From: Leifsonia sp. PS1209
Lineage (GTDB): Bacteria; Actinomycetota; Actinomycetes; Actinomycetales; Microbacteriaceae
Direction: 5' to 3'
Length of the DNA: 64,000 nt
Assembly: GCF_012317045.1 (NCBI RefSeq)
Contig: NZ_CP051154.1
Span: 2,418,001-2,482,000, forward strand
The notes under the pieces were generated by a model, which was given only the letters and a program-made list of their open reading frames with translations, did no database searches and was not told the DNA's origin. Made by a program: the position numbers and the translations under genes. Below are positions 1 to 64,000 of the stretch, in pieces. The stretch's first letter is position 1. Every line of letters begins with the position of its first letter.

Positions 1-2765
1 TCGACCGCGTCCTCGTGCACCTCGACGAGCGCGCGCCTGGTGTGGCCGAGCGAGTCGAACGCGCCGGCCTTGATCAGCGACTCCACCGTGCGCTTGTTGG
101 CCGCGTGGATCGGCACCTTGGTGAGGAAGTCGTGGAAGGAGTCGAACCTGCCCTTGGTCTCACGCGCCTCCCGCACGCCCTCGACGACGTTCGCGCCCAC
201 GTTGCGCACGGCGCCCATCCCGAAGCGGATGTCGGTGCCGACGGCGGCGAAGTAGAGGTTGGACTCGTTGACGTCCGGCGGGAGCACCTTGATGCCCATA
301 CGGCGGCACTCGTTGAGGTAGAGCGCCATCTTGTCTTTGGAGTCTCCGACGCTCGTCAGCAGCGCGGCCATGTACTCGGCCGGGTAGTGGGCCTTGAGGT
401 AGGCGGTCCAGTACGAGATGACGCCGTACGCGGCGGAGTGCGCTTTGTTGAACGCGTAGTCGGAGAAAGGGAGCAGGATCTCCCAGAGCTTGTTGACCGC
501 ATCCATCGAGAACCCGTTGTCGCGCATACCGCCCGCGAAGCCCTCGAACTGCTTGTCCAGCTCCGACTTCTTCTTCTTGCCCATCGCGCGGCGCAGGATG
601 TCCGCCTGGCCGAGCGAGAAGCCGGCGACCTTCTGTGCGATCGCCATCACCTGTTCCTGGTAGATGATGAGGCCGTAGCTGGTGGACAGGATCTCGGCGA
701 GCGGTTCGGCCAGCTCGGGATGGATCGGCGTGATCTCCTGCAGACCGTTCTTGCGCAGCGCGTAGTTCGTGTGCGAGTTCGCGCCCATCGGACCAGGACG
801 ATACAGGGCGATGAGCGCCGAGATGTCCTCGAAGTTGTCCGGCTTCATCAGCCGGAGCAGGGAGCGCATCGGGCCGCCGTCGAGCTGGAACACGCCGAGC
901 GTGTCTCCGCGGGAGAGCAGGTCGTACGCGCCGCGGTCGTCGAGCTCGAGGTCTTCGAGGACGAGCTTCTCTCCGCGGTTGGCCTCGATGTTGTCGAGGG
1001 CGTCGTTGATGATCGTGAGGTTGCGCAACCCCAGGAAGTCCATCTTGATCAGCCCGAGCGACTCGCACGCCGGATAGTCGAACTGCGTGACGATCTGGCC
1101 GTCCTGCTCGCGCTTCATGATCGGGATGATGTCGATCAGCGGGTCGGACGACATGATGACGCCCGCCGCATGCACACCCCACTGGCGCTTCAGGTTCTCC
1201 AGCCCCAGGGCCGTGTCGAAGACGGTCTTGGCCTCCGGGTCGCTCTCCACGACCGCCCGGATGTCCACCGCCTCCTTGTAGCGCGGGTGGTTCTTGTCGA
1301 AGATCCCGGTGAGCGGGATGTCCTTGCCCATCACGGGCGGCGGCATCGCCTTGGTGAGCTTGTCGCCCATCCCGAACGGGAAGCCGAGCACGCGCGAGGA
1401 GTCCTTCAGAGCCTGCTTGGCCTTGATGGTGCCGTACGTGACGATCTGGGCGACGCGCTCCTCGCCGTACTTCTCCGTGACGTACTTGATCACCTCGCCA
1501 CGGCGCCGGTCGTCGAAGTCGACGTCGAAGTCGGGCATGGAGACGCGGTCGGGGTTGAGGAAGCGCTCGAAGATCAGTCCGTGGCGCAGCGGGTCGAGGT
1601 CGGTGATGCGCATGGCGTACGCCGCCATCGAGCCTGCACCGGAGCCACGGCCGGGGCCGACCCTGATGCCGTTGCGCTTCGACCAGTTGATGAAGTCGGC
1701 GACCACCAGGAAGTATCCGGGGAAGCCCATCTGCGAGATGACGCCGATCTCGTAGTCCGCCTGCTTGCGGACCTCCTCGGTGATGCCTTCGGGGTAGCGC
1801 TCGTGCAGCCCCTTCTCGACCTCCTTGACGAACCAGCTCTGCTCCGTCTCGCCCTCCGGCACCGGGAAGCGCGGCATGTAGTTGGCGGAGGTGTCGAACT
1901 TCACGTCGCAGCGCTCTGCGATGGCGAGCGTGTTGTCGCAGGCCTCGGGGTGGTCGCGGAACAGCTGACGCATCTCTTCCGCGCTCTTGAGGTAGAACTC
2001 GTCGGCGTCGAACTTGAACCGGTTGGGGTCGTCGAGCGTCGAGCCGGACTGCACGCAGAGCAGCGCGGCGTGGCTCTTCGCGTCGGCGGCGTGCGTGTAG
2101 TGCAGGTCGTTGGTGGCGACGAGCGGGATGTCCAGTTCCTTCGCCAGCCGGATGAGGTCGGCCATGATGCGGCGCTCGATGCCGAGACCGTGATCCATGA
2201 TCTCGGCGAAGAAGTTCTCCTTGCCGAAGATGTCGCGGAACTCGGCGGCCGCCTTCTTCGCCTCGTCGTACTGGCCGAGCCGCAGCCTGGTCTGCACCTC
2301 GCCGGACGGGCAGCCCGTGGTGGCGATGATGCCCTTGGAGTAGCGGTTCAGCAGCTCCCTGTCCATGCGGGGCTTGAAGTAGTAGCCCTCCGTGGAGGCG
2401 AGCGACGACATCCGGAAGAGGTTGTGCATCCCCTCCGTGGTGGCCGCGAACATCGTCATGTGCGTGTACGCGCCGGAGCCGGAGACGTCGTCGCCGCCAC
2501 CGTCTCCCCACCGGATGCGGGTGCGGTCGGTGCGGTGCGTGCCCGGCGTGAGGTACGCCTCCGTGCCGATGATCGGCTTGATGCCGGCCTCGGTGGCGGT
2601 GCGCCAGAAGTCGAAGGCGCCGAACATGTTGCCGTGGTCGGTGACGGCGACGGCGGGCATGCCCTGCTCGACGGCGGCGTCGACGAGCGGTTTGATGCGC
2701 GCGGCACCGTCGAGCATCGAGTACTCGCTGTGGACGTGGAGATGGACGAAGGAGTCGGTCGGCAC
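1..2765 (-). CDS. dnaE: DNA polymerase III subunit alpha, N-terminal 921 residues (3' end outside window)
   Basis: Replicative polymerase catalytic subunit. The frame is open from a GTG at 2763-2765, preceded by GGAG, to the window edge. Actinobacterial DnaE1 is about 1180 aa, so roughly 260 C-terminal residues are missing. The N-terminal PHP domain keeps its metal-binding motifs (HVHSEYS, DHG, TGCPSGE, EIMDHG, TNDLHY). From family knowledge this domain is the proofreading exonuclease in actinobacterial DnaE1. The polymerase motif PDFDVDFDD supplies catalytic Asp412 and Asp414. The gene lies 42 bp after the pseudouridine synthase on the same strand, at the end of the division/lspA gene string. 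Confidence 0.97.
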
Positions 2766-2807
2766 TGTTTCTCCGGGTCGAGGTGAGGGCTTAAGACTAC
2801 GTCGGAC

Positions 2808-3728
2808 CTACGACGCGCGGAGCACGTCGAGAGCGTGTTGCAGATCCTCCGGGTATGTCGTGGTGAAGGTCACCCACTCCCCTGTCGACGGATGCTCGAA
2901 CGCGAGCTGCACGGCGTGCAGCCACTGCCTGGTGAGGCCGAGCCTGGCCGACAGCGTCGGGTCTGCGCCGTACATGGCGTCGCCGACGCAGGGGTGCCGC
3001 TGGGCAGCCATGTGCACGCGGATCTGGTGGGTGCGCCCGGTCTCCAGGTGCACCTCGAGCAGGCTGGCCGACGGGAACGCCTCGATGGTCTCGTAGTGCG
3101 TCACCGACGGCTTCCCGCCGGCGACGACCGCGAACTTCCAGTCGGACTTCGGGTGGCGGCCGATCGGAGCATCCACGGTGCCGACCAGCGGATCGGGGTG
3201 ACCCTGCACGACCGCGTGGTAGATCTTCACGACGGTGCGGTCGTGGAACGCCCGCTTGAGGTGCGTGTACGCCCGCTCGGACTTGGCGACCACCATCAGG
3301 CCGCTCGTGCCCGCGTCCAGCCGGTGGACGATGCCCGCCCGCTCCGCAGCACCGGAGGTGGAGATGCGGAAGCCGGCGGCGGCGAGGGCGCCGAGCACCG
3401 TCGGTCCCTCCCAGCCGGCTGCCGGATGCGCTGCGACGCCGACGGGCTTGTCGATCACGACGATGTCGTCGTCGTCGTGCACGATCGTGAGCTCGGGCAC
3501 CGCGATCGGGACGATCTTCACTTCGGTCTTCGGCTGCCAGCTCACCTCGAGCCAGCTCCCGGCGGAGAGCCGGTCGGACTTGTCGACCTGGCGGCCGTCG
3601 ACGCTCACGCCGCCCGCCTCGGTGATCTCGGCCGCGAAGCTGCGGGAGAAGCCGAGGAGCTTGGCGAGGCCCGCATCCACCCGGGAGCCTTCGAGGCCGT
3701 CCGGGATGGGGAAACTCCGGGATTCCAT
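2808..3728 (-). CDS. RluD-family 23S rRNA pseudouridine synthase
   Basis: 306 aa. Residues 15-65 form an S4 RNA-binding domain, followed by the RluA/RluD catalytic domain. The signature HRLDAGTSG carries the catalytic Asp138 that attacks uridine C1'. A second conserved block, GRTHQIRVH, follows. It converts specific uridines in large-subunit rRNA to pseudouridine; which ones cannot be read from sequence alone. The ATG lies 2 nt after the lspA stop, so the two are probably co-transcribed. The lspA-rluD pairing is common in bacteria. Confidence 0.93.
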
Positions 3729-3730
3729 GG

Positions 3731-4318
3731 CTAGCCGGCTGGCTTGTCGTGCGGGTCGGGCTCCGCCTCGGCGGCGACGGCTTCCGCCTCCGCCTCCTCC
3801 TCGTCGTCCGTGCGCTTGCCGTCCAGGCCGATGCCGCGGATCGTGAGGATCAGGAACAGCACCATGCTCGACACGATGGCCACGTCGGCGAGGTTGAAGA
3901 TCGCCGGCAGGAGCGGGATCTGCAGGAAGTCGACCACGTGGCCGACCCCGAAGCCCGGCTCCCGGAAGAGCCTGTCCGTCAGGTTGCCGAGCAGGCCACC
4001 GAGCAGCAGTCCGAACAGGACCGCCCAGGCCGCCGACCGGATGCGCGGGGCGTACCAGATCACGAAGCCGAGGACACCGACGCCCACGATGGAGAAGATC
4101 CAGGTGGACCCGCTGCCGATGGAGAACGCAGCTCCCGCGTTCTTGACGAAGTTGAACTGCAACAGCTGGCCGAGCACCTCGACCCGCTGACCCTCATACA
4201 GGTTCTGCACCACCAGGACCTTGGCGATCTGGTCGACGAGGTACACGACGAGCGCGACGACGCCGAGGACCGCCAAGGCCCGGATGCTGACCTTGGCGCG
4301 GGAGGTACTAGCCTCCAA
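3731..4318 (-). CDS. lspA: Signal peptidase II (prolipoprotein signal peptidase)
   Basis: About 195 aa integral membrane aspartic protease that cleaves lipoprotein signal peptides after lipidation. Four hydrophobic segments are visible. The catalytic aspartates are in GNLTDRLF and FNLADVAI, and the [11 protein letters not shown] motif is present. I chose a TTG start at 4318, which overlaps the divIVA stop by 11 nt. No ATG or GTG lies between there and the first membrane helix, and the longer in-frame extension is antisense-like Pro/Arg-rich sequence. The C-terminal tail is acidic (Glu/Ala rich) and presumably cytoplasmic. Confidence 0.9.
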
Positions 4319-5183
4319 AGCCGGGGAAGACCGGGGGCTGCTGGCCCTGGTCCTGGCCGCTGGCGTTGTCGCCTGCGTTGGCGGAGACCGGGGCGGGGAC
4401 CGCACCGGAGTTGACGTTGGCCGACGCGTCCTGCGAACCGGTGCGCGGCGCTGCGTAGCTGCCCGTGCCGGAGACCGACGAGCTCTCGAGGTCGCGGAGC
4501 TGGCCCTCGATGTAGCCCTTCAGCTTCTCGCGGTACTCGCGCTCGAACGAGCGGAGGCCGTCGATGCGGCTCTCGAGTGCCGTGCGCTCCTGGTCGAGGG
4601 CGCTGATCTGCGCGCGCTGCTTCGACTCGGCCTCTGCGACGATGCGGGCGGCGGTGGCGTGCCCCTCCGCGATCAGCGAGTCGCGCTTCTCGATGCCCTC
4701 GCGCACGTGCTCCTCGTGCAGGCGGCGAGCCAGCTGCAGGAGGTTGTTGGTGCTGTTCGGGTCGGAGGCGTTGGCGTCCGGCGCGGTGTACGCGGCCGAT
4801 GCCCCGCCCGCTGCCGCTGCCGCTGCGACGGGAGCCGCTGCGGTCGCGGGGGCGGCCTGAGCGGCCTGCTGCGCTTCCGCGAGGCGCTGCTTGAGCTCCT
4901 CGTTCTCCTTCTGCAGGCGAGCGACCTCGCCGTTGTCGGCCGCGGGGGCCGCCGCGACGGGAGCCGGGGCTGCGCCGCCCTGACCACCGCTGCGCTGCAG
5001 TTCGGCGATGCGCGAATCGCTCGCCACGAGGCGCTGCTTGAGCTCCTCGTTCTCCTGGTTCAGACGACGCAGTTCGACGACGACCTCATCGAGGAAGTCA
5101 TCGACCTCGTCCTGGTCATAGCCCTCACGGAACTTCGTCGGTTGGAACCGCTTGTTGACTACATCTTCCGGAGTCAGCGCCAT
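4308..5183 (-). CDS. divIVA: DivIVA/Wag31 polar growth scaffold
   Basis: 291 aa coiled-coil protein that marks curved membrane at poles and septa and directs apical wall growth in Actinobacteria. The N-terminal lipid-binding module MALTPEDVVNKRF with GYDQDEVDDFLDEV is typical. Long heptad-like stretches follow, with NEELKQRL appearing twice and EELKQRLAEAQ. An Ala/Pro-rich linker (about 85-145) and a Gly/Pro/Gln-rich tail are also seen. The start is the ATG at 5181-5183, with AAGGTGG upstream. The gene sits in the conserved sepF-yggT-divIVA order downstream of ftsZ. In mycobacteria and corynebacteria this protein is phosphorylated by PknA/PknB-type kinases. Confidence 0.95.
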   Translation of the reverse strand: MALTPEDVVNKRFQPTKFREGYDQDEVDDFLDEVVVELRRLNQENEELKQRLVASDSRIAELQRSGGQGGAAPAPVAAAPAADNGEVARLQKENEELKQRLAEAQQAAQAAPATAAAPVAAAAAAGGASAAYTAPDANASDPNSTNNLLQLARRLHEEHVREGIEKRDSLIAEGHATAARIVAEAESKQRAQISALDQERTALESRIDGLRSFEREYREKLKGYIEGQLRDLESSSVSGTGSYAAPRTGSQDASANVNSGAVPAPVSANAGDNASGQDQGQQPPVFPGFGG

Positions 5184-5333
5184 GGCAAGCCACCTTAGAT
5201 CTTGGGGTACGAACAAAAATTGCGTTCAGCCAACGCTAGCAAAGAGCGCTGGGGGTGCGCACTCCGCCGTCGCTCATCGGTCGTCGGCTCGTCAACACTA
5301 CATCCCGAGCAACGCCCGACTGGCGACCGACTC

Positions 5334-5630
5334 TCAGGTAAGTCCGACAGTCACGTACAGGCCGATGATGACCACCAGCATGGTGAGGCTCCAGCCGAAA
5401 TCGATCGCGATCGGCCCCATCGACAGCGGCGGAATGATCCTGCGGAAGAACTTGATCGGCGGGTCCGTCACGACGTATGCGGACTCCGCGAGCACCAGGC
5501 CGAAGCCGCGGGGGCGCCATCCCCTGCTGAAGGTGCGCACCAGGTCGAGCACGAAGCGCGCCCAGAGCACGAAGAAATAGATCAGGAGCAGGTAGTACGC
5601 CACAGTGGCGACGATCGCGAGGACAAACAC
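5334..5630 (-). CDS. YggT family membrane protein
   Basis: 98 aa with two hydrophobic blocks: residues 1-25, and 70-96 near the C-terminus. Between them is the family pattern PPIKFFRRIIPPLSMGPIAIDFGWSL (partly quoted: PPIKFFRRIIPP). YggT proteins sit next to sepF in Actinobacteria and Firmicutes and have been linked to division and osmotic tolerance, but the molecular role is unknown. The start is GTG at 5628-5630. It lies 112 bp downstream of sepF and 150 bp upstream of divIVA on the same strand. Confidence 0.88.
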   Translation of the reverse strand: MFVLAIVATVAYYLLLIYFFVLWARFVLDLVRTFSRGWRPRGFGLVLAESAYVVTDPPIKFFRRIIPPLSMGPIAIDFGWSLTMLVVIIGLYVTVGLT

Positions 5631-5742
5631 GAGTCTCAGTATGGACGAAAGCGCGCCGCCCCAGCTGGGAACGGCGCGCTCTCGGAGTGTCTGCGGCTAT
5701 CGTTTCGCTCTCGGCGAAGCGGGCTCAGGCGTGGGTGAGGAC

Positions 5743-6255
5743 TCAGGCCTGGGCGAAGAAGGAGGCGTCGACCTCCGCGTCCTGGCCGCCGTGCTCGCCG
5801 GAGACGACGACGTGCGACGGGGACAGCAGGAAGACCTTCGGCGTCACGCGCTCGATCTTGCCGTAGAGGCCCTGCGAGAGGCCGCTGGCGAAGTCGATCA
5901 GGCGGCGCGCGTCTCCTTCGCTCATCTGCGACAGGTTGATGATCACCGGGATGCCTTCGCGGAAGGATTCGGCGATCGCCTGGGCGTCGCGGTACTGGCG
6001 GGGGTGGACCGTGAGGATCTCGTTCATTTCCTGTACCGAAACATTCCGTGCGGTGGACGATTTGCGCAGCGGGGTCACCGGAGCGCGACCGGCCACGGGA
6101 GCGACCGGTGCAGGGTGGGGGACGGGCGCGACGGGGGCCGGGTGCTGCTGCGGCGCCTGCTGGCGCTGCGGCTGCTCCTGAGCCTGCTCGTCGTACTCGA
6201 GCTCTTCGTCGGCGAGGCCGAGGTAGACCATCGTCTTCTTCAGCGGGTTGGACAT
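5743..6255 (-). CDS. sepF: SepF, FtsZ membrane anchor
   Basis: 170 aa. The N-terminal [18 protein letters not shown] is the amphipathic membrane-binding segment. A Gln/Pro/Ala-rich linker (about 25-75) leads to the globular SepF/DUF552 domain, which contains [17 protein letters not shown] and [15 protein letters not shown]. In Actinobacteria, which lack FtsA, SepF is the main tether of the Z ring. It binds the FtsZ C-terminal peptide, which is intact in the FtsZ of this window. It follows yggS in the usual ftsZ-yggS-sepF order. Confidence 0.96.
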
Positions 6256-6318
6256 GCGATCCTCCGTGTAGACCTGTGCGCCGTCGCTTTCCAGGCACGA
6301 CGAACTTTCTCTTCGAGA

Positions 6319-7020
6319 TTAACCGGGCTGCGGGCGATTCCCGGTAATGGCGGTGCCAATACGAAGGTGTGTCGCCCCTTCCGCGATGGCGTCCGCGTAG
6401 TCCTGCGACATCCCGGCGGAGATGCTCACCGCGTCCGGCGCGATGCGGCGCACGCGCTCGCTCGCCAGCAGGACGCGCTCGAACGCCCGCCTCGGCTGCT
6501 CGTCGATCGGAGCGACGGCCATCACACCGAGCAGGCGCAGCCCGGGTGTGGCGAGGACGTGGTCGACCAGCGGTTCGAGATCGCGGTCGGCGACGCCGCC
6601 GCGTGCCGGGTCGTCGGTGAGGTTGAGCTGCACGAAGCAGTCGACGTCCGACTCGTCGGAGCGCAGAGCATCCACCAGCGACACGCGGTCGACCGAGTGG
6701 ATGACGGACGCGTACGCACGCGCCTGCCTCGCCTTTTTGCTCTGCAGCTGCCCGACGAAGTGCCAGCGCAGGTCGAGGTCGGCGAGTTCCGCCGCCTTGG
6801 CCTGCGCCTCCTGGTGGCGGTTCTCCCCCACGTCGTGCACGCCGAGCCCGGCAAGCTCGCGCACGAGCGACGCCGGATGGAACTTGGTGACGACGATCGT
6901 CGTCAGTTCCTCCGGCGAACGCCCGGCGGCGCGGGCGGCATCGTCGATGCCGGCCCGCACGGCGCCGAGCCGCTCGGCGAGCGGGCTACTTGAGGAAGTC
7001 GGGGATGTCGAGGTCGTCAT
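6319..7020 (-). CDS. YggS/PLPBP family pyridoxal-phosphate homeostasis protein
   Basis: 233 aa alanine-racemase-N-like PLP-binding protein. The PLP lysine is in the motif [32 protein letters not shown] and the C-terminal phosphate-binding region [13 protein letters not shown] match the family. Members buffer PLP rather than catalyse a known reaction. The ATG start lies inside the 3' end of ftsZ (35-nt overlap), so the two genes look translationally linked. The laccase-like pgeF gene often found between ftsZ and yggS in Actinobacteria is absent here. Confidence 0.92.
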
Positions 7021-8158
7021 TCTCGTCGTCGAAGGCTGGGTCCTTGGGCGCGGCGTCGGACACGGGGCTCTCCCCCGCCGACCAGGCGTCGGTGGACGGG
7101 GATGGGATGTCCTCGGCGTCGAGCGCAGCGGTGCTCGCCAGTCCGTCGTCGTCTCCGGCCTCCACGAAGGTGGTGCGGCGCGCTTCGGCGAGCTGCGTCT
7201 TGGCGTTCGGCTCCCCTCCGTCGAATCCGGCGGCGATGACCGTCACGCGCACCTCGTCACCGAGGGTGTCGTCGATGACGGCGCCGAAGATGATGTTGGC
7301 CTCCGGGTGCACGGCCTCCTGGACCAGGCGGGCGGCGTCGTTGATCTCGAAGATGCCGAGGTTCGAGCCACCCTGGATGGAGAGCAGCACGCCATGGGCT
7401 CCGTCGATGCTCGCTTCGAGCAGCGGGGACGCCACGGCGAGTTCCGCCGCCTTGATAGCACGGTCGGCGCCGCGCGAGGAGCCGATGCCCATGAGCGCGG
7501 AGCCCGCGCCCTGCATGACCGACTTCACGTCGGCGAAGTCGAGGTTGATGAGGCCCGGGGTGGTGATGAGGTCGGTGATGCCCTGGACACCGGCGAGGAG
7601 CACCTGGTCGGCGGTGGAGAACGCCTCGAGCATGCTGATCCCGCGGTCGCTGATCTCCAGCAGCCGGTCGTTCGGCACCACGATGAGGGTGTCGACCTCT
7701 TCCTTCAGGCGCTGCACACCGGCCTCCGCCTGCTCCGAGCGGCGCTTGCCCTCGAAGCCGAACGGCTTGGTGACGACACCGATGGTGAGCGCGCCGATCG
7801 ACTTGGCGATGCGCGCGACGACGGGCGCGCCGCCCGTGCCGGTTCCGCCGCCCTCGCCCGCGGTGACGAAGACCATGTCCGCGCCGGCGAGCGCTTCCTC
7901 GATCTCCTCCGCGTGGTCCTCCGCAGCACGGCGGCCGACCTCGGGGTCCGCTCCGGCGCCGAGCCCGCGGGTGATCTCACGGCCGACGTCGAGCTTGACG
8001 TCCGCGTCGCTCATCAGCAGTGCTTGCGCATCCGTGTTGATGGCGATGAACTCGACGCCGCGAAGCCCGAGTTCGATCATCCGGTTGACGGCGTTGACGC
8101 CGCCACCGCCGATGCCGACGACTTTGATCACGGCGAGGTAGTTCTGATTTGATGTCAC
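6986..8158 (-). CDS. ftsZ: Cell division protein FtsZ
   Basis: 390 aa tubulin-like GTPase that forms the Z ring. The tubulin signature [13 protein letters not shown], the nucleotide-binding [13 protein letters not shown] and the T7-loop region [11 protein letters not shown] are all present. After an acidic linker the protein ends in the conserved peptide DLDIPDFLK, which binds SepF. A longer in-frame ATG (8221) exists, but the GTG at 8156-8158 (then TSNQNYLAV) has GGAGG at good spacing and matches family N-termini. A 154-bp, AT-richer gap separates it from ftsQ, so it probably has its own promoter. Confidence 0.97.
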
Positions 8159-8312
8159 GTCCGGCCTCCACTGGGAACCTTCAACCTCAAGTCGAGGCTT
8201 AAAGTTATGCTCAGTATGCAATTCTTGATTCGACGTTAGGTGCGCACGGGCTCAGCCCCCGTAGCGCGCGGGGCGTGTCGGAAAAGTCGGCACGCATCCG
8301 GGCGATCTCGCC
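8159..8312 (-). promoter_or_regulatory. ftsQ-ftsZ intergenic region, likely carrying the ftsZ promoter
   Basis: This is the widest gap inside the division cluster. Its centre (about 8186-8240) is clearly AT-richer than the surroundings and contains TTGCATACT and TAACTT on the minus strand. I cannot fix a -35/-10 pair. A GGAGG ribosome site lies at the ftsZ end. In C. glutamicum the MerR protein FtsR activates ftsZ, and an FtsR-like gene is present at 41248-41946. A site here is plausible but not identified. Confidence 0.35.
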
Positions 8313-9317
8313 CTATCCCGTCGTCACGCTGTGCGGCGACGAGACATCGAAGGTGCTCGCGTTGGATGCGCTCTTCAACAGGGCGGACAGGTCCGCCGCC
8401 TTCAGATCCGAGTCCTCCGCGCTTCCCCACACCACTTTCGCACCGCTGTCGCGCAGAGTGAAGCTCACATCGTCCGCCGTCGTCGCCGAGATGGTGTCCA
8501 CCCGCGCGAGCAGGTCGGCGGGAAGCGCTCCGAGCACCTCGGCGGCCGCCGCGAATCCCGACTTGGCGTCGCGCTCCGCCGCAGCACCGGATGCGGTGAT
8601 CAGCGGGTAGCCGTCCTGCCTGGCCTGAGCGGTCGCGATCGACACCTTCGCCGCATCCACCAGGGTGAAGGTGTTCCCGCTCTGCAGCACGCCGATCGGC
8701 TGGCGTTCGACGATCCTGACGACGATGGTGTTCGGCGGGTGGCTCTCGACGCTGTAGCTCCTGATCAGCGGGAACGCGGCCAGGTCGCCGCGGATCGCAC
8801 CCTGGTCGACGAGCGGGAGCGGTTTGCCGAGCTGGTCGGAGAGCGCCTTCTTCACCGCGGAGACGTCGAGCCGGGAGGTTCCCGTGACGTCGATCGTGCG
8901 CAGCGCCATCAGCGGGGAGAACGCGGTCAGTGCGACACCGAGCACGAGCGCGACCACCACGCCGGCGGCGGAGAACCAGGCGATCTTCCTGCGCCTGGAC
9001 CGCTTGGTGAAGCGGCGGACCTCCCCGCGCTCGACCTTCGCCCTCTCTTTCCTGGCGCGGCGCAGCTCGCGGCTGATCTCGCGGTTGGAGGGAAGGCGAT
9101 CGTACGCGTCCGCGTGGCCTGTGGAGGGCTGCTGCGCCGTCTGCTGTGTCGTCTCCTGGGCGGCGGGCTGCTCATCCACCCGCTGCGGGATGATCGGGAT
9201 GGGCTCGGTCGTCGCCGTGCTGCGCGGAGCCCTCCGCTCCGGCGCCTGCTGGGTCGGCGGCGCGACCGGCGGCTGCGCGGAGACAGCCGACGGGTCGAAC
9301 CCCTGGGGACGCTTCAC
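8313..9317 (-). CDS. ftsQ: Cell division protein FtsQ/DivIB
   Basis: 334 aa bitopic divisome protein that joins FtsL/FtsB and controls septal synthase activation. It has a long Pro/Gln-rich cytoplasmic N-terminus (1-105), then basic residues and one membrane helix (about 118-140, AWFSAAGVVVALVLG). A POTRA domain beginning ALRTIDVTGTSRLDV and the FtsQ domain follow. The ATG is 10 nt after the murC stop. The murC-ftsQ-ftsZ order is standard for Actinobacteria, and murB/ddl are not inserted here. Confidence 0.93.
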   Translation of the reverse strand: MKRPQGFDPSAVSAQPPVAPPTQQAPERRAPRSTATTEPIPIIPQRVDEQPAAQETTQQTAQQPSTGHADAYDRLPSNREISRELRRARKERAKVERGEVRRFTKRSRRRKIAWFSAAGVVVALVLGVALTAFSPLMALRTIDVTGTSRLDVSAVKKALSDQLGKPLPLVDQGAIRGDLAAFPLIRSYSVESHPPNTIVVRIVERQPIGVLQSGNTFTLVDAAKVSIATAQARQDGYPLITASGAAAERDAKSGFAAAAEVLGALPADLLARVDTISATTADDVSFTLRDSGAKVVWGSAEDSDLKAADLSALLKSASNASTFDVSSPHSVTTG

Positions 9318-9327
9318 GACGGGACGG

Positions 9328-10737
9328 CTACTCTCGGACGCGGCGGAGCGAGTCGAGCAGCTGCGGGACGATGCGGTACACGTCGCCGCAGCCGAGCGTG
9401 ATGACGAAGTCGCCGTCGCGGGCGATGTCGGCCGTGTGGTCGGCGGCGGCCTGCCAGTCCGCGATGAACGCGACGTGCTCCGGATGCGCGAAGCGGTCGG
9501 CGACGAGCGCCCCCGTCACGCCGGGCTCCGGATCCTCCCTGGCGCCGTAGACGTCGAGGACGACCGTCTCGTCCGCGTACGTCTCGAGCGTCTCCGCGAA
9601 CTCCTGCGCGAACAGGCGGGTGCGGCTGTAGAGGTGCGGCTGGTGCACGGCGATGATCCTGCCGGAGCCGACGACCGTGCGCGCAGCGGACAGGGCGGCG
9701 GCGACCTCGGTCGGGTGGTGGGCGTAGTCGTCGTAGACGCTCACGCCGCCGACGGTGCCGTGCAGCTCGAAGCGGCGCTCCGTGCCGCCGAACTCGGCGA
9801 TGGCGGCGAGCGACGCTGCGGGCTCGAAGCCGAGTCCGGTGAGCACGGCGAAGGCGCCGGCTGCGTTGATCGCGTTGTGACGGCCGGGCACGCGCAACTG
9901 CGCGGAGTATTCCGCGCCGTCGTAGGAGAGCGTGAAGGCGACGGGGCCGTCCGTGACGATCGAGTGGACGCGGACGACGGCATCCTGGGCCTCGCCGAAG
10001 GTCACGATGCGCTTGTCCGGCGCCTCGGCGCGCAGCTTCGCCGTGACGTGGGTGGCACCCGCGTCGTCGGACGAGACGACCACCAGCTCGCTCGCCTCGC
10101 GGGCGAACGTGACGAAGGCGTCCTCGAAGGCCTGCAGCGAGCCGTAGTGGTCGAGGTGGTCGGGATCGACGTTGGTGATCAGCGCGACCGCCGTGTCGTA
10201 GAGGAGGAACGAGCCGTCCGACTCGTCGGCCTCGACGACGAACAGTTCGCCGGAGCCGGCCTGCGAGCTCTTGCCCAGCGACTCGATCACACCGCCGTTG
10301 ACGAAGCTCGGGTCCTCGCCCAGGCCGAGCAGACCCGTGACGATCATGCCGGTCGACGTGGTCTTGCCGTGCGCTCCGGCCACGGAGACGAGACGCTTGC
10401 CGTGGATCAGCCAGGCGAGTGCCTGCGAGCGGTGCAGCACCGGCAGTCCCTTGGCGAGGGCGAGCTGGTACTCCGGATTGTCCTGCCAGAGCGCACCGGT
10501 GACCACGAGCGTGTCCGCGTCGCCGACGTTCGCCGCATCGTGCCCGATCGCGATGGTCGCGCCGAGCTCGCGGAGGGCGACGACGTTGGCGGACTCGCGG
10601 GCGTCCGAACCGGTCACCGTGTACCCGGCCTCGAGGAACAGGCGGGCGATGCCGCTCATGCCCGAACCGCCGATGCCCACGAAGTGCAGGGCGCCGAGCT
10701 CGTCGGGGAGCGTCATGGTGAGGTCGGGTTTGATCAC
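9328..10737 (-). CDS. murC: UDP-N-acetylmuramate--L-alanine ligase
   Basis: 469 aa cytoplasmic Mur ligase that adds the first peptide-stem residue to UDP-MurNAc with ATP. The N-terminal Rossmann motif [12 protein letters not shown], the ATP loop [12 protein letters not shown], the central ADESDGSF and the C-terminal HQPHLYSRT are all family signatures. The GTG at 10735-10737 is used here; an in-frame ATG seven codons later cannot be excluded. It follows murG by 56 bp. Confidence 0.95.
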
Positions 10738-10793
10738 GGGAACTGCTTTCGGTCGGGACGGAATCGCACCATCAAGTATGAACGGTACGCGCC

Positions 10794-11867
10794 TTAGAGC
10801 GCGCTTCGGATGAGCGACACCATGCGGTCGGAACCGTCACGGACTCCCGCGCTCGCGGCGCGCGCGCCCATCTCCGCGACGGCACGGCCGTCGCCGTCGC
10901 CGAGCAGAGGGAGCAGCTTCTCATCCACCCACGACGGGAGGAACGCGGCGTCGTCGACGAGGATTCCCCCGCCGGCCTGCACGACACCGGCCGCGTTGAA
11001 TCGCTGCTCGCCGTTCCCGACGGGGAACGGCACGTAGACGGCGGGGATGCCCAGGGCGGCGAACTCGGACACGGTCGCCGCTCCTGCGCGTGCGACGGCG
11101 ACGTCGGTCAGCGCGAAGGCGAGGTCCATCCTGTCGCAGTACTCGATCAGGCGGTAGTGCTCGATGCCGGGGTCCGTCAGCTCGCCGCGGCCGCCCTGGA
11201 TGTGCAGGATCTGGTACCCGGCGGCGACGATGGCGTCCGCACGGTCTGCGATGGTCCTGTTGATCCGGCGGGCGCCGAGCGAGCCTCCGGTGACGAGCAG
11301 CGTCGGACGAGCGGCGTCGAGGCCGAACTCGGCGGCGGCGAGCGGCCGCGCTGCCGCCCTGTCCAGCTCCTCGATCTCCACGCGCAGCGGCATGCCGACG
11401 AAGGTGGCGTGCGGGAGCTTCGTGCCGTCGAACGCGACGCCGACGTGGGAGGTGTACCGGGCGCCGAGCCGGTTGGCGAGCCCCGGCTTCGCGTTCGCCT
11501 CGTGCAGCACCAGCGGCACACCGGCCTTCCGCGCCGCGGAGTACGCGGGAGCCGACGCGTATCCGCCGAAGCCGACGACGGCGTCGATGCCGCGCTCCCG
11601 GATGAGGGAGGTCACCGTGCGGATCGTTTTGCGGTACTCGCCGGGGAACCGCAGAGCCGCAGCGTTCGGCCTCCGCGGGAACGGCAGCTTCGGGATGGTC
11701 GCGAGCTCGTACCCGCGGTCGGGCACCAGCCGGGCCTCGAGGCCCTCCGCCGTGCCGAGGACGAGCACCTCCGCCGAGGGATCGTCGCGGCGGAGCCGAT
11801 CGGCGACGGCGAGCAACGGGTTCACGTGACCGGCGGTGCCCCCGCCGGCCAGAAGGTAGCTGGTCAC
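10794..11867 (-). CDS. murG: UDP-GlcNAc:undecaprenyl-PP-MurNAc-pentapeptide GlcNAc transferase
   Basis: 357 aa GT28 glycosyltransferase that makes lipid II from lipid I at the inner face of the membrane. The N-terminal glycine loop [13 protein letters not shown], the second G-loop [12 protein letters not shown] and the donor-site region [21 protein letters not shown] are intact. The GTG start overlaps the ftsW stop in a GTGA (4 nt), indicating coupled translation. Confidence 0.96.
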
Positions 11868-13108
11868 TCCGCCGAGCCGTTCGCGACGCGCTCGCGGCGC
11901 GCCTCCCGGCCGGTCTCCCGGGCGAAGGACAGGACGATACCGATGGCGATCATGGAACTAATCATCGCAGTGCCTCCCGCAGAGATCAGTGGGAGTGGCA
12001 CGCCGAGCACCGGGATCACCCCCAGGACCACCGCGATGTTCACGAACGCCTGGCCGATCAGCCACACCATGATCGCCGCCGTCGTCACCCGCGCGAACGG
12101 GTCGGTGGAGGCGTGGATGATGCGCAGGAACACGATGGCGAGCAGCACGAACAGGATGAGCACGACCGCCGCGCCGATGAGTCCGAGCTCCTCGCCGATG
12201 ATCGCGAAGATGAAGTCGGTGTCCGCCGCGGGGAGCCACGACCACTTGGAGTGCGAGTTTCCCAGCCCGACGCCGAACACGCCGCCGGAGGCGAGCGCGT
12301 AGAAGCCGTTGTCGATCTGCCAGTTGACGTCGGGGTTGGCCGCGGACGATCCGCCGAAGAGCGCGGCGATGCGGCCGAGCCGCGACTCGCTGGAGATCGC
12401 GACGAGGAACGCGAGCACGGCGATCCCGAGCGTCCCGACGGCCAAGTGCCTGAGCCGCACACCGGCGAAGAACAGCGCACCGAGCACGATGGCCGCCATG
12501 ATCATGGTCGTTCCCAGGTCGCCGCCGAGGGTGACGAGCAGGATGGCGCCTCCGCCGATCGGCACGACGGGCACGGCGACGTGCTTCCACTGCCAGAGCA
12601 TGTCCTTCTTGCGGGCCAGCACCACGCCCAGCCAGACGACGAGCGCGACCTTGATCGCCTCGGACGGCTGAAGGGTCTGCGATCCGACCTTCAGCCAGTT
12701 GCGGTTGCCGCCGATCTCCATCCCGAGCGGGGTGAAGAGCACGAGCAGTTGCAGGAAGCAGGCGATGGCGAGGAAGAACCAGATGGTCTTCTTCCAGAAC
12801 CTGCTGGGCAGGCGCGAGACGAGGAACATCAGCGGGAGGCCGATCAGCGCGTACGCGCCCTGGGACCAGAACCGGGAGAAGAAGTTGTCCGTGTCGTTGT
12901 GCGACTCGACCGACGACGACGAGAGCACCATCACCAGGCCGAACACCACCATGAACAGGGTGATGCCGAGCAGCAGGAAGTAGTTGGCCGATTCGGCCTG
13001 GACGGCTTTGCCGAGCGAGATCCGTGCCGTCAGACCGGCGAGCTTCGACGAGGAGGCTCCGGATTTCCCGAGGTCAGGCCTCTCCAGGGTGCGAGGCGGA
13101 TTGGTCAC
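11864..13108 (-). CDS. ftsW: SEDS-family peptidoglycan glycosyltransferase FtsW
   Basis: About 414 aa polytopic membrane protein with nine to ten hydrophobic segments. It polymerises lipid II at the septum together with the class B PBP encoded upstream. SEDS landmarks include GGNRNWLKVG, LQPSEAIKVA, GDLGTTM, LPAADTDFIFAIIGEELG and PLPLISAGGTA. I prefer the GTG at 13106-13108, with GGAGGTGA six bases upstream, over a TTG at 13123. Either way the gene starts inside the 3' end of murD (35-nt overlap with the GTG). Confidence 0.95.
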   Translation of the reverse strand: MTNPPRTLERPDLGKSGASSSKLAGLTARISLGKAVQAESANYFLLLGITLFMVVFGLVMVLSSSSVESHNDTDNFFSRFWSQGAYALIGLPLMFLVSRLPSRFWKKTIWFFLAIACFLQLLVLFTPLGMEIGGNRNWLKVGSQTLQPSEAIKVALVVWLGVVLARKKDMLWQWKHVAVPVVPIGGGAILLVTLGGDLGTTMIMAAIVLGALFFAGVRLRHLAVGTLGIAVLAFLVAISSESRLGRIAALFGGSSAANPDVNWQIDNGFYALASGGVFGVGLGNSHSKWSWLPAADTDFIFAIIGEELGLIGAAVVLILFVLLAIVFLRIIHASTDPFARVTTAAIMVWLIGQAFVNIAVVLGVIPVLGVPLPLISAGGTAMISSMIAIGIVLSFARETGREARRERVANGSAE

Positions 13109-14603
13109 CCGCCTCACCTCCAAAGAACTCGTTGACGGCCGCCTGGAAGCGGCGGCCTCGCTCTGCGTAGTCGGAGAACTGGTCCATCGACGCCGCAGCA
13201 GGAGCGAGGAGGACGGTGTCCCCCGCCTGTGCGACGCCGCCGGCCAGCCTGACCGCCGTCGGCATCACATCATCAGTCTCGTCGGCGTCCACCTCGTAGA
13301 CGGGCAGGCCGGGGGCGTGTCGCGCGAATGCCGAGCGCAGCGCATCCCTGTCGACGCCGATCAGCACGACGGCGCGGAGCCGGCCGACGTGGGCGCGGAC
13401 CAGCTCGTCGATGTCGACGCCCTTGAGCAGGCCGCCCGCCACCCAGACCACGGACTCGTACGCGCGCAGCGACGCATCCGCCGCGTGCGGGTTGGTGGCC
13501 TTCGAGTCGTCGACCCAGTGCACGCCGGCCTCGATGCGCACCAGCTCGATGCGGTGGGCGTCCAGGCGGAACGCGGACAGCACATCCCGGATGGCGATGG
13601 GCTCGACCCCGTACGAGCGGGCGAGCGCGCTGGCCGCGAGGATGTTGGCGACGACGTGCGGGGCGGCGAGCCCGGCCTCGCGCAGTTCGTCGAGCGTGGT
13701 CAGCTCGATGGCGGTCGTGAACCGGTCTTCGAGGAAGGCGCGGTCGCAGAGGATGCCATCGACGATGCCGAAGTCGCTCGGGCCGGGGACGTCGAGCCCG
13801 AAGCCGATGGCGCGCGCGCCGTCGATCACCTCGGCCTCCTCGACCATCTCCCGCGTCGCGAGGTCGGCCTTGTTGTAGACGCAGGCGACCTGGGCGTTCT
13901 GGTAGACCTTCGCCTTCGCCGCCTTGTACGCGTCGAGCGAGCCGTGCCAGTCGAGGTGGTCGTCCGCGATGTTCAAGCAGGCAGCGGAATAGGGAGAGAG
14001 CTCCCCTCCCGCGTTCCTGTTCACCCAGTGCAGCTGGTAGCTGGACAGCTCGACCACGAGCACGTCGAATCCCTGCGGGTCGCGGATGGCGTCGAGCACC
14101 GGGATGCCGATGTTGCCGCACGGGGCGGCGCGGTATCCGCCGGCGACGAGCATGGTCGCGGTGAGCTGCACGGTCGTGGTCTTGCCGTTTGTGCCCGTGA
14201 CGGCGATCCAGTCGGCCGGCGCGCCCACTTTGTCGCGCAGACGCCAGGCCAGCTCGACGTCTCCCCAGATCTGCGTGCCGCGGCCGTCCGCCCAGGCGAG
14301 CAGTGGATGGTCGGGGTGGAAGCCGGGCGATGCGATCACGAGCTCGGGGTCGAACTCGGTCAGGCGCGCGGGCGGCGCGCTCAGGTCGGACTCCTCCAGC
14401 AGCTCCGCCCCGATGACCTCGAGCAGCATCGCGCGCTCGTCGTCGGCCTTCGCCGTGACCACGAGCACCTCTGCGCCCAGCTCCGCCAGGGTGTCCGCCA
14501 CCGAGAAGCCGGTCACGCCGAGGCCGTACACGGCGACGCGGAGGCCGCGCCAGTCCGCGTGCCAGCTGTTCAGGGCCGCCAGGCGGTCGTCGAGGTCTGT
14601 CAC
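13074..14603 (-). CDS. murD: UDP-N-acetylmuramoyl-L-alanine--D-glutamate ligase
   Basis: About 509 aa Mur ligase for the second stem residue. The N-terminal domain opens with [17 protein letters not shown], and the ATP loop is [11 protein letters not shown]. The central ELSSYQLHW and the C-terminal substrate/ADP region [13 protein letters not shown], with [10 protein letters not shown], are present. The GTG start overlaps the mraY stop in a GTGA. An ATG four codons upstream is possible. The frame stays open far upstream in antisense to mraY, which is not coding. Confidence 0.95.
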
Positions 14604-15712
14604 GTCGCCAGCCATTCGAGGTAGAAGCTTCCGACCCCGGCCGCGACGAGCAGGCCGCCGATGATCCAGAACCGGACGACGACCGTCACCTCCGCCCATC
14701 CCTTCAGTTCGAAGTGATGGTGGATCGGGCTCATCAGGAAGATGCGTTTGCCGTGGGTGAGTTTGAAGTACGCGCGCTGCACGATCACCGAACCGGCCTC
14801 GATGACGAACAGGCCGCCGATGAGGACCAGCAGCAGCTCCGTGCGGCTGAGGATCGCAAGCGCGGCGACGGCACCGCCGAGGGCCAGGGATCCGGTGTCG
14901 CCGAGGAAGATCTGCGCAGGCGACGTGTTCCACCAGAGGAACCCGACGACGGCGCCGACGATGGCCGTCGCGACGATCGCCAGGTCGAACGGATCGCGCA
15001 CGTCGTAGCACTTGGCGACGTTCGCCGGATCGAGCTTGATGTTGGAGCAGGACTGGATCGACTGCCAGAAGCCGATGATGATGTACGCGCCGATGGCGAG
15101 GATGGATGCGCCGGACGCCAGCCCGTCGAGACCGTCCGTGACGTTCACGCCGTTGGACGTGGCCGCCACGATGAAGTTGATCCAGATCAGGTACAGCCCG
15201 TAGCCGACGATCACGCCGATGGCGCCGAACTTGGTGATCGACATGAAGTCGATCGGCAGGTCGCGGATGAGCGAGACGCTCATCGTTGCCGGGGTATCCC
15301 CATTGCCGTTCGGGAACATGATCGCGAGGAACGCCCACACGGTCGCGACGACCACCTGGCCGGCGACCTTGGCCCAGCCGGTGAGGCCGAGGCTGCGCTC
15401 ACGTCTGGTCTTGAGGAAGTCGTCGATGAAGCCGACGACGCCGAGGCCCACCATGAGGAACAGCACCAGCAGTGCAGACACACTCGTGCCGTCGCCGGTC
15501 AGCAGCAGGGCGACGAAGTAGCCGAACAGCGTGCCGAGGATGACGACGATGCCGCCCATCGTGGCGGTGCCGCGCTTGGCGTGGTGGCTCTGCGGCCCGT
15601 CGTCGCGGATGAACTGGCCCCACTGCAGGCGGCGGAACAACCGGATGAAGACGGGTGTGAGGAACAGGGTGAACGCCATCGACAGCGCACCGGATGTCAG
15701 CAGAGCTCTCAC
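14600..15712 (-). CDS. mraY: Phospho-MurNAc-pentapeptide transferase (lipid I synthase)
   Basis: 370 aa polytopic membrane enzyme that transfers phospho-MurNAc-pentapeptide to undecaprenyl phosphate. Signature segments are [26 protein letters not shown] (catalytic Asp pair), [24 protein letters not shown] and [12 protein letters not shown]. About ten transmembrane segments are evident. The GTG start overlaps the murF stop (TCGTGA), and the stop overlaps the murD start. It is fully embedded in the mur string. Confidence 0.97.
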
Positions 15713-17136
15713 GAGAACAATTCTCCCAGTCGATCGCCCAGAAAGCGGAGCCCTGCGGAGTTCGACGACTTCACGAGCACCGTGTCGCCCGCGGCGAGGG
15801 AGCCCTGGAGGTGCTCGAAGGCGGCGTCCGGCGTGTCGAAGTACTTGGATTCGCCATCCCACGACCCCTCGTTGATGGTCGAGATGTGCATCCGGCGCGC
15901 GGCGGGGCCGACCACGATCAGCTGGTCGATGTTGAGACGGACGGCGAGCAGACCGATCCTGTCGTGCTCCTCGCCGGAGAACTCGCCCAGCTCGCTCATC
16001 TCGCCGAGCACGGCGACGGTGCGTCCGCCGGGCTCCGCGATCTGCGCGAGGGTCTTGAGGGCGGCGGCCATCGAGTCCGGGCTCGCGTTGTACGCGTCGT
16101 TGATGACGGTGACGCCGCGGGCACCGCCCATGACCTCCATCCGCCAGCGCTCGGCACGGGTCACGTTCTGCAGCCCGGCGACGATCGCGTCGATGCCGAC
16201 GTCGAGCGTGTGCGCGGCAGCAGCGGCGGCGAGGGCGTTCATCACGTGGTGCTCGCCGAGCACGCGGAACTGCACGGCACGGCTCTCGCCGTTCGGCAGG
16301 TGCAGCTCGAAGGACGTGCCGCGAGCGCTGGACACGATGCCGGTCGCACGCACGTCGGCACGCTCGTCCAGCCCGAACCACAGGACGCGCGCAACGGTCT
16401 TGTCGGCCATCGACGCGACTCGCGGGTCGTCCAGGTTCAGGATCGCGACGTCGGAGTCGAGCAGGTCGCTGACCATCTCGGTCTTCGCGGCGAGGGTGGC
16501 CTCGATGCCGCCGAACTCCCCGGCATGGGCGAGCCCGACCTTGAGCACGATGCCGATGTCCGGCCGGGCCATGCGCACGAGCCTGGCGATCTCGCCGATG
16601 CCGCTCGCGCCCATCTCCGCCACCAGGAACTCGGTCTGCTCGGTCACTTCGAGCATGGTGACGGGAGCGCCGACCTCGTTGTTGAACGAGGCGCGCGGCG
16701 CGATGGTGGGGCCGACCTGCTCCAGGATCTCGCGGAGCAGGTTCTTGGTGGTCGTCTTGCCGTTCGAGCCGGTGACGCCGACGATCTTCAGCAGGCCGAG
16801 GGCGCGGACGCGCGCGATCACCTCGGTCGCGAGGTCGCCGAGGGCGACGACGGTGTCCTCCACCACCAGCTGCGGAACCGGACGGCTCCACTCCGCGGTG
16901 TCGAGGGCGTGGTCGACGACGATGAGCGATGCTCCCGCATCCACCGCCTGCGGCACGAACAGGTGCCCGTCGGTGAACTCGCCGCGCTTGGCATAGAAGA
17001 TGGTGCCGTCGACGACCTCGCGGGAGTCGGTGGTGGAGAGCCCATCGACGACGGTCTCCTCGGTCGCTCCCGTGCCGTCGAGCACGAGGGAGCCGCGGGT
17101 GGCGGAGGCGATCTCCGCCAGCGTCAGGCCGATCAT
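15709..17136 (-). CDS. murF: UDP-MurNAc-tripeptide--D-Ala-D-Ala ligase
   Basis: 475 aa Mur ligase that completes the pentapeptide. It contains [18 protein letters not shown], the ATP loop [26 protein letters not shown] and [13 protein letters not shown]. The ATG at 17134-17136 shares one base with the murE stop (TGATG) and has AGGGTGG upstream. A GTG three codons earlier is an alternative. Length and motifs are normal for the family. Confidence 0.95.
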
Positions 17137-18689
17137 CAGAGCCACCCTGCCTCTCGGAGCGCCAGCTTGGCGTCGTCGCGTGCCGAATACGGGATGCGCT
17201 CCCCCGCCACTTCTTGGTAGTCCTCGTGTCCTGGACCCGCGTAGAGCACAACGTCCCCTTCTCCAGCGAGGGAGAGGGCGGTCCGGAAGGCGGCACGGGG
17301 GTCGGCGACCTCGTACAGCTCCAGGTCGGGGACGGCTCCGCGCGCTCCGTCGAGGAGCGTCTGGCGGATGGCCGCCGGGTCTTCCCAGCGCGGGTGGAAG
17401 TCGGTGATGACCACCGCATCCGACCCTCTGGCCGCGATGGCGCCCATGTCGGTGCGCTTGGTGGTGTCCCTGTCTCCGTCCGCGCCGAAGACCATCACGA
17501 TCTTGCCCTCGCTGACCTTGCGCAGCGCGCTGAGGGTGGACAGGAAGGCGTCGGGGCTGTGGCCGTAGTCGATGAACACGACGGGGCCGCGGTCTCCGGA
17601 GATGCGCTCAGCGCGGCCGGGGATGTACGCGTCGATGCCGCCGTCGCGGTCGAGGGCTGCTCCGATGGCGTGCAGGTCGTAGCCGGACTCCACCAGCATG
17701 ATGATCGCGAGCGCCGCGTTCGCCGCCATGTACGCGCCGAGCAGCGGAACCCGCGACTCGAGTCTGGCGCCCTCCGGGCCTTCCAGGACGAACCCGGTGT
17801 GCTCCAGGGTCTCGTCGGTGACGGTCATGGTCCACTCCGCGTCGGCGCCGGGCGAGGTCGACAGCGTGGTGACCGGAATGCGCGACTGCTCGACCAGGGC
17901 ACGGCCCCAGTCGGAGTCGACGGTGATGACGCCGCGGCGCGCGCGGTCGGGCTGGAACAGTTCGAGCTTCGCCGCGAAGTAGTCGTCCATCGCGTCGTAG
18001 TCGTCGAGGTGGTCGTGGCTGAGGTTGGTGAAGCCGACGACGTCGAAGACGATCCCGTCCACGCGGTGGCGGCTGAGCGCCTGCGCAGAGACCTCGATGG
18101 CGACGGCCCGGACGGCCTCCTCGCGCATCCTGGCCAGGAGGGCGTGCAGCTCGCTCGCCTCCGGGGTGGTCAGCTTGCTGGTGATCGCCGTGCTGCCGAT
18201 CCTGCGCTCCGCGGTGGAGCTGAGGCCGGACACGACGCCCAGCTGGCCGAGGATCGCGTTCAGCAGGTACACGACGCTGGTCTTGCCGTTCGTGCCGGTG
18301 ACGCCGAACAGCGTCGCCGCGTTCTCGTCCGTGCGGTAGATCCACGCGGCGACAGCGCCGAGCGCTGCACGCGCATCCTGGGTGACGATCACGGGCAGGC
18401 CGCTGTCTGCCGCGAGCTCCGCCCCCTCCTCGTCGGTCAGGATCGCGACGGCGCCGGCCTCAGCGGCCTTGGCCGCGTAGCTCGCGCCGTGGGCGTTGCG
18501 CCCTGGCACGCCGACATAGAGGTCTCCTGGCTCGATCGCCGTCGTCGCGAGTGCGACTCCGGTGACCTCGACAGCATCGAGATCGCCGCGCCATTCCAGC
18601 CCGAACTCCCTGGCCAGCTGTGCGAGCGGTCGGGCGACGGGATGTTCGGGGCGCAGGGACGTAGGCGCCGGTCCTGTCACGGGGCTCAC
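17136..18689 (-). CDS. murE: MurE, UDP-MurNAc-L-Ala-D-Glu--third-residue ligase, divergent specificity motif
   Basis: 517 aa Mur ligase. The ATP loop [14 protein letters not shown], the acceptor-binding region [15 protein letters not shown] and the carbamylated-Lys region FAAKLELFQ are present. Three blocks differ from the usual diaminopimelate-adding enzyme. The specificity loop is F431-H-P-R (family DNPR), EVSAQAL replaces EVSSHAL, and DYGHSPD replaces DYAHTPD. This suggests that the third residue is not meso-diaminopimelate, which fits the B-type walls of Microbacteriaceae (diaminobutyrate, lysine, ornithine or homoserine). Which amino acid is used cannot be read here. The GTG lies 2 nt after the pbpB stop; a second GTG is three codons on. 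Confidence 0.93.
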
Positions 18690-18691
18690 TT

Positions 18692-20440
18692 TCAGTAGTA
18701 CGGAGGGTAGTCGGCCGGGGTGGACGTCGAAGGCTTCACCCGGTAGGTCTTCAGCACCTGACTCATGATCGTGTGGAACAGCGGAGCGGCTGCTGCCGAC
18801 GAAGTAATGGTAGTCGGGTATCCGAGGTTGACCGAAACGACGTACTGCGGATCGTCGACGGGAGCGACGCCCATCACCGAGACGTAGTACGACGGGAGGT
18901 AGCCGCCGTTGCCGTCCGGCTGCTGCGCCGTTCCGGTCTTCGCGGCGACCCGGTAGCCGGGGATCTGCAGCTGTTTCGCGAGCTCTCCGCTGGTCACGAC
19001 GCTCTCCATCATCCCGAGCGTCGTGTTGGCCGCGTCGGCCGAGACGACCTGCGTCGGCTTCCGGTTCGGAGCGTCGACGACCGTGCCGTCGGATTTGGTG
19101 CATCCCTCGACGAGCGACAGCGGGATGCGCTTGCCGCCGTTGGCGAGGGCCTGGTACGCGCCGACCATCTGCACCTGGGTCGCGGAGACGCCCTGGCCGA
19201 ACATGGTCGCGTACTTGGTCTGGTCGTCCCAGTCGGCCACCGGGTTCAGGATGCCGTCGGACTGGCCGGGGTACGGCACGCCGGTGGCGTCGCCGATGCC
19301 GAACTTCTTGAGGTAGTCGTAGCGGGTCTGGTCGGTGAGCGCCTTGCCGAGCAGTGACATCCCGACGTTGGACGAGTTCATCAGCACGCCGGTGAGGGTG
19401 AGTCGTTCCGGGTCGTGGTAGCCGGAGTCGTGCAGGTCGGCGCCCTGGCCGGAGACGAAGCGGTACGGTGCGAGCACTTCACTCGTCGGGCTGGCCTTGC
19501 CCTGGTCGATGAGCATGCTCGCGGTGAGCGCCTTGAACGTCGAGCCCGGCTCGTACGGCGTGGTGAAGGGGAGCAGACCCCAGTACTGCGAATCTGTCGC
19601 GTCGATGTTGTTCGGGTCGAGGGCCGGCCACTGCGCGATCGCCTTGATCTTGCCCGTCTTCGCCTCCGCGACCGTGACGAAGCCGAACTTCGAGCCGGTG
19701 GATGCGACCTGTTGCGCGAGTGTCTGCTCGGTGAACCACTGCAGGTCGCGGTCGATGGTGAGCTTGAGCGTCCCGCCGTCCTTCGCGGGCTTCTGCGTGA
19801 CGGTGCTGCCGGGGATCGCGACGCCGTCGGCGCCGCGCTGGTAGGTCTGCGACCCGTTCTCGCCGGCGAGGCAGGTGTTCTCGCTGTCCTCGAGTCCGCC
19901 GAGGCCTCCGGCCGAGACGAAGCCGAGGAGGTTGCCGGCGACAGCGCCGTTCGGGTAGGTGCGCGCCGGCACCTTGGTGAAGGTGAGCCACGGATACGGG
20001 AGCTTGTCGAGCTTGGTGAACGCACCGACGTCGATGCCCGTCTTCACGAGCGCGTACTGCGACTTCGGGTTGGCCTTGAGGGCGTCCTCGATGATCTTCT
20101 GCACCGCGGCGCCGCCCTGGCCGGTGATCGCGCCGATCTTGCCTGCCGCCTCCACCATCTTGGCCTGGCCGTCTTTGCCGGCCACCGCGTCCTTGGGAGA
20201 GACGGCGGCGGTGTACTTGTACACGGTGTCCGCCAGCACGGTGCCGTTCGCGTCGACGATGCTGCCTCGTGCCCCGAGGAGCTTCGTCTCGACCTCTTTG
20301 GCGTTGACGGACTTCTTCTGCAGCTCGGCGGCGTTGACGACCTGGATGTCGACCAGTTTGCCGCCCAGGATGCCGACGGTCGCCGCGACGGCGACGACGG
20401 TGATGGCGGTCCTGCGCCGCATCATCTTTCTCGTAAGCAC
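18692..20440 (-). CDS. pbpB: Septal class B penicillin-binding protein (FtsI/PBP3)
   Basis: 582 aa transpeptidase that cross-links septal peptidoglycan with FtsW. One N-terminal membrane anchor (about 11-28) is followed by the PBP dimerisation domain, with RGSIVDANGTVLAD. The transpeptidase domain has S300-T-F-K303, SSN in LMNSSNVGMS, and K501-T-G503. It ends in a Pro/Tyr tail. The GTG start is 20 nt after the ftsL stop. No PASTA repeats are visible, unlike many Firmicute homologues. Confidence 0.95.
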   Translation of the reverse strand: MLTRKMMRRRTAITVVAVAATVGILGGKLVDIQVVNAAELQKKSVNAKEVETKLLGARGSIVDANGTVLADTVYKYTAAVSPKDAVAGKDGQAKMVEAAGKIGAITGQGGAAVQKIIEDALKANPKSQYALVKTGIDVGAFTKLDKLPYPWLTFTKVPARTYPNGAVAGNLLGFVSAGGLGGLEDSENTCLAGENGSQTYQRGADGVAIPGSTVTQKPAKDGGTLKLTIDRDLQWFTEQTLAQQVASTGSKFGFVTVAEAKTGKIKAIAQWPALDPNNIDATDSQYWGLLPFTTPYEPGSTFKALTASMLIDQGKASPTSEVLAPYRFVSGQGADLHDSGYHDPERLTLTGVLMNSSNVGMSLLGKALTDQTRYDYLKKFGIGDATGVPYPGQSDGILNPVADWDDQTKYATMFGQGVSATQVQMVGAYQALANGGKRIPLSLVEGCTKSDGTVVDAPNRKPTQVVSADAANTTLGMMESVVTSGELAKQLQIPGYRVAAKTGTAQQPDGNGGYLPSYYVSVMGVAPVDDPQYVVSVNLGYPTTITSSAAAAPLFHTIMSQVLKTYRVKPSTSTPADYPPYY

Positions 20441-20460
20441 GATTGGAACTCGTCCCCGCG

Positions 20461-21168
20461 TCAGTGCGTCACCGGGGTCGGCAACGCTCCGTCCAACGGT
20501 ACGGGCGGAGGTGTCGCCGCCTTGTCCGGCGCGCTCGTGCCTCCGGAATTCCCAGCTTCGGCGCCCGTGGACGTCGCGCCTGCCGTCTGGCCGGTGCCCT
20601 GGCCAGCGCTCTGCCCTGCGGCCGCGCCGCTGAGCGGCGTCGCCGTCGCGTTGGCGGCCGGGGTCTTCGCCGCGGCGAGCGGCACGCCGGCGAGCAGCGA
20701 GTTCGGGACGAGGTTGCCCTGACCGCCGGTCACCGTGCCCGCTGCCCCGTTGGCCGGGATCGGAGCGCCGAGGACTGCGCCGTCCGACAGCCGGAGGTAG
20801 ACGGGGTTGCTGTTGGTCACCATCCCGAGCGCGTTGGCGTTCGCCGCCAGGTTCTGCGGGGAGGAGAGCCGGTTGAGGTCTTCCGACGCGGCCTGGTACG
20901 AGCGCTGCAGTTCGGTCTGCTTGTCCTGCAGCGTGTTGAGCTGGTACGCGCCCTGCGAGACGGCGATGCTCATCAGCAGCTGCGCGACGACGACGCCGAA
21001 CAGCACGCCGACCGCGATGATCGCGTAGACGGTGCGCGGGCGGGCGCGGCGCTGGCTCCTGGTGGTGACGACCTCGAGGTGGCTCGGCCGCTCCTCGACC
21101 TCCTGCTGCGGTGCTGTGCGGCCGATCCAGCCGACGGATGGGCGCTTCTCGGCCAGATTGGTGCTCAC
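20461..21168 (-). CDS. ftsL: FtsL-like septum protein with long low-complexity C-terminus
   Basis: 235 aa, positioned exactly where ftsL lies (between rsmH and pbpB). A cytoplasmic N-terminus (1-45) leads to one helix (about 47-70, [21 protein letters not shown]). A short coiled-coil stretch (about 75-115) with [22 protein letters not shown] follows. The remaining ~110 residues are Ala/Gly/Thr/Pro-rich and extracytoplasmic. FtsL proteins are usually shorter, so this tail is notable. The GTG start overlaps the rsmH stop in a GTGA. Assignment rests on position and topology, because FtsL sequences diverge strongly. Confidence 0.82.
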
Positions 21169-22118
21169 GAGCCCCTCCTCACGCGTTCGGCTGCACGGAG
21201 ACGAACGGGTGTCGCTCTCGGGTTGGCCGCCTTCTCTTCGTCATTCGCCAGCTCGGCGCCGCGGATCAGCAGCTTCAGCTCCGGCCGGTGCTCCGGCAGC
21301 TCCACCGGCAGTCCGGCTGGGGCGCTGGAGGTGGACCTCGTCTGCAGCTCGCGCTTCACGATCCTGTCTTCGAGCGACTGGTACGCCTCGACGACGATGC
21401 GGCCCCCGACCGCGAGCGCATCGATGGCGGCGGGAATCGCCCGCTCGAGCACGGACAGCTCCTGGTTGACCTCGATCCGCAGCGCCTGGAAGACGCGCTT
21501 GGCCGGGTGTCCCTGACGCTGGACGGCCACCGGGGTGGCCTTGGTGATCACGTCGACCAGCTGGGCCGACCGCACGAACGGCTCGACCTCGCGGGCCGCG
21601 ACGATCTTCTGGGCGTAGCGCGCCGCCAGCTTCTCCTCGCCGTACTCACGGAAGATGCGGCGCAGGTCCGCCTCGCTGTACTCGGCGAGGATCGTGGCCG
21701 CCGTCAGCTCGCTCGTGCCGTCCATGCGCATGTCGAGCGGCGCATCCTTCGAGTACGAGAAGCCGCGCTCCACCCTGTCGAGCTGCAGCGATGAGACGCC
21801 CAGGTCGAAGAGGATGCCGTGCACCTCGTCGATGCCCAGCCCGTCGAGCGCATCCTGGATGCCGTCGTAGACCGTGTGCACCAGGTGGATGCGGTCGCCG
21901 AACCGCGCCAGCCGCTCCCCCGCGATGGCGAGGGCGTCCGGGTCGCGGTCGAGGCCGACCAGGGTGACGTCGGGGAAGCGCTCGAGGATGCCGGCCGAGT
22001 GCCCTCCCATGCCGAGGGTGGCATCGACGAAGACGGCTCCCGGCTTGTCGAGGGCGGGGGCCAGCAGCTCGATGCAGCGCTCGAGGAGTACCGGGGTGTG
22101 AATCTGATCGTCGGTCAT
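21165..22118 (-). CDS. rsmH: 16S rRNA (cytosine(1402)-N(4))-methyltransferase
   Basis: 317 aa (MraW). SAM-binding motif [13 protein letters not shown], then [54 protein letters not shown] and [11 protein letters not shown]. It methylates N4 of C1402 in the 16S P site. The start is ATG 22116-22118. It lies 104 bp downstream of mraZ, the usual partner. Confidence 0.96.
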
Positions 22119-22222
22119 GATGCGAGAGGACCGGCTCCTGAATCCTGATCCCCATCCATTCGGTACCTGGCGCCGGGGAAGTGCGTCAGGGCGATGAATG
22201 GCTGGGAGTCAGGCGTCAGGGG

Positions 22223-22654
22223 CTAGAAGAGTCCCGGAATCACCTCCTCTGTGGTGTTGGCGAATGTTGCTTCCTGCTCGGCCAGGTAGGTCTCCCATGC
22301 CTGTGCGTCCCAGATCTCCGCGCGGCTTCCCGCGCCGATCACGACCAGGTCGCGATCGAGTCCCGCGTACGAGCGGAGGGCCGTCGGCACCGTCACGCGG
22401 TGCTGCTTGTCCGGAACCTCTGCGCTCGCCCCGGAGAGGAAGACGCGGAGGTAGTCGCGGGCCTGCTTGCTCGTCACCGGCGCCTGGCGGATCTTCTCGT
22501 GCAGCGCCTCGAACTCGCGCTGGCTGAAGACGTAGACGCAGTGCTCCTGGCCGCGAGTGAGGACGATGCCGGACGCGAGCTCATCCCGGAATTTGGCCGG
22601 CAGGATGATGCGCCCTTTTTCGTCGAGTTTGGGGGCGTACGTACCGAGAAACAT
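22223..22654 (-). CDS. mraZ: Transcriptional regulator MraZ
   Basis: 143 aa with two SpoVT-AbrB-like half-domains. The first has [17 protein letters not shown]; the second has [20 protein letters not shown]. Each carries the conserved D-x-(K/Q)-x-R core. MraZ binds direct repeats in front of its own gene and represses the dcw cluster in E. coli and other bacteria. Here the upstream region has three GTGGA boxes at 10-bp spacing. The ATG is preceded by GGGGGAG. Confidence 0.96.
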
Positions 22655-22696
22655 CGGTGACTCCCCCCACTCTTCCGGCCAAGGTTGCGGTGTGGC

Positions 22697-22721
22697 TCCA
22701 CTTTACTCCACAACCATCCAC
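22697..22721 (-). promoter_or_regulatory. Predicted MraZ operator: three direct repeats
   Basis: On the minus strand GTGGA occurs three times with starts exactly 10 bp apart, reading GTGGAT, GTGGAG, GTGGAG. This matches the geometry of the known MraZ operator (three TGGGN-type boxes separated by 5 bp, one per DNA turn). The block lies 43-67 bp upstream of the mraZ ATG. A fourth box is not seen on either side. Autoregulation is inferred from the family. Confidence 0.78.
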
Positions 22722-22841
22722 AAAATCAGCAACTTCGGGAACAAATCCCCGTTGTGGGGTCAAACTACCCCAGAAAATCAAGGATTTTCACGGTGGAGGA
22801 AAGTGGATGGGTTTGGGGCACCAGTGGCGTGAAAAGGGCAC

Positions 22842-22870
22842 AAAAAAAGGGCCGATCCGAAGATCGGCCC
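22842..22870 (-). terminator. Rho-independent terminator of the DUF3040 gene
   Basis: On the minus strand, GGGCCGATC, loop TTCG, GATCGGCCC (perfect 9-bp stem, UUCG-type tetraloop) runs straight into seven T residues. It lies 36 bp after the DUF3040 stop and insulates the mraZ promoter region from upstream transcription. Confidence 0.92.
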
Positions 22871-22906
22871 GAAAAGGGAGTGCGGTGGAGCGCGGTGGGT
22901 GGCGGG

Positions 22907-23296
22907 CTAGCCCTGCCCGTCCTGGCGCTTGTCCCAGCGGTCGTTGAGCTTGTTCATGAACCCGGCCTGGGCTGCCTTGCCCTGCTTGGCGCCCCGGGAC
23001 GACGACGACGTGGCCGCATCCGGATCCGGCGCGATGCGCTTGCCGGGGGCGATGGCCAGCAGGACGCCGGCGAACATCACCACGAAGCCGAGGATGCCGA
23101 CGAGCGGCTGCTGCACGAAGACCCCGGTGACCAGGGTTCCGATGCCGACCACGGCGATCAGGATGCCGAGGACGATCGACCGGTATGCGGGGCGAGCTCG
23201 CGTGCCCCCGACCTTCGCGACGAAATCTGCGTCGTTCTGATAGAGGCTGCGCTCCATCTCTTCGAGGAGGCGCTGCTCATGTTCCGAAAGCGGCAT
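22907..23296 (-). CDS. DUF3040 family membrane protein
   Basis: 129 aa. The conserved N-terminus MPLSEHEQRLLEEMERSLYQNDADFV is the DUF3040 hallmark (first 20 residues). Two transmembrane helices follow (about 40-60 and 65-85), then a Ser/Arg/Lys-rich cytoplasmic tail. The function is unknown. Homologues lie near the dcw cluster in many Actinobacteria, including mycobacteria. An AGGGGGAA ribosome site precedes the ATG. Confidence 0.88.
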   Translation of the reverse strand: MPLSEHEQRLLEEMERSLYQNDADFVAKVGGTRARPAYRSIVLGILIAVVGIGTLVTGVFVQQPLVGILGFVVMFAGVLLAIAPGKRIAPDPDAATSSSSRGAKQGKAAQAGFMNKLNDRWDKRQDGQG

Positions 23297-23360
23297 CCGT
23301 TTCCCCCTCTTTCCCGGGTTCGTGGCGTTGTGAGCCTGATTCTAGTCCCGCCGCGATGGC

Positions 23361-23366
23361 TAGGCT
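23361..23366 (+). promoter_or_regulatory. -10 element for a leaderless idsA mRNA
   Basis: TAGGCT followed by 6 nt and then the GTG start. No Shine-Dalgarno is visible. This matches the actinobacterial TANNNT leaderless pattern. No -35 could be assigned. Confidence 0.55.
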
Positions 23367-23372
23367 AGGCGT

Positions 23373-24491
23373 GTGTCAGAAAGCATTCGGTTCGTCGACC
23401 TCATCCAGTCCAGAATCGATGGGTTCCTCGATGCACGCGCATCCATTCTCGTCTCCATAGCGGACGAACTCTCCCCGATCGCGGCTTACTCCCGGGATTT
23501 TCTCAGCGGCGGCAAGCGTTTCCGAGCCCTGTTCTGTTTCTGGGGCTGGCAGGCGGTCCGATCGGCCGGAGACGATGACGCCGAGGCGCCCATCACACCG
23601 GGCGGTCCGCTCGACGCCGTGGTCTCCGCCGCGAGCGCCCTGGAGGTGTTCCACGCCGCCGCGCTCGTGCACGACGACATCATCGACAACTCGGACACCC
23701 GCCGTGGCGCACCGGCCGCCCACCGCCGCTTCGAGGAGCTGCACGCGACCAACCGCTGGCAGGGCTCCGGCGCCGCGTTCGGCACAGGGGCTGCGACCCT
23801 GCTCGGCGACCTGCTGCTGATCCTGAGCGACGAGCTGTTCGACGAATCGCTCACCGAGGTGGTCAGCCCGTCGGCCAGGCGCGCGGCGCGGGCCGAGTTC
23901 AACAGGATGCGCATCGACGTGATGGCCGGTCAGTACCTCGACATCTTCGAGGAGATCGGCTGGAGCAGCCAGCCGGACACGGACCAGCTGGAGCGCGCGG
24001 AGCGCGTGATCGTCTACAAGTCGGCCAAATACAGCATCGAGGCTCCCCTCCTCATCGGCGCGAGCCTCGCCGGGGCGACGCTCGGCCAGCTCGATGCCCT
24101 GCGCTCGTTCGGCCTCCCGCTCGGGATCGCGTACCAGCTGCGCGACGACCTGCTCGGAGTGTTCGGCGACGCGTCCGTCACCGGAAAGCCGAGCGGCGAC
24201 GACCTCCGCGAGGGCAAGCGCACGGTGCTGATCGCGCTCACCAGGGAGGCCATCCCGAGCGGAGCGCGCTCCACCCTCGACGAACTGCTCGGCGACCCGT
24301 CGCTGACGGCGCAGCAGATCGAGACCATGCAGATGACGATCCGGGCATCCGGAGCCGTCGACAAGGTGGAGAAGCTGATCGCCGACAACGTGGCCAGGGC
24401 GATCGAGGCACTCGAGTCCGCACCGATCGGCGTCCAGGCAAAGGCTCAGCTGCGCGAGCTGGCCGTGACGGTGACCCGCAGGAACTACTGA
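23373..24491 (+). CDS. idsA: Trans-isoprenyl diphosphate synthase (IdsA-like)
   Basis: 372 aa all-helical prenyl synthase that condenses IPP with allylic diphosphates. The first Asp-rich motif is HDDIIDNSDTRRG, the second is QLRDDLLGVFGD, and GGKRFRALF binds IPP. The product chain length is not certain (C15-C20 or longer). Position next to an Rv2175c-like gene and pknL matches idsA2/idsA of mycobacteria and corynebacteria. It is distinct from the crtE in the carotenoid operon at 51843-52925. It ends 19 bp from the convergent Rv2175c-like gene. Confidence 0.9.
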   Translation: MSESIRFVDLIQSRIDGFLDARASILVSIADELSPIAAYSRDFLSGGKRFRALFCFWGWQAVRSAGDDDAEAPITPGGPLDAVVSAASALEVFHAAALVHDDIIDNSDTRRGAPAAHRRFEELHATNRWQGSGAAFGTGAATLLGDLLLILSDELFDESLTEVVSPSARRAARAEFNRMRIDVMAGQYLDIFEEIGWSSQPDTDQLERAERVIVYKSAKYSIEAPLLIGASLAGATLGQLDALRSFGLPLGIAYQLRDDLLGVFGDASVTGKPSGDDLREGKRTVLIALTREAIPSGARSTLDELLGDPSLTAQQIETMQMTIRASGAVDKVEKLIADNVARAIEALESAPIGVQAKAQLRELAVTVTRRNY

Positions 24492-24510
24492 CGCGCCAGA
24501 GCGCGACCAC

Positions 24511-24852
24511 TCAGGCGAGAGCCTGGGCGACCCTCCGCACCTCGGCCTTGCGGCCGGCGCGCAACGCGTCGATGGGAGCGGCTCCGAGGGTCTCCTCCTC
24601 CTCGATCAGCCAATCGACGGCCTCTTCGTCGTCGAACCCTGCGTCGCCGAGGACGATCAGGGTGCCGCGGAGCTCTCCGAGCGGCTGGCCGTCTTTGATG
24701 AAGTCGGACGGGACCTTGAGGACGCCGTCGATGCGCTTGGCCGCGAGGTGGCGGTCGTCGATCAGGCGGCGGACCCGGCTGACGCCCAGTCCGAGGGAGT
24801 CGACGAGGTCGGGAATGGTCAGCCACTCACGGGCTGGGGCTTGCTCAGTCAC
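24511..24852 (-). CDS. Rv2175c-like winged-helix DNA-binding protein
   Basis: 113 aa. The N-terminal helix-turn-helix REWLTIPDLVDSLGLGVSRV (first 20 residues) is followed by RRLIDDRHLAAKRIDGVLKVP and a C-terminal helical region. In M. tuberculosis Rv2175c is a DNA-binding substrate of the kinase PknL. The same neighbours (idsA, pknL, aroG) occur here, so a link to the kinase at 26232-28148 is likely. The GTG start has GGGAGG eight bases upstream. Its DNA target is unknown. Confidence 0.82.
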   Translation of the reverse strand: MTEQAPAREWLTIPDLVDSLGLGVSRVRRLIDDRHLAAKRIDGVLKVPSDFIKDGQPLGELRGTLIVLGDAGFDDEEAVDWLIEEEETLGAAPIDALRAGRKAEVRRVAQALA

Positions 24853-25003
24853 GTCTCAAGCCTCCCACGAGACGGGGCGGAGCGTGAGCGCATCCAATTG
24901 TTACGATCATGTAAACTCAAATCACATCCGTCACACTAATTGACTCCTTATTCATTGTGTGTCAGCGTGGAGGCTCGCAACACAGCACGGAGGTGGAGGT
25001 TCT

Positions 25004-26140
25004 ATGTCGATTCTCGACAGCAGCGCCGAATCAACGACGGACACTCCGACGCGCGCTCAGCGCCGCACGACGCGCTCGCTCTTCGGCACCGTGCCCATCG
25101 CCATCGCCAGCTCGGTGGCCGTCACGCTCGGACTGGTGCCCCCCGCCCACGCAGAGGTGCAGAGCGGTGAGGCGGAGCGCGCCAAGGAGAAGGCGCCGCA
25201 GAAGACCGGCGAGAACTCCACCGTGAGTTCCATCGGCGGCGGCCAGACCGCATCCACCGCCCGCACCGCCGTCGCATCCGCTCCCGCGAGCTACCGCGTG
25301 CAGAACGGAGACACCGTCTCCGGTATCGCCGGACGCTTCGGCCTCTCCACCGCGAGCATCCTCGCCCTCAACGGGCTCAGCTGGAAGAGCCTGATCTTCC
25401 CCGGCCAGGTGCTCGCCCTCAGCGGAGGGGCCGTGGCCACCCCCGTCACCGCTCCGTCGCCCGTTCCCGCCGCGAGCAAGTACAAGGTCGCGTCCGGAGA
25501 CACCATCAGCGGCATCGCCGCCCGGTTCGGCGTGGCGACCAGCGCCGTCCTGAGCGCCAACGGCCTCAGCAGCTCCAGCCTCATCTTCCCCGGTCAGCTC
25601 GTGACCATCCCCGGGATGGCGACCGCCGCGGTGAACACGCCGCACGCCGTGGCCCCTGCTCCCGCGCCGGCTCCGGCTCCGGCGCCTGTCGCTCCCGCCC
25701 CCATCCCCGCCCCGGCCACCGGCGCCGTCGTCGCACTGACCGACGAGATGCGGGCGAACGCCGCCGTCATCGTGCAGGTCGGCCGACAGGAGGGCGTGAG
25801 CGACCAGGGCATCGTCATCGCTCTCGCCGCCGCCGCCCAGGAGTCCGGGATGCGCAACGTGCGCTACGGAGACCGCGACTCGCTCGGCCTGTTCCAGCAG
25901 CGCCCGAGCACCGGATGGGGCACGCCCGACCAGATCCTCGACCCGCGTTTCGCAGCGACCGCCTTCTACGGCGGCCCGCACAATCCGAACGCGGGACGCA
26001 CCCGCGGTCTGCTCGACATCCCCGGCTGGACGTCGATGACCGTGACCCAGGCCGCCCAGGCCGTCCAGATCTCCGCGTACCCGGACGCGTACGCGAAATG
26101 GGAGGCGTCGGCGCGGGCCTGGCTCGCCCAGCTCGGCTGA
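25004..26140 (+). CDS. Secreted LysM cell-wall protein with lysozyme-like C-terminal domain
   Basis: 378 aa. The signal peptide has a hydrophobic core at about 29-45 and a probable cut after VPPAHA (residue 50). Two LysM peptidoglycan-binding domains follow (about 96-140 and 154-198), both with the pattern V..GDT(V/I)SGIA.RFG. A Pro/Ala linker leads to a C-terminal domain (about 245-378) with AAQESGMRNVRYGDRDSLGL (20 residues) and FQQRPSTGWGT, typical of a widespread actinobacterial hydrolase-like family. Glu in QESG is the candidate catalytic residue by analogy with lytic transglycosylases. The ATG was chosen for its GGTGGAGG site. Confidence 0.85.
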   Translation: MSILDSSAESTTDTPTRAQRRTTRSLFGTVPIAIASSVAVTLGLVPPAHAEVQSGEAERAKEKAPQKTGENSTVSSIGGGQTASTARTAVASAPASYRVQNGDTVSGIAGRFGLSTASILALNGLSWKSLIFPGQVLALSGGAVATPVTAPSPVPAASKYKVASGDTISGIAARFGVATSAVLSANGLSSSSLIFPGQLVTIPGMATAAVNTPHAVAPAPAPAPAPAPVAPAPIPAPATGAVVALTDEMRANAAVIVQVGRQEGVSDQGIVIALAAAAQESGMRNVRYGDRDSLGLFQQRPSTGWGTPDQILDPRFAATAFYGGPHNPNAGRTRGLLDIPGWTSMTVTQAAQAVQISAYPDAYAKWEASARAWLAQLG

Positions 26141-26219
26141 TCGGGCGCCGGATGGTCACAACGCGATCACGGCCCGGCCGTTCACGGTGTTTTGCAGGCT
26201 TCGCGCAGACCCCTTTCCC

Positions 26220-26225
26220 TAAACT
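26220..26225 (+). promoter_or_regulatory. -10 element for a leaderless kinase mRNA
   Basis: TAAACT, then 6 nt, then the GTG start of the kinase gene. No ribosome-binding site is seen. A -35 at standard spacing is not evident. Confidence 0.55.
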
Positions 26226-26231
26226 CGACTC

Positions 26232-28148
<1,917 letters not shown>

Positions 28149-28155
28149 TCACGCA

Positions 28156-28217
28156 ATCGAGCCGGGACTTATGCACACTCGCGGACGGCGTGTCGCGTGC
28201 ATAAGTCCCGGCTCGAT
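28156..28217 (-). repeat. Extragenic palindromic repeat, copy 1 (perfect 21-bp stems)
   Basis: Perfect 21-bp inverted arms at 28156-28176 and 28197-28217 flank a 20-nt centre. It sits 7 bp after the kinase stop and 18 bp before the aroG stop (convergent genes). Read on the minus strand it shares 17 of 21 arm positions and the loop motif CACGCGACACGCCG with the copy at 36122-36186. There is no T tract, so it is not a classical terminator, although the transcript could fold strongly in both directions. Confidence 0.85.
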
Positions 28218-28235
28218 GGCTTCGGCAGGGTGGGG

Positions 28236-29606
28236 TCAGCGGGCCGCGAGCTCCTCGGCGACGAGGAAGGCGAGCTCGAGCGACTGCATGTGGTTGAGGC
28301 GCGGGTCGCAGAGCGACTCGTAGCGGGTGGCCAGCGTCTCCTCGTCGATGTGCTCCGAGCCGCCGAGGCACTCGGTGACGTCGTCGCCGGTCAGCTCCAC
28401 GTGGATGCCGCCCGGGTGCGTTCCCGCGGCGCGGTGCGCCTCGAAGAAGCCCTTGACCTCGTCCACCACGTCGTCGAAGCGACGCGTCTTGTAGCCGTTC
28501 GGAGTCGTCAGGCCGTTGCCGTGCATCGGGTCGGTGACCCAAAGCGGGCGGGCGTCGGACGCCTTGATCGCTTCGAGCAGCGGGGGAAGCGCATCGCGGA
28601 TCTTGCCTGCGCCCATCCGCGTGATGAACGTCAGACGCCCAGGCTCGCGGTTCGGGTCGAGCTTCTCGATGAGCTCCAGCATCGTCTCCGGGGTGGTCGA
28701 CGGGCCGAGCTTCACGCCGATCGGGTTGCGCACCCTGGACAGGAAGTCGACGTGCGCTCCATCGAGGTCGCGCGTGCGCTCCCCGATCCAGATGAAGTGC
28801 GCCGACGTGTTGTACGGGGTGCCCGTGCGCGAGTCGATGCGCGTCATCGGACGCTCGTAGTCCATCAGCAGGCCCTCGTGGCTGGAGTAGAACTCCACGC
28901 GCTTCAGCTCGTCGAAGTCGGCGCCTGCCGCCTCCATGAACTTGATCGCGCGGTCGATCTCCTTGGCGAGACCCTCGTACCGCTGATTGGCCGGGTTCGC
29001 GGCGAAGCCCCTGTTCCAGCTGTGCACCTGGCGCAGGTCGGCGAAACCACCCTGCGTGAACGCTCGGATGAGGTTCAGCGTGGATGCGGCCGTGTGGTAG
29101 CCCTGCACGAGCCTGCGCGGGTCGGCTTGGCGCGACTCCGGCGTGAAGTCGTAGCCGTTGACGATGTCGCCCCGGTATGCGGGCAGCGTCACGCCGCCGC
29201 GCGTCTCCGTGTCGCTGGAGCGCGGCTTGGCGAACTGCCCGGCCATGCGTCCCATCTTGATGACAGGCATGGATGCGCCGTAGGTCAGCACCACGGCCAT
29301 CTGCAGCACGGTCTTGACCCTGTTGCGGATCTGGTCGGCCGTCGCGCCTGCGAAGGTCTCTGCACAGTCGCCGCCCTGCAGCAGGAACGCCTTGCCGTCT
29401 GCCGCGCGGCCGAGCCGCTCACGCAGCTGGTCCACCTCGCCCGCGAAGACGAGAGGGGGCAGCGTGGCGATCTCCGCGGAGGCCGCTGCCGCCGCATCCG
29501 GGTCTGGCCAGGTCGGCTGCTGCTTGATCTCGAGCGTGCGCCAATAGTCCAGGCCCTCGATCACAGACTCGTCAGCCAAAACGACGGGATCGGAGGTGTC
29601 TAGCAC
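28236..29606 (-). CDS. aroG: Class II 3-deoxy-7-phosphoheptulonate synthase
   Basis: 456 aa plant-type (AroA_II) DAHP synthase, the first step of the shikimate pathway, joining PEP and erythrose 4-phosphate. Landmarks are LLQGGDCAETF (metal Cys), MGRMAGQFAKPRSS, VHSWNRGF, EFYSSHEGLLMDYE, WVTDPMHGNG and GGIHVELTGDDVTECLGG. The start is GTG 29604-29606. The homologue in mycobacteria (Rv2178c) is also next to pknL. Feedback by aromatic amino acids and chorismate mutase interaction are known for the family but cannot be read here. Confidence 0.96.
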   Translation of the reverse strand: MLDTSDPVVLADESVIEGLDYWRTLEIKQQPTWPDPDAAAAASAEIATLPPLVFAGEVDQLRERLGRAADGKAFLLQGGDCAETFAGATADQIRNRVKTVLQMAVVLTYGASMPVIKMGRMAGQFAKPRSSDTETRGGVTLPAYRGDIVNGYDFTPESRQADPRRLVQGYHTAASTLNLIRAFTQGGFADLRQVHSWNRGFAANPANQRYEGLAKEIDRAIKFMEAAGADFDELKRVEFYSSHEGLLMDYERPMTRIDSRTGTPYNTSAHFIWIGERTRDLDGAHVDFLSRVRNPIGVKLGPSTTPETMLELIEKLDPNREPGRLTFITRMGAGKIRDALPPLLEAIKASDARPLWVTDPMHGNGLTTPNGYKTRRFDDVVDEVKGFFEAHRAAGTHPGGIHVELTGDDVTECLGGSEHIDEETLATRYESLCDPRLNHMQSLELAFLVAEELAAR

Positions 29607-29692
29607 TGGTCTTCCGCTCAGTTCAGGGCGTGCCTCGAAATCGGCATGCCGATGGGTGGGTTCGGCGCACGGGCGGCGCCGGGTACTTGAGC

Positions 29693-30382
29693 CTACCGTG
29701 AAAGCGCTGCGCGCTTTTCCTTCACGCTACTGGCGTAGACATCCACGTACTCCTGCTCGCTGAGCGCGTGCAGCCGGTACATGATCTCGTCGGTGACCGA
29801 GCGCAGGATGAACCGGTCGCCCTCCATCCCTTCGAACCGGGAGAAGTCGATCGGTTCGCCGATGATGATGCCGATGCGGCCGATCTTCGGCAGGCGCGTT
29901 CCGATCGGCATGATCTTCTCGGTGTCGACCATCGCGACGGGGACGACCGGCACCTCGCCCTCCAGGATCATCCTGGCCACGCCGGTGCGGCCGCGGTAGA
30001 GCTTGCCGTCCGGGCTGCGCGTTCCCTCCGGATAGATGCCGAGGATCTCGCCGCGCGAGAGCACGGCGAGGCCGGTGTTGAGCGAGTCCTCCGACGCCTT
30101 CCCGCCGGAGCGGTCGATCGGGATCTGGCCGGTCGCGGTCATGAACGACTTGGTCGCCCAGCCTTTGAAGCCCTTCCTGGTGAAGTAGTCGCTCTTGGCG
30201 AGGAAGGAGACGTGCCGGTCGACGACGAGAGGCAGGAAGATCGAGTCGATGAACGACAGGTGGTTGCTGGCCAGGATGACGGCGCCGTTCGCCGGCACGT
30301 TCTCGAGCCCGACGACCCACGGGCGGAAGATCCCCTTCAGCAGGGGGCCCGCGATCAGGTGCTTCATCAGCCAGTAGAACAC
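29693..30382 (-). CDS. plsC: 1-acyl-sn-glycerol-3-phosphate acyltransferase (PlsC family)
   Basis: 229 aa membrane-associated acyltransferase that converts lysophosphatidate to phosphatidate. The catalytic motif is NHLSFID (H-x4-D), followed by IYPEGTRSPDG and VPVVPVAMVDT. The N-terminal segment is hydrophobic. The GTG start is 9 nt after the glucokinase stop, so the two are in one operon. The same glk-plsC neighbourhood is found in corynebacteria. Confidence 0.92.
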   Translation of the reverse strand: MFYWLMKHLIAGPLLKGIFRPWVVGLENVPANGAVILASNHLSFIDSIFLPLVVDRHVSFLAKSDYFTRKGFKGWATKSFMTATGQIPIDRSGGKASEDSLNTGLAVLSRGEILGIYPEGTRSPDGKLYRGRTGVARMILEGEVPVVPVAMVDTEKIMPIGTRLPKIGRIGIIIGEPIDFSRFEGMEGDRFILRSVTDEIMYRLHALSEQEYVDVYASSVKEKRAALSR

Positions 30383-30391
30383 CGGCTCAGC

Positions 30392-31342
30392 CTAACGTGC
30401 GGTCGCGTGCAGCCGCGCGAGGTCGGCGGCGCCGACCACTCCGGCGTCGTTCACGAGCTCGGCGATGCGGAACTCCGGCTCCGGGTGGAAGCCGCGCGCT
30501 GGGAGGTTCTCCAGGTAGGCGAGCCTGATCGGCTCGAGCAGCAGCTCCCCCGCCTGGGCGACGCCGCCGCCGAACACGAACAGCTGGGGGTCGAGCACGG
30601 CGCCGAGGCTCGCGCACGCCTGGCCGAGCCAGTCGCCGAGCTGGCGGAGCGCTGCGAGCGCGCCGGGGTCGCCCGCCATGATCAGCTCGCTGATGTCGGT
30701 GCCGCTGAGCGAGCCCTTCCTGGAGCGCACGTCCGCGAGGGTCTGCCCGATGCCGCCCGCGTCAGCGAGCTCGTTCGCCATGCGCTGCAGGGCGCGGCCG
30801 GAGCCGTACTGCTCGATGCACCCGTGGGCGCCGCAGCCGCACGGCAGGCCGCCGGGGACGACGCGCATGTGGCCGACCTCCGCCCCGGCGCCGAAGCCGC
30901 CGCGGAACAGCCGGTCGCCGCTGACGATCGCGCCGCCGACGCCTGTGCCGATCGTGAGGATCACCATGTCGCTGACCAGGCGTCCTGCTCCGTAGCGGAA
31001 CTCGGCCCATCCTGCGGCGTTCGCGTCGTTCTCGATCAGGATCGGCAGGTCGAGGCGCTTCTCGAGCTTCTCCCGGAACGGCTCGTTGCGCCAGTTGATG
31101 TTGGGGGCGTAATAGACGGTGGACTGCGCGGCGTCGATGAAGCCGGCGGCGGCGACTCCGGCCCCCGCGATCTCCTCCGGGCCGTCGGAGAGCCGCTCGA
31201 TCATCTCGACGACGGCGTTCTCGATCTCGTGCGGCTGTGCTGCGTCGGTGGGCACCCTGTCCTCCCGGATGATCGTGCCCAGTTCGTCGACGACTGCCCC
31301 TGCGATCTTCGTTCCGCCGATGTCGATACCGATCGCGTGCAC
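30392..31342 (-). CDS. glk: ROK-family glucokinase
   Basis: 316 aa sugar kinase. The phosphate-binding loop GIDIGGTKIAGAVVDELG opens the protein. The catalytic region ENDANAAGWAEF and GTGVGGAIVSG follow, then the ROK zinc motif CGCGAHGCIEQYGSG. Glucose is the likely substrate, judged from the family and from synteny with corynebacterial glk; other hexoses are possible. The GTG has AAAGG upstream. It is divergent from the acyl-CoA ligase with a 146-bp gap that must hold both promoters; I saw no other element in it. Confidence 0.88.
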   Translation of the reverse strand: MHAIGIDIGGTKIAGAVVDELGTIIREDRVPTDAAQPHEIENAVVEMIERLSDGPEEIAGAGVAAAGFIDAAQSTVYYAPNINWRNEPFREKLEKRLDLPILIENDANAAGWAEFRYGAGRLVSDMVILTIGTGVGGAIVSGDRLFRGGFGAGAEVGHMRVVPGGLPCGCGAHGCIEQYGSGRALQRMANELADAGGIGQTLADVRSRKGSLSGTDISELIMAGDPGALAALRQLGDWLGQACASLGAVLDPQLFVFGGGVAQAGELLLEPIRLAYLENLPARGFHPEPEFRIAELVNDAGVVGAADLARLHATAR

Positions 31343-31488
31343 AGACAGCCTTTCGTTCAGTTGCGGGTAACGCGCGGGAGTCGGCGAGCGCCAGAAGACT
31401 CACATCCGCACCATCTAGAGTGTAGTTACCCAGTTCGGCGGAAGCCATCTGGCCGCCTGATGTCCACCCCGGTACCGAGGGAGCTACC

Positions 31489-33318
31489 GTGAAACAGTTC
31501 GATTCACCCGCCATCGTTCCAGCAGACCCAGAGGCGAACGCCACCGACCTTCTGGTCGATCGTGTCGCTGCGACTCCGGATGCGCCCCTGTTCAGCCTCC
31601 CGGACGGCGACGGCTGGAAGGACCTCACGGCGGCGGAGTTCCTGCGCCAGGTCGTCGCCCTGTCGAAGGGCTTCGTGCAGGCGGGGATCCAGCCGGGCGA
31701 CAAGATCGGGCTGATGTGCAAGACCCGCTACGAGTGGTCGCTGATCGACTTCGCCGTCTGGTTCGCCGGCGGCGTGCTCGTCCCGATCTACGAGACCTCC
31801 TCCCCCGCCCAGGTGCAGTGGAACATGAGCGACTCCGGCGCCATCGCCGTGATCCTGGAGACGCCGGAGATGTTCGCCAGGTTCGACGAGGTGCACGCCG
31901 ACCTCCCCGACATCGGCAACGTGTGGCAGATCCACCTCGGCGACCTGGACAAGCTCGCCGCTTCCGGCACGGCCATCCCGGACGGCGAGATCGAGCGCCG
32001 CAGGAACCTCGCGCGCGGTGACGACATCGGGACGCTGATCTACACCTCCGGCTCGACCGGCAGGCCGAAGGGATGCGTCCTCACGCACTCCAACTTCGTC
32101 GAGCTGTCCCGCAACTCGGCCGAGGCGCTCAAGGAGGTCGTGATGCAGCCGGGTGGCGCATCCACTCTGCTGTTCATCACGACGGCGCACATCTTCGCGC
32201 GCTTCATCGCCGTGCTCTGCGTGACGGCCGGGGTGAAGGTCGGCCACCAGGCGGACACCAAGCAGCTGCTTCCCGCGCTCGCGAGCTTCAAGCCGACATT
32301 CCTCCTCGCCGTCCCCCGGGTGTTCGAGAAGGTGTACAACTCGGCCGAGCAGAAGGCGGAGTCCGGCGGCAAGGGCAAGATCTTCCGCAAGGCCGCCGCC
32401 GTGGCCGTCGAGCACTCCCAGGCCGTCGAGGCCGGAGCCGTGCCGTTCGGCCTGCGCCTGCGCTTCGCGATCTTCGACCGGCTGGTCTACAGCAAGCTCC
32501 GCGCCGCGATGGGCGGCAGGGTGAAGTACGCCGTGTCCGGCTCCGCGCCGCTCGGCGCGCACCTCGGCCACTTCTTCCACAGCCTCGACATCAAGATCCT
32601 GGAGGGCTACGGCCTCACCGAGACCACGGCGCCCGCCACGGTGAACCGGCCGGACACGTTCCGGATCGGCACGGTCGGCCCCGCGCTCCCCGGCGTCTCC
32701 CTGCGTCTCGCGGACGACGACGAGATCGAGGTCAAGGGCATCAATGTCTTCAAGGAGTACTGGAAGAACCCGGAAGCGACGGAGGCGGCGTTCGACGACG
32801 GCTGGTTCCGCACGGGTGACCTCGGCTCGTTCGACGACGACGGCTTCCTCACGATCACCGGCCGCAAGAAGGAGATCATCGTCACCGCGGGCGGCAAGAA
32901 CGTCTCCCCCGCTGCACTGGAGGACCCGGTGCGGGCGAACCCGCTGGTCAGCCAGGTGATCGTCGTCGGCGACCAGAAGCCGTTCATCGCAGCGCTGGTC
33001 ACGCTCGACACCGAGATGCTGCCCACCTGGCTCGCCAACAACGGCGAGGACAAAGACATGACGCTCGCGGAAGCGTCGGTCAACCCGGCCGTCTACGCCG
33101 AGATCGAGCGGGCCATCGAGGCGGCGAACGGCAAGGTCTCCCGCGCGGAGTCCATCCGGAAGTTCGTGATCCTGTCGACGGACCTCACCGAGGCGAGCGG
33201 ACACCTCACGCCGAAGCTCAGCATCAAGCGCAACGTGATCCTGGCCGACTTCGCCGACGTGATCGACGGGATCTACAGCGGAGCCCCGGCCACGCAGGGC
33301 ATCTCACTGGCGCACTAG
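31489..33318 (+). CDS. Long-chain fatty-acid--CoA ligase (FadD15-like)
   Basis: 609 aa ANL-superfamily adenylating enzyme. The AMP-binding P-loop is LIYTSGSTGRPKGCVLTHSN (20 residues). EGYGLTETTAP, WFRTGDLGSFDDDGFL and TGRKKEIIVTAGGKNVSP follow. It activates fatty acids to acyl-AMP and then acyl-CoA for lipid synthesis or breakdown. M. tuberculosis fadD15 lies in the same plsC/aroG region. The GTG start has GAGGGAG at good distance. It ends 12 bp from the convergent epimerase gene. Confidence 0.9.
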   Translation: MKQFDSPAIVPADPEANATDLLVDRVAATPDAPLFSLPDGDGWKDLTAAEFLRQVVALSKGFVQAGIQPGDKIGLMCKTRYEWSLIDFAVWFAGGVLVPIYETSSPAQVQWNMSDSGAIAVILETPEMFARFDEVHADLPDIGNVWQIHLGDLDKLAASGTAIPDGEIERRRNLARGDDIGTLIYTSGSTGRPKGCVLTHSNFVELSRNSAEALKEVVMQPGGASTLLFITTAHIFARFIAVLCVTAGVKVGHQADTKQLLPALASFKPTFLLAVPRVFEKVYNSAEQKAESGGKGKIFRKAAAVAVEHSQAVEAGAVPFGLRLRFAIFDRLVYSKLRAAMGGRVKYAVSGSAPLGAHLGHFFHSLDIKILEGYGLTETTAPATVNRPDTFRIGTVGPALPGVSLRLADDDEIEVKGINVFKEYWKNPEATEAAFDDGWFRTGDLGSFDDDGFLTITGRKKEIIVTAGGKNVSPAALEDPVRANPLVSQVIVVGDQKPFIAALVTLDTEMLPTWLANNGEDKDMTLAEASVNPAVYAEIERAIEAANGKVSRAESIRKFVILSTDLTEASGHLTPKLSIKRNVILADFADVIDGIYSGAPATQGISLAH

Positions 33319-33330
33319 CGCAGCGGCAGG

Positions 33331-34176
33331 TCAGACCTCGTCCCGCCAGGTGTGCTCCGGCTCATAGCCGAGCACCCTGCGGGCCTTGGCGATCGACAGC
33401 AGCGAGTCGTTGACCCCCAGTTCGCCCTTCAGGGGCACGCCGGGGAACACCTCGGCGACGAGCTCGGCGTTCGGGCGGGTCATCACGGTGTCGGCCGCGG
33501 CGATGATGAAGCGGTCGAACCCGGTGGTGTCCCATTCCAGCGCCCGCAGGATCGCCTGCGCGCCGTCTCTGGCGTCGATGTAGCCCCACAGGTTCCACTT
33601 GCGCGCCTGCGCGTCCGCATCGAAGCCGGGGAACGCCGCGTAGTCCTCCGGGTTCATCACGTTCGAGAACCGCAGCGCCACGATCTTGAGCGCTGGATCC
33701 CAGCGCACCAGCTCGATGGCCAGCTGCTCCTCGAGGTGCTTGACCAGCGAGTACGTGCTCTCCGGACGGGCCGGGTAGTCCTCGTCCACCGGGATGTACG
33801 GCGGCGGCACGTCGAACGGCAGGCCGAGCACGGTCTCGCTCGACGCGTACACGATGTTCCGGATGCCCGCCCTGCGCGCCGCCTGGAACACGTTGTACGT
33901 GACCCGGATGTTGTTGTGGAAGGTCGCGACGTCGCTCAGGATGCCCGGTGCGGGGATCGCGGCGAGGTGCACGATCGCGTCGAAGCCGTCGTGCACGTCG
34001 TTGACACCGAGGATAGCGTCGATGGTCTGGCCGTAGTCGGTGAGGTCGACACGGACGAAGCCGGGACCACGCTCCCCCGTCGCATCCAGATTGACGACGG
34101 TGTTGCCCGCCGCCCTCAGCTCGCGGACGACCGTGCGCCCGAGTTTTCCTGATCCACCGGTGACCGCGATACGCAT
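33331..34176 (-). CDS. NAD(P)-dependent epimerase/dehydratase (extended SDR)
   Basis: 281 aa. N-terminal Rossmann motif TGGSGKLGRTV, then VHLAAIPAPG, active-site YSLVK (Tyr-x3-Lys) and ALRFSNVMNP. It probably acts on a nucleotide sugar or uronate; uronate dehydrogenase-like proteins have this size and motif set, but the substrate is unknown. Its neighbours give no clue. It has a good leaderless-type -10 upstream. Confidence 0.8.
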   Translation of the reverse strand: MRIAVTGGSGKLGRTVVRELRAAGNTVVNLDATGERGPGFVRVDLTDYGQTIDAILGVNDVHDGFDAIVHLAAIPAPGILSDVATFHNNIRVTYNVFQAARRAGIRNIVYASSETVLGLPFDVPPPYIPVDEDYPARPESTYSLVKHLEEQLAIELVRWDPALKIVALRFSNVMNPEDYAAFPGFDADAQARKWNLWGYIDARDGAQAILRALEWDTTGFDRFIIAAADTVMTRPNAELVAEVFPGVPLKGELGVNDSLLSIAKARRVLGYEPEHTWRDEV

Positions 34177-34182
34177 ATCGCC

Positions 34183-34188
34183 AGTCTA
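34183..34188 (-). promoter_or_regulatory. -10 element for a leaderless epimerase mRNA
   Basis: On the minus strand TAGACT, then 6 nt, then ATG (34174-34176). No Shine-Dalgarno is visible in between. Confidence 0.5.
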
Positions 34189-34214
34189 GGCGTCAGACGG
34201 ACCCAGGCGGCCGA

Positions 34215-34706
34215 TCAGAACCAGTCCGACTCGCGGACCTGCTTCATCGCCTCGCGCCTGCTGTCCTTGTCCAGCCGGTCGAGGTAGAGCTTTCCGTCGA
34301 GGTGGTCGGTCTCGTGCTGCAGCGCCTGCGCCATGACGCCGGTGCCCGACACCTCGATCTCGTTGCCGTCGAGGTCGATGCCGCGCACTGTCGCCGACGG
34401 GTAGCGGGCGGTCTTGAACCAGAGGCCAGGGACGGACAGGCAGCCCTCGTCCACCAGCTCCGGCTCTCCGGACACCTCGACGAGCACCGGATTGATGACG
34501 TAGCCGATCTCGCCGTCGACGTTGTAGCTGAACGCGCGCAGGTTCACGCCGATCTGCGGGGCGGCGACGCCCGCTCGCCCGGGCGGCAGCACACTGTCCA
34601 CCAGGTCTTCCACCAGGCCGCGCACGCCGTCGTCGATGTCTCCGATGGGCTCGGACACGGTCTTCAGGACGGGGTCGCCGAACAGGCGGATCTGACGTTC
34701 GGTCAC
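34215..34706 (-). CDS. def: Peptide deformylase
   Basis: 163 aa metalloenzyme that removes the formyl group from nascent N-termini. The three motifs are [17 protein letters not shown] (metal Cys) and QHETDHLDG (metal His pair and catalytic Glu). Length is normal. The GTG start has AAGGAG six bases upstream. It lies 35 bp downstream of the ParA-like ATPase on the same strand. Confidence 0.95.
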
Positions 34707-34741
34707 AACTGTCTCCTTGGCAGGGGCACGGGATGCGCGGC

Positions 34742-36058
34742 TCAGGCGCGGGTGGTGGGCAGGCCCTCGACCACCAGGGCGGCGAGCGTGCGCGCCGACT
34801 GCTTGGTCAGGGGCTTCAGGTCTTTGTACGACACGACGGAGCCCGCGGCCAGCTGCGGGTCGTACGGGATGCGCACGACGTCGCGGACGCGCGACAGGAA
34901 GTGCGACTCGATCTCCTCGAGCTTCACCAGGTTGGTTCCCTGGGTGGCTGTGTTGAGCGCCACGACGGCGTTCCTGACGAGGTCGCCGTAGCCGTTCGCC
35001 TCCAGCCAGGTCAGCGTCTCGGACGCGAGACGCGCCTCGTCGACGCTGCCGCCGGAGACGATCACCACGGAGTCTGCGCGCTGCAGGGTGGCCCGCATCA
35101 CCGAGTGGACGATGCCGGTTCCGCAGTCGGTGAGCACGATCGAGTAGAACCGGGCGGACAGGTCGGCGACCACGTTGTAGTCGTTCTCGTCGAACGCCTC
35201 GGAGAGCAGAGGGTCGGTGTCGGAGGCGAGGATGTCGAGCCTGGTCTCATCGCGGGAGACGAGGGCGGAGAAGTCGGTGAAGCCGCCGATGCTCGCGGCC
35301 TTGTGCACCACATCCCGCACCGTTGCACGGGTCTGCTTGGGGACGCGCTCCGACAGGGTGCCGCGGTCGGGGTTCGCGTCGATCGCGACGATGCGGTCTT
35401 CGCGGGCATCGGCCAGCGCCATCCCGAGCAGGGTGGTGACGGTGGTCTTGCCGACGCCGCCCTTGCGGGTGAGCACGGGGACGAAGCGCGTTCCGCCCTC
35501 GAACTGCTTCTGGATGCGGTGGTCGAGCTCCTTGCGGGCGCGCGCCTTGGCGGAGTCGCCGAGGTTGACCATCCGGAAGGTGACGTTGTAGACGAAGCGC
35601 TGCCAGCCGCCCTCCGGGCCGGGGCGGGTGTTGCGGTTGACCTCCAGCAGGCGGTCGGCGGTGAGCATGGCGGCCGGCTCCGGCTGCTGCGAGTGCTCGC
35701 CGCGCAGGCGCCCGCGGCGGGACTGCGAGAACGGGTCGGACGACGGCAGATCCGGCACGTCGCGCTGCGCGTCCTGGACCGAGTCCGCTGCGATGGTGCC
35801 GGTGGGACCGGTGGCGTGCCGGGAGGCGACGATGGCGACCGACATGGTGGTCGGCTCGGCGGGCGACGCGACGAAACCGGGGTCGACCGGGACCTCGTCG
35901 ATCGCGACGGCGGCCTCGTCCTCCGGCACCTCGGGCGCCGGGGCGGGCGGAAGGTCGACGGCGATGCTGAGATTCTCCGGAACCGAGATGGTCAGATCGT
36001 CGTCAGGCGACACGAGCGGCCCCGGTTCGGGGCGCTCGGGCTTGAGGTTGTCTGGCAC
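34742..36058 (-). CDS. Orphan MinD/ParA-like ATPase with disordered acidic N-terminus
   Basis: 438 aa. The first ~150 residues are Pro/Glu/Asp-rich and look disordered. A segment (about 150-190) precedes the ATPase domain, which starts with the deviant Walker [21 protein letters not shown]. Switch regions [11 protein letters not shown] and VLTDCGTG follow. This resembles MinD-like ATPases of actinobacterial secretion or positioning systems (EspI-like layouts), but no partner gene is adjacent. No ParB or ESX gene is nearby, so its cargo is unknown. The start is GTG 36056-36058. Confidence 0.75.
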
Positions 36059-36121
36059 GGATCACGTCTCTTTCTGCCGCTGCACGCGGCGCCCACCAGT
36101 TTAGCTGGCCGCCGCGCACAG

Positions 36122-36186
36122 CAATCGAGTCCGGACTTGTTCACGCGACACGCCGGGTGAAGCGTGAATAAGTCCGGACTCGATTG
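36122..36186 (+). repeat. Extragenic palindromic repeat, copy 2 (25-bp stems)
   Basis: Inverted arms at 36122-36146 and 36162-36186 match over 25 bp, with a single G/T position that would be a G-U wobble in RNA. They enclose a 15-nt loop. It lies 12 bp after the pyc stop and 63 bp upstream of the ParA-like start. It shares the loop motif CACGCGACACGCCG, in this orientation, and 17 of 21 core arm positions with copy 1. Stem differences between copies are compensated on the other arm. Confidence 0.85.
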
Positions 36187-36198
36187 TGAGGGGGGGGA

Positions 36199-39100
36199 TC
36201 AGGCGGGGGCGACGACGACCAGGAGGTCGCCCGCATCCACCTGCTGGGTCTTCGGGATGGCGAGGCGCTCGATGGTGCCGGCGATGGGGGCGGTGATGGC
36301 CGCCTCCATCTTCATCGCCTCGATGGAGGCGACGGCCTGCCCGGCCGCCACCGTGTCACCGACCGCGACCTGCAGGGTCACCACTCCGGAGAACGGGGCG
36401 GCCACCTGGCCGGGCTTGGCGCTGTCGGCCTTCTCGGCGGCCTTGGACTCGACGACGATGCCGCGGTCGCGCACGAACACCGGCCGGAGCTGGCCGTTGA
36501 GCGTGGTCATGACCGTGCGCATCCCCTTCTCGTCGGCCTCGCCGATGGCTTCCAGGCCGATGTAGAGGCGAACGCCCTTGTCGATCTCGATGACGTGCTC
36601 CGTGCCCTGCTTGAGGCCGTAGAGGTAGTCGAGCGAGTCGACGACGGACAGGTCTCCGAAGAGCTCCCGCATCTGCTCGTAGATGCGCGTGGGAGCCGGG
36701 AAGAGCAGGCGGTTGAGCGTCGAACGGCGCTCCTCGCTGGAGCCTTCCAGCGCCTTCGCGTCGGCGGCCGAGAGGTCTTCGACGCCGACCTTGACGGTCT
36801 TGCCCGCGAGCACCTTGGTGCGGAACGGCTCCGGCCAGCCGCCGGGCAGCTCGCCCAGCTCGCCGGCCATGAAGCCGACCACCGAGTCCGGGATGTCGTA
36901 GTTCTGCGGGTTCTCGGCGAAGTCGGCCGGGTCGGCGTGCACGGCGGCGAGGTGCAGCGCGAGGTCGCCGACGACCTTCGACGACGGCGTCACCTTCGGG
37001 ATGCGGCCCAAGATCTGGTTCGCAGCCGCGTACATGTCCTCGACCAGCTCGAAGTCCTCCGCGAGGCCGAGTGCCTTGGCCTGCTGGCGCAGGTTGGAGA
37101 GCTGGCCGCCCGGGATCTCGTGCTTGTACACCCGGCCTGTAGGACCCGGCAGGCCGGACTCGAACGGACGGTAGACCTGGCGGACGGCCTCCCAGTACGG
37201 CTCCAGCGCGTTCACCGAGGCGAGCGAGATGCCTGTGTCGCGCTCGGTGTGCGCGAGGGCCGCGACGAGGGCGGACGCGCTCGGCTGGCTGGTGGTGCCC
37301 GCCATCGGCGCGCTCGCGACGTCCACTGCGTCCGCACCTGCGCGGCTGGCCGCGAGCAGGGTCGCCAGCTGGCCGCCCGGGGTGTCGTGCGTGTGCACGT
37401 GCACCGGGAGGTCGAAACGCTCGCGGAACGCGGAGACGAGCTTCTCGGCCGCAGCGGGACGCAGCAGGCCCGCCATGTCCTTGATCGCGAGGATGTGCGC
37501 GCCCGAGTCCACGATCTGCTCTGCGAGCTTCAGGTAGTAGTCGAGCGTGTAGAGGTCTTCGTTCGGGTCGAGCAGGTCGCCGGTGTAGCAGACGGCCACC
37601 TCGGCGACGGCGGTTCCCGTCGCGAGCACGGACTCGATCGCCGGGCGCATCTGCGACACGTCGTTGAGGGCGTCGAAGATGCGGAAGATGTCCACCCCGG
37701 TCGCAGCGGCCTCACGGACGAACGCATCCGTCACCTGGGTGGGATACGGCGTGTACCCGACCGTGTTCCGGCCGCGCAGCAGCATCTGGATGTTGACGTT
37801 CGGCAGCGCTTCGCGCAGGGCGGCCAGGCGCTCCCACGGGTCCTCGCCGAGGAAGCGGAGAGCGACGTCGTACGTCGCCCCGCCCCAGGCCTCGACGGAC
37901 AGCAGCTCCGGCGTCATGCGTGCGACGTACGGAGCGACGGCGAGCAGGTCGCGGGTGCGGACGCGCGTGGCCAGCAGCGACTGGTGCGCATCCCGGAACG
38001 TGGTCTCCGTGACGGCGAGGGCCGTCTGGTTGCGGAGGGCCTGCGCGAAGCCGGCGGGGCCGAGCTCCAGCAGCTTCTGGCGCGAGCCGGACGGTGCAGG
38101 AGCGCTCAGGTCGATCTTCGGCAGCTTGTCGACCGGTGCGTGGGTCTCCGGGCGGGCGCCGTTCGGCTGGTTGACCGTGACGTCGGCGAGCCAGTTGAGC
38201 ACCTTCGTGCCGCGGTCCTTGGATGCGCGGCCCTTGAACAGCTCCGGGCGCTCCTCGATGAACGAGGTGCTGACGTCGCCGGCGATGAAGTCCGGGTCGT
38301 CGAGCACAGCCTGCAGGAACGGGATGTTCGTGGCGACGCCGCGGATGCGGAACTCGGCCAGACCGCGGCGCGCGCGGCTGACCGCAGCGGCGAAGTCGCG
38401 GCCGCGGCAGGTCATCTTGGCGAGCATCGAGTCGAAGTGCGGGCTGATCTGCGCGCCCGGGTTGATCGTTCCGCCGTCGAGGCGGACGCCGCCGCCACCC
38501 GGCGAGCGGTACGTGGTGATCTTGCCGGTGTCCGGACGGAAGCCCGCGGTCGGGTCCTCCGTGGTGATGCGGCACTGCAGGGCGGCGCCGCGGATGTGCA
38601 CCGTCTCCTGGCTGAGGCCGAGGTCGGCCAGCGACTCCCCCGCCGCGATGCGCATCTGCGACTGGACGAGGTCGACGTCGGTGATCTCCTCGGTGACCGT
38701 GTGCTCCACCTGGATGCGCGGGTTCATCTCGATGAAGACGTGCTCGCCTGCGCGCTCGCCGGCGGTGTCGAGCAGGAACTCGACGGTTCCGGCGTTCTCG
38801 TAGCCGATCGACTTCGCGAACGCGATCGCGTCGGCGTAGAGCGCCTGGCGGGTGGCGTCGTCGAGGTTCGGCGCCGGAGCGATCTCGATCACCTTCTGGT
38901 GACGGCGCTGCACGGAGCAGTCGCGCTCGAACAGGTGCATGGTCGCACCGTGCGAGTCGGCGAGGATCTGCACCTCGATGTGGCGCGGGCGCAGCACGGC
39001 CTGCTCCAGGAACATGGTCGGGTCGCCGAACGCGCTGTCCGCCTCGCGCATCGCCTCTTCGAGGGCTCCGCGGAGGTCGTCCTTGGTGTTGACGCGGCGC

Positions 39101-39603
39101 ATCCCTCGTCCGCCGCCGCCTGCGACCGCCTTGGCGAAGATCGGGAAGCCGATCTCGTCCGCCTGGGAGATCAGGAGGTCGATGTCCTTCGACGGGGGCG
39201 TCGACTTGAGCACGGGGACGCCGGCAGCGATGGCGTGCTCCTTGGCCGTGACCTTGTTCCCCGCCATTTCGAGCACGCGCGGCGGCGGGCCGATGAACGT
39301 GATGCCGGCCTCGCGGGCGGCCTCCGCCAGCTCGGGGTTCTCGGAGAGGAAGCCGTATCCGGGATAGATCGCGTCTGCGCCGGACTCCTTCGCGACGCGG
39401 ATGATCTCCTGCACGTCGAGGTACGCACGCACCGGGTGGCCGGGCTCGCCGATCTGGTACGCCTCGTCCGCCTTGAGGCGGTGCATGGAATTGCGGTCCT
39501 CATACGGGAACACCGCCACAGTTTGAGCGCCGAGCTCGTAAGCGGCCCTGAAGGCCCTGATGGCGATTTCACCGCGGTTGGCAACGAGGATCTTACGGAA
39601 CAT
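36199..39603 (-). CDS. pyc: Pyruvate carboxylase
   Basis: 1134 aa anaplerotic enzyme converting pyruvate, bicarbonate and ATP to oxaloacetate. Biotin carboxylase domain (1-450): KILVANRGEIAIRAFRAAYE, ATP-grasp AGGGGRGMR, FIEMNPRIQVEHTVTEE. Carboxyltransferase domain (about 530-800): FRDAHQSLLATR, AWGGATYDVALRF, KDMAGLL, HTHDTPGG. A PYC/OADA C-domain follows, and the biotinyl domain has EAMKMEA with biotinylated Lys1098. The AAAGG site supports the ATG. It is transcribed divergently from parA, with only 80 bp between them. Confidence 0.97.
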   Translation of the reverse strand: MFRKILVANRGEIAIRAFRAAYELGAQTVAVFPYEDRNSMHRLKADEAYQIGEPGHPVRAYLDVQEIIRVAKESGADAIYPGYGFLSENPELAEAAREAGITFIGPPPRVLEMAGNKVTAKEHAIAAGVPVLKSTPPSKDIDLLISQADEIGFPIFAKAVAGGGGRGMRRVNTKDDLRGALEEAMREADSAFGDPTMFLEQAVLRPRHIEVQILADSHGATMHLFERDCSVQRRHQKVIEIAPAPNLDDATRQALYADAIAFAKSIGYENAGTVEFLLDTAGERAGEHVFIEMNPRIQVEHTVTEEITDVDLVQSQMRIAAGESLADLGLSQETVHIRGAALQCRITTEDPTAGFRPDTGKITTYRSPGGGGVRLDGGTINPGAQISPHFDSMLAKMTCRGRDFAAAVSRARRGLAEFRIRGVATNIPFLQAVLDDPDFIAGDVSTSFIEERPELFKGRASKDRGTKVLNWLADVTVNQPNGARPETHAPVDKLPKIDLSAPAPSGSRQKLLELGPAGFAQALRNQTALAVTETTFRDAHQSLLATRVRTRDLLAVAPYVARMTPELLSVEAWGGATYDVALRFLGEDPWERLAALREALPNVNIQMLLRGRNTVGYTPYPTQVTDAFVREAAATGVDIFRIFDALNDVSQMRPAIESVLATGTAVAEVAVCYTGDLLDPNEDLYTLDYYLKLAEQIVDSGAHILAIKDMAGLLRPAAAEKLVSAFRERFDLPVHVHTHDTPGGQLATLLAASRAGADAVDVASAPMAGTTSQPSASALVAALAHTERDTGISLASVNALEPYWEAVRQVYRPFESGLPGPTGRVYKHEIPGGQLSNLRQQAKALGLAEDFELVEDMYAAANQILGRIPKVTPSSKVVGDLALHLAAVHADPADFAENPQNYDIPDSVVGFMAGELGELPGGWPEPFRTKVLAGKTVKVGVEDLSAADAKALEGSSEERRSTLNRLLFPAPTRIYEQMRELFGDLSVVDSLDYLYGLKQGTEHVIEIDKGVRLYIGLEAIGEADEKGMRTVMTTLNGQLRPVFVRDRGIVVESKAAEKADSAKPGQVAAPFSGVVTLQVAVGDTVAAGQAVASIEAMKMEAAITAPIAGTIERLAIPKTQQVDAGDLLVVVAPA

Positions 39604-39683
39604 GGGGACCTTTCGAGCAGGGGGCTACGCCACACAGCAAACGGTTAGGTTCTCTAAGACTAGTGAAGGTAACGTGGCTTCTT

Positions 39684-40490
39684 GTGCACGTACTCAGCGT
39701 TAGTTCCCTCAAGGGCGGTGTCGGAAAGACCACAGTGACGCTTGGACTGGCCTCCGCGGCGTTCGCCAAGGGGCTCCGAACGCTCGTGGTCGATCTCGAC
39801 CCGCAATCGGACGTGTCCACGGGCATGGACATCCAGGTGGCAGGCCACCTCAATGTCGCCGACGTCCTGGCGTCTCCGAAGGAGAAGATCGTCCGTGCGG
39901 CGATCGCCCCCTCCGGCTGGACGAAGGGCCGCAGCGGCAAGATCGATGTCATGATCGGCAGCCCGTCCGCGATCAACTTCGACGGCCCGCACCCGAGCAT
40001 CCGGGACATCTGGAAGCTGGAGGAGGCGCTGGCGAACGTCGAGCACGACTACGAGCTCGTGCTGATCGACTGCGCCCCGTCGCTGAATGCGCTCACCCGC
40101 ACGGCGTGGGCGGCCAGCGACCGCGTCGCCGTCGTCACGGAGCCCGGCCTGTTCTCCGTCGCCGCCGCCGACCGTGCGCTGCGTGCGATCGAGGAGATCC
40201 GCCGCGGCCTCTCCCCCCGCCTGCAGCCGCTCGGCATCATCGTGAACCGTGCCCGCGTCCAGTCGCTGGAGCACCAGTTCCGCATCAAGGAGCTGCGCGA
40301 CATGTTCGGCCCGCTCGTGCTCTCCCCTCAGCTGCCGGAGCGCACGTCGCTGCAGCAGGCGCAGGGCGCGGCGAAGCCGCTGCACGTCTGGCCGGGCGAG
40401 AGCGCGCAGGAGATGGCGCACAACTTCGACATGCTGCTGGAGCGCGTGCTGCGCACGGCCCGCATCGGCGAGTACGCGGTCGCGCCCTAG
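39684..40490 (+). CDS. ParA-family ATPase
   Basis: 268 aa. Deviant Walker [13 protein letters not shown], then VVDLDPQSDVSTG and LIDCAPSLNALT, as in ParA/Soj. No parB or centromere-like repeats lie nearby, so this is an orphan that may position another cargo. I chose the GTG at 39684 (HVLSVSSLKGG follows). It matches the usual start of these proteins, and TAACGT lies 8 nt upstream. An upstream GTG at 39663 would add seven residues of no ParA character. It faces the MerR gene tail to tail. Confidence 0.82.
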   Translation: MHVLSVSSLKGGVGKTTVTLGLASAAFAKGLRTLVVDLDPQSDVSTGMDIQVAGHLNVADVLASPKEKIVRAAIAPSGWTKGRSGKIDVMIGSPSAINFDGPHPSIRDIWKLEEALANVEHDYELVLIDCAPSLNALTRTAWAASDRVAVVTEPGLFSVAAADRALRAIEEIRRGLSPRLQPLGIIVNRARVQSLEHQFRIKELRDMFGPLVLSPQLPERTSLQQAQGAAKPLHVWPGESAQEMAHNFDMLLERVLRTARIGEYAVAP

Positions 40491-40559
40491 CCAGCCCTGC
40501 CGGAAGCCGGGCACTCGCCCGAGAGTCGGCTGACCCTCCGCGCGTGCTGAGGGTTCGGC

Positions 40560-41105
40560 TCAGGAGGCCTTGGAGGCGCGACGAGCGGCGAGCTCGTCCA
40601 TGGAGTCGGTCTGGGTGTCGAGCTCGACGAGGCTCGACTCGACCTCGCGGAGGACCTTGCCGACGGCGATGCCGAAGACGCCCTGGCCGCGGCTGACGAG
40701 GTCGATGACCTCGTCGTTGGAAGTGCAGAGGTAGACGCTCGCGCCGTCGCTCATCAGCGTGGTCTGGGCGAGGTCGTTGACCCCGGATTCGCGCAGCTGG
40801 TTGACCGCGGTGCGGATCTGCTGCAGCGAGATGCCGGTGTCGAGGAGGCGCTTGACGAGCTTCAGAACCAGGATGTCGCGGAAGCCGTAGAGGCGCTGCG
40901 AGCCGGAGCCCGCGGCACCGCGGACCGTCGGTTCGACGAGTCCGGTGCGCGCCCAGTAGTCGAGCTGGCGGTACGAGATGCCAGCCGCGCGGGCGGCGAC
41001 GGCTCCTCGGTACCCGTTCGCGTCGTCCATCTCGGGGAGGCCGTCGGTGAACAGCAACCCCAGATCGTACCGGGCCGCGTCGTTGTCACGACTCAGTTCA
41101 CTCAT
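40560..41105 (-). CDS. MerR-family regulator, Rv1830/ResR-like
   Basis: 181 aa. The winged-helix DNA-binding region has GYRGAVAARAAGISYRQLDY (20 residues), then WARTGLVEPTVRGAAGSGSQ and LYGFRDILVLKLVKRLLDTG. The C-terminal half is a ligand- or dimer-type domain. It is the last gene of the pgsA-garA-ftsR string, in the position of mycobacterial Rv1830 (ResR), reported to influence growth and division. The ATG has GAGAGG upstream. Targets here are unknown. Confidence 0.83.
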   Translation of the reverse strand: MSELSRDNDAARYDLGLLFTDGLPEMDDANGYRGAVAARAAGISYRQLDYWARTGLVEPTVRGAAGSGSQRLYGFRDILVLKLVKRLLDTGISLQQIRTAVNQLRESGVNDLAQTTLMSDGASVYLCTSNDEVIDLVSRGQGVFGIAVGKVLREVESSLVELDTQTDSMDELAARRASKAS

Positions 41106-41247
41106 GGGTTCGCCTCTCGCCCGATCTTGGGATGCGCATGTTCGACAGGCGCATCATCCACGGTACCCATGCTCAGGGTCGCGGGCAACGACATTCGCAG
41201 TTTGACTATCGGCGTGTCGAGCCGATCCGTCAGTGGGGGTCGCGCGG

Positions 41248-41946
41248 TCACGGCTGGATGCGCGACAGAGCCGACCGGATGATGCTGCCGCGCACCACAT
41301 CCAGCTGTCCGGCGATCTCGCGGGCGAGCTCGGCGGTCTGCGCCCTGCTCGACACGTCGTTGCGCCGGGCGATCGGCACGAGGGCCGTCTCGATGAGCCC
41401 GAGTTCGCGCTGCGCTGCGGCCCGGAAGCCGCGCAGGTGGCGGGGTTCGATGCCGTGCCGCTGCAGCTCGACGAGCGCGCGGAGCACGGCCAGCGTCTCC
41501 TCGCCGTAGACCTCGGCGGGAGCGATGACGGAGGCGGTGATCGCGTCCTGCAGGAGCTCCTGGGTGGCCTGCGCCTCGCGCAGCAGCTCGCCGCGCTTGA
41601 ACCGCCTGCCGGTCGGCAGCATCGACGGCCCAGCACTGGGGGCTGCGCCCGGCATCGGCGGGTTGAGGCCTGCATCCAGGTCGGCCAGGTACGCCTTGAT
41701 GACCTTCAGCGGCAGGTAGTGGTCGCGCTGCATCCCGAGCACGATGCGCAGTCGCTCGACGTCGTCCGGCGAGAACTTGCGGTACCCGGATGCTGTGCGC
41801 GCCGGGGACACCAGCCCGCGCTCCTCGAGGAAGCGCAGCTTCGACGACGACAGGTCGGGGAACTCGGGCGTCAGACGCGCGAGCACCTGGCCGATACTGA
41901 GCAGCGCAGGCGAGCCAGCCCGTGCGCTCGCTGCTTGCCGTGCCAC
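41248..41946 (-). CDS. ftsR: MerR-family division regulator, FtsR-like
   Basis: 232 aa. The N-terminal MerR domain contains LLSIGQVLARLTPEFPDLSS (20 residues), KLRFLEERGLVSPARTASGY and RKFSPDDVERLRIVLGMQRD. It is the orthologue-type of Rv1828 and of C. glutamicum FtsR, an activator of ftsZ. The GTG start shares one base with the garA stop (TAGTG). The same garA-MerR pairing in mycobacteria supports the assignment. An ftsZ target in this genome would be in the 8159-8312 gap. Confidence 0.83.
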   Translation of the reverse strand: MARQAASARAGSPALLSIGQVLARLTPEFPDLSSSKLRFLEERGLVSPARTASGYRKFSPDDVERLRIVLGMQRDHYLPLKVIKAYLADLDAGLNPPMPGAAPSAGPSMLPTGRRFKRGELLREAQATQELLQDAITASVIAPAEVYGEETLAVLRALVELQRHGIEPRHLRGFRAAAQRELGLIETALVPIARRNDVSSRAQTAELAREIAGQLDVVRGSIIRSALSRIQP

Positions 41947-42449
41947 TAGTTCGGGGCCGACGCTGCGAGGTCGAGGCGCGAGGCGTAGAACGTGAGGCGG
42001 AACTTGCCGATCTGCACTTCGGCGGAGTCGGAGAGCAGAGCGCTCTCGATGCGGACCCCGTCGTAGTACGTGCCGTTCAGCGACCCGAGGTCGCGGACCT
42101 CGAACGCCGTGCCGCGACGCGTGAACTCCGCGTGGCGGCGGGAGACGGTCACGTCGTCCAGGAAGATGTCGGCGTTGGGGTGTCGCCCTGCGCTCGTCAC
42201 ATCGGCGTCGAGCAGGAAGCGCGCGCCGGTGTTCGGACCGCGGCGGACGATCAGCAGAGCCGAACCGGACGGCAGGGCCGCGATGGCCTCCTGCTCCTCC
42301 GGTGAGATCTCCCCATCCATCGGGTACATCTTCGACACGAACTCCTCGCCGAAGCGTGCGGTCGTGTCTTCGTTCCCCGCGGCTGAATTACGCAGGGGGT
42401 TGTTCTCGGCGTCATCCGCCGGCCCATTCGGGTAAGTCTCGTCAGGCAC
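41946..42449 (-). CDS. garA: FHA-domain regulator GarA/OdhI
   Basis: 167 aa. The FHA domain (about 65-155) has AGRHPNADIFLDDVTVSRRH (20 residues) and DLGSLNGTYYDG. Upstream is a phosphorylatable Thr pair, EDTTARF (Thr29/Thr30), in the position of the GarA/OdhI switch. In relatives, the unphosphorylated form inhibits 2-oxoglutarate dehydrogenase and affects glutamate metabolism, and PASTA kinases phosphorylate it. The GTG start at 42447-42449 has AGGAGG six bases upstream. A TTG two codons earlier sits directly on that site and was rejected. Confidence 0.9.
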   Translation of the reverse strand: MPDETYPNGPADDAENNPLRNSAAGNEDTTARFGEEFVSKMYPMDGEISPEEQEAIAALPSGSALLIVRRGPNTGARFLLDADVTSAGRHPNADIFLDDVTVSRRHAEFTRRGTAFEVRDLGSLNGTYYDGVRIESALLSDSAEVQIGKFRLTFYASRLDLAASAPN

Positions 42450-42462
42450 CGTCAACCTCCTC

Positions 42463-43077
42463 TTATTCCAGCGTATCGGATCGTCCGGCCCCGTCGTTCG
42501 CCGGAAGGCGGATTACGCGGGCTGTTTCTCCGATATACACAAAACCGGCCCACCAGTAGAGGAAGGCCCCCCACAGCGCGAACGCCCAGCCGAGCGGCAG
42601 GGAGAAGGGCGCGAGAGCATCGAATGCCTCTCCGAGCATGAGAAGCGGGAGCGCCCAGAACAGGCAGAATGTGGCCACTTTCCCCAGGTGATGCACGGGA
42701 AGCGGGCCGAAGCCGTGGTTCGCGAGGATGACCCCGAGCACCGCGAGCATCACATCCCGCGCCACGATGATCGTCACCAGCCACCACGGGATGACGTCCC
42801 GCCAGGCCAGCCCGATCAAGGCTGCGAAGATGTACAGGCGGTCGGCGGCCGGGTCGAGCAGCTGACCGAGCCTCGACACCTGGTTGAGCCGTCTGGCGAG
42901 GAAACCGTCGAGGAAGTCGGTGATGCTCGACACCACGAGAACGAGCAGCGCGAACGCATCCTGACCGTCGATCACGAACGCCAGGAACACCGGCACCAGG
43001 GCGAGCCGGAAGAAACTCAGGATGTTCGGGATCGTCAGGACCCGCGAACTGACCTCGCGCGCACCGACACCATCCAC
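42463..43077 (-). CDS. CDP-alcohol phosphatidyltransferase (PgsA-like)
   Basis: About 204 aa membrane enzyme with the CDP-alcohol phosphotransferase signature D-G-x2-A-R-x8-G-x3-D-x3-D, seen as DFLDGFLARRLNQVSRLGQL then LDPAADR. Five to six helices are evident. It may make phosphatidylglycerophosphate or cardiolipin. Mycobacterial pgsA2 lies near garA, as here. The GTG at 43075-43077 begins just before the conserved RVLTIPNILSFFRL; the longer open frame upstream is antisense to the DUF1295 gene. Confidence 0.85.
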   Translation of the reverse strand: MDGVGAREVSSRVLTIPNILSFFRLALVPVFLAFVIDGQDAFALLVLVVSSITDFLDGFLARRLNQVSRLGQLLDPAADRLYIFAALIGLAWRDVIPWWLVTIIVARDVMLAVLGVILANHGFGPLPVHHLGKVATFCLFWALPLLMLGEAFDALAPFSLPLGWAFALWGAFLYWWAGFVYIGETARVIRLPANDGAGRSDTLE

Positions 43078-43144
43078 GGGATACGAGTCTAGTGATTCCG
43101 TTCTCCGTGCCGGGAGGCTCCCCGGCGCGCGGCGAATGCGTGCA

Positions 43145-43150
43145 TAAGAT
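43145..43150 (+). promoter_or_regulatory. -10 element for a leaderless DUF1295 mRNA
   Basis: TAAGAT, then 6 nt, then GTG at 43157. This spacing favours 43157 over the GTG two codons earlier. No Shine-Dalgarno is seen. Confidence 0.5.
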
Positions 43151-43156
43151 GTGGGC

Positions 43157-43987
43157 GTGGAGCCATTCATCGTCAGTCTCTGGATACTCGTCGGCGTCTG
43201 CGTCGTCACCTGGGTGCTCTCGCTCATCACCGGCGAGCACTCCTGGGTCGACCGCATCTGGTCGATCGTGCCCGTCGCATACGTCTGGGTGTACGCCGGA
43301 TTCGCCGGACTGCAGGATGCGCGGCTCGACCTGATGGCGATCCTCGTCACCCTCTGGGGCATCCGGCTCACCTTCAACTTCGCGCGCAAGGGCGGGTACG
43401 CGCCCGGCGGAGAGGACTACCGCTGGGCGGTGCTGCGCGGCAGGATGCCCGGCTGGCAGTTCTGGCTGTTCAACCTGTTCTTCATCGTGATCTACCAGAA
43501 TGTGTTGCTGTTCCTCATCACCCTCCCCGCCTGGACCGCCTACCTGCACCAGACGCCGCTCGGCGTGCTCGACATCGTCTGCGCCGTGGTGTTCCTCGCG
43601 TTCCTGGTGGGCGAGACCGTGGCCGACCAGCAGCAGTGGAACTTCCACCAGTGGAAGAACGCGGAGAAGGCTGCGGGGCGCGACCCGCAGCCGCGCTTCC
43701 TGCAGAGTGGGCTGTTCCGTGTCTCCCGGCACCCCAACTTCTTCTTCGAGCAGGCCCAGTGGTGGGTGCTCTTCCTGTTCGGCTGCGTGGCGGCCGGGTC
43801 CATCCTGCAGTGGACCGTGATCGGGCCGCTGCTGCTGACCGGGCTGTTCATCGGGTCGACGGTCTTCACCGAGAGCATCTCGGTGTCCCGCTACCCCGAG
43901 TACGCGCAGTACCAGCGGCGCACGTCGCCGATCGTGCCGTGGCCGCCGCGGCGCAACGGCGACGAGCCGGCACCCGCTGCTCCGTGA
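43157..43987 (+). CDS. DUF1295 / steroid 5-alpha-reductase-like membrane protein
   Basis: About 276 aa with six to seven transmembrane helices. The C-terminal part has SGLFRVSRHPNFFFEQAQWW (20 residues) and ESISVSRYPEYAQYQRRTS, the isoprenylcysteine-methyltransferase/DUF1295 fold signature. QQQWNFHQWKN precedes it. Family members are reductases or methyltransferases of lipophilic substrates, so the substrate here is unknown. It is divergent from pgsA. Confidence 0.83.
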   Translation: MEPFIVSLWILVGVCVVTWVLSLITGEHSWVDRIWSIVPVAYVWVYAGFAGLQDARLDLMAILVTLWGIRLTFNFARKGGYAPGGEDYRWAVLRGRMPGWQFWLFNLFFIVIYQNVLLFLITLPAWTAYLHQTPLGVLDIVCAVVFLAFLVGETVADQQQWNFHQWKNAEKAAGRDPQPRFLQSGLFRVSRHPNFFFEQAQWWVLFLFGCVAAGSILQWTVIGPLLLTGLFIGSTVFTESISVSRYPEYAQYQRRTSPIVPWPPRRNGDEPAPAAP

Positions 43988-44040
43988 CCGCGGCGTGCCG
44001 GCCCCGGCGTGCCAGCCGCGCGAAGGTCGGACCGAGCGCG

Positions 44041-44046
44041 TACCGT
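44041..44046 (+). promoter_or_regulatory. -10 element for a leaderless mRNA of the repeat protein
   Basis: TACCGT, then 6 nt, then ATG at 44053. No ribosome-binding site is visible. Confidence 0.45.
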
Positions 44047-44052
44047 TGACGC

Positions 44053-44499
44053 ATGTCGTGCATTCGGTTCAACACCCCGGCCCAGCGTCAGGCGATGCGT
44101 GAGCACCGACCGGCGATGCTCACCGCGGAGGAGGCGGCGGCACTGCACCCGTCTCCCCCGGTCACCGAGAGCAAGATCCGTCGGCTGAGGCTGCTCGCCT
44201 CCGACCCGAACCCCAAGATCCGGGAGAGCGTCGCGAGCAGCTACAACACCCCGGACGACCTCTTCCTCACCCTCGCGAACGACCCGGACGCCGGCGTGCG
44301 CGGCTGCGTCGCGAAGAACGAGGCCACCCCCTGCGACATCCTCCGGATGCTCGCGGACGACCGCTCCGAGACCGTGCGCGGCTGGGTGGCGATCAACTAC
44401 TTCGTGCCCGCCGACGTGATGGACAAGCTCGCCACTGACAGGAGCAAGACCGTCCGCAGCCTCGTGAAGTGGAAGAGCCAGCTGACCGAAGCGGTCTGA
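44053..44499 (+). CDS. Small helical repeat (LRV/HEAT-like) protein
   Basis: 148 aa. From residue 43 there are three to four repeats of about 24 residues with the pattern LA.D....VR..VA.N..TP.D.L, for example LANDPDAGVRGCVAKNEATP. This resembles leucine-rich variant or HEAT-like solenoid repeats, which usually bind other proteins. The function is unknown. The S4-domain gene follows after 2 nt, so they are co-transcribed. Confidence 0.75.
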   Translation: MSCIRFNTPAQRQAMREHRPAMLTAEEAAALHPSPPVTESKIRRLRLLASDPNPKIRESVASSYNTPDDLFLTLANDPDAGVRGCVAKNEATPCDILRMLADDRSETVRGWVAINYFVPADVMDKLATDRSKTVRSLVKWKSQLTEAV

Positions 44500-44501
44500 T
44501 C

Positions 44502-44873
44502 GTGGCCGAACCTGCGAGCGTCCGCGTCGACTCCTGGGCGTGGGCCGTGCGCCTCTACAAGACACGCTCCGCCGCATCCACTGCCACCAAAGCCGGGCAC
44601 CTGCGGGTGAACGGCGACAAGGCCAAGCCGGCGACGCCGGTCAGGATCGGCGACGAGGTGCGCGCGAGGGTGGGCGACACCGAGCGCATCCTGATCGCCA
44701 AGCGGCTGATCGTGAAGCGGGTGGGCGCCGTCGTCGCCGCCGAGTGCTTCGACGACCTGACTCCCCCGCCTCCCCCGAAGGTGGAGGCGCCGTCCGCCGT
44801 GCTGCGCGAGCGCGGCGCCGGGCGTCCGACCAAGCGCGACAGGCGCATCCTGGATCAGCTGCGGGGGCGCTGA
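44502..44873 (+). CDS. S4-domain RNA-binding protein (Hsp15-like)
   Basis: 123 aa. The S4 domain occupies the first ~65 residues: VRVDSWAWAVRLYKTRSAAS (20 residues), then KAGHLRVNGDKAKPATPVRI. A basic C-terminal tail ends in GRPTKRDRRILDQL. Hsp15 proteins recycle stalled 50S subunits that carry peptidyl-tRNA, so a similar ribosome-rescue role is plausible. The GTG lies 2 nt after the previous stop, and the stop overlaps the next ATG (TGATG). Confidence 0.87.
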   Translation: MAEPASVRVDSWAWAVRLYKTRSAASTATKAGHLRVNGDKAKPATPVRIGDEVRARVGDTERILIAKRLIVKRVGAVVAAECFDDLTPPPPPKVEAPSAVLRERGAGRPTKRDRRILDQLRGR

Positions 44874-45685
44874 TGGCGGTCGCCAGGATCGGGATCTCCG
44901 GCTGGACGTATGCGCCGTGGCGCGGCACGTTCTACCCGAAGGGACTTCCGCACCGGGCGGAGCTTGAATATGCAGCGGAGCGGCTCGACTCGATCGAGAT
45001 CAACGGCAGCTTCTACGCCCTGCAGAAACCGGCGAGCTACCGGCGCTGGGCGGAGGAGACGGCCGACGACTTCGTGTTCTCCGTGAAGGGCGGGCGGTAC
45101 ATCACGCACATCCTGCGGCTGAAGAACGCGCGGGAGGCGGTGGCGAACTTCTGCGCGTCCGGCGTGCTCGCGCTCGGCGCGAAGCTCGGGCCGATGCTCT
45201 GGCAGGTGCCGCCGAACCTCGCGTTCGACCCGGAGGCTGTGACCGCGTTCTTCGCGATGCTCCCCCGCACGACGACCGCCGCTGCCGCCCTCGCGGCGGA
45301 GACGAGCCTGGACGAGGACAGGACGTTCCTCGACCCGGGCGCGGAGCGGCCCATCCGGCACGCGATGGAGGTGCGGAACCCGTCGTTCGACGTTCCGGAG
45401 TTCACCGCCATCGCGCGGGATGCGGGGGTCGCCATCGTCGTCGCGGACACCGCAGGGCGCTTCCCCGTGATCCGGGAGACCACCACGGACTTCCAGTACG
45501 TGCGGCTGCACGGCGACGAGGAGCTGTACACGAGCGGGTACACGCCGGAGGCGCTCGCGCGCTGGGCCGCGGACATCCGGGGCTGGCTCAGCGACGGGCT
45601 GGACGTGTACGCGTACTTCGACAACGACGCGAAGGTGCGCTCACCCGTCGACGCGATGGCGCTGCGGGCGCTCCTGGCCGGCTGA
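44873..45685 (+). CDS. DUF72 family TIM-barrel protein
   Basis: 270 aa. The N-terminus ARIGISGWTYAPWRGTFYPK (20 residues) is the DUF72 hallmark. LDSIEINGSFYALQ, FVFSVKGGRYITH, VRLHGDEELYTSGY and YAYFDNDAKVRSP follow. The fold is a TIM barrel of unknown activity. The ATG shares one base with the S4 gene stop. It ends 4 bp from the convergent VOC gene. Confidence 0.88.
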   Translation: MAVARIGISGWTYAPWRGTFYPKGLPHRAELEYAAERLDSIEINGSFYALQKPASYRRWAEETADDFVFSVKGGRYITHILRLKNAREAVANFCASGVLALGAKLGPMLWQVPPNLAFDPEAVTAFFAMLPRTTTAAAALAAETSLDEDRTFLDPGAERPIRHAMEVRNPSFDVPEFTAIARDAGVAIVVADTAGRFPVIRETTTDFQYVRLHGDEELYTSGYTPEALARWAADIRGWLSDGLDVYAYFDNDAKVRSPVDAMALRALLAG

Positions 45686-45689
45686 GCGC

Positions 45690-46079
45690 TCAGTCCTCGA
45701 TCACGGACACCACATTGCCGGCCGGATCGCGGAACCAGGCGATGTTCGGGCCGCGGTCCACCTCTTTGCCGCGCAGGACGCCCTTGGCGTCGGTCGGCAG
45801 GTTCGGGTCGTCGTAGATGTCGGTCTTCACGCCCTTGGCGTTGAGCTCGTCGACGGCGGCGTCGATGTCCGGCACCACCAGGTTCAGGATGGTGAAGCTC
45901 GCCGGGCTGTGATCCGGCTTGGGGTAGATGAACACGTGACCGCCGGCCGGCAGGGCGAGGTCGAGGTTGCCCATCGGGCCGTCGGTGATGTTCAGGCCGA
46001 GGGTGTCGCCGTAGAACGCCTTCGCCGCAGGGATGTCGTCGACGCTGAAACCGCTGAAGATGTCGAGTGAAGTGACCAT
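45690..46079 (-). CDS. VOC-superfamily (glyoxalase-like) protein, first copy
   Basis: 129 aa single VOC domain: SVDDIPAAKAFYGDTLGLNI, later GPNIAWFRDPAGNVVSVIED (20 residues). The terminal Glu is a likely metal ligand. Proteins like this range from glyoxalases to resistance proteins, and no substrate is indicated. I start at ATG 46077-46079; the frame remains open upstream but is Arg/Cys/Ser-rich shadow sequence. Confidence 0.82.
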   Translation of the reverse strand: MVTSLDIFSGFSVDDIPAAKAFYGDTLGLNITDGPMGNLDLALPAGGHVFIYPKPDHSPASFTILNLVVPDIDAAVDELNAKGVKTDIYDDPNLPTDAKGVLRGKEVDRGPNIAWFRDPAGNVVSVIED

Positions 46080-46146
46080 GTGCCCACTCTGCTCCCCCGC
46101 GCCTGCCGCGTCCAGGGGCCGAGGTCTTGGTGCCCGACATCCTGGG

Positions 46147-47097
46147 TCAAACGAACCGGATGCTCTCCTGCAGCCGGGTGCGCAGCTCGAACGCGCGGTC
46201 GACGCTCTCCCTGCCCGCCGCGTTCGCGCCGTTGCGGAGCACCTGCGGCAGCAGGGACCGGCGCACGAGCAGCGATCCGGAGAGCCGGCCACGCTCGATG
46301 CGGTCATACGGCACGGCCAGCGCGTCGTCCGGGACGACGATGATCAGGCCGGTGAAGCGCACGCCGACCTGGCGCGAGAAGGTTTTGGAGTCGCGCAGGA
46401 GGTCGTGGAACGGCTCCTCGTCGCGGTCGACGGCCTCACCGACGATGTCACCCTTGGAGAGCTTCACCTCGCTGCCCCAGTCGGCGGAGCGGATCGCGAA
46501 CAGGCCGGCCGGGCCGAGCACGACGTGATCGAGCTTCGCGTCGGAGCGGGGATGCACGGAGACGTCGTTCCAGATCGTGAACCCGATGCCGAGCCCGGCG
46601 ACGGCGCGCGCCGTGGCCTCCTCGGCGAGCGCGACGGCGAGCAGATGGCGGATCTCGCGCGGCGCCGAGCGGACCAGTCCAGGGTCGTACGGGTCGTCGA
46701 GCTCGGTGCCCCTGCCCATCCACTCGCGTATCAGGTGCAGGTAGCGTTCGCGGGCCTGGCCGCCGGGGTGGCCGTAGCTGCGGGCACGGACGGTGGCGCC
46801 GCGGGACTGGGATCGGGTGGCGTGGAAGGTGGCGCTGAAGCCGTTGCCCGCCGCCCCGTCGACGCTGACGTCGCCGGCGTATGCCGCCTCGCCGCGGTCG
46901 TAGCGGGCGCGGTCGTCCGGCTCTCCGACGAGCTCCCAGGCGTCCTGCACCGCTTGGAAACGGGCGGCAGTCCCGCCGGTGTCCGGGTGCGTCTCGCGCA
47001 GGAGCCTGCGGTAGGCGCGGCGCAGCTCCTCGTGGCTGACGGTGGATGCGACGCCGAGCACCTCGTATGGAGTGGGCGAAGCCGGGCTGTCGCTCAT
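46147..47097 (-). CDS. J-domain protein fused to a degenerate NERD domain
   Basis: 316 aa. An N-terminal J domain (about 10-68) has the H37-P-D39 loop (LLRETHPDTGG) that stimulates DnaK-type chaperones. After a Gly/Ser/Arg linker, residues about 148-265 match the nuclease-related NERD fold, with SDAKLDHVVLGPAGLFAI. The usual catalytic Asp-x-Lys of NERD after the Phe-x-Ile strand is replaced (IRSADWGS), so the nuclease core looks inactive. The function is unknown; a chaperone adaptor recruited to DNA is one guess. The start is ATG 47095-47097. Confidence 0.75.
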   Translation of the reverse strand: MSDSPASPTPYEVLGVASTVSHEELRRAYRRLLRETHPDTGGTAARFQAVQDAWELVGEPDDRARYDRGEAAYAGDVSVDGAAGNGFSATFHATRSQSRGATVRARSYGHPGGQARERYLHLIREWMGRGTELDDPYDPGLVRSAPREIRHLLAVALAEEATARAVAGLGIGFTIWNDVSVHPRSDAKLDHVVLGPAGLFAIRSADWGSEVKLSKGDIVGEAVDRDEEPFHDLLRDSKTFSRQVGVRFTGLIIVVPDDALAVPYDRIERGRLSGSLLVRRSLLPQVLRNGANAAGRESVDRAFELRTRLQESIRFV

Positions 47098-47309
47098 CGC
47101 TCGTTCGTCTTTCTCGGCCGGTGTGGTGCGTGCTGTTGCTGCGCGTGTCTTCCGACGATACCGTCCCTGCGCTGTGAGCTTCCTCCCCAGCGGCCGGGAG
47201 AGAGATGTTATCCACAATTTCCTATTGAGGCCGGTTCTTGTCCGCATTGCTCTCTAGCGTGGAAGTACGAAGAAAGAACAGGGCAGCACCCGACAGAAAG
47301 GCACCGATC

Positions 47310-47690
47310 ATGGCCATCACAGACTGGCGCATCGAGCTCATCACCATCCCGGTCACCGACGTCGACCGCGCGAAGGCGTTCTACGTCGACCAGGTCGGCT
47401 TCATCGCCGATCACGACCACCGCGTCTCCGACACCCTCCGGTTCGTGCAGCTCACCCCTCCCGGCTCCGCGTGCTCGATCGCGTTCGGCGAAGGGCTCAC
47501 CGACATGGAGCCCGGCAGCCAGCGCGGACTGCAGATCGTGGTGCAGAGCGCCGACGACGCCCTCGCGCACCTGCGTGAGAACGGGGTGGCGGCGGAGGGC
47601 GTGGCCGACCTGGACTGGGGGCGGTTCGTGACGTTCTCCGACCCGGATGGGAACACGTGGGCACTGCAGGAGCTGCCGAAGCGGGGGTGA
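47310..47690 (+). CDS. VOC-superfamily (glyoxalase-like) protein, second copy
   Basis: 126 aa: ITIPVTDVDRAKAFYVDQVG (20 residues), FVQLTPPGSACSIAFG, then FVTFSDPDGNTWALQELPKR. It is similar to extradiol dioxygenase/glyoxalase-like proteins. The ATG at 47310 has AAAGGC upstream. The 212-bp gap to the J-domain gene holds the divergent promoters; I could not assign -35/-10 boxes there. It ends 35 bp from crtEb (convergent) without a clear hairpin/T-tract terminator. Confidence 0.82.
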   Translation: MAITDWRIELITIPVTDVDRAKAFYVDQVGFIADHDHRVSDTLRFVQLTPPGSACSIAFGEGLTDMEPGSQRGLQIVVQSADDALAHLRENGVAAEGVADLDWGRFVTFSDPDGNTWALQELPKRG

Positions 47691-47725
47691 GCCCGGGGGC
47701 GGGGCGGCGGCCCGCGGCGGGCGCG

Positions 47726-48613
47726 TCAGGCGGTCAGCGTCGCGTACAGGATGAGGAGCATCGTCACGACGAAGCCGCACGCGTAGTTGATCCAGAGGAA
47801 GCGGCGCCAGCCTCGGTTGGCCGACGCGGAGTCCTCGTCGCTCACCGACCAGAACGGCGCGGCGGCGACGATGTACGGGATGGCGAGGACGGCGGCGATC
47901 GGTCCCGGCCACGCGGTCAGCAGCATCGCGAGGCCCGCGAGCGCCCAGGCCGCGATGGCGAAGCGGGTGGTGCTGCGCGCACCCAGCACCGTGGCGATCG
48001 AGGAGATGCCGCCCTCCCGGTCGGGCACGACGTCCTGCACGGCGCCGAACGCGTGACTTCCGATCCCCCAGAGGAAGAATGCGAGCAGCACCGCGAGCAG
48101 CTGCGGGGTGAAGGCGGCGCCCGCCAGCACCAGCCCGTACACGGCCGGGCTGACGAAGTGGGTGCTCGAAGTGACCGAGTCGAGGAACGGGATCTCCTTG
48201 AAGCGGAGGCCCTTCACCGAGTACGCGATCACCGCGAACACGCTCACCGCGAGCACCAGCCACGACAGCGGGGAGCCGACCATGACCAGATACACGAGGA
48301 ACGGGAGGTTGGTGACGGCGGCGGCGATCAGGATGCGCCTGTGCATCCCGCGGTCGAGCACGGCGCCCTCCGCGCCTCCCTTGCGGGGGTTCCGCAGGTC
48401 GGACTCGTAGTCGAAGACGTCGTTGATCCCGTACATCGCGAGGTTGTACGGGATGAGGAAGTACAGGGTGCCGAGCACGAAGGTGAGGTCGAGCTGCCGG
48501 GTGGTGAGGAGATAGGCGGCGGCGAACGGGAAGGCGGTGTTGATCCAGCTGAGCGGGCGGGAGGCGAGCACGAGCTGGCGGAACGGGGAGGACGTCTGGG
48601 CTGCCATCGTCAT
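47726..48613 (-). CDS. crtEb: Lycopene elongase / UbiA-type prenyltransferase
   Basis: 295 aa polytopic UbiA-family enzyme. The Asp-rich motifs are NDVFDYESD and QDVVPDREGG. In decaprenoxanthin makers it adds two C5 units to C40 lycopene, giving a C50 carotenoid (flavuxanthin). Its place as the last gene after crtYe-crtYf gives the assignment. The ATG overlaps the crtYf stop by 4 nt (ATGA). About eight hydrophobic segments are present. Confidence 0.92.
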   Translation of the reverse strand: MTMAAQTSSPFRQLVLASRPLSWINTAFPFAAAYLLTTRQLDLTFVLGTLYFLIPYNLAMYGINDVFDYESDLRNPRKGGAEGAVLDRGMHRRILIAAAVTNLPFLVYLVMVGSPLSWLVLAVSVFAVIAYSVKGLRFKEIPFLDSVTSSTHFVSPAVYGLVLAGAAFTPQLLAVLLAFFLWGIGSHAFGAVQDVVPDREGGISSIATVLGARSTTRFAIAAWALAGLAMLLTAWPGPIAAVLAIPYIVAAAPFWSVSDEDSASANRGWRRFLWINYACGFVVTMLLILYATLTA

Positions 48614-48930
48614 TCCGGTCTCCGCTTCCGGACGAGGAGCCAGAGGGCGGGAAGCAGCAGGAGACCGGCCAGCGGGTACGCGAAGTCCTCGATGGGCACG
48701 AGCCCGATGCGGGTGCCGCTGATCGTGGTCTCGCCGTACGTCATCAGGCCGGAGCCGATCATCACGTTGTCGAAGACGGCCGTGAGGACAGCCAGCAGCA
48801 CACCGGCGATCAGGACGGGCAGCCACCAGCGGCGGACGATGGCTGCGCGGTCCCTGGCGGTGGCGAGCGCGACGGCCAGGACGACGAGTGCGAGTGCGAG
48901 GAAGGCGAGGCTGAGGAGGAGGTAGGTCAT
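48610..48930 (-). CDS. crtYf: Heterodimeric C50 carotenoid epsilon-cyclase, subunit f
   Basis: 106 aa, three transmembrane helices, with the cyclase motif VPIEDFAYPL near the C-terminus. It works with CrtYe to close the end rings of the C50 carotenoid. Start and stop both overlap neighbours by 4 nt (ATGA), so subunit production is tightly coupled. Small hydrophobic lycopene cyclase subunits of this size are typical of Actinobacteria. Confidence 0.9.
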   Translation of the reverse strand: MTYLLLSLAFLALALVVLAVALATARDRAAIVRRWWLPVLIAGVLLAVLTAVFDNVMIGSGLMTYGETTISGTRIGLVPIEDFAYPLAGLLLLPALWLLVRKRRPE

Positions 48931-49313
48931 GCGCGCCCCCGATCGCGGAGGCGGTCACGGTCGCGGGCGAGGTTGCGGTCACGATCGCTGCCACGGTCGC
49001 CACGCCGGTCGAGCACAAGACGGGCGCCGGTAATCAGGACCATCGTGAGGTAACAGAGGAAAGTGAGGAAGAAGACCTCTTCGAGCGGGAGCTCCGGGGC
49101 GAGCACGATGCCGGTCATGTAGCCAGACTCTCCGCGGGCGAAGACGTGCAGGCCGATGCCGGCCAGGTCCCAGGCGAGGAAGAACAGCACCCCGGCCACC
49201 AGCACGAACGTGGCGCGGCGGGCATCCCGCCAGAAGAACAGACGGAAGCGGTGGTCGATCAGCACCATCGCCCCCAGCGACAGGAGGATGAACAGCAGAT
49301 ACAGGATGCTCAC
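48927..49313 (-). CDS. crtYe: Heterodimeric C50 carotenoid epsilon-cyclase, subunit e
   Basis: 128 aa. Three transmembrane helices with the motif APELPLEEVFFLTF. The last ~25 residues form a polar tail made almost only of Arg, Asp, Gly and Leu with repeated DR pairs, which is unusual for the family and lies on low-complexity DNA. The GTG overlaps the crtI stop (GTGA), and the stop overlaps the crtYf start (ATGA). Confidence 0.9.
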   Translation of the reverse strand: MSILYLLFILLSLGAMVLIDHRFRLFFWRDARRATFVLVAGVLFFLAWDLAGIGLHVFARGESGYMTGIVLAPELPLEEVFFLTFLCYLTMVLITGARLVLDRRGDRGSDRDRNLARDRDRLRDRGRA

Positions 49314-50926
49314 GCCACCGACTCCGAGCGGGTCTCCGCAGCGAGTGGCTCCGGCAGGGGTCCGGTGCTGGTGTCGCCGCGGAGACGCTTCAGCACCAGC
49401 TCGGCGCTGATCAGGCACATCGGCAGGCCGATGCCGGGGATCGTCGATCCTCCGGCATAGAGGAGGCCGTCGACCTTCGCCGAAGCGTTGCGTCCGCGGA
49501 AGAAGGCGCTCTGCCGCAGTGTGTGCGCCGGTCCCAGGGCTCCACCCCGCCAGGAGTTGAGATCGGTGGCGAAATCGTCCGGGCCGACCGTGCGGCGCAC
49601 GATGACGCGGTCGGCGAGGTCCGGGATGCCCGCCCAGGCGGCGACCTGTGCGATGGCGGCGTCCGCCGTCCGCTCCACCAGGCGGTCGCCCGTGCCGTTG
49701 ACGCCGCCCGAACCGATGGAGACGTCGGCGGGCACGGGGACGAGCACGAACAGGTTCTCGCTGCCGTCCGGGGCGACGGTCGGGTCCGTCTCGCTCGGCT
49801 TGCAGACGTAGAGCGACGCCGGATCCGGGATGGACGGCTCCGCGCCGTAGATGCGGTCGAAGTTGTCCGCCCAGTCCGTGGTGAAGAAGAGGTTGTGGTG
49901 CGTCAGCTCCGGGAGGGCTCCGCGGACGCCGAGCATCACCAGCACGGCGCCGGGGCCTGGGTCGCGGTGCTCCCAGTACGACTCCGGGTATGTGCGCAGC
50001 GCCTCGGGCAGCAGGGTGGTCTCCGTGAAGTGCAGGTCGGCGGCCGAGACGACGGTGTCTGCAGGGACGAAGTGCAGGCCGCCGGACGCATCCCGGTACT
50101 CCACTCCGGTGACCCTGGCGCGGGCGGCGCCCGGCTCCGTGCGGATCGCCGTCACGCGGGCGCCGGTCTGCAGGTGGGCGCCGTCGGCGCGGGCGATCGC
50201 CGCGATCCTGTCGATGATGGTGCCGAACCCGCCCTGCGGGTAGCGGACGCCGTCCTCCAGGTCGAGGTGGCTCATCAGGTGGTACATGCTCGGCGCCCTG
50301 TCGGGCGACGTGCCGAGGAACACCGCGGGGTAGCCGAGGATCTGGCGGAGCCGGGTGTCCTGAACCGTCCGCGCCGCCCGACGCTCCAGAGACTCCAGAA
50401 GCAGACGGCCGAGGCGGCCGAGCTTCGTCACCAGGTCGCGGGAGAACAGCGGGCGGAAGGAAGCGAACGTTCCGTAGAGGAACCGGTCGACGGCCATCCG
50501 GTACGTCTCGCGGGCGCTGGCCAGGTACCGGTCGAGGCGGGGGCCGGAGCCGGGCTCGACGGACTCGAAGAGCGCGCGGTTGGCCGGGTAGTCCGCCCGC
50601 ACATCCAGGGGCGCAGCACCGGACTCCGAGAACACGCGGTATCCGGGATCCAGGGTGACGAGATCGAGCTGCTCGGCCGAACTGGTGCCGAGCAGCCGGA
50701 AGAAGTGGTCGAAGACCTCGGGCATCAGGAACCACGACGGCCCGGTGTCGAAGCGGAAACCGTCCGCTGACCAGGTTCCCGCCCGGCCGCCCAGCTGGTC
50801 GTGCTGTTCCAGGAGGGTGACCCGGTGGCCGTCCACGGCGAGCAGGGCGGCGGTCGCGAGACCGGCGATGCCTCCGCCGATCACGACGACCGACGCCGGG
50901 GCAGCGCTGGGGCGGTCGCCGGTCAT
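49310..50926 (-). CDS. crtI: Phytoene desaturase
   Basis: 538 aa FAD-dependent enzyme that converts phytoene to lycopene. The N-terminal dinucleotide fold is VVVIGGGIAGLATAALLAVD (20 residues), followed by LLEQHDQLGGRAGTW. The C-terminal FAD/membrane region has LYAGGSTIPGIGLPMCLISA. The ATG overlaps the crtB stop (ATGA). It sits in the middle of the crt operon between crtB and crtYe. Confidence 0.95.
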   Translation of the reverse strand: MTGDRPSAAPASVVVIGGGIAGLATAALLAVDGHRVTLLEQHDQLGGRAGTWSADGFRFDTGPSWFLMPEVFDHFFRLLGTSSAEQLDLVTLDPGYRVFSESGAAPLDVRADYPANRALFESVEPGSGPRLDRYLASARETYRMAVDRFLYGTFASFRPLFSRDLVTKLGRLGRLLLESLERRAARTVQDTRLRQILGYPAVFLGTSPDRAPSMYHLMSHLDLEDGVRYPQGGFGTIIDRIAAIARADGAHLQTGARVTAIRTEPGAARARVTGVEYRDASGGLHFVPADTVVSAADLHFTETTLLPEALRTYPESYWEHRDPGPGAVLVMLGVRGALPELTHHNLFFTTDWADNFDRIYGAEPSIPDPASLYVCKPSETDPTVAPDGSENLFVLVPVPADVSIGSGGVNGTGDRLVERTADAAIAQVAAWAGIPDLADRVIVRRTVGPDDFATDLNSWRGGALGPAHTLRQSAFFRGRNASAKVDGLLYAGGSTIPGIGLPMCLISAELVLKRLRGDTSTGPLPEPLAAETRSESVA

Positions 50927-51846
50927 CGCGACGACCCCGCGCCCCATCCGGCCGTCGCGCGCATCAGGATCGCAAGCTTCGTCCTGGTCGGGACGCTGAC
51001 ACGCGTCGACAGCAGCAGAGGGGCCGGCGTCGACCGGATGCGGTCGGTCAGCTCCGCGAACAGGCCGTGCGCCGCGGCGATGGCGCGGCGGCAGTTGTCC
51101 GGCAGCTCCGGGATGGCGTCCTGGGCGGCACCGAGGTCGCGCTCGATGTCCACCACGAGCTCCAGCTTCTGCCGCTCCGTGAGCCTGCCCGGGTCGATGC
51201 CGGGGAAATAGCTGCGGCCGAGCTCCGTCCAGTCGACGGCCAGATCGCGGAGGAAGTTGATCTTCTGGAAGGCCGCGCCGAGTCGGCGGGCGCCGCTCTC
51301 CAACCGCATCCGGCGGTCGGTGGCGACCTGCTCGTGGGAGAGGAACGCGCGCAGGCACATCAGCCCGACCACCTCGGCCGACCCGTAGATGTATGCGCTC
51401 AGCTCGTCCGAGCTGAAGTCCACCGGGCTGAGGTCGCGGCGCATCGACGCGAAGAACGGCGCGGTCAGCGACGGCTCGATCCCGACGGCCCTGGCCGTGC
51501 ACGCGAACGAGTGCACCACGACGTTGGCGCTGTATCCGGTGCGCATCGCCCGCTCGGTGTCCGCCTCAAGCGCGTCGAGCAGCGCGCGCTGGTCGTCGAC
51601 GGCGAGACCGGCCTCCGCCGCCGCGCCGTCGACGATCTCGTCGGCGATCCTCACCAGGGCGTAGATGTCCTCGACCTGGGGGCGCACCTCCGGGGAGAGC
51701 AGCTTGGTCGCCATCCCGAACGACGTGGAGTACTCGTGGATGATCGTGGCGGAGCTGGTGTGCGCTGCCCGCGTGTAGAGGGACAGATCGGTGGGGGCGG
51801 CCGGTCGGGCACCGCCGGCGGTGGTGAGCTCGGCCTCCCTGGTCAC
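50923..51846 (-). CDS. crtB: Phytoene synthase
   Basis: 307 aa squalene/phytoene synthase-family enzyme that joins two GGPP molecules. Motifs: YALVRIADEIVDG (first Asp-rich region), YGSAEVVGLMCLRAF, RLGAAFQKINFLRDLAVDWT (second region). The GTG overlaps the crtE stop (GTGA). Upstream open sequence is an antisense-type Arg-rich extension and was excluded. Confidence 0.94.
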   Translation of the reverse strand: MTREAELTTAGGARPAAPTDLSLYTRAAHTSSATIIHEYSTSFGMATKLLSPEVRPQVEDIYALVRIADEIVDGAAAEAGLAVDDQRALLDALEADTERAMRTGYSANVVVHSFACTARAVGIEPSLTAPFFASMRRDLSPVDFSSDELSAYIYGSAEVVGLMCLRAFLSHEQVATDRRMRLESGARRLGAAFQKINFLRDLAVDWTELGRSYFPGIDPGRLTERQKLELVVDIERDLGAAQDAIPELPDNCRRAIAAAHGLFAELTDRIRSTPAPLLLSTRVSVPTRTKLAILMRATAGWGAGSSR

Positions 51847-52925
51847 GCGATCCTCCCGACGCAGGAGCGGGCCACCGCCGAAAGCTCGTCGGTCAGCGAC
51901 AAAGGGAGCCCGGGGACGGCGAGGGCCGCGACGGCGGCGTCCGCGTACTCGGCGACGAGCCCCTCCACGAAGGCGCGCGAACCGCACGCGTCGAGCAGGG
52001 CCGCGAGACGGCGACCGTCGTCGTGATCGAGGTCCGGCCGTCCGAAGTGCTGCTCGATGGTCGGCCAGGCCGAGGTCGCGCGCGCGTACGCGATGAGGGA
52101 GGTCTCCTTGCCCTCGCGCAGGTCGCTGACGATGCTCTTCCCGGTGGCATCCTCCTCGCCGAACACGCCGAGGAGGTCGTCGCCGAGCTGGAAGGCGATG
52201 CCGAGCAGCCTGCCGTACTCACCCAGCGCCGCCAGCACGTCGCCGCCCGCCCCCGCGAGCATGGCGCCGGCGGCGAGCGGCCCGGCGAACGAGTACGCGG
52301 CCGTCTTGCGCTCGGTCATGGCGAGCACATCCGGCAGTCGCGCCTCGTCCAGTCGCAGGCTGTACGACACGTCCGACAGCTCCCCCGCCGCCGTGACGAA
52401 GATGCTGTGGTCGAGCAGGTCGAGCAGCGCCGTGCGGGTCGGCGACGGCACATCCAGCCGGGCGATCAGCGAGGCCGCGGCGTGCAGCAGCAGGTCGCCG
52501 GCGAGGATGGCGGCGGTCTCGCCCCAGAGGGTGGCACGCTCCCCGTCGATGCCGCGGGCGGCGGCATCCCCGGCGAACTCGCCGGCCACGTTGGGGCGTC
52601 CTCGCCGCACCGTGTCTCCGTCGATCACGTCGTCGTGCAGCAGGAACGCGGTGTGCAGCAGCTCGAAGGCGACGGCCGTGTCCACGGCGTCGGCCGCGGT
52701 CGCGACGCCGGAGGCCTCGCCGCCGATGGCGTCGAAGGCGCTCAGCACGAAGCCGGGACGGATGCGCTTGCCTCCCTCGCTGGCGCTCCGCGCGCTGCTC
52801 CACAGACGCTGGTATTCGCTGCCGTACCGGGTCGCCTGCTCCGACCGCTCCGTGAAGAAAGCGGCGAGCCTGGCATCCACCTCCGGCAGACCGATGCGCG
52901 GTGCTCCCTGATGGATCTGGGTCAT
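51843..52925 (-). CDS. crtE: Geranylgeranyl diphosphate synthase of the carotenoid operon
   Basis: 360 aa prenyl synthase with FLLHDDVIDGDTVRRGRPN (first Asp-rich motif), QLGDDLLGVFGEED (second) and EGGKRIRPGF (IPP binding). It supplies GGPP to CrtB. It is the first gene of the operon, with AAAGGAG before the ATG. It is divergent from the MarR gene, with 73 bp between starts. It is paralogous to idsA at 23373-24491. Confidence 0.93.
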   Translation of the reverse strand: MTQIHQGAPRIGLPEVDARLAAFFTERSEQATRYGSEYQRLWSSARSASEGGKRIRPGFVLSAFDAIGGEASGVATAADAVDTAVAFELLHTAFLLHDDVIDGDTVRRGRPNVAGEFAGDAAARGIDGERATLWGETAAILAGDLLLHAAASLIARLDVPSPTRTALLDLLDHSIFVTAAGELSDVSYSLRLDEARLPDVLAMTERKTAAYSFAGPLAAGAMLAGAGGDVLAALGEYGRLLGIAFQLGDDLLGVFGEEDATGKSIVSDLREGKETSLIAYARATSAWPTIEQHFGRPDLDHDDGRRLAALLDACGSRAFVEGLVAEYADAAVAALAVPGLPLSLTDELSAVARSCVGRIA

Positions 52926-52943
52926 CCTACGCTCCTTTGTCTA

Positions 52944-52966
52944 GCCAAGTAAGTAAATAACTTAGC
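52944..52966. promoter_or_regulatory. Candidate operator in the crtE/crtR divergent region
   Basis: GCCAAGT and ACTTAGC form an inverted repeat (one mismatch) around a 9-nt AT-only-plus-G centre. It is the AT-richest short segment in the region and lies between crtE and the MarR gene. MarR proteins bind such imperfect palindromes, and corynebacterial CrtR represses crt from the equivalent site. The exact operator and crtE -10 are not resolved. Confidence 0.5.
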
Positions 52967-52986
52967 ACGCTTCTTACTAGCGGGCA

Positions 52987-52992
52987 TAGGAT
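52987..52992 (+). promoter_or_regulatory. -10 element for a leaderless crtR mRNA
   Basis: TAGGAT, then 6 nt, then ATG at 52999. This supports 52999 over the GTG two codons upstream, which would sit directly on the -10. Confidence 0.5.
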
Positions 52993-52998
52993 GTGCGC

Positions 52999-53595
52999 AT
53001 GGGTTTCAATGAGGACGCACGCCGCGTCTCCGGGTCGATGCTCGACCCCCGCGTGATCGACCCTCGGCAGGAACTCGTCCGCCACGACGACCTCACCGAG
53101 GTCGACCTCGAGCGAGTGGTCGTGCTCCTCACCGCGCTCCGATCCTGGCGGGAGGCCGAGCAGAAGCTCAGCTTCGACTCGCGCAGCAAGATGAAGCTCA
53201 ACGACACGGACATGAAGGCGCTCCGGTACATCATCGCGTCGGCCAACGCCGACGTCGCCGTCACGGCGGGCGCCCTCTCCGAGCACCTGCACATCTCGAC
53301 GGCGTCGACGACCAAGATGCTCGACCGGCTGGAGCGTGCAGGCCACATCGAGCGGCGTCCGCACCCGACAGACCGCCGCGCGGTGACGGTCGCGATCACC
53401 GAGGAGACGCACCGCGAGGTGCGGCGGGTGATGGGGGCGCAGCACGCGCACCGCTTCGAGGTGGCCAAAGGACTGAACAGCGACGAGCGCGAGGTCGTGA
53501 TCCGCTTCCTCACCGACCTCGCTGCGATCCCGCAGCTCCCGGAGGATCCGGAAGACGCCGAGGAACCGGAAGCGGCCGAGACCCCCGCACGCTGA
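52999..53595 (+). CDS. crtR: MarR-family regulator, CrtR-like
   Basis: 198 aa. The winged-helix core has ALSEHLHISTASTTKMLDRL (20 residues), then ERAGHIERRPHPTDRRAVTV, the MarR recognition helix and wing. An extra N-terminal ~60 residues and an acidic Glu/Pro C-terminus flank it. Position, divergent from crtE, matches CrtR of C. glutamicum, a GGPP-responsive repressor of the crt operon. Ligand response here is inferred. It ends 4 bp from the convergent SDR gene. Confidence 0.85.
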   Translation: MGFNEDARRVSGSMLDPRVIDPRQELVRHDDLTEVDLERVVVLLTALRSWREAEQKLSFDSRSKMKLNDTDMKALRYIIASANADVAVTAGALSEHLHISTASTTKMLDRLERAGHIERRPHPTDRRAVTVAITEETHREVRRVMGAQHAHRFEVAKGLNSDEREVVIRFLTDLAAIPQLPEDPEDAEEPEAAETPAR

Positions 53596-53599
53596 ACCA

Positions 53600-55099
53600 T
53601 CAGCCGGCAGGCTCCCTCGCCGACGCCGACTCTGACGAAGGCTCCTCCGCGGCCTCGGCCACGATCCTGTTCGCCATCCCGTTGAAGATCACGCCGTGGA
53701 ACGGCAGGATCGCGAACCAGTAGAGCCGCCCGTCCAGCCCCTTCGGGAAGAAGATCGCCCTCTGCCGATAGCGAGAGCCCTCCCCCGCCTCTTCCACCAG
53801 CATCTCCAGCCAGGCTTTCCCCGGCACCAGCATCTCGGCGCGCAGCCGCAGCTCCCTGCCCCTGTCGATCCGCTCGACCCTCCACCAGTCGAGCGCGTCC
53901 CCGGTCTGCAGCCGGTCGGCGTCGCGTCTGCCGCGGCGCAGCCCGACGCCGCCGACCAGCTTGTCCATCCAGCCGCGCAGCGCCCACGCCAGCGGGAACG
54001 AGTACCAGCCGCGTTCCCCGCCGATCCCTTCGACGACGCGCCACAGCCGGTCGGCGGATGCGCTGCTGCTGCGCTCCCGCACGTCGGTGTACACGGTGTG
54101 GCCCGCCCAGTCCGGGTCGCTCGGCAGCGGGTCGCTCGGCGCATTGCCGACCGTCGAGTTCCGCCAGCTCGTCTCGACGTCGCCGTCGCGCATCCGGGCG
54201 AGCGCCAGGCGCACGGCGGTGCGGTAGCCCGTGAGTCCGCCCTCCGGCGGCGGGATGACCTCGTCGATGTCGTGCTCACGCACCACGCAGTCGTACTGCA
54301 GCGACTCGATGATCGGCACGGCGAGGCTGCGCGGGATGGGCGTGACCAGGTTCACCCACTGCGACGCCAGCCACGGCGTGAACACCGGAAGCGACGCGAT
54401 CGGACGCTGCCGGAGACCGGCCTCCAGCGCGAACCCGTTCATCATCTGCCCGTAGCGCAGGATGTCCGGCCCGCCGATGTCGTACGCCCTGTTGATCTCC
54501 GGCGGCAGGTCGGCCGCCGCGATCAGGTAGCGGAGCACATCCCGGATCGCGATGGGCTGGATGCGGTTGCGCACCCAGCGCGGCGCGGGCATGTACGGCA
54601 GCACCTCGGTGAGGTGCCTGATCATCTCGAATGACGCGGAGCCGGAGCCGATCACCACCCCCGCCTGCAGCACGACCGTCGGCACGCCGGAGTCGAGCAG
54701 GATGCGCCCGACGGCCACCCGGGAGCGGAGGTGCCTGGACAGCTCGCCCTCCGGGTGCAGCGCCCCGAGGTAGACGATGCGGCTGACGCCCGCGGTGGCG
54801 GCCTCCTCGGCGACGATGCGCGCGGCGTCGGCCTCCTCCTCGTCGAAGTCCCCCGACGCCCGCATCGAGTGGACGAGGTAGTAGACGACATCGGCGTCTT
54901 TCATGGCTGCTGCGACGGCATCCCGGTCGTGCAGGTCGCCCTCCGCCACCTCCACCTGCTGCAGCCAGGGCACGTCGGTGAGTTTCTGCGGCGAGCGCGC
55001 GAGCACGCGCACGGTGAATCCGTCGGCGAGCAGCCGGGGCACCAGCCGGCCGCCGATGTAGCCCGTCGCTCCGGTGACGAGTGCGCGTCTGCCTGTCAT
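53600..55099 (-). CDS. SDR NAD(P)-binding protein with C-terminal DUF2867
   Basis: 499 aa. An N-terminal Rossmann domain (1-~290) starts ALVTGATGYIGGRLVPRLLA (20 residues), with VVYYLVHSM and RIVYLGALHP. A C-terminal DUF2867 domain (about 340-490) has WYSFPLAWALRGWMDKLVGG and FHGVIFNGM. Similar proteins are annotated as nucleoside-diphosphate-sugar epimerase-like, and no substrate is known. It may work on a lipophilic or carotenoid-derived compound given its place, but that is a guess. Confidence 0.82.
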   Translation of the reverse strand: MTGRRALVTGATGYIGGRLVPRLLADGFTVRVLARSPQKLTDVPWLQQVEVAEGDLHDRDAVAAAMKDADVVYYLVHSMRASGDFDEEEADAARIVAEEAATAGVSRIVYLGALHPEGELSRHLRSRVAVGRILLDSGVPTVVLQAGVVIGSGSASFEMIRHLTEVLPYMPAPRWVRNRIQPIAIRDVLRYLIAAADLPPEINRAYDIGGPDILRYGQMMNGFALEAGLRQRPIASLPVFTPWLASQWVNLVTPIPRSLAVPIIESLQYDCVVREHDIDEVIPPPEGGLTGYRTAVRLALARMRDGDVETSWRNSTVGNAPSDPLPSDPDWAGHTVYTDVRERSSSASADRLWRVVEGIGGERGWYSFPLAWALRGWMDKLVGGVGLRRGRRDADRLQTGDALDWWRVERIDRGRELRLRAEMLVPGKAWLEMLVEEAGEGSRYRQRAIFFPKGLDGRLYWFAILPFHGVIFNGMANRIVAEAAEEPSSESASAREPAG

Positions 55100-55105
55100 G
55101 CTGCG

Positions 55106-55111
55106 ACCATA
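55106..55111 (-). promoter_or_regulatory. -10 element for a leaderless SDR/DUF2867 mRNA
   Basis: On the minus strand TATGGT, then 6 nt, then ATG (55097-55099). No Shine-Dalgarno is seen. Confidence 0.5.
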
Positions 55112-55158
55112 CGCTCGTGTCCCGGCGCCGGATGCGCGCGGTGCGTTCGCCCGTCCTG

Positions 55159-55164
55159 TAACTT
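55159..55164 (+). promoter_or_regulatory. -10 element for a leaderless DUF7882 mRNA
   Basis: TAACTT, then 6 nt, then ATG at 55171. The GAGG just before the ATG is only 1 nt away, too close to act as a normal ribosome site. Confidence 0.5.
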
Positions 55165-55170
55165 CGAGGC

Positions 55171-55512
55171 ATGGGAAAGCTTGTCTACGCTGGAACGACG
55201 GAGATCGGTTTCGACGATCGGGTTCTTGCGCATCTGCAGATCGTCGTCGGCCTGAAGCTGCGACGCAAAGAGGGGTTCTTCTTCTCCTGGCGTGACGAGC
55301 AGGGCGTCGGAGACGGCCGCAGCGCCATCTGGATCGACCCGTCCGTTCCTCTGCTGTTCCGCTACAGCGGCGGCCGCCCTCCCAAGATCAACAAGGTGTG
55401 GCTGGAAGCGCTCACCCTGTCGTCCAACAGCGCCCAGGGTCTGCAGCTGACCGAGGAGATCGGCGCGCTCGGCGCCGACGAAGTCAACGCGGACACTCCT
55501 CCCGGCCGCTGA
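55171..55512 (+). CDS. DUF7882-type small protein of Microbacteriaceae
   Basis: 113 aa beginning GKLVYAGTTEIGFDDRVLAH (20 residues) and LQIVVGLKLRRKEGFFFSW, with SAIWIDPSVPLLFRYSGGRP in the middle. I recognise this as a small family frequent in Microbacteriaceae, often in several copies and sometimes labelled ATP-dependent ligase-like in databases. There is no catalytic motif visible. The function is unknown. Confidence 0.72.
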   Translation: MGKLVYAGTTEIGFDDRVLAHLQIVVGLKLRRKEGFFFSWRDEQGVGDGRSAIWIDPSVPLLFRYSGGRPPKINKVWLEALTLSSNSAQGLQLTEEIGALGADEVNADTPPGR

Positions 55513-55530
55513 GTCCCGGAGCGAAGACGA

Positions 55531-55559
55531 ACGAACCCCGCGCCAGGCGCGGGGTTCGT
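55531..55559. terminator. Bidirectional terminator-like hairpin
   Basis: Perfect 13-bp inverted repeat (ACGAACCCCGCGC, loop CAG, GCGCGGGGTTCGT) between the convergent DUF7882 and sigma-factor genes. No T tract follows on either side, so termination efficiency is uncertain. Position and stem strength make a shared terminator likely. Confidence 0.65.
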
Positions 55560-55595
55560 CCATGTCTGTCGTGCACTGGCCGGCCAACGGCCCGC

Positions 55596-56507
55596 TCAGC
55601 GCAGGTACTCGAGGAGTTCGGGGCAGCGGAGGCGCTTGAGGCTGCGGGTCTCCAGCTGGCGCACGCGCTCGCGGGTGATGCCGTAGACCTCGCCGACCTC
55701 ATCCAGCGTCATCGGCTTCTGGCCGTCGAGCCCGAAGCGCATCCTGACCACCTTCGCGTCGCGCGGGGGCAGGTCTTTGAGGCGCTCTTCGAGGTCGCGG
55801 TGGCGGAAGCCGACCTCGACGGCCTCTGCGGGCGTCGGGAAGTCGTCGTCCTCGATCAGGTCGCCGAGTTCCGCTCCCTCGTTCTCGCCGACGGGCACCG
55901 CGAGCGACACCGTCTCCGAGTCGCTCATCTGCAGCTTGTGCACCTCGGCGGGCGTCAGGTTGGACGCTTCGGCCATCTCCTCCAGCGTGGGGGTGCGACC
56001 GAGCTCACCGCCCAGGTCGCGCCGGATGCGGTCGAGCTTGTCGATCTTCTCCACCGTGTGCACCGGGATGCGGATGAGCCGTGCGGTGTCCGCGATGCCG
56101 CGGAGGATCGACTGGCGGATCCACCAGGTGGCGTACGTCGAGAACTTGTTGCCGGTGCGGTAGTCGAACTTCTCCACCGCGCGCACCAGGCCGAGGTTGC
56201 CCTCCTGGATGAGGTCCATCACCGGCAGGCCGCGGCCCGCGTACCGCTTGGCGATGCTGACCACGAGGCGGAGGTTCGCCTCGATGAAACGCTCGAACGC
56301 GCGCTTGCCGTCGTCGGCGAGCCACTGCAGCTCGCGGCGCTCCACCGGGGTGAGGCCGGGACGCTTGGCGAGGCGCTCTCCGGCGAGCACGCCGATCTCG
56401 ATGCGCTTGGCCAGCGACACCTCTTCTTCGGCGGTCAGGAGGCGCGTGCGCCCGATCGAGTTCAGGTAGTCGCGCACCGGATCGTTGGTCACTTCGAGGA
56501 CTGTCAT
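55596..56507 (-). CDS. RNA polymerase sigma factor, group 1/2 (SigB-like)
   Basis: About 303 aa sigma-70 protein. It has region 1.2 (DPVRDYLNSIGRTRLLTAEE), region 2 (LRLVVSIAKRYAGRGLPVMD then LIQEGNLGL and FDYRTGNKFSTYATWWIRQS), region 3 (PVHTVEKIDKL) and region 4 helix-turn-helix (LDEVGEVYGITRERVRQLET). It lacks the long N-terminal region of primary sigma factors, so it resembles actinobacterial SigB (group 2, stress or stationary phase). The inner ATG at 56505-56507 is preferred over one six codons upstream. Confidence 0.88.
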   Translation of the reverse strand: MTVLEVTNDPVRDYLNSIGRTRLLTAEEEVSLAKRIEIGVLAGERLAKRPGLTPVERRELQWLADDGKRAFERFIEANLRLVVSIAKRYAGRGLPVMDLIQEGNLGLVRAVEKFDYRTGNKFSTYATWWIRQSILRGIADTARLIRIPVHTVEKIDKLDRIRRDLGGELGRTPTLEEMAEASNLTPAEVHKLQMSDSETVSLAVPVGENEGAELGDLIEDDDFPTPAEAVEVGFRHRDLEERLKDLPPRDAKVVRMRFGLDGQKPMTLDEVGEVYGITRERVRQLETRSLKRLRCPELLEYLR

Positions 56508-56720
56508 GTCTCGTCTTCCCATCACTCGTGTTCATTTTTTCGCTCTGCATCACTGCGGTGCGAGTCCCGCGGTCGGGCGGGGAATCTTCTGACAGGTAAG
56601 CAAATCGGCTTGACCCCCAACAAGGGGTTGACAAGGGTGGTAACCAGACGCTAGGCGTGTCGGAAAGCGCTTCCAATGCATCCATTTGTCAAGCCCCTGC
56701 TGGGATCGGGATGCACGTCG

Positions 56721-56726
56721 TATCGT
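56721..56726 (+). promoter_or_regulatory. -10 element for a leaderless MFS transporter mRNA
   Basis: TATCGT, then 7 nt, then GTG at 56734. No ribosome site is visible. The 226-bp gap also holds an inverted repeat ACCCC...GGGGT at 56613-56628 of unknown role. Confidence 0.45.
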
Positions 56727-56733
56727 GCGCGAC

Positions 56734-58233
56734 GTGAGCGCGCATACATCGAATACCCAGGAACCGTCGCTGAAGACGATCGAAACGACCATCCCGGCGA
56801 GGATGGACAGACTTCCCTGGTCGAAGTTCCACTGGCTCGTGGTGATCGGTCTCGGCACCGTGTGGATCCTCGACGGGCTAGAGGTGACCATCGTCGGCGC
56901 GATCGGCTCCCGCCTGACCGAGCCGTCCAGCGGTCTCGGGCTGTCCACCGCCGACATCGGTCTCGCCGCCGCCATCTACGTCGCCGGCGCCTGCGTCGGC
57001 TCGCTCGTGTTCGGCTATCTGACCGACCGCTTCGGCAGGAAGAAGCTGTTCATCGTCACGCTCGGCCTCTACCTGCTCGCGACGGTGCTCACCGCGTTCT
57101 CCTTCGCGCCGTGGATGTTCTTCCTGTTCCGCTTCTTCACCGGCGCGGGCATCGGCGGCGAGTACGCGGCCATCAACTCGGCGATCGACGAGCTCATCCC
57201 CGCCCGGCGCCGCGGCCTGGTGGATCTCGCGATCAACGGCTCGTACTGGCTCGGCACGGCGTTCGGCGCCGTGCTCACCGTCTTCCTGCTGAACACCGAC
57301 ATCTTCGCCGCTGACATCGGCTGGCGCATCGCGTTCGGCCTGGGCGCCGTGCTCGGCCTGGTGATCCTCCTGGTCCGCCGCAACGTGCCGGAGTCGCCGC
57401 GCTGGATGTTCATCCACGGTCGCGACGAGGCGGCGGAGAAGCTGGTCGGCGAGATCGAGCACGATGTGGAGGAGGACACGGGGAAGCACCTCGACGCCGT
57501 GCCCGCCGACAAGGCCATCCGGATCAAGCAGCGCAGGTCCACCGGGTTCGGCGAGATCGTGCGCGTTGCGATCACCCGCTACCCGAAGCGGTTCGTGCTC
57601 GGGCTCTCGCTGTTCATCGGTCAGGCGTTCCTCTACAACGCCGTGTTCTTCACATACTCGCTCGTGCTGACGAAGCTGCTCGGGGTGCCGGACGACGTCG
57701 CCCCGTGGGCGCTCGTTCCCATCGCGATCGGCAACTTCCTCGGCCCCGCCCTCCTCGGGCACCTCTTCGACTCGGTGGGCCGCCGCTTCATGATCACCCT
57801 CTCCTACGTCGGAAGCGGCGTGCTGCTGGTGGGCACCGCCCTGATGTTCGACGCGGGCATCCTCGACGCGTTCTGGCTGACGGCGTGCTGGATGGTGGTG
57901 TTCTTCTTCGCCTCCGCCGGCGCGAGCAGCGCATACCTGACCGTCAGCGAGGTCTTCCCGATGGAGACCAGGGCGATGGCGATCGCGTTCTTCTACGCGG
58001 TCGGCACCGGCCTCGGCGGCATCATCGGCCCGATCCTGTTCGGGCACCTGATCGAGGACGGCATGCACGCGGTGGCCATCGGGTACTACATCGGCGCTGG
58101 GCTGATGATCGCGGCGGGGCTGGTCGAGCTGTTCCTCGGCGTGGATGCGGAGGGCAAGTCGCTGGAGGACATCGCTGCTCCGCTGTCGTCGGAGGCGTCG
58201 GAGGGCGCGACGGAGGACGCTCCGAAGCGCTAG
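56734..58233 (+). CDS. MFS transporter, sugar/aromatic-acid porter type
   Basis: 499 aa, twelve predicted helices. The loop 2-3 motif [11 protein letters not shown], the sugar-porter motif after helix 6, VPESPRW, and [11 protein letters not shown] in loop 8-9 are present. Similar carriers move sugars, benzoates or other organic acids; the substrate is unknown. The GTG start is chosen by the leaderless -10; the protein proper begins near [12 protein letters not shown]. Its stop overlaps the convergent topoisomerase stop in CTAG. Confidence 0.88.
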
Positions 58234-59195
58234 GCGAGCAGTTCCAGCAGTGCGGGCTCCGGTGCGCGGCCGTTGGACAGGTCGATCACCTCACCCTGCC
58301 GGTAGCGGTCGAAGATGCGCGGGTCGATGTAGCTGTTGCGCGCGATCGCCGGGGTGTTGCCGAGCGCGTCCGCTGCCGCAGCGACCGCCGCGGTGATGCG
58401 CTTCGTCCGCTCCCGCTCCGTGCCGCCCGTTCCGAGACCGGCGAGCGTCGCCGCCGCCGTGATCGTGCCGTGCAGGGTGCGGAAGTCCTTCGCGGTGAAC
58501 TCGCCGCGCGTCTGCCGCCGGATGTACTCGTTGAGCGACGCGGGACGGATCGTGTGCCAGGTGCCGTCCTTCCAGGACAGCAGCCGCGAGCGCTGGCCGC
58601 GCGCCGCGACGATCTCGGAGAGCAGAGCCGCCACATCCGGATCGGTGATCGTGCTCGTCCACTTCTGCGCGCTCTTGGCCGGGAACGTCAGCGTCACGTC
58701 GTCCCCGTCGATGGCGACGTGGCGGCAGAGCAGCGTGGTGAGTCCCCTGCTGCCGTTGGCGTGCAGATACTCCTCGCTGCCGATCCTGAGCGAGCCGAGG
58801 TCGATGATCCTGAGCGCCGCCGCCAGGATCCGGTCCCTGCCGAAGCCCTCCTGCCGCAGGTCCATCGTGACGCGGCGGCGCGCGGCGGGCAGCGTCTCGG
58901 CCAGCTGGGCCGCCCGCTCGAACTTGACCCTGTCCTGATGCAGGCGCCAGGACTCGTGGTAGAGGTACTGCTTCCGCCCGGCCTGGTCGTAGCCGACGGC
59001 CTGGATGTGCCCCCGCGCGTCCGGCGAGATCCACACGTCCTGCCAGGCGGGCGGGACCACCAGCGACCGGATGCGCTCCAGCTCGCGCTCGTCCACGATC
59101 GTGTTGCCGGCCTCGTCCTGGTACGTCGGCGCCTTCTTCGTGCTGATCCTGCGGTAGCCGGGCCCGGACGGGTCGCTGCGGCGGAGGCGCGTCAC
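58230..59195 (-). CDS. Type IB DNA topoisomerase (poxvirus/bacterial type)
   Basis: 321 aa. [54 protein letters not shown] and [15 protein letters not shown] are typical of bacterial TopIB. The nucleophile is Tyr289 in ARNSYIDPR. It nicks and reseals one strand through a 3'-phosphotyrosine, relaxing supercoils without ATP. The GTG overlaps the Ku stop (GTGA), so it is co-translated with an end-joining protein, an interesting link to DNA repair. Confidence 0.9.
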
Positions 59196-60166
59196 GCGGG
59201 CTTCTTGGCGGCGGTCTTCGCCGTCTTGCCCGCGGTCGCCGAGCCGGAGGACTTCGCTGCGGACTTCGCGGTGGCCGATTTCGCGGACTTCGCGCCGGAC
59301 TTCGCTGCGGCGGACTTCTTCGCCGTCGACGTCTTCGCCGCGGACTTCTCCCCGCCGGAGCCCTTCCCACTGCCCGAACCTCTGCTGCGCTCGACGCTGC
59401 GCTGCAGCGCCTCCATGAGGTCGATCACCTCACCGCCGCCCGAGCTCTTCTCCTCCTGCTCGCCGAACGTCTCCGCCGTGTCGATCGTGTCGCCCTGTTC
59501 GAGCTTCGCCTCGATCAGCTTCCGCAGCTCATCCTGATATTCGTCGCTGAACTTCTCCGGCTCAAAGTCGCCGGCGAAGCTCTCCATCAGCGCGGCGGAC
59601 AGGTCGAGCTCCCGCTGGGTGATGCGCGGGCTGTCCTCCAGCGACGGGAAGCTCGCCTCGCGCACCTCGTCGTTCCACAGGAGGGTCTGCAGCACGAGCA
59701 CATCCCCGCGCACCCGCAGCGCACCGAGCCTGGTCTTCTGCCGCAGCGCGAAGTTGACGATGGCGGTGCGCTCCGAGTCTTCGAGGGTGCGCCGCAGCAG
59801 CGCGTACGCCTTCAGCGACTTGGAGTCCGGTTCCAGGTAGTAGCTGCGGTCGAACATCAGCGGGTCGAGCTGATCGTTCGGCACGAACTCGACCACGTCG
59901 ATCTCCCTGCTGCGCTCAGCGGGCAGCGACGCCAGGTCGTCGGGGGTGAGCACGACGGTGCGCTCCCCGTCGTCGTACGCTTTCGCGATGTGCTCGTACG
60001 GGATCGTCTTGCCGTCGATCTCGCACACCCGCTTGTACCGGATGCGCCCGCCGTCTGCGTCGTGCACCTGGTGCAGCGCGACATCGTGATCCTCGGTCGC
60101 GCTGTATACCTTCACCGGCACGTTGACCAGCCCGAAAGTGATCGCACCCGTCCATATGGCCCTCAT
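59192..60166 (-). CDS. ku: Non-homologous end-joining protein Ku
   Basis: 324 aa. The bacterial Ku core (1-~250) has MRAIWTGAITFGLVNVPVKV (20 residues), YKRVCEIDGKTIPYEHIAKA and TLLWNDEVREASFP. It forms a ring on double-strand DNA ends and recruits LigD, which is encoded nearby at 61273-63735 on the other strand. The last ~70 residues are a Lys/Ala/Ser histone-like tail, known in Actinobacteria to add DNA binding. The start is ATG 60164-60166, with GGGGG upstream. Confidence 0.95.
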   Translation of the reverse strand: MRAIWTGAITFGLVNVPVKVYSATEDHDVALHQVHDADGGRIRYKRVCEIDGKTIPYEHIAKAYDDGERTVVLTPDDLASLPAERSREIDVVEFVPNDQLDPLMFDRSYYLEPDSKSLKAYALLRRTLEDSERTAIVNFALRQKTRLGALRVRGDVLVLQTLLWNDEVREASFPSLEDSPRITQRELDLSAALMESFAGDFEPEKFSDEYQDELRKLIEAKLEQGDTIDTAETFGEQEEKSSGGGEVIDLMEALQRSVERSRGSGSGKGSGGEKSAAKTSTAKKSAAAKSGAKSAKSATAKSAAKSSGSATAGKTAKTAAKKPA

Positions 60167-60220
60167 GCCCCCATCGTGACCGTGGACGGCGCGATTTTCA
60201 ACCAGTGATCGAGGTTTGGC

Positions 60221-60820
60221 CTACGAACCGTCTCTGAGGTCGCCCGGCACCGTGTTCGCGTACCGGATGGCGTCGAACCGCGCGACGCAGGTGTCGCCGA
60301 GCGGAGCCTGCGCCATGAACCCGACGTTCACGTCGCCGTCCCAGTCCAGCCGGAAGACGCGGACGAAATCCCAGGTGACCCCGTCGGCCGACGAGTGGAA
60401 CGCCCATCCGGCGCCGGTCTTGACCACCCGCAGGAAGACGTGGTCGGCGGTGACGACGGTGGAGTTGCAGTCGTCGGAGAACCCGTTGGTGACGACGGAG
60501 ACGACCATCGCCTCCCCCTGCGGCGAATACTCGAAGCAGAGTTTCGCCCAGTGATCCTTGTCGCCCCAGATGGCGAGCACACCCGCATCGAACGTGCTGC
60601 GCGGGTGCTGCACGCTCACCCGGGCCGACAGCGTGAAGTCCTCCGTCGGCACGAACCCGAGCGACGTCGCGGCGTGCTGCTGCGGCCCGCCGAGCGCACT
60701 GTTCGTCCAGTCGGTGCCCGCGGCGGCGGTCAGCGTCAGCTGGCCGGGACCCGCCTGCTCGGCGGTGCCGGTGCCGTTGCTCCAGGTGAGAGGGGGAAGT
60801 GATTCGACGACGAAAGACAT
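60221..60820 (-). CDS. DUF1349 (concanavalin-like) protein
   Basis: 199 aa, no signal peptide. AGVLAIWGDKDHWAKLCFEY (20 residues), HVFLRVVKTGAGWAFHSSAD and VGFMAQAP match DUF1349, a lectin-like beta-sandwich family. Its role is unknown, and sugar binding is possible. The ATG at 60818-60820 is preferred over upstream GTG options because of the leaderless -10 and family N-termini. It lies 54 bp upstream of Ku (same strand). Confidence 0.82.
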   Translation of the reverse strand: MSFVVESLPPLTWSNGTGTAEQAGPGQLTLTAAAGTDWTNSALGGPQQHAATSLGFVPTEDFTLSARVSVQHPRSTFDAGVLAIWGDKDHWAKLCFEYSPQGEAMVVSVVTNGFSDDCNSTVVTADHVFLRVVKTGAGWAFHSSADGVTWDFVRVFRLDWDGDVNVGFMAQAPLGDTCVARFDAIRYANTVPGDLRDGS

Positions 60821-60827
60821 GTGTTCC

Positions 60828-60833
60828 AGGCTA
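60828..60833 (-). promoter_or_regulatory. -10 element for a leaderless DUF1349 mRNA
   Basis: On the minus strand TAGCCT, then 7 nt, then ATG (60818-60820). No Shine-Dalgarno is visible. Confidence 0.45.
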
Positions 60834-60945
60834 TGGCACGCCAGGGAGGGACTAGAGAAATGGTGAACCTTCAGCGCTGGCCGGGGCCCCGTAGACAACT
60901 TCAGTATTCTTTGGCATTTGTCGTGCTGTCGTTTCAGACCCTTCC

Positions 60946-60951
60946 TATGCT
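60946..60951 (+). promoter_or_regulatory. -10 element for a leaderless leader-peptide mRNA
   Basis: TATGCT, then 6 nt, then the ATG of a 19-codon ORF at 60958. It is the closest match to TATAAT among these sites (4 of 6). Confidence 0.5.
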
Positions 60952-60957
60952 GGCGGC

Positions 60958-61017
60958 ATGATCAGCAAGGGCTTTCACGAAAACGTGGGAGCACGTGCTC
61001 CTCGGGCGCATCCGTGA
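60958..61017 (+). CDS. Putative 19-residue leader peptide
   Basis: ATG to TGA, encoding MISKGFHENVGARAPRAHP. It starts 6 nt after TATGCT, and its stop overlaps the next GTG start in GTGA. That suggests a translated leader that couples to the small membrane protein. There is no run of a single amino acid that would indicate a classical attenuator. Existence as a translated peptide is inferred from signals only. Confidence 0.4.
   Translation: MISKGFHENVGARAPRAHP
60988..61001. promoter_or_regulatory. 14-bp perfect palindrome inside the leader ORF
   Basis: GGAGCACGTGCTCC, ending 12 bp before the GTG at 61014. It contains GGAG, which could serve as the ribosome site for that GTG and be hidden if the RNA folds. 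It could instead be a protein-binding site. Neither role is shown by the sequence alone. Confidence 0.4.
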
Positions 61018-61208
61018 CGAAAAGCAGCACATACCGGAGCCTCGGAGTGGGCTTCCTGATCGCGGCGGGCGGTGCCACGGCCCTGAGTCAGGTGGCCCAG
61101 TCTCTGGCCGCCGTGCTCTGGCTGGCCGCCGGGACGATGCTGGGGCTGGCGACCTGGATGCTCGTCAGAGCGGCCGGTGTCCAGGATCCGGACCGCAGAG
61201 ACCCGTAG
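61014..61208 (+). CDS. Small hypothetical membrane protein
   Basis: 64 aa with two hydrophobic segments (about 10-26 and 30-50) and a charged C-terminus (DPDRRDP). The GTG start overlaps the leader ORF stop. No family recognised. It lies between DUF1349/Ku on one side and LigD on the other, but nothing shows a repair role. Confidence 0.55.
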   Translation: MTKSSTYRSLGVGFLIAAGGATALSQVAQSLAAVLWLAAGTMLGLATWMLVRAAGVQDPDRRDP

Positions 61209-61259
61209 TTCGCACCCCCGGCCGGCGACGCACCAGGTGACGCGCCTCGCGTCCCGGCG

Positions 61260-61265
61260 TACGAT
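61260..61265 (+). promoter_or_regulatory. Promoter -10 for a leaderless ligD mRNA
   Basis: TACGAT, then 7 nt, then ATG at 61273. GTGACG lies 17 bp upstream of it as a fair -35 (4 of 6 matches to TTGACA). Confidence 0.55.
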
Positions 61266-61272
61266 CTGGCGC

Positions 61273-63735
61273 ATGGCCGCCACTGACACCGAGTCCGTCG
61301 AGATCGATGGGCATCGGCTGAAGCTGACCAATCTGGACAAGGTGCTGTACCCGGAGACCGGTACCACCAAGGCCGATGTGATCGGGTATTACAACGCCAT
61401 CGCCGAGGTCATGCTGCCGCACATCCGGGATCGGGTGGTCACCCGCAAGCGGTGGGTGCACGGGGTGGGGACGCCGGATGAACCCGGCGAGGTGTTCTTC
61501 CAGAAGAACCTGGATGCGTCGTCGACGCCGTCGTGGGTCAAACGGAGGACGATCACGCACAAGAGCCACTCCAACGACTATCCGCTGGTCAACGACAGAG
61601 CGACGCTGATCTGGCTGGCGCAGATCGCATCGCTGGAGATCCACGTGCCGCAGTGGCGGGTGTCCAGGAACGGCACGCCGAAGAATCCGGACAGGCTGGT
61701 GCTCGACCTGGATCCCGGCGAGGGGGTCACGCTCGCCGACTGTGCCGAGATCGCCGTGCTCGCCCGCGGCATCCTCACCGACATGGGGCTCGACCCGATG
61801 CCGGTGACCAGCGGGTCCAAAGGCATCCACCTGTATGCGGCGCTCGACGGCAGCCAGACCAGCGAGCAGGTCTCCGCCGTCGCCCACGAACTCGCCCGGG
61901 TGCTCGAAGCCGACCATCCCGACCTCGTCGTGAGCGACATGAAGAAGGCGCTGCGGGTCGGCAAGGTGCTCGTGGACTGGAGCCAGAACAACGCGGCCAA
62001 GACCACGATCGCGCCGTATTCGCTGCGCGGGCGGTTCCGCCCGACCGTCGCGGCGCCCCGCACCTGGCGGGAGCTCGCGCGGAAGGACCTCGCCCAGCTC
62101 GACTTCACGGAGGCGCTCGCCCGCGTGAAGCGGAGGGGCGACCCGCTCGCCGATCTGTCCGCCGGGCACCTCGACGAGGAGGTGCACGGCGCGGCGGAGG
62201 ACAGGCTGACGACCTACCGCAGCAAGCGCGACGCCGCCAAGACGCCGGAACCTGTTCCGGAGAAGCTGCAGCACTCGACCAGCGGGCGCACGTTCGTGAT
62301 CCAGGAGCACCACGCCCGTCGCCTGCACTGGGACTTCCGCCTGGAGCACGACGGCGTGCTGGTCAGCTGGGCGCTTCCCAAGGGCCCGCCGACCGATCCC
62401 GGACAGAACCATCTCGCCGTGCACGTGGAGGACCACCCGCTCGAATACGGTGCGTTCGAGGGCGATATCCCGCACGGCGAGTACGGCGCAGGGCATGTGA
62501 CGATCTGGGATGCGGGCGACTACGACCTCGAGAAGTGGCGCGACGACGAGGTGATCGTGACCCTGCACGGCACGAAGGGCGGCGGGCTCGGCGGCGACAG
62601 GAAGTTCGCACTCATCCACACCGGCGGGGCGGGCAAGGCGGAGCAGAACTGGCTCATCCACCTGATGAAAGACGATGCGGCGAAAGGCCAGGGCACCAAG
62701 CCCGCGAAGGCCGCCAAGGCCGACGCGCCCACCCGCACCACACCTAACCGCACCACACCCGCCAGGCTCTCCGCCAAGCCCATCTCCCCCATGCTCGCCA
62801 CTCTCGGCTCCGAGAAGGACGTGCACGACGAGTCCGAGTGGGCGTTCGAGATGAAGTGGGACGGCATCCGCGCCATCGCGGAGGTGCGCGGCGATGCGCT
62901 CCGGCTGAGCACCCGCAACGGCAACGACGTCACCGTCGCATATCCGGAGCTGCGCACGCTCACCGAGGTCGCCGACGGGCACGAGCTGGTGCTCGACGGC
63001 GAGATCGTCGCCCTCGACAAGACCGGCCGCCCCGACTTCGGCCTGCTGCAGACCAGGATGGGCCTCACCAGGCCGTCCGACGTGGATGCGGCTGTCAGCA
63101 GGGCGCCCGTGCATTACATGGTCTTCGACCTCCTCGAACTCGACGGCGAGAACTGCCGCGGCAAGACCTACGACGAGCGTCGCGCTGCCCTCGAAGACGT
63201 CCTCCGCCCGCCGAAGGGCGACCCCGTGCAGGTGCCGCCCGCGTTCGACGGCGACCTCCGGCACGCCGTGGATGCGAGCAGGGAGCTCGACCTCGAAGGC
63301 GTCATGGCCAAGCAGCGCGACGCAACATACGCCACCGGCCGCCGCTCCCGCACCTGGATCAAGATCAAGCACCACCGCACGGAGGAGGTCGTGATCGCCG
63401 GGTGGAAGCCGGGCAACGGCCGGAGGGCGAACACCGTCGGGTCGCTGCTGCTCGGCATCCCGGACGGCGACGGGTTGCGCTACGTCGGCAAGGTCGGCAC
63501 CGGGTTCACCGACGCGATGCTGGACGACCTCGCGAAACGCCTGGCAGCGCATCCACGGAAGACCAGCCCGCTCACCGATGTGCCGTCCGCCGACGCCCGG
63601 GATGCGCACTGGGTGCGGCCCGAACTCGTCGGCGAGGTGGAGTTCGCCGAGTGGACGCCGACGGCCAGGCTGCGTCAGCCGTCGTGGCGCGGGCTGCGGC
63701 CGGACAAGTCCGTCGAAGACATCAACGTGGAGTGA
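61273..63735 (+). CDS. ligD: Multifunctional ATP-dependent DNA ligase LigD (Pol-PE-Lig)
   Basis: 820 aa end-joining enzyme with all three modules. Primase-polymerase domain (about 1-300): LDLDPGEG metal Asp pair, TSGSKGIHLY. Phosphoesterase domain (about 330-480): HHARRLHWDFRLEHDGVLVS (20 residues), GEYGAGHV. Ligase domain (about 505-820): nucleophile Lys528 in EMKWDGIR, LDGEIVALD, DLEGVMAKQRD, WIKIKHH. The order matches mycobacterial LigD. It fills, trims and seals ends brought together by Ku. Confidence 0.96.
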   Translation: MAATDTESVEIDGHRLKLTNLDKVLYPETGTTKADVIGYYNAIAEVMLPHIRDRVVTRKRWVHGVGTPDEPGEVFFQKNLDASSTPSWVKRRTITHKSHSNDYPLVNDRATLIWLAQIASLEIHVPQWRVSRNGTPKNPDRLVLDLDPGEGVTLADCAEIAVLARGILTDMGLDPMPVTSGSKGIHLYAALDGSQTSEQVSAVAHELARVLEADHPDLVVSDMKKALRVGKVLVDWSQNNAAKTTIAPYSLRGRFRPTVAAPRTWRELARKDLAQLDFTEALARVKRRGDPLADLSAGHLDEEVHGAAEDRLTTYRSKRDAAKTPEPVPEKLQHSTSGRTFVIQEHHARRLHWDFRLEHDGVLVSWALPKGPPTDPGQNHLAVHVEDHPLEYGAFEGDIPHGEYGAGHVTIWDAGDYDLEKWRDDEVIVTLHGTKGGGLGGDRKFALIHTGGAGKAEQNWLIHLMKDDAAKGQGTKPAKAAKADAPTRTTPNRTTPARLSAKPISPMLATLGSEKDVHDESEWAFEMKWDGIRAIAEVRGDALRLSTRNGNDVTVAYPELRTLTEVADGHELVLDGEIVALDKTGRPDFGLLQTRMGLTRPSDVDAAVSRAPVHYMVFDLLELDGENCRGKTYDERRAALEDVLRPPKGDPVQVPPAFDGDLRHAVDASRELDLEGVMAKQRDATYATGRRSRTWIKIKHHRTEEVVIAGWKPGNGRRANTVGSLLLGIPDGDGLRYVGKVGTGFTDAMLDDLAKRLAAHPRKTSPLTDVPSADARDAHWVRPELVGEVEFAEWTPTARLRQPSWRGLRPDKSVEDINVE

Positions 63736-64000
63736 CCGGCGAGTAGACGCGGAGGCCGCCGGGCACGAGGGTGACGTTCAGGCGCTTCGCGCCGTCGTCG
63801 TCCGTGCCGCCTGGCGTCTCCGTCGACGCCTCGCCGTCGTGCGCATATCCGGGGTCGTCGTCGCGGGAGCGGATGGTCAGGCCGGTGCTGGTGAACGCGT
63901 CCAGGACCGGCGGGCCCTGCAGGAACGGCAGGCGCGCGACCAGTGCGTCCACCCGGCCGCCGAGGGCCAGCGCGACCGTCCCGCGCGTGCGCGGCTTACC
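63722..64000 (-). CDS. C-terminal fragment of an unidentified protein
   Basis: Frame open from the window edge (64000) to a stop at 63722, giving 92 visible C-terminal residues. It includes RVDALVARLPFLQGPPVLDA (20 residues), then an Asp/Gly/Thr-rich stretch and a beta-type ending. The stop lies 14 nt inside the convergent ligD 3' end. No family recognised; the start is outside the window. Confidence 0.55.
   Translation of the reverse strand, partial: GKPRTRGTVALALGGRVDALVARLPFLQGPPVLDAFTSTGLTIRSRDDDPGYAHDGEASTETPGGTDDDGAKRLNVTLVPGGLRVYSPVTPR

Follow-up and report, generated by a model that had tools for sequence, protein, structure and literature searches.

The hairpins of the window and their gene neighbors

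The window, i.e., the whole analyzed stretch of 64,000 nucleotides from Leifsonia sp. PS1209, harbors two long hairpins, each located next to the stop codon of a protein-coding gene. The features of the two loci are as follows:

26232..28148, + strand: protein kinase with PASTA domains (PF00069, PF03793)
28156..28217: hairpin copy 1, loop motif (GACACGCCG) on the - strand, 23-bp stem and 16-nt loop
28236..29606, - strand: class-II DAHP synthase (PF01474), convergent on copy 1
34742..36058, - strand: tandem gene beyond copy 2, ParA/MinD-type ATPase domain (weak match)
36124..36184, + strand: hairpin copy 2, 23-bp stem and 15-nt loop
36199..39603, - strand: biotin-dependent carboxylase, pyruvate-carboxylase-like (PF02786, PF02436, PF00289, PF00682, PF00364)

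The stop codon of the kinase gene is found 7 nt before copy 1, and the end of the class-II DAHP-synthase gene lies 18 nt from the same hairpin. Copy 2 is separated by 14 nt from the stop codon of the carboxylase gene (36199) and is located upstream of the start of the gene at 34742..36058. Copy 1 may alternatively be counted as 21 perfect pairs with a 20-nt loop, the 23 pairs including imperfect inner ones, and copy 2 extends over 36122-36186 if two extra pairs are added. The fold energies are about -47 and -48 kcal/mol for the two copies. An initial annotation of the window had described their arms as alike at 17 of 21 positions, with three of the differences compensated on the opposite arm and the fourth yielding a G-U pair, and a reading of both copies confirmed this description. 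A search of the window against Rfam gave a single match at the gathering threshold, mraW RNA (RF01746, 22126-22227, - strand, 54.3 bits, gathering 50), and none to the hairpins; in 15 sampled hairpin loci only sub-threshold matches were obtained, mostly to miRNA families.

Family size, stem pairing and placement

The source genome (4,091,164 bp, one contig; here denoted G000) harbors 43 exact matches to the 14-mer CACGCGACACGCCG and 66 matches at up to one mismatch, as compared to 8 matches, also at up to one mismatch, when the pattern is read backwards. A covariance model built from ten copies (R1) gave 132 rows over the two strands, where most palindromes match both strands. From these rows 67 distinct places were defined after exclusion of one partial row of 17.5 bits, and two of them, at 261385 and at 497965, were discarded as matches by chance. 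The family thus comprises at least 65 copies in this genome, i.e., 62 that are full-length and three that are short or degenerate; the number is a lower bound because scoring covered the 150 best of 8444 first-look candidates. The family is therefore not confined to the two copies from which it was first proposed, and dozens of such hairpins of about 62 bases are found per genome across Leifsonia genomes.

The full-length copies are composed of a 23-pair stem and a 15-16-nt loop, which starts with GACACGCCG (exact in 53 of the 62). The edge of the stem is sharp, with 92% of the copies paired at position 23 and 48% at position 24, and the stem is longer than those of other intergenic hairpins of the same 240 kb in the source genome (17-25 vs 12-14 net pairs). 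An inner helix of length 4 or more between the motif and the variable part of the loop is possible more often than with shuffled letters, in 22 of 60 copies of the source genome vs 19% of the shuffles and in 10 of 24 loci of the Mycobacterium-like genomes described below vs 23%; an excess was seen in all sampled groups, and a small inner hairpin may form within the loop. One of the short copies (G000:C1:2567842-2567881, locus L096) has a 4-nt loop and no motif, while the corresponding site of a close relative from the same genus (G006) carries the full element, i.e., the short copy is a natural deletion of the loop or a replacement.

Pairing in the stem was evaluated in an alignment of 19 rows from 17 genomes of the genus, each row being either a copy from the source genome or a genome's best match to R1, trimmed to equal arms and with the more divergent copies of a first alignment omitted. 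In this alignment 21 of the 23 stem pairs vary on both sides, and 97% of the cells pair, vs 67% after shuffling and 23-45% in slid versions. The covariation observed between the two window copies thus persists when more copies are aligned. Within the source genome, the covarying stem positions are 5, 6, 11, 13, 15 and 17. Position 8 displays no covariation among 62 copies (A-T 17, A-C 15, G-T 11, G-C 9); because A-C mismatches are as frequent as A-T pairs, pairing at this position is not under selection, and the base is mostly a purine on either arm, independently of the other.

The placement of the copies relative to genes was determined by simple gene calling, for which the window served as training sequence, and a gene overlap of up to 15 nt was tolerated. 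Among the 65 copies of the source genome, 48 reside between convergent genes, 15 between tandem and two between divergent genes, and none is found inside a called gene. The distance to a stop codon is at most 25 nt for 57 of the 65. These data support, on the scale of the genome, the proposal that oriented extragenic palindromes follow directly after stop codons, as do the distances of 7 and 14 nt in the window. Two reading frames overlooked by the gene caller, beside the copies at 561006 and 1065043, both have their stop codons inside the hairpin; a hairpin copy can therefore supply the terminus of an ORF. The corresponding numbers for G006 are 46 convergent, 11 tandem and one divergent (n = 58), where the background in the same loci is 154 convergent out of 748 gene pairs (Fisher p about 1e-19). 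Copies in other taxa are also found mostly 3' of stop codons: 11 convergent, 12 tandem and one at a locus edge in Mycobacterium-like loci (n = 24); 9 convergent, 11 tandem, two divergent and one at an edge in another genus, g75 (n = 23). A fresh sample of 64 copies gave 39 convergent, 16 tandem, 5 divergent, two called inside genes and two at locus edges.

A reading frame of 356 amino acids (L010:1520-2590, - strand) is located between the inverted copies at 561006 and 562069 of the source genome and runs into both. Its homologues in G006 and in a further genome (G027) are likewise flanked by two copies at a spacing of about 1 kb. The reading frame was considered as part of a "mother element", an idea that was dropped because it has no Pfam match and the reading frames between other close pairs of copies look unrelated.

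Turnover of sites and taxonomic reach

A comparison with G006 was possible for 48 of the 65 copies, i.e., those for which the orthologous site was found with both flanks. Forty of the 48 sites are occupied in both genomes (36 by the rule of the script, two where the G006 copy is cut by a segment edge, at 236504 and 562069, and two where the copy in the source genome is short or degenerate, at 2567842 and 3721948). At the remaining 8 sites G006 has no copy, although a remnant persists at one, and at one of the 8, as read by eye, only 5 nt separate the two stop codons. Conversely, the source genome lacks a copy at the sites of three G006 copies.

In the 36 shared pairs the flanks are on average 89% identical, and the arms match at 17.8 of 22 positions vs 17.2 when the pairs are permuted (p 0.017). 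The orientation is flipped in 8 of the 36. After two badly registered pairs had been dropped, the 27 unflipped pairs agree at 18.8 arm positions (p 0.005) and at 3.6 variable loop bases vs 2.2 by chance, whereas the 7 flipped pairs, with 16.9 of 22 arm positions and 2.0 variable loop bases, show no closer agreement than pairs drawn at random (17.8 and 2.2). Because the unflipped pairs are more alike than expected by chance and the flipped pairs are not, some copies are inherited, and at other sites a different copy appears to have taken the place of the former one. Insertions that arose independently at favored sites may be an alternative explanation. In other members of the genus, at least two of 29 tested copies share their site with the source genome, where the number is a lower bound based on nucleotide flanks.

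The kinase of the window is 93% identical to that of Leifsonia sp. Root227 (NZ_LMIO01000003.1), and among 80 kinase loci a hairpin with the motif was found, at the threshold used, only in Root227; the rest carry other hairpins or none. A different long hairpin (GAAGGGCACGTCGT...) takes its place next to the orthologous kinase gene in Leifsonia shinshuensis and three relatives (L114-L117, near 6926-6965). Palindromes of yet another family, of the repeated TCCGTCCGAACGGAG type, occupy a convergent gap in G006 (L231, G006:C3 near 848800-848950) and are absent at the site in the source genome.

A covariance model built from the 19 rows of the genus (R2) matches 26 of 28 genomes of the genus, 30 of 398 of the family, 17 of 396 of the order and 8 of 396 of the phylum, where each number includes the source genome and where the best 13 candidates per genome were scored in the family, order and phylum searches (13 to 150 in the large searches overall, with rough E-values). 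Other genera, among them other Microbacteriaceae, have different stems with the same loop, though some of the inner arms (TGCACGC) are alike. The loop motif, C(G/A)ACACGCCG, recurs over lineages with differing stems.

In a genus of another family of the class (g190), R2 gave 157 matches, of which some are counted on both strands, distributed over 31 of 41 genomes. PPE proteins, which we take to be a mark of Mycobacterium, were found in all 8 of the g190 genomes tested, and the genus is assumed to be Mycobacterium. Here, the stem is often CGCGAGCAGACGCAAA..., the loop is the same and the hairpins are found at 3' ends; CGACACGCCG is exact in 14 of the 18 loci read (20 were fetched and two at contig edges were skipped). 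R2 itself rewards the motif, and a control model (R3) was therefore used in which nine loop bases are reversed. R3 gave 7 matches in 4 of the 41 g190 genomes, and in the genomes of the order outside the source genome it matched 4 of 395 vs 16 of 395 for R2. Because the reversed-loop model finds far fewer hairpins, the loop itself is enriched in them. In g75 (L195-L203, L412-L431) the arms are nearly identical among the copies of one genome and the last six loop bases vary, as though arms and motif were homogenized and the remaining loop was not.

Proposed role at transcript ends, probable spread and relation to known elements

The placement of the copies and the paired changes in their stems suggest that the hairpins function where transcripts of either strand end. 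We consider it moderately probable that the family represents a dispersed bidirectional 3'-end hairpin, i.e., a terminator, an insulator or a guard of the mRNA end, which has spread by some route and carries a constant loop that is read by a putative factor. As predicted from the sequence, transcripts of both strands would fold into a hairpin of about 23 bp that would terminate transcription or protect the 3' end, thereby insulating convergent genes, and copies that land in promoters, operons or genes would be purged, which would leave the 3'-end pattern. The constancy of the loop suggests a reader, either a termination or RNA-binding factor or an enzyme or repair pathway by which the element is copied.

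The family resembles intrinsic (Rho-independent) terminators in that a very stable hairpin is found directly 3' of stop codons, but differs from them in its conserved loop and in the lack of a clear U tract after the stem in most of the 65 copies. Over the 9 nt that follow the stem, the motif strand carries 1-3 T in 53 of the 65 copies and the other strand 2-4 T in 52 of the 65, with five or more in only 5 and 9 of the 65, respectively, which bears out the earlier remark that a T tract is lacking. Intrinsic termination is therefore not assured, and the hairpin may terminate, aid Rho or another factor, or guard the 3' end. Divergent placements, the two of 64 copies of the fresh sample called inside genes, the two stop codons that fall within hairpins of the source genome and the lack of selection for pairing at stem position 8 speak against this reading. 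At tandem sites of the source genome and G006 the motif is in the sense orientation in 15 cases and antisense in 11, and this absence of a preference is odd for a loop that is read as RNA. Tandem sites of other genomes gave 9 sense and 30 antisense (p 0.001, for a split chosen after the data had been seen), and the fresh sample alone gave 5 and 11, which is not significant (p 0.21).

A wider proposal, which falls somewhat short of being probable, is that of a loop code (CGACACGCCG, with the complement CGGCGTGTCG on the other strand) that would be read by a conserved factor throughout the Actinomycetia. Here, the stems would be lineage-specific and the copies at convergent ends would be swapped within a genome in either orientation, such that positions are inherited and contents homogenized.

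The initial annotation had offered selection on structure and a mobile family as alternatives, and both appear to apply. Mobility may also be taken as the whole explanation, i.e., the family would be a non-autonomous mobile hairpin with a loop recognized as DNA by a putative nuclease or recombinase, and its 3'-end placement would reflect tolerated insertion with no role in the transcript. This explanation accounts for the presence or absence of copies at sites compared between close relatives, for the apparent replacement of copies by others in either orientation, for the unbiased loop orientation in the source genome and G006, and for position 8, which is not selected for pairing. We nevertheless regard it as rather unlikely, since the copies are placed tightly at stop codons and not in non-coding DNA generally, and a partner gene was not found, with PF01797 in 0 of 28 genomes of the genus. 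Among the 126 proteins next to copies, no transposase family was seen in the 25 families shown of 243. With the queries used, viral contigs contained no exact match to one Leifsonia-type pattern and a blastn search with copy 1 gave no match in plasmids or phages, such that a phage, plasmid or viral carrier was set aside. Palindromic MITE-like small mobile sequences offer a comparison class. The family is similarly small, dispersed and present or absent between relatives (8 of 48 sites unoccupied in G006, three copies only in G006). In the sites read and among the 25 neighboring gene families shown, no larger element with shared ends was found, and the empty sites read revealed no clean target-site duplication.

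Template switching, a known mutational behavior of quasi-palindromes, could copy one arm onto the other and invert the loop, such that covariation and flips would arise by mutation with neither selection nor spread. The near-perfect arms would fit such a process. However, the 7 flipped pairs look like replacement and not like inversion, and simple loop inversion as the source of the flips was rejected because the arms of these pairs disagree; furthermore, dozens of dispersed copies would be left unexplained. As a full account template switching is very improbable, and it makes an added contribution at most.

The label "REP-like" given in the initial annotation holds by analogy: like REP elements, the hairpins are extragenic palindromes found dispersed in many copies at 3' ends with lineage-specific stem sequences. 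The REP elements of gammaproteobacteria, which are moved by a REP-associated tyrosine transposase (RAYT), have a short stem and a conserved flanking tetranucleotide, whereas the present family combines a nearly perfect hairpin of 62 bp with a conserved motif in the loop and belongs to a genus without the Y1 transposase domain. A search for Y1_Tnp (PF01797) gave matches in 0 of 28 genomes of the genus and in 5 of 14 control genomes. The strict REP/RAYT form is thereby refuted, barring an enzyme that has diverged beyond the reach of the Pfam model, and is given hardly any credence. Equally little credence is given to a double-stranded binding site for a chromosome protein, an idea prompted by arms reading TTRTKCACG, presumably close to a DnaA box, in many copies of the source genome (TTRTGCACG or TTRTTCACG) and by the independent purine preference at position 8 of each arm; the DnaA-box reading was rejected because this arm sequence is not conserved in other species (e.g., CACTTTCTCCCGC, AGTCCGCGAAGACTGCACGC), where the loop is conserved.

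The initial annotation knew of no named family with this sequence. No description of the Leifsonia hairpins or of the constant loop was found among the titles and abstract openings of the literature matches listed. The statement nevertheless requires a qualification, since the relatives in Mycobacterium (stem CGCGAGCAGACGCAAA..., same loop) are presumably a repeat of the TRIT type. Given that these relatives are probably the TRIT motif, the Leifsonia hairpins would probably represent, within the Microbacteriaceae, one branch of an actinobacterial family akin to TRIT. TRIT is reportedly a gene-terminus motif of Mycobacterium tuberculosis, described in the RNIE paper (Gardner et al. 2011). According to another study, a TRIT model proposed in the RNIE paper was applied downstream of candidate RNAs (PMC3526491). 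The likeness to TRIT is that of a structured hairpin motif at actinobacterial gene ends; the Leifsonia family differs in its unrelated stem, its location mostly between convergent genes and its number of about 65 copies in the source genome. The constancy of the loop over different stems and the replacement of copies are described here, and the link to TRIT is a putative one.

To our knowledge, actinobacteria have few canonical U-tract terminators, and the insulation of their convergent genes is poorly known. The hairpins probably act as signals at the ends of transcripts, and their copies probably also spread and take each other's place, with a ten-base loop signature that recurs in related hairpins as distant as those of mycobacteria. 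A loop that is constant over unrelated stems points to a loop-reading factor, which can be searched for directly, and inherited positions with replaced contents would constitute an unusual mode of repeat evolution that is testable in close genome pairs. A motif thought to be special to mycobacteria may thus be far more widespread.
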